Origin: a bacterium
Lineage (GTDB): Bacteria > Blakebacterota > Blakebacteria > Blakebacterales > Blakebacteraceae
Direction: 5' to 3'
NCBI GenBank assembly: GCA_025774615.1
Contig: JALGVQ010000099.1
Coordinates: 1 to 15,344 of the forward strand
DNA: 15,344 nucleotides
Shown here: positions 1 to 15,344 of the stretch, one piece after another
Layout: every line of letters starts with the position of its first letter
Position numbering within the stretch: position 1 is the stretch's first letter
Program-made: the position numbers and the translations under genes
The notes under the pieces: model-generated
Database searches by the model: none
The model's input: only the letters and a program-made list of their open reading frames with translations
Told to the model about the DNA's origin: nothing

Positions 1-591
1 GATCGTGAGTCCATATCTGATCGGAATCCGATGGAGTCCGATGAAGGAAAAATACTCATCCCTCATTACCGGCCCCTCGATGATCCGTCCGCCGATCGGG
101 TTGGGACGGTCGAGGACGATATAGGGGCTCCCGCGAGCCGCGGCAGCCTCCATCGTCCTGGCCATGGTGCTGGTGTAGGTGTAGAAGCGCGCGCCCACGT
201 CCTGGATATCGTAGAGGAATACCTCCACTCCCTGGAGCATCGCTTCATCGGGACGGGTGCTTGTACCGTACAGACTGTGAATCAGGACATCCCGGTAGGT
301 CTCACCGGTCGAGTAGATACGCGCCCCTTCGGCCGCTACTCCATAGAACCCGTGTTCCGGGCTGAAAATGGCCACGACCTTCACCCCGTTGTCGAGCAGG
401 GCATCCACCAGGTGGGTACCGTCCGAGAGTCGACTGGTGTGGTTGGTGACCACGCCGACCGCCATCGACTCGAGTCCGGTCACACTCTCCCACCCCTCGG
501 CGATCAGTCGATCAGCGCCGGTCATCACGCCCTCCCCTCCGGTGCAGGCGGAACAGAGAAGGATCCACAGCAGAGCCCCTTTCATCTTCAT
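1..591 (-). CDS. namZ: Exo-beta-N-acetylmuramidase NamZ (DUF1343), lipoprotein, 3' part outside window
   Basis: The frame reads 197 codons from ATG at 589-591 and runs off the window at base 1. Family motifs are clear: VVTNHTSR (47-54), FSPEHGF (76-82), YDIQDVGARFYTY (127-139), VLDRPNPIGG (159-168) and HRIPIRYGLT (187-196). These are hallmarks of DUF1343. Characterised members (Bacillus subtilis YbbC/NamZ) remove MurNAc from the non-reducing end of peptidoglycan chains. Those proteins are about 400 residues, so roughly half is visible. The N-terminus has a short hydrophobic stretch ending in Cys16 (preceded by CSA), a loose lipobox that suggests a membrane-anchored exported protein. GAGGG at 599-603 lies 7 bases before the start codon. 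The divergent serine hydrolase and the nearby NagZ support a role in muropeptide scavenging. Family assignment is firm; the exact substrate is inferred. Confidence 0.9.
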   Translation of the reverse strand, partial: MKMKGALLWILLCSACTGGEGVMTGADRLIAEGWESVTGLESMAVGVVTNHTSRLSDGTHLVDALLDNGVKVVAIFSPEHGFYGVAAEGARIYSTGETYRDVLIHSLYGTSTRPDEAMLQGVEVFLYDIQDVGARFYTYTSTMARTMEAAAARGSPYIVLDRPNPIGGRIIEGPVMRDEYFSFIGLHRIPIRYGLTI

Positions 592-615
592 GGCACGACC
601 CTCGACAGCAGTTCG

Positions 616-645
616 TTGTGGATTGAATCGGGCTTCCGTTATACT
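616..645 (+). promoter_or_regulatory. Predicted sigma-70-type promoter for the serine hydrolase gene
   Basis: TTGTGG (616-621, 3 of 6) is followed by an 18-base spacer and TATACT (640-645, 5 of 6). The start point would be near 652, giving a leader of about 25 bases to the ATG at 677. It is superimposed on the predicted namZ promoter, so the two could not easily be occupied together. Prediction by eye only. Confidence 0.4.
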
Positions 646-667
646 GCCGCTCCGTGCCCTGCGACAA
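638..667 (-). promoter_or_regulatory. Predicted sigma-70-type promoter for namZ
   Basis: On the minus strand, TTGTCG (662-667, 4 of 6 to TTGACA) is followed by an 18-base spacer and TATAAC (638-643, 5 of 6 to TATAAT). Transcription would start near 631, about 40 bases before the namZ ATG. The -10 box shares four bases with the opposing promoter's -10 box. Prediction by eye only. Confidence 0.4.
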
Positions 668-676
668 GGAGGATAG

Positions 677-1921
677 ATGGACCGCCATCCTGTAGAGAGC
701 ATGACTGTACAACGGAAGAGGCTCCCGTTCCTGCCTGTTCCGCTGATCATCCTCATCGTCACCCTGCTTCTGACTGCGGGCTGTTCCACATCGATGATGG
801 TCTCTACCCTCTCTGAAGCCGCCCCTGATCGCGTCGGCATGGACCTCGATCGTCTCCAGCAGGTGGACCTCGTCATCGGGGAAGCGATCGCCGACAGCAT
901 CATACCGGGCGCGGTGATCCTCGTTGCTCGTCAGGGAAAAGTCGTCTACCAGAAGGCATACGGCCGGCGGGCATGGGTACCCGTCGAGGAACCGATGACC
1001 CTCGACACCATCTTCGACATAGCTTCGATGACCAAGCCGATCGCCACTGCCGCGAGCGTGATGCGGCTGGTGGAGATGGGGAAGGTGCGGCTCCAGGACC
1101 GGGTCAGTGTCTACCTGCCCGAGTTCGCTTCTGCCGGCAAACGGGGTATCCGCGTGGCGCAGTTGCTGACCCACACCTCGGGACTCGCTCCTGGCGTACC
1201 GTGGACGTCCCTGACCCGTGACTACGGGGCCTACTGCCCCGAAGCAGTCTGGTGGTGGGTCGTCGAGAATCCCCCCCGGATCGAACCGGACAGCGACTTT
1301 CTCTACAGCGACCTGAATTACCTCACACTGCGGTTGATCGTGGAACGGGTGACCGGTGAATCGATGGCGGAGTTCGCCGAACGGGAGATCTACCGCCCGC
1401 TCGGCATGACCGATACAGGCTTCTTCCCTCCTCCCGGGCATCTTCCCCGGGTCGCGCCGACTGAACAACTGGAAGGTGAACTTCTCAGGGGGATCGTGCA
1501 TGACCCGATGTCACGGCTGCTCGGCGGGATCGGCGGAAGCGCCGGTCTGTTCAGCAGTGCCCGGGACATCTCGATCTTCTCGCAGATGATCCTCAATGGC
1601 GGCACCTACAACGGGGAACGGATCTACGCTCCGCTCACACTGCGGGCGATGAGTCATGACCGGGATCGGGGACGGGGATACGGGTTTGACGTGTTCAGCC
1701 CCTACGCCAATATCCGCGGTGATCTGCTGGGGCCTGAATCGTTCGGGCATTCCGGATATACCGGGACGAGCATCTGGATCGATTACGAAGAGCAATTATT
1801 CGTCATCCTCCTGACGAACCGGGTGCATCCCGATGATCGGGGTTCGGTTGTGCCGTTGCGCTCAAAAGTGAGTAACGTGGTTGCCGCCTCGATCATCGAC
1901 CGGACGCGGGACCGACGTTGA
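677..1921 (+). CDS. Beta-lactamase-family serine hydrolase, lipoprotein (AmiE-like by context)
   Basis: A 414-residue protein of the class C beta-lactamase/penicillin-binding fold (PF00144). The nucleophile motif is SMTK (Ser117, Lys120), the second motif is YSD (Tyr210), and the third is HSGYTGT (358-364) in the place of the KTG motif. An N-terminal basic stretch, a hydrophobic segment and the lipobox LTAGC place the lipid-modified cysteine at residue 36. The start at 677 has AAGGAGG (666-672) only 4 bases upstream; the in-frame ATG at 701 would give a more typical signal-peptide length and is a real alternative. PF00144 covers esterases, D-aminopeptidases and MurNAc-L-Ala amidases. Between namZ and nagZ, the most likely role is AmiE-like: removal of stem peptide from MurNAc. 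That function rests on context, not on sequence. The 3' end overlaps the out-of-frame tail of the convergent nagZ by 29 bases. Confidence 0.87.
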   Translation: MDRHPVESMTVQRKRLPFLPVPLIILIVTLLLTAGCSTSMMVSTLSEAAPDRVGMDLDRLQQVDLVIGEAIADSIIPGAVILVARQGKVVYQKAYGRRAWVPVEEPMTLDTIFDIASMTKPIATAASVMRLVEMGKVRLQDRVSVYLPEFASAGKRGIRVAQLLTHTSGLAPGVPWTSLTRDYGAYCPEAVWWWVVENPPRIEPDSDFLYSDLNYLTLRLIVERVTGESMAEFAEREIYRPLGMTDTGFFPPPGHLPRVAPTEQLEGELLRGIVHDPMSRLLGGIGGSAGLFSSARDISIFSQMILNGGTYNGERIYAPLTLRAMSHDRDRGRGYGFDVFSPYANIRGDLLGPESFGHSGYTGTSIWIDYEEQLFVILLTNRVHPDDRGSVVPLRSKVSNVVAASIIDRTRDRR

Positions 1922-2033
1922 TCCCCCACCCGATCTCGTAGTACCCCGGTATCGAGACCGGCAGTCGACCCCTCGCACCCGTCTGTCCAAGGATCATCTG
2001 CCCTGCCGCCCGCTGGGAATCCTCACCGTAGTG
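1893..2033 (-). pseudogene. nagZ: Out-of-frame C-terminal remnant of nagZ
   Basis: Below the nagZ stop codon, another minus-strand frame continues as HYGEDSQRAAGQMILGQTG and then GRLPVSIPGYYEIGWGINVG, ending at TGA 1893-1895. This matches the end of two-domain GH3 NagZ/YbbD-type proteins, where a segment of the type Y-G-x-S-x-x-S-Q-x-A-A leads to a G-R-L-P-V-x-I-P motif. The in-frame part ends at GSGIRTLR. The hydrophobic strand and loop normally between these pieces (about 20-25 residues, of the type PVVVVSFGSPYLL) are missing. The simplest reading is an out-of-frame deletion near 2030-2036. Sequencing or assembly error is the alternative. Confidence 0.72.
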
Positions 2034-3678
2034 TCCGGATACCGCTGCCGGCTATGTAGCGCAACAGGGAAGCGTGCTCATCCACCACAGCAGCATGCCC
2101 CTTCTGGTCACGAACGCGACTGACGACCGCGACGACAACCAGGGCTGCGTCCTCCACGATACTGAGCACCTCCTCGGCTTCCTCTCTGCCCGGCTCGGGA
2201 TAGAGGGTGAGGTGGCGGGCATCGGGGTAGAGTTCTCTCAGGGGTGAGAAGAAGGCGCCACCGACAGCGCCGCTGCCCGGATCACTCGAGAGGGCCAGAA
2301 AAACCACTCTTCCTGCGGCTCCGCCGGAGGAGATGTCGTGCCGCGGCGTGAAGGGGCCTTCCACGGTCGGGGGTGCCAATGACGCATACCTGCCGGTACC
2401 GGTCGCAGAGACTCCTTTTCCCTGCCCGAGCGGGAGTATCTCCCCTTCATTCTTCACCACGGTGATCGAGCGCGAGGCGATGATCCCGGCAAGCTCCCGG
2501 ACAGCGGGATCCCCCACTATCCGATCGATATCATTGACAGGTACTGAACGGCGGAGGTGGAGTCCGAGACGCGCCTTCACCGCGAGGATCCTTCGGGCGG
2601 CGGTATTCACGAATTCCTGATCGAGCCGCCCCTCCCTGACTGCCCGGAGGATCCCATCCACCGAGCGGGTGGCATCGGCCGGCAGCAGCAGCAGGTCCGC
2701 GCCCGCCCGTACCGCCATGACCGCCGCCTCCTCGACCCCATAATTCTGCACGACCGCACCCATACGGAGCGCATCGGTGACGATGAGCCCTTCGAATCCC
2801 AGATCTTCCCGCAGGTATCGCCGGGTGATATTCACCGAGAGGGATGCCGGGATGGTCTCATCGGGGTCGAACGCGCTCACCCAGAGGTGGGCGGTCATTA
2901 TGGCGTCTATCCCCCCTGATTCGACCAGCGCACGAAAGGGCGCCAGTTCCATCTGTTCCAGTCGTTCCATGGAAACACCGACAATGGGAAGGTCTATGTG
3001 ACTGTCCACGCTCGTGTCACCGTGACCGGGAAAATGTTTGGCGGTTGTCAGCATCCCCGCCTGGCGGGCGCCGTATGACCAGGCATACGCCATGCGGTAG
3101 ACCAGATCGGGATCCTCGCCGAACGAGCGCACGCTGATGATCGGATTGAGCGGATTGTTGTTCACATCGGCAACGGGTGCGTACCCCATGTGGATGCCGA
3201 TCGCGCGGGTTTCGGCCCCGGTCACATACCCCATCGCACGAGCAAGGGCAGTATCTCCAGCCGCGCCGAGTGCCATCGCCTTGGGGAAAAGGGTGGTCCC
3301 ATCGATCCTCTGGGCAAGGCCCCACTCGTTATCAGCGGCCACCAGGAGCGGCACCCGCGCGATCTCCTGGAGTCTCGCGATCGTGATCGCCTCGTCATAC
3401 GGATTGCCACCCCACATCGCTATACAGCCGACCCCCAGGTCACCCACCAGTGCCTCGATGCTGATGCGGCCCGGGTCGTCTACATGGGCGAACCCGGCGG
3501 TCACAGCGATGCCGATCAGGCTCGCCACCTTCTCCCGCCCACTCATACCAGCGAGGGTCTCCTCGACCCACAGAGCCTGTCCCTCCGGACTCATGGGATC
3601 GGGTCCGCGATGGAAGAAGGTACAGCCGGTGCTGCTCAGCAGCGCGATCGTCACGATGGGGAATAGAATCCGTTTCAT
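2023..3678 (-). CDS. nagZ: GH3 beta-N-acetylglucosaminidase NagZ-type lipoprotein, 3' end frameshifted
   Basis: A 551-residue glycoside hydrolase family 3 protein. The NagZ signature KHFPGHGDT spans 214-222. The Asp225-Ser-His227 element matches the Asp-His acid/base dyad of this subfamily, and Asp302 in IVTDALRMGA matches the nucleophile. All known catalytic residues are therefore in the intact N-terminal barrel. The signal peptide ends in SSTGC (Cys19), suggesting an exported lipoprotein rather than the cytosolic enzyme of enterobacteria. NagZ removes non-reducing GlcNAc from muropeptides, which exposes MurNAc for NamZ. The second domain is visible from about residue 390, but the frame stops early at TGA 2023-2025 while the rest of the domain lies in another frame (1893-2033). 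The product is therefore either truncated with an altered tail or non-functional. B. subtilis YbbD is about 640 residues. Confidence 0.88.
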   Translation of the reverse strand: MKRILFPIVTIALLSSTGCTFFHRGPDPMSPEGQALWVEETLAGMSGREKVASLIGIAVTAGFAHVDDPGRISIEALVGDLGVGCIAMWGGNPYDEAITIARLQEIARVPLLVAADNEWGLAQRIDGTTLFPKAMALGAAGDTALARAMGYVTGAETRAIGIHMGYAPVADVNNNPLNPIISVRSFGEDPDLVYRMAYAWSYGARQAGMLTTAKHFPGHGDTSVDSHIDLPIVGVSMERLEQMELAPFRALVESGGIDAIMTAHLWVSAFDPDETIPASLSVNITRRYLREDLGFEGLIVTDALRMGAVVQNYGVEEAAVMAVRAGADLLLLPADATRSVDGILRAVREGRLDQEFVNTAARRILAVKARLGLHLRRSVPVNDIDRIVGDPAVRELAGIIASRSITVVKNEGEILPLGQGKGVSATGTGRYASLAPPTVEGPFTPRHDISSGGAAGRVVFLALSSDPGSGAVGGAFFSPLRELYPDARHLTLYPEPGREEAEEVLSIVEDAALVVVAVVSRVRDQKGHAAVVDEHASLLRYIAGSGIRTLR

Positions 3679-3710
3679 GCCTCTTCATCCGTTCAGGTGG
3701 TAGTGAGTCA

Positions 3711-3739
3711 ACGCTATGGAGGGAACGTCCATCTGTCAA
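3711..3739 (-). promoter_or_regulatory. Possible promoter for nagZ
   Basis: An exact TTGACA lies on the minus strand at 3734-3739, followed by a 17-base spacer and TAGCGT (3711-3716), a poor -10 box (3 of 6). Transcription would begin about 25 bases before the nagZ ATG. The exact -35 and correct distance support it; the weak -10 does not. No equally convincing promoter was found on the plus strand for the gene at 3841. Confidence 0.3.
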
Positions 3740-3840
3740 CGACGGGGATGGAGTCTCCGGATGTCGGGAGCGTGCATTAGAAATAGAAGGTACTGCTGCA
3801 TGCTGTACCCACAGATTTTGTCAACAGGGAGTCAACTACC

Positions 3841-5247
3841 ATGGGCGGATTCTTCGGAGTCATCGCGGCCGATGATTGCGTGAACGATCTTTTCTTCGGT
3901 ACCGATTACCACTCACACCTCGGCACGATGCGCGGGGGACTCGCGACGAAGAATTCGGGCGGCATCGTCCGTTTCATCCACAACATCACTAACACTCCTT
4001 TCCGATCGAAGTTCGAGGATGACATCTCGAAGATGCATGGTAATCGAGGGATCGGCGTGATCAGCGATCACGACGACCAGCCCCTCATTATCCGCTCACA
4101 CCTCGGCACGTTCGCGATCGTCACCGTCGGGATCATTCAGAATATCGAGGAGATCGTGCAGAAGGCCTTCAGTGAGCGGCGGGCCTACATGTCTGAGATG
4201 AGCGGGGCGACCACGAGCCCCACCGAGGTGACGGCCATGCTCATCAACCAGGAAGCCACATTCACCGACGGGCTCACAGCAGCCCAGGAGGCGATCGATG
4301 GTTCCTGCTCGATCCTGCTTCTGACCGATGAGGGCATCTATGCCTCCCGCGACCGGTACGGCCGGACACCGGTGATCCTCGGGAAGAAGGATGGTGCCTG
4401 GGCAGCGACCATGGAGACGTGCGCCTTCCCTAACCTCGGGTTCAAGTACGAACGCGACCTCGGCCCGGGGGAAATCGTGCTGATGACCGAGGATGGTGTG
4501 CAGCAGATGAAGCCTCCGAACGAGGAAATGAAGATCTGCGCATTCCTCTGGGTCTACTACGGTTATCCGGCCTCACATTACGAGGGGATCAACGTGGAGA
4601 AGGTCCGCTACCGGTGCGGCGCAGCGCTGGCGAGGCGGGAGGATCCATATGTGAATATCGATATGGTCTGCGGTATCCCCGATTCCGGTACCGGTCACGC
4701 GATCGGATATGCCCAGGAATCGAAGATCCCTTATGGCCGCCCGTATGTGAAATACACTCCGACATGGCCACGCAGTTTCATGCCTCAGGATCAGACGATC
4801 CGCGACATGGTGGCGAAGATGAAACTGATCCAGGTGCCCGATCTGATCGAGGGAAAGAGCCTGCTCTTCTGCGAGGACTCGATCGTCCGGGGAACCCAGC
4901 TGCAGGACACCGTACAGCGTCTCTACGAAGGGGGAGCCGAAGAGATCCACATGCGACCGGCATGTCCTCCGCTGGTACATGGCTGCCGCTTCCTCAACTT
5001 CTCCACTTCGAAATCTGAACTCGACCTGGCGGGCAGACGGGCCCTTGCCGAGCTGGAGGGAACGGCCGAGGAGGTTCCGCCTGAATACTCCGATCCCGAT
5101 ACCGAGCAGTACCGGGAGATGGTCGAGAAGGTGCGCGACCGGCTGAAACTGACTACACTCACCTATCAGCGCCTCGACGACCTCGTCGAGGCGATCGGCC
5201 TGCCGAGGGAGAAGGTCTGCACCTACTGCTGGGACAAGAAGGGGTAG
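3841..5247 (+). CDS. PurF-like phosphoribosyltransferase lacking the glutaminase nucleophile
   Basis: 468 residues with the architecture of glutamine PRPP amidotransferase: an N-terminal Ntn glutaminase-like domain (about 1-230) and a C-terminal phosphoribosyltransferase domain. The PRPP loop EDSIVRGT (345-352) is intact. Four cysteines sit where the B. subtilis-type PurF binds its 4Fe-4S cluster: Cys233 (KICAF), Cys382 (VHGC), Cys460 and Cys463 (CTYC). The glutaminase domain is unusual. The protein starts MGGFFGV, where PurF has the nucleophile in CGVFG, so the catalytic Cys is aligned with Gly2. The oxyanion-hole HNG motif appears to be replaced by TVG (95-97). Glutamine hydrolysis is therefore unlikely; ammonia-dependent activity, a partner subunit or a different role are open. 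Similar sequences, from memory, occur in Bacteroidota and are annotated as PurF. GGGAG lies upstream of the ATG. No other purine gene is in the window. Confidence 0.82.
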   Translation: MGGFFGVIAADDCVNDLFFGTDYHSHLGTMRGGLATKNSGGIVRFIHNITNTPFRSKFEDDISKMHGNRGIGVISDHDDQPLIIRSHLGTFAIVTVGIIQNIEEIVQKAFSERRAYMSEMSGATTSPTEVTAMLINQEATFTDGLTAAQEAIDGSCSILLLTDEGIYASRDRYGRTPVILGKKDGAWAATMETCAFPNLGFKYERDLGPGEIVLMTEDGVQQMKPPNEEMKICAFLWVYYGYPASHYEGINVEKVRYRCGAALARREDPYVNIDMVCGIPDSGTGHAIGYAQESKIPYGRPYVKYTPTWPRSFMPQDQTIRDMVAKMKLIQVPDLIEGKSLLFCEDSIVRGTQLQDTVQRLYEGGAEEIHMRPACPPLVHGCRFLNFSTSKSELDLAGRRALAELEGTAEEVPPEYSDPDTEQYREMVEKVRDRLKLTTLTYQRLDDLVEAIGLPREKVCTYCWDKKG

Positions 5248-5305
5248 GAGACGACGGGCACCTCCCTCCAGGTCAGGGAACCGCGTCAGGGAAAGGAGCA
5301 GAGGC

Positions 5306-8300
5306 ATGCAGCGGATCGTGACAGGAACCGTGTTCACGATGGCGCTCCTGCTCCTTGCTTCGACTTCCTGCTCTCATCATCAGGGTGATCCATCAGCGGA
5401 CGCCGACATCGGCTCACTCCGCCTCTGGGACCTTGAGCCGGACGCCTACCTCAACGGGTATACCGCTTCACTGACCGGCGATCCCTTCACCTACCACTCC
5501 CCCCACCCTGACGTCGGCACCTCCCTGCTCTCCCGCGCGACCGACCATATCATGGAGATCGCCTGGGAGACCGCGCCCGTTCCGGACGATTTCGACGCAC
5601 CATCGGCCGTATTCGTCTGGATGTGCGGGATACAGCGCGGACCGCCGGCCTCTCACGACTTCCATCTGAGTGTCGACGGGAAACGGGCTTTCACATTCAC
5701 CACTCTTCTCGACGGAACACCCGAGGAGTGGGAGATCGGCAACGGGGAGGGCACCCGCCTCGGGTTTCGGTCGGTCATGACCGATCGATACGACGACCTC
5801 ATGGGCTATATGTACCTTGAAATGCCAGGTCAGCTCCTGACGCCCGGTCTGCCGCTTTCGATCAGAGTGGTCGGAGAACAAGCGGGCAGTAATGACTGGT
5901 ACATGACCTTCGAACACCCGGTCTCACAACAGATATCCTTGATCCCGGAACCGGCGCTCGTACGCGAAGCCGGTGAGATCCACCAGCTCATCCGGGTGGA
6001 TGTCGAACACCTGGGAAGACCATCGGAAGCGGTCGTGACTGTGAACGGCCGCGAGATCGGACGACTTCCGGTGGCATTGGGATACCAGGCGCTCAACACC
6101 TCTCTACCGGCAGTCACGGAGCCTGAAGAAGTCACTGTTGAGGTCGCCATAGCGGGATACCCGACGCAGAGTCGCACCTTCTCACTCTCACCGGTTGAGC
6201 ACCGGGAGATGTACCTCCTTCATCACTCCCACGTCGATATCGGCTATACCCACGTACAGGAAGAGGTCATCCGTATCCAGTCGGAGAACCTGGAGCAGGC
6301 GATCGAGCTGGGCCGACAGACTCGCGATTATCCCGAGGGCGCCCGATTCAAATGGAACACCGAGGTCCTCTGGGCGGTCGATGAATACCTGCGGCGCGCC
6401 ACCCCGGATGAACGGGATCGGCTTTACGAGGCCATCCGTGAGGGGTGGCTGGGGATCGACGCGCTCTATGCCAACGTCCTCACCGGCCTCTGCCGGCCGG
6501 AGGAATTGATGCGGCTCTTCGAGACGGCCCGGAACATCTCCCGCGAGACCGGCGTGACCATCGACGCGGCGATGATCATTGATATTCCCGGCTACACCTG
6601 GGGAATGGTGCCCGCGATGGCGCAGAATGGTATCCGCTATTTCTCTATCGGCACCAACACCGGACACCGGATCGGATCGATCATCGAGGAACTCGGCGAC
6701 CGGCCCTTCTGGTGGGAATCCCCATCAGGTGAGGAACGGGTACTCTGCTGGGTTGCCGGGCGCGGATACTCATGGTTCCACACAGGGCTCGGGGCGAGTT
6801 CGATCCGCAACCGGCTGCAGACCGGACCACTCCTCTCCTACATCCGTGAACTGGAAGCCTCAGGCTGGCCGTACCCGATGGTCTCTTTCCATTACAACAT
6901 CGGATCGGATAACGGCCCGCCCGATCCGGAACTCTCTGACTTCGTGAGGGAGTGGAACGAACGGTTCGTCACCCCCCGACTGATCATCTCGACGACCTCT
7001 GAGATGATGAGCGAATTCGAGCGCCGGCACGGTGACACCCTCCCCATCATGCGGGGCGACCTCACCGGGTACTGGGAGGATGGGGCCGCCTCATCGGCGC
7101 TGGAGACAGCCATGAACCGCTCCTCGGCCGAACGGCTGGTCCAGGCCGATGCGCTGCGGGCGATACTCAGGTCGGAGGATGCTCCCCCGGATGAAGCCAC
7201 CGCAGCGGAATTCTCTGAAGCGTGGCGCAATGTTCTCCTCTATTCCGAACACACCTGGGGCTCATGGGACAGCATCAGCGATCCGGAGAGTGACTTCACC
7301 CGTCAGCAGTGGGAGTACAAACAGTCCTACGCGCTTGAAGCCGATCGACAGTCGCGGATACTCCTCGACCGCGCGCTGACAGGCCACACTTCGTCAACAG
7401 GCACCAGCTCCACACCGGGCACTGCCGGTCCGGTGACGGCGATGGATGTGTTCAACACTAACTCGTGGGATCGGAATGATCTGGTCACGATCCCGAAGGA
7501 TATCGAGCTGGCCGGTGACCGTGTTCATGATCAGTCGGGAGATCTTCTGCCCTCCCAGCGGCTCTCAAACGGGGACCTGGCAGTGATGATCCTCTCCGTA
7601 CCCGCGTTCGGGGCGAGGCGGATCATCTTCGAACCGGGTGAACCGGCGGCACCATCCTGGCCTGTCCCGGGAGGTGTCGAGGTGGCCGGGAACACACTCA
7701 CCGACGGACATATCACGGTCAGCGTCGATGAGATAACCGGGGCGATCTCAAGCCTTCGCGCCGCGACCACCCCCGTCGATCTGGTCGATCGCACCGTCGG
7801 TCCAGGACTGAACGACTACCTCCATGTTGCCGGAAGAGCCCCTTCCTCCCCGGAACGGGGTGGGCCGGTCTCTTTCACCGTCATCGATGAAGGACCGCTC
7901 GTCGGCTCCTTCTCGATCACCTCGGAAGCCCCCGGCCTTCAGCATCTGACCCGGGTAGTGAGGTTGATCGACCGGCTCGGCCGGGTGGAGATCATCGACA
8001 CCCTGGAGAAGGAACGGGTCTACGATCCGGAGGGATTGCATATCGCGTTTCCGTTCAACATCTCCGATCCGGTCATCCGGATCGATGCTGCCTGGGGGCA
8101 CTACCGGCCAGGGCCTGATCAACTTCCCGGATCATGCCGGAACTTCTTCCCTGTTCAGCGATGGGTGGATGTCTCGAACGACGAGTTCGGAGTGACCTGG
8201 GCAAGCCCCGACGCGCCGATGATGGAGATCGGAGAGATCACCGCCGACCCTGTCGCCGTGGGCTGGCTGAAGGAAACACAACCATCAGCGACTCTCCTCT

Positions 8301-8728
8301 CCTATGTGATGAACAACTACTGGGAGACCAATTTCCGGGCCTGGCAGGAAGGACCGGTGACCTTCCGGTACGCGATCCGGCCCCATGACGGTTTCGATGC
8401 CGGCGCGGCCCTCCGTTTCGGGATCGAAGCGAACCAGCCCCTGCTCGCGGCCCCGGTCGATCCCGACACGCCCCGGGTCGAACCGTTGCTCACGATCAAC
8501 TCCATGGCAGTCGTCGCCACCTCTCTCAGACTCGCGCCCGATGGCGAGGGACTCCTGCTGCGGCTCTTCAACACCGGGGAGAGCGCTGAGCTCGCCTCGC
8601 TCGTACTCGAGACCGACAGCCTGGCTGATGTCTACCTGAGTGACGTGTCGGGGAAACGGGGTCAGATGCTGACCGAACAGCCCCTGATCCCACCGTCGGG
8701 GATACGTACCTTCTATATCTCTTTCTGA
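5306..8728 (+). CDS. Glycoside hydrolase family 38 (alpha-mannosidase type) lipoprotein
   Basis: A 1140-residue exported protein. The signal peptide ends at STSC (Cys22), a relaxed lipobox. Residues 30-300 form a poorly recognised, beta-rich-looking N-terminal region. The catalytic part begins at HHSHVDIGYTH (306-316), where His309 and Asp311 match the metal ligands of GH38. Asp426 in IIDIPGYTW matches the nucleophile, and His649 in SEHTWGSWDS matches the third-ligand histidine. A long beta-rich C-terminal region (about 700-1140) resembles GH38 C-terminal domains in layout. GH38 enzymes are metal-dependent retaining alpha-mannosidases, so cleavage of mannosides at the cell surface is the likely role; exact linkage cannot be read. 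AAAGGAG lies about 9 bases before the ATG. The gene follows the PurF-like gene by 58 bases, without an obvious terminator, and its 3' end overlaps the convergent membrane-protein gene by 16 bases. Confidence 0.88.
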   Translation: MQRIVTGTVFTMALLLLASTSCSHHQGDPSADADIGSLRLWDLEPDAYLNGYTASLTGDPFTYHSPHPDVGTSLLSRATDHIMEIAWETAPVPDDFDAPSAVFVWMCGIQRGPPASHDFHLSVDGKRAFTFTTLLDGTPEEWEIGNGEGTRLGFRSVMTDRYDDLMGYMYLEMPGQLLTPGLPLSIRVVGEQAGSNDWYMTFEHPVSQQISLIPEPALVREAGEIHQLIRVDVEHLGRPSEAVVTVNGREIGRLPVALGYQALNTSLPAVTEPEEVTVEVAIAGYPTQSRTFSLSPVEHREMYLLHHSHVDIGYTHVQEEVIRIQSENLEQAIELGRQTRDYPEGARFKWNTEVLWAVDEYLRRATPDERDRLYEAIREGWLGIDALYANVLTGLCRPEELMRLFETARNISRETGVTIDAAMIIDIPGYTWGMVPAMAQNGIRYFSIGTNTGHRIGSIIEELGDRPFWWESPSGEERVLCWVAGRGYSWFHTGLGASSIRNRLQTGPLLSYIRELEASGWPYPMVSFHYNIGSDNGPPDPELSDFVREWNERFVTPRLIISTTSEMMSEFERRHGDTLPIMRGDLTGYWEDGAASSALETAMNRSSAERLVQADALRAILRSEDAPPDEATAAEFSEAWRNVLLYSEHTWGSWDSISDPESDFTRQQWEYKQSYALEADRQSRILLDRALTGHTSSTGTSSTPGTAGPVTAMDVFNTNSWDRNDLVTIPKDIELAGDRVHDQSGDLLPSQRLSNGDLAVMILSVPAFGARRIIFEPGEPAAPSWPVPGGVEVAGNTLTDGHITVSVDEITGAISSLRAATTPVDLVDRTVGPGLNDYLHVAGRAPSSPERGGPVSFTVIDEGPLVGSFSITSEAPGLQHLTRVVRLIDRLGRVEIIDTLEKERVYDPEGLHIAFPFNISDPVIRIDAAWGHYRPGPDQLPGSCRNFFPVQRWVDVSNDEFGVTWASPDAPMMEIGEITADPVAVGWLKETQPSATLLSYVMNNYWETNFRAWQEGPVTFRYAIRPHDGFDAGAALRFGIEANQPLLAAPVDPDTPRVEPLLTINSMAVVATSLRLAPDGEGLLLRLFNTGESAELASLVLETDSLADVYLSDVSGKRGQMLTEQPLIPPSGIRTFYISF

Positions 8729-10110
8729 ATCTCGTTCTGAGCGGAGAGTGTGTTGTTCTGGGCAGTATCGCTCCGCTGGGTCTTGAGACAGGGCGGCACC
8801 AGGAAGAGATTCCCTCCCACTCGACCAACCATGAAAGCGATCGCTGCGGCCGTCGCGCCGACCACACCGAACCAGTGGATCGTCATCAGCAGCACCAGCA
8901 CGATCCCTCCCATCTCTACGACCGTGGCCCAGATGATCGGACGGGTGATATGGGCATGGACAAGGAATCCACGCTGGAAGGAGAGGAGTACCGAGAGCGC
9001 GGGCAGCAGCATGAGGATGCGTGTCGGGGTGAGCGCGAACGCGGTGAGTTCTGGACTCAGACCGGAGATAGTCTCATACCACACGCGGGAGAGCGGCGTG
9101 AGGGCGATGAGGGTGAAGATTCCCGAAGCAATGACTGCCAGCCAGAAGGCGAACCGGGCCAGCTCGGCCAGGTGCTCCCGACCCCGACCGACCAGAACGA
9201 TCACCACTTCCTGGAAACTCAGCCCCACGCTCCTGAAGATGAAGGTCAGCGCGTTGAGGACCGGCAGTACCGCGAGCGATTCCACCGGGTATCGCGCGTG
9301 TCCCATGAAGAAGGTCACAACAGGGTGGACTGCCAGGCTGATCACTGAAGTGAGCGCGAGCGGAAAATAGAAGTTGGATATCCCGCCGTAACTGAGGACC
9401 CACTCACACTCACCGGTCTCATCATTCTTCAGCAGTCGCCTGATCGTGCCCCGAACCATGAGCCTGCTGGCGATCGATTCAAGGATGACAGCAACGGAGA
9501 GTGCTGCCGCTCCGATATGCGACCCGGGAAGATCGGTGAAGAGATGCAGCAGCAGCGCAGAGAGCACCACCGATGAGAGCCGGATGACAGGACCGTAAGC
9601 GACGCGGCGCGTGAGGTTGTCCCGTATCAGAAGCCCCTGGTAGAAGCGGCGGAACCCGATCGCGGCCGGCCAGGGAATCAGAAGGATGAGCGCTCCATGG
9701 ATCAGGTCAGCGATCCGATCGGGCAGGTTCATCAGATCGCGCACGATGAAGTCGAAGACCGGTCCGAGGAGCAGAACCAGCATGGCAACCGTGATAACGA
9801 TGTTCAGGACGACGGTGAAGTTCCTGAGTTTCCGGTAGTTGTGCGCGCAGTCGACCAGGGCGGTGGATGCGCTCATCAGCATGATGACCGGCGCTTCCAC
9901 GATGATCGCGAACGCGAATGCCACACCGTAAGCGGCCAGGTTGAACTTCGGATCGGGCATCCGGGCGATGACCGCGGCAAGGAAGGGACCCTCGAGGGAC
10001 ATCATCAGCCATGTAGCCGCCAGCGGAGCCCACAACCGGGTGATCCGCCGGGTGCCCAGCCGCTGGCCGGCGGGTATAGCCATCACCGGTCGATCATCGA
10101 TCTGTCCCAC
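8713..10110 (-). CDS. 12-helix MOP-superfamily (MATE/ANKH-like) membrane protein
   Basis: 465 residues with about 12 hydrophobic segments (near 28-48, 58-84, 97-123, 134-153, 172-190, 196-215, 246-268, 277-300, 318-338, 353-377, 392-412 and 413-437). They form two six-helix halves separated by a polar stretch around 218-242. This is the layout of the MATE/flippase (MOP) superfamily. Short similarities such as FYFPLAL and an Ala/Gly-rich last helix recall the ankylosis-protein (ANKH) branch, but this is a weak impression. The substrate cannot be read. The start is GTG at 10108-10110, chosen because of a strong Shine-Dalgarno; the next in-frame ATG (10081-10083) would remove nine residues. The C-terminal tail is polar (Gln/Asn/Ser-rich). 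The gene stands alone, convergent with the GH38 gene and divergent from the methionine genes. Confidence 0.8.
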   Translation of the reverse strand: MGQIDDRPVMAIPAGQRLGTRRITRLWAPLAATWLMMSLEGPFLAAVIARMPDPKFNLAAYGVAFAFAIIVEAPVIMLMSASTALVDCAHNYRKLRNFTVVLNIVITVAMLVLLLGPVFDFIVRDLMNLPDRIADLIHGALILLIPWPAAIGFRRFYQGLLIRDNLTRRVAYGPVIRLSSVVLSALLLHLFTDLPGSHIGAAALSVAVILESIASRLMVRGTIRRLLKNDETGECEWVLSYGGISNFYFPLALTSVISLAVHPVVTFFMGHARYPVESLAVLPVLNALTFIFRSVGLSFQEVVIVLVGRGREHLAELARFAFWLAVIASGIFTLIALTPLSRVWYETISGLSPELTAFALTPTRILMLLPALSVLLSFQRGFLVHAHITRPIIWATVVEMGGIVLVLLMTIHWFGVVGATAAAIAFMVGRVGGNLFLVPPCLKTQRSDTAQNNTLSAQNEIQKEI

Positions 10111-10115
10111 CTTTT

Positions 10116-10123
10116 CTCCTTCC
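10116..10123 (-). promoter_or_regulatory. Shine-Dalgarno that fixes the GTG start of the membrane-protein gene
   Basis: Read on the minus strand, GGAAGGAG is followed by five bases (AAAAG) and GTG. The match and spacing are close to ideal, and better than for the ATG nine codons downstream, so GTG at 10108-10110 is preferred. Confidence 0.7.
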
Positions 10124-10313
10124 GACCGGCAAGGGGATCGATCAACCCATCACATCTGTAGTGTGCCGCCCTCATGCGACAGGTTGAAGTATGGTAATGC
10201 CGCTCATCCTGACGGCACACATTTTCAGTATGGCAGTCACCACTGCCTCCCTGTATAGATTCTTCAAGGTGGGTACGTTCACACGCCTGATCGATCATCG
10301 ACCATGGAGCGTC

Positions 10314-11036
10314 ATGCCAGCGATCACACAGGAATGCGCGAGTCGAGAGATAGAGCCGGCACGATCGTCGGTGCTCCACCTGCTGGGTATCCCCACCGGT
10401 GCCAACCAGCCTTCCAAGGTCACCGAGATGTTCGACCGGGCATTCGATCTCTTCCATCGAACGGCTGCGCCCAGGGGCATCTCCGAAGACATCACCCGGG
10501 AGGAATTCACGGTTATCTACGCCGGTGATGGGAAGAACGATCCCGAGACCCCGCTTGAGACCATCTATCCGCAGGCTGACAACCTGGCTCTTTTTACCGT
10601 CACACTCGGCAGTGAAGTAAGTGAGAGTATCACCCGACTCTTCGAAGAAAACGACTTTGCGTTCGCGACCATCTTCGACGCGGTAGCCTCAGAAGGCGCC
10701 GACCGGCTGGCCGACATGGTCATGCGGGGTCATCTGGAGATGACCGACGGGATCAATAGTGAGGCAGCCGGAACAGCGACAGTGCGGTACAGTCCGGGCT
10801 ACTGCGGTTGGTATGTCAGCGGACAGCGCGCCCTCTTTGCAAGGCTCCAACCGGAACGAATCGGGGTCGAACTCCTTGAGAGCTGCCTCATGACGCCCTC
10901 AAAGTCGATCTCGGGTGTGATCGTGACGGGACCGACGGAGATCCACCGGTTCGTACCCGATTTCATGTTCTGCGCCGACTGCGTGACAAAGAGCTGTCGT
11001 GAACGGATCGCCGAGCTCGATACAACGGGTTTCTGA
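10314..11036 (+). CDS. Stand-alone B12-dependent methionine synthase activation-domain protein
   Basis: 240 residues matching the C-terminal reactivation module of MetH (PF02965). The core motif RYSPGYCGW (158-166) followed by SGQ and LF is the AdoMet-binding signature of this domain; the following GVELLESCLMTPSKSISGV (184-202) also fits. The module binds AdoMet to remethylate oxidised cobalamin during reductive reactivation. Here it is not fused to the other MetH modules. A C-terminal cluster Cys220-x2-Cys223-x4-Cys228 followed by Arg is also seen, from memory, in other stand-alone members and could bind a metal. The start at 10314 is preferred because GGAG (10306-10309) precedes it; the frame is open upstream to ATG 10191, but those 41 residues look unlike the family. 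The homocysteine methyltransferase gene follows after 41 bases, so the two probably form one operon. Thermotoga maritima provides a known precedent for a separate reactivation protein. Confidence 0.85.
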   Translation: MPAITQECASREIEPARSSVLHLLGIPTGANQPSKVTEMFDRAFDLFHRTAAPRGISEDITREEFTVIYAGDGKNDPETPLETIYPQADNLALFTVTLGSEVSESITRLFEENDFAFATIFDAVASEGADRLADMVMRGHLEMTDGINSEAAGTATVRYSPGYCGWYVSGQRALFARLQPERIGVELLESCLMTPSKSISGVIVTGPTEIHRFVPDFMFCADCVTKSCRERIAELDTTGF

Positions 11037-11077
11037 GAAGGACCGACCAGGGTAGAACATGGAGAAGGAGAGACTGC

Positions 11078-11959
11078 ATGGATCCATTCATGGAGCGGAT
11101 ATCAGCCGGTGAGACCCTCATCTCCGACGGCGCCCTCGGCACGATGCTGCAGCGGATGGGCAGCTACACGACCTGTCCCGAGGAAGTGAACCTCTCCCAT
11201 CCCGAAATCCTGGAGGAGGTTGCCCGCCTCTACGTGGAAGCCGGTTCCGATATCGTCCACACCAACACCTTTGGTGCTTCTCCGCTTAAACTCGCGACAG
11301 CGGATATGCTCGAATATATCGTGGAGATCAATCAGGCCGCGGTCGGGGCGGTCCGGAGGGCAGCGGGCCCCGACACGCTTGTTTCAGGGTCGATCGGCCC
11401 TACCGGCAAGCTCATGCTGATGAATGAGACCACGCCGCAGGAGATCGAGATCGGTTACGTGCACCAGGTCGGCATCCTGGTGGAGGCTGGAGTCGACCTC
11501 ATCTGTATTGAGACGATGACCGATCTCATCGAGGCGCTGCTCGCGGTTCGGGCCGTGAGGGAAGTGACCACCGATATCCCTCTTATGGCGCAGATGACCT
11601 TCGATCCTGTACCGCAGGGGTTCCGGACCATCATGGGAGTTTCGATTGAAGATGCGGTACCACGCATGCTCGATGAGGGCGTCGACGTGGTGGGATCGAA
11701 CTGCGGACATGGGCTCGACACGATGATCGAGGTCGCGCGCGCGTTCCGGGAGCTCTCTGATGCTCCTCTCATCATTCAGTCGAACGCCGGCCTGCCCGAA
11801 CTCATCGATGGGGATGTCGTCTATTCCGAATCACCAGAGATGTTCGCCAGTCGGGTACCCGACCTCATCGATGTGGGTGTCTCGGTGATCGGCGGCTGTT
11901 GCGGAACCACCCCCGACCACATCCGCGCTATGCGTGAAGCCGTCGACTCGCGCGGTTGA
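11078..11959 (+). CDS. Homocysteine S-methyltransferase module (MetH N-terminal type)
   Basis: 293 residues of the zinc-dependent homocysteine S-methyltransferase family (PF02574). The opening SDGALGTMLQ (16-25), the HTNTFGAS segment (61-68) and the zinc ligands Cys209 (GSNCGHG) and Cys274-Cys275 (GGCCGT) are all in place. The residue spacing closely follows the N-terminal module of Thermotoga MetH. The module transfers a methyl group to homocysteine to make methionine. It lacks the folate-binding and cobalamin-binding modules of a full MetH, so it would need a separate methyl donor protein, or might use a small methyl donor such as S-methylmethionine or betaine. The upstream reactivation-domain gene argues for cobalamin. 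A strong AAGGAG precedes the ATG. It lies 41 bases behind the reactivation gene and about 48 bases before the aspartase/fumarase gene. Confidence 0.87.
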   Translation: MDPFMERISAGETLISDGALGTMLQRMGSYTTCPEEVNLSHPEILEEVARLYVEAGSDIVHTNTFGASPLKLATADMLEYIVEINQAAVGAVRRAAGPDTLVSGSIGPTGKLMLMNETTPQEIEIGYVHQVGILVEAGVDLICIETMTDLIEALLAVRAVREVTTDIPLMAQMTFDPVPQGFRTIMGVSIEDAVPRMLDEGVDVVGSNCGHGLDTMIEVARAFRELSDAPLIIQSNAGLPELIDGDVVYSESPEMFASRVPDLIDVGVSVIGGCCGTTPDHIRAMREAVDSRG

Positions 11960-11975
11960 CATTCGCAGTGATGCG

Positions 11976-11995
11976 TGACCCGGCCAGACGGGTCA
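11976..11995 (+). repeat. Perfect 7-bp hairpin just upstream of the aspartase/fumarase Shine-Dalgarno
   Basis: TGACCCG (11976-11982), a six-base loop, and CGGGTCA (11989-11995) can pair perfectly. The hairpin ends immediately before GGAG (11996-11999). There is no T-tract, so it is not a classic intrinsic terminator. It could be a leader structure or a protein-binding dyad that affects expression of the downstream gene. Function unknown. Confidence 0.5.
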
Positions 11996-12007
11996 GGAGA
12001 GGGAACG

Positions 12008-13423
12008 ATGAGTGAAGAACGTATCGCCCGTGACAGCATGGGAGAGATTCCGGTGCCCTCTGATGCCTACTGGGATGCCCAGACGGCCCGGGCACGGGAG
12101 AACTTCCCCATCTCGGGAATGGAACCGCTCCCGGTGTTCGTGTGGGCCAGCGCCCTGGTCAAATGGGCTGCCGCCAGTGCCAACACCGATCTCGGCCTGC
12201 TCGAACCGGAGACCGGTGAGGCGATCATGCAGGCTGCCGAAGAGGTGATGGCGGGCAACCTGGCCGACCAGTTCGTCGTCGATATCTTCCAGGCTGGGGC
12301 CGGCACGAGTCACCATATGAACATGAACGAGGTCCTGGCGAGCCGCGCCACTGAGATCCTTGGCGGATCACGGGGAGACTTCACCCGGGTCCATCCGAAC
12401 GACCACGTCAACTACGGCCAGAGCACGAACGACGTCATCCCTACCGCCATCAGGGTCGGAGCAATCCGGACCACGACAAACCTTCTTGAGAATCTGACAG
12501 CGCTGGAAGAAGCGCTCAGTGAAAAGGGTCGCGAGTTCGATGACGTTCTGAAGAGCGGGCGGACGCACCTGCAGGACGCTGTCCCCATCCGGCTCGGACA
12601 GGAGTTCTCCGCCTGGGCAGCCGCGATAGCGCGAAGCCGTGAAGCAATCGCAACAGCACGTGAGGGGAGCCTGGAATTGGGCATCGGCGGCTCGGCGGCC
12701 GGGACGGGGCTGAACAGTCATCCCGACTATCGGGTTAAGGTCTGCGAAGCCCTTTCAGCGAAGACAGGCGAGGAGTACCACACTTCCGCCGACCTGCGCG
12801 AGGCGATGCAGAGCATGCAGCCGTTCGTCCTGCTCTCGGGAAGCCTGCGCGCCCTTTCAGTCGAGCTCTCCCGGATCTGCAACGACCTGCGGCTCCTCTC
12901 GAGTGGTCCGACAACCGGACTGGGAGAGATACGCCTTCCTCCGGTTCAGCCGGGATCGAGCATCATGCCCGGCAAGGTCAACCCGGTGATCTGCGAGATG
13001 GTGAACCAGGTCTGCTTCCAGGTGATGGGTAACGATCACACGGTCGCGATGGCTGCCGGAGCCGGTCAGTTCGAACTGAACGTCATGATGCCGGTACTCG
13101 GATTCAACCTGCTCTGGAGCGTCGAGATCCTCTCCAGCGCGGTCGATATCCTCACCACGAAATGCATAACCGGTATCGAGGCGGACCGGGATCAGTGTGA
13201 GCTGTACGCAGCCAACACCCTCGGGCTTGCAACAGCCCTGAATCCCTGCATCGGGTACAACGCCGCCGCCGAGGTTGTGAAGGAAGCACAGAGTTCCGGG
13301 AAAACAATCGCTGATGTGGTCCTGGAGAAGGGACTCATGACCGAGGAAGAGATCGCGGCGTTTTTTGAACCCCACAGCATGACCGAACCGGGAATCCCCC
13401 GCTGTCCCGAGTGGGAGGAGTAG
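12008..13423 (+). CDS. Class II fumarase/aspartase family enzyme, probably aspartate ammonia-lyase
   Basis: 471 residues. The family signature GSSIMPGKVNP spans 316-326. Key positions line up, one residue offset, with Bacillus AspB: Thr100 (GAGTS), Ser139-Thr140 (GQSTND), His187 (RTHLQDAVPI), Ser317 on the catalytic loop, Lys323 and Asn325. QSTND, RTHLQDAVPI and the C-terminal MTEPGIP look more like aspartase than fumarase (fumarases usually have QSSND). HPND and ALNPCIGYNAAAEV are more fumarase-like, so the substrate is not settled. Either way the reaction interconverts fumarate with aspartate or malate. An oddity is SHH at 101-103, where many relatives have S-x-N. ATG at 12008 is preferred over the open frame from 11975 because GGAG (11996-11999) precedes it and the family N-terminus begins here. 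It may be cotranscribed with the methionine genes. Its stop codon abuts that of the convergent HEPN gene. Confidence 0.9.
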   Translation: MSEERIARDSMGEIPVPSDAYWDAQTARARENFPISGMEPLPVFVWASALVKWAAASANTDLGLLEPETGEAIMQAAEEVMAGNLADQFVVDIFQAGAGTSHHMNMNEVLASRATEILGGSRGDFTRVHPNDHVNYGQSTNDVIPTAIRVGAIRTTTNLLENLTALEEALSEKGREFDDVLKSGRTHLQDAVPIRLGQEFSAWAAAIARSREAIATAREGSLELGIGGSAAGTGLNSHPDYRVKVCEALSAKTGEEYHTSADLREAMQSMQPFVLLSGSLRALSVELSRICNDLRLLSSGPTTGLGEIRLPPVQPGSSIMPGKVNPVICEMVNQVCFQVMGNDHTVAMAAGAGQFELNVMMPVLGFNLLWSVEILSSAVDILTTKCITGIEADRDQCELYAANTLGLATALNPCIGYNAAAEVVKEAQSSGKTIADVVLEKGLMTEEEIAAFFEPHSMTEPGIPRCPEWEE

Positions 13424-13855
13424 TTAGCGGCCCTGGTCAGGAGACTTCAATATATCCTCTGGTAGACGCTTCCGAATGCTCTCTCGGAAGCGGTGAGCCA
13501 TTTCAACCGCTTCCTCTGCTTCGGTCAGAGATATGGGCTCATAGTTGCCCGGGTAGCGTGTCACCGTTGCATATTCAGTCAGTCTGTCCTGCTCATCAGC
13601 GCTGAGGTCTGGACGACTCACAGGTGGGAGGAGGGACACGAGTATATCAATGCTGTGTGTTTGCGGATACTCGGTACCCCGCAGCGTGAGCAGGGCCTTG
13701 GAGTACTTCTCCACGCACTGTTGGACGTGGAAACAAACCGTGTCCGTAGGACAATCCTCCGGCATTGTGAGAGTGTAGGAGGCAGTCCGCAGGTCATTCT
13801 CGGCCTTATCGACCCATTCTCGGACAACCCCGAGCACATTCTCATCCGGCGACAT
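13424..13855 (-). CDS. HEPN-domain protein, toxin partner of an MNT/HEPN module
   Basis: 143 residues, all-helical in appearance. HEPN family (PF05168) features are an early helix W-x2-K-A-E-N-D-L-x2-A (14-25), CFHVQQCVEKYSKALL (41-56), PQTHSIDIL (64-72) and TRYPGNY (99-105), followed by a helix with EAEEAVEMA. HEPN proteins in such pairs are typically RNase-like toxins; the conserved Arg100 lies in RYP, but no clear R-x4-6-H motif is visible, and Tyr105 lies at the +5 position. The start at 13855 is preferred: GGGAAGG lies a few bases upstream on the minus strand, and the ATG overlaps the end of the MNT gene by 14 bases, which suggests translational coupling. A longer open frame from 13900 would overlap MNT further and lacks family-like sequence. 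The stop codon directly abuts the aspartase stop. Confidence 0.85.
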   Translation of the reverse strand: MSPDENVLGVVREWVDKAENDLRTASYTLTMPEDCPTDTVCFHVQQCVEKYSKALLTLRGTEYPQTHSIDILVSLLPPVSRPDLSADEQDRLTEYATVTRYPGNYEPISLTEAEEAVEMAHRFRESIRKRLPEDILKSPDQGR

Positions 13856-14468
13856 ACTGGACCTTCCCTTCGCGAACCGCCTGTCGTTCGATCGTCCCAA
13901 CGATCATCTGCCGCCAGCTGAACTCTTCAGGCGTCGATACGATAATGTCTTTGGAAATCCGGATGTCATGGAGAGTATTGCGGACCTGTAACTGAGCCTC
14001 TCTCTTTGATCCTTCTACGTCCATGATGACGAGCAGGTCCACGTCACTATCGGGCGTTGCTTCGCCCCGCGCGTGCGAGCCGAACAGGATTATTCTCTCC
14101 GGGTGAAAGCGCTCGATGATCCGCTCCACCATCATCCGGACTTCCCTCCGCACTCCCTGAGCTTCAGGCAGCACTATCGGTTCCTCCACCCGGTTCAGGT
14201 CACCGTGATTTGCGGCCCTGACAGGCAGGTCGTTCTTTACTGAGGTCTCATCCCTGGTATTCAGATGCTCTTTCAGTTGCTGCAGGCGTCTGAGCAGAAA
14301 AGGCTGTGGTGTCCTTTTCCCGTTCTCCCAATGATTCACCGTGCTGTAGGTGACACCCACTTTCTGAGCGAACTGTTCTTGCGTGAGATCGAGTCGATCT
14401 CGGAGTTTTCGCACCAGGTTCGCACTGTTCTCTTTCTTCATGGTCCCATCCAGGGTCATCTCATTCAT
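13842..14468 (-). CDS. XRE-type HTH fused to minimal nucleotidyltransferase (MNT), antitoxin and regulator
   Basis: 208 residues with two domains. Residues 18-65 are an XRE/Cro-type helix-turn-helix (LTQEQFAQKVGVTYSTVNHW). After a charged linker (66-108) comes a minimal nucleotidyltransferase with GSHARGEATPDSDVDLLV (130-147). This gives the GS-x10-DxD motif (Gly130, Ser131, Asp142, Asp144), and Asp174 (KDIIVS) is a good third acidic residue. In type VII HEPN/MNT modules the MNT protein neutralises the HEPN toxin by nucleotidylating it. The HTH probably makes this copy its own transcriptional repressor, acting at the dyad at 14490-14507. Start choice is uncertain: ATG 14468, 14459 or 14441 are in frame; 14441 (MKKENSANL) has a weak GGATGGG upstream, and 14468 has almost no Shine-Dalgarno. 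The HEPN gene follows with a 14-base overlap. Confidence 0.87.
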   Translation of the reverse strand: MNEMTLDGTMKKENSANLVRKLRDRLDLTQEQFAQKVGVTYSTVNHWENGKRTPQPFLLRRLQQLKEHLNTRDETSVKNDLPVRAANHGDLNRVEEPIVLPEAQGVRREVRMMVERIIERFHPERIILFGSHARGEATPDSDVDLLVIMDVEGSKREAQLQVRNTLHDIRISKDIIVSTPEEFSWRQMIVGTIERQAVREGKVQYVAG

Positions 14469-14476
14469 TACAATAG

Positions 14477-14513
14477 GGCATGTAATATACTATGTTATCT
14501 TACATAGCATGCC
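14477..14513. promoter_or_regulatory. Inverted-repeat operator over the toxin-antitoxin promoter
   Basis: CTATGT (14490-14495) and ACATAG (14502-14507) form a perfect 6-bp dyad with a 6-base centre, covering the -10 box and part of the spacer. Overlapping it are GGCATG (14477-14482) with CATGCC (14508-14513), and ATGTAA (14480-14485) with TTACAT (14500-14505). Nested dyads on a promoter next to an XRE-type regulator suggest an autorepression site. Confidence 0.55.
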
Positions 14514-14520
14514 TTGTCAA
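14492..14520 (-). promoter_or_regulatory. Promoter of the XRE-MNT/HEPN operon
   Basis: On the minus strand, an exact TTGACA (14515-14520) is followed by a 17-base spacer and TAACAT (14492-14497, 4 of 6 to TATAAT, including the key TA and final T). Transcription would start near 14485, 17 bases before the ATG at 14468 and 44 before that at 14441. It is the best-matching promoter in the window. Confidence 0.6.
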
Positions 14521-14524
14521 CCCC

Positions 14525-14775
14525 TGACACTATCAAGAATAGGAAACTCAATTTTCGTCGAGCATACCATTTTGTCTGAATTCCAGCCAATCCTCCCGGA
14601 TATGGCTCTTTCAGTACCCCCCAACATCCTGGTGAATCCCCACGGAAGCACCAATCCCCACAATGAGGGGTCTCTCCCCTGCCCTGAAGCATGAGAAGGA
14701 CCTGTAACGGCCCGTGGGATACCAGTTCGGACACACGCCCACTACATGGGGGGATTCCTGGTCAGGATAGTGTCA
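14525..14775. repeat. Perfect 10-bp inverted repeat bounding a 251-bp gene-free segment
   Basis: TGACACTATC (14525-14534) and its exact reverse complement GATAGTGTCA (14766-14775) enclose sequence with no credible gene. Inside is a small AGGGG-TCTCT-CCCCT hairpin (14666-14680). The stretch lies between the toxin-antitoxin promoter and the transposase remnant, so this may be the ends of a small non-autonomous element or a scar of past insertions. No flanking target duplication was recognised. With only 10 bases, chance is not excluded. Nothing else was seen between 14521 and 14784. Confidence 0.4.
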
Positions 14776-14784
14776 CGTGGAGAT

Positions 14785-15344
14785 TCAGGCGCTGCGGGGG
14801 GATTGAACAGAGGGAACGCACTCAGCCACCTTGAGCTCAGCCGGCGGCGACCGGCCGGAGGGCAGGAGCGCTTCTCCGGGCCGCCACTTCAGGTGCCGCA
14901 GGATCTTATCCACCACCGGGGGATCGGTGATGAAGCTGAGGATCTGCATCCCGTGTCCGCACTCAGGACACAGGAGTGGATCCTCCAGATACACCTTCGC
15001 GATGAGCTGCTGCCATCTGATGCGGCGCCGGCGATCGAACGGTGTCGGCTCCTCCTCAGGCGACATCCACAATGCAGGTCCCCCATCCTCTTGCCTGGCC
15101 CGCCGGTGCTGCAGCCGGATCCCGGAGGCATTGGCATAGGCACCGAAGTAGACCACCTGGCGTTCATAGAAATCGGGGATATGGGTGATGAGCCTGGCGA
15201 TGAATTCCAACACCCCGAGTTCGACGGGGGAATCCATTCATCGGGTTGCCGCAATCAAGGAACTTCCCGACTGCCCGTTCAGAGACCGACCGCAGGGCAC
15301 CGAAGGTGTGCTGAAACTGCTCTTCGTACACACCAAGAAACGAC
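14785..15344 (-). pseudogene. IS91-family transposase remnant with internal deletion, 5' end outside window
   Basis: The minus-strand frame entering from the window edge reads VYEEQFQHTFGALRSVSER and then KFLDCGNPMNGF (down to about 15230), the N-terminal region of IS91/Y2-type transposases just before their zinc-binding part. At the same point a second frame takes over (ATG 15235-15237, preceded by a stop): LGVLEFIARLITHIPD and VVYFGAYAN, then LCPECGHGMQILSFITDP with a DKILRHL tail. This is the C-terminal end of the same protein family. The whole central part, with the catalytic tyrosines and most of the zinc-binding cysteines, is missing, and the two ends are out of frame. The element is therefore dead. 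The tail to the stop at 14785 is Pro/Ser-rich. A host gene with this domain is less likely. Confidence 0.75.

Follow-up and report, generated by a model that had tools for sequence, protein, structure and literature searches.

A widespread family of PurF paralogues with a predicted dead glutaminase domain, probably ammonia-dependent 5-phosphoribosylamine synthases

Textbooks present PurF as an enzyme that uses glutamine and at which purine synthesis is controlled. The gene analyzed here probably encodes an ammonia-dependent 5-phosphoribosylamine synthase, i.e., a PurF that gave up glutamine. It lies in a window of 15,344 nt (the whole stretch of DNA that was analyzed). A sequence-only reading of the gene had left two options, ammonia-dependent formation of phosphoribosylamine or another PRPP-dependent reaction. 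The first is favored because relatives of the gene are placed in purine operons and replace PurF in genomes that keep purD. We infer ammonia as the donor because the glutamine site is totally lost.

The Gene and Its Predicted Fold

The frame upstream of the ATG at 3841 stays open for only about 17 codons, none of which codes for cysteine. This excludes an upstream start supplying an N-terminal Cys, which the sequence-only reading had named as evidence that would count against it. An M-(G/S)-G start is found in 73 nonredundant relatives, either at the corresponding position or within an open frame that extends further upstream. The protein (features in Table 1) scores 176.6 bits against the NCBIfam profile of purF, TIGR01134, and does not reach its curated cut-off of 350; two paralogues from purine operons score 157 and 171 bits. 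The closest solved structure by sequence is the Fe-S PurF of Bacillus subtilis (EC 2.4.2.14; 1ao0, 1gph).

An AlphaFold2 model built with the family alignment (pLDDT 82, pTM 0.81) has the Ntn and phosphoribosyltransferase folds over its full length, and matches 1ao0 throughout (Z 36.3, 425 aligned residues at 2.9 Å, 29% identity; 2.8–2.9 Å for PurF). Its glutaminase domain (residues 2–229) matches that of GlmS with a Z of about 25. The model was used for the fold and the domain ends alone; because its confidence is low in the PRPP loop and the flexible loop (pLDDT under 50), no claim about a channel is drawn from it.

Table 1. Features of the PurF paralogue gene (positions in the window)
Feature	Position	Strand	Basis
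Ribosome binding site GGGAG	3827..3831	+	9 nt 5′ of ATG at 3841
PurF paralogue gene (glutaminase-dead PurF, MGG family)	3841..5247	+	ORF, 468 aa, profile and fold match
Predicted dead glutaminase (Ntn) domain, residues 2–229	3844..4527	+	aligns with GlmS glutaminase domain
Gly2 codon at Cys1-nucleophile position	3844..3846	+	alignment and structure match
Motif D22-Y-H-S-H26	3904..3918	+	near-invariant in 71 paralogues; not in ordinary PurF except H26
I74-S75-D76, conserved where Arg73-Tyr74 loop is deleted	4060..4068	+	alignment
Val96-Gly97 replacing Asn101-Gly102 (oxyanion Asn gone, Gly retained)	4126..4131	+	alignment
Pro127 replacing Asp127 (glutamine-site residue)	4219..4221	+	alignment
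Phosphoribosyltransferase domain, residues 232–466	4534..5238	+	sequence and structure match
Cys233, predicted Fe-S ligand	4537..4539	+	alignment
Flexible PRPP-closing loop, residues 304–328 (KYTPTWxRSFMP)	4750..4824	+	conserved gate Arg311, Lys328; one extra residue
PRPP loop E345-D-S-I-V-R-G-T352	4873..4896	+	alignment
Cys382, predicted Fe-S ligand	4984..4986	+	alignment
Cys460 and Cys463, predicted Fe-S ligands	5218..5229	+	alignment

Loss of the Glutamine Site

The residues of the glutamine site (Cys1, Arg73, Tyr74, Asn101, and Asp127 in the numbering of Escherichia coli PurF) were followed in an alignment of 71 paralogues and 60 ordinary PurFs. The column of Cys1 holds cysteine in 58/60 ordinary PurFs, and in the paralogues only glycine (66) or serine (5). 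As the structure match pairs residue 2 of the model with residue 1 of mature PurF, Gly2 occupies the place of Cys1, just as had been read from the start MGGFFGV. Arg73-Tyr74 is deleted in all 71 paralogues, Asn101 gives way to V, I, T, A, or L, and Asp127 mostly to P, A, S, Q, or T, so that Arg73, Asn101, and Asp127 are lost or replaced in every one of them. The HNG oxyanion motif had also been read as apparently lost; this holds for its Asn but not for its Gly, since Gly97 is retained in 65/71 paralogues.

One might suppose that a different residue took over as nucleophile and preserved glutaminase activity, for example Cys13, present in 65/71 paralogues, or Ser2, present in 5. With Arg73, Asn101, and Asp127 gone throughout the family, this is extremely improbable. 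Cys13 was itself rejected as a candidate: it is Ala in 6 paralogues, and five proteins (three of them in purine operons) are free of Cys across residues 1–30.

The former glutaminase domain has been remade. There are 38 positions that are near-invariant among paralogues and rare in ordinary PurF, including D22-Y-H-S-x-L-x-T29 and I74-S-D76, and because many of them lie within this domain it is under selection and not decaying. Judged from the alignment, the domain is dead as a glutaminase, yet has an invariant motif of its own, DYHSHLG.

Conservation of the PRPP Site and of the Fe-S Cysteines

The four Cys ligand positions and the gate Arg are retained in 71/71 paralogues, and the residues of the D-S-(I-V)-R-G-T loop in at least 70/71. 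Thus EDSIVRGT and Cys233, Cys382, Cys460, and Cys463, singled out as kept in the window protein, are features of the family, and its members may be predicted to carry an Fe-S cluster. Lys328, Tyr239, and His26 are also retained. In simulations of E. coli PurF, the Arg gate bonds with Tyr259, Phe260, and His26 (PMC12017579). The counterparts of these gate-contact residues are conserved in paralogues, with Tyr instead of Phe in most.

The paralogue resembles B. subtilis PurF in its full-length fold, PRPP loop, flexible loop, gate Arg, four Fe-S cysteines, and, in some genomes, place in the purine operon. It differs in lacking Cys1, Arg73, Tyr74, Asn101, and Asp127, in having DYHSHLG, in its profile score (177 bits, against a TIGR01134 cut-off of 350), and in belonging to a separate clade.

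Distribution and Phylogeny

A scan of 84,980 genomes gave 18 relatives with 56–90% identity, in Lachnospiraceae, Desulfoscipio, Syntrophomonas, Lentisphaerae, Aminicenantes, Lokiarchaeota, and Heimdallarchaeota. Records labeled as plasmids contain further paralogues, in Peptoclostridium acidaminophilum (57%) and in Bacteroides finegoldii, Phocaeicola massiliensis, and Parabacteroides distasonis (51–53%), two of which are annotated as amidophosphoribosyltransferase. Among the three Bacteroidales records (L184, NZ_OY725754.1; L185, NZ_OY725932.1; L186, OY725992.1), two with the plasmid label hold housekeeping genes near the paralogue (rplU and rpmA in L184, eno in L185), and look like circularized pieces of chromosome.

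In a tree of 127 rows, rooted only at the midpoint, 70 paralogues group together (SH-aLRT 100), as do 56 ordinary PurFs (99); the MGG proteins thus have a clade of their own, a point that the sequence-only reading had proposed to check with a PurF tree. The losses described above are common to the 71 aligned relatives (Clostridia, Asgard archaea, Lentisphaerae, and others), 70 of which fall in this clade. By alignment and phylogeny, the window gene is a member of a widespread family and not a lone degenerate gene. The branch between the two groups bears a single protein (L011, from genome G057), the nearest outlier, with 37% identity to the window protein. It has an MSG start and lacks Cys1 and the Arg73-Tyr74 loop, as paralogues do, but unlike them it keeps HRGQ, misses one Fe-S cysteine, and has no DYHSH motif. 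A set of Asgard PurFs (L120–L142, archaeal relatives of G101) scores about 330 bits, just below the TIGR01134 cut-off, and makes up a deep branch of its own.

Gene Neighborhoods

The window copy stands outside purine genes, as first noticed and as profile annotation of its neighbors confirms. A provisional view of the family as unlinked to purines, drawn from the first 23 paralogues, which had no common neighbors, was reversed by wider sampling of Clostridia. In that group pur genes adjoin the paralogue in 11 of the 43 loci inspected, a nonrandom set in which several loci were chosen for a nearby purD; most others stand alone, like the window copy. By gene order, then, the family, though not the window copy, is found in purine operons. 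The clearest case is G421, with purE-purC-paralogue-purM-purN-purB-purD-purL (purE, C, M, N, B, and D above NCBIfam cut-offs) and no ordinary PurF detected in a genome of ~1.7 Mb, 1.67 Mb of it in one contig. The order is purE-purC-paralogue-purM-purN-purD in G391 and G451, purE-purC-paralogue-purF-purM in G395 and G511, purE-purC-purF-paralogue-purM in G341, and purF-purB-paralogue-purA in G169. In G227 it is purC-purB-paralogue-purA, where the contig begins 376 nt before purC, so that a neighboring purF may have been cut off. The paralogue adjoins purE in G120 and G136, and in G420 a purC-like gene (129.5 bits, below the purC cut-off). The genes of paralogue and ordinary PurF lie side by side in L166, L174, and L175, and are also adjacent in a Lokiarchaeon.

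Such operons, together with the intact PRPP site, would also suit an enzyme that makes phosphoribosylamine with ammonia supplied by a separate, docking glutaminase, glutamine remaining the true donor. Split amidotransferases are common (e.g., PurL/PurQ), and this is the main rival to direct use of ammonia. It is nonetheless unlikely, as none of the neighborhoods inspected has a glutaminase gene linked to the paralogue, whose own Ntn domain would block the usual docking place.

Other neighbors recur. In the three Bacteroidales records pepT and gcvT are downstream of the paralogue, and pepT is downstream in P. acidaminophilum. Since ammonia is set free when peptides are degraded and glycine is cleaved, this linkage fits ammonia as donor but does not prove it. 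The occurrence of pepT downstream in both Bacteroidales and Peptoclostridium (L183–L186) is a linkage to ammonia-releasing pathways across phyla.

Replacement of Ordinary PurF

The genome of the window (3.3 Mb, 82% complete) also encodes the canonical PurF that the sequence-only reading had suggested searching for (G000:C312, 539 bits), with its Cys correctly placed after a short leader. Both proteins co-occur in 16/17 genomes behind the fetched relatives. Among 118 Lachnospirales genomes (at least 95% complete), 30 have the paralogue, 6 of them without a detected ordinary PurF. Among 255 Clostridia genomes (at least 98% complete), it is present in 61 (matches above 400 bits), 53 with both proteins and 8 in which no ordinary PurF is found at E ≤ 1e-30. 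The 6 and the 8 share one genome, which leaves 13 with the paralogue only. The absence of ordinary PurF rests on drafts with estimated completeness of at least 95–98%, and in the 7 paralogue-only genomes from the Clostridia sample alone it was sought with the paralogue profile and not with TIGR01134. All 13 have purD above cut-off, and the 6 tested for purM have it. G098, which has the paralogue only and purM but no purD above cut-off, was set aside as an incomplete draft.

Conversely, purD is missing from 30 of the 31 sampled genomes that have neither PurF. The exception, G128, was rejected as a counterexample, because a fragment of ordinary purF is found at a contig end. The observed loss of ordinary PurF is thus almost confined to carriers of the paralogue: in 6/30 carriers against 1/77 otherwise in Lachnospirales (p 0.002), and in 8/61 against 0/162 in Clostridia. 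The latter gives p 2e-5 if 12 genomes with neither protein and unscreened for purD are counted as purine auxotrophs, as were 19/19 of those screened there; if all 12 are counted as having purD, p is 0.18 and significance is gone. Because genomes are related, these p-values are only guides. The paralogue-only state requires about eight changes on the tree of paralogues, and it is therefore not one event. The paralogue substitutes for ordinary PurF in some genomes.

The frequent presence of both proteins, sometimes encoded side by side, would also be expected if the paralogue were a regulatory or structural partner of ordinary PurF, binding nucleotide or PRPP in a mixed oligomer. Such a role is very unlikely: the 13 genomes with purD and the paralogue have no detected ordinary PurF to partner with, and the residues of the PRPP loop and of the gate are conserved. 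A different PRPP-dependent reaction, in which DYHSHLG recognizes an acceptor that is not ammonia, would account for the 38 family-specific positions, many of which map to the dead domain, and for the frequent location outside purine operons. One would not expect such an enzyme to occupy the slot of purF, nor to replace purF where the next enzyme, PurD, needs phosphoribosylamine, and it seems quite unlikely.

Proposed Reaction and Related Proteins

In an ammonia-dependent synthase, the phosphoribosyltransferase domain would bind PRPP-Mg and the flexible loop would close; free ammonia would enter through the glutaminase pocket, now empty, or by some other channel and attack C1, giving phosphoribosylamine for PurD. 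The former glutaminase domain would persist as a scaffold that has acquired new conserved residues. Ambient ammonia is used by PRPP amidotransferase (PMC12017579), and Cys1 mutants of E. coli PurF lose the use of glutamine and keep that of ammonia (Mei and Zalkin 1989, as cited in PMC3261824). Because most carriers also keep a glutamine-using PurF, the two proteins probably split the work; by analogy with AsnA/AsnB, one may guess that they do so according to nitrogen supply.

The family probably sits in the first purine step of anaerobes, and sometimes runs it alone, taking ammonia directly. A more ambitious proposal is that the whole wide family is obligately ammonia-dependent, its dead domain remade for ammonia entry or nitrogen sensing, and that it repeatedly displaced glutamine-dependent PurF from the committed step of the purine pathway in anaerobes; this is tentative, a little easier to doubt than to accept. 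If ammonia is the donor, many gut and sediment anaerobes can begin purine synthesis from it, and paralogues listed as amidophosphoribosyltransferase bear the name of a reaction beyond them.

Cys-less PurFs are known from crenarchaea; Brown et al. 2011 (PMC3261824), who named them PurF′, proposed that they act as ammonia-dependent PRPP aminotransferases. Compared by description, PurF′ and the MGG family both lack the N-terminal Cys, coexist with ordinary PurF, and in some genomes lie close to purine genes. Ala or Val takes the place of this Cys in many PurF′, Gly or Ser in the MGG family. Unlike PurF′, the MGG family belongs to bacteria and Asgard archaea, and a genome may have no PurF besides it. 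The literature searched, which excluded most subscription journals, contained neither a test of the 2011 proposal nor a paper on the bacterial MGG family.

Other Genes in the Window

Downstream of the paralogue, a gene at 5306–8728 (+) codes for a probable lipoprotein of 1140 aa, in which only a glycoside hydrolase family 38 N-terminal domain is recognized. Methionine synthase is apparently split at 10191–11959 (+) into a protein that has the B12 activation domain (Met_synt_B12), followed by a separate protein with the homocysteine S-methyltransferase domain. At 13424–14468 (−), a HEPN protein overlaps a fusion of HTH and nucleotidyltransferase domains, likely a toxin-antitoxin pair of the HEPN-MNT type with a built-in repressor.
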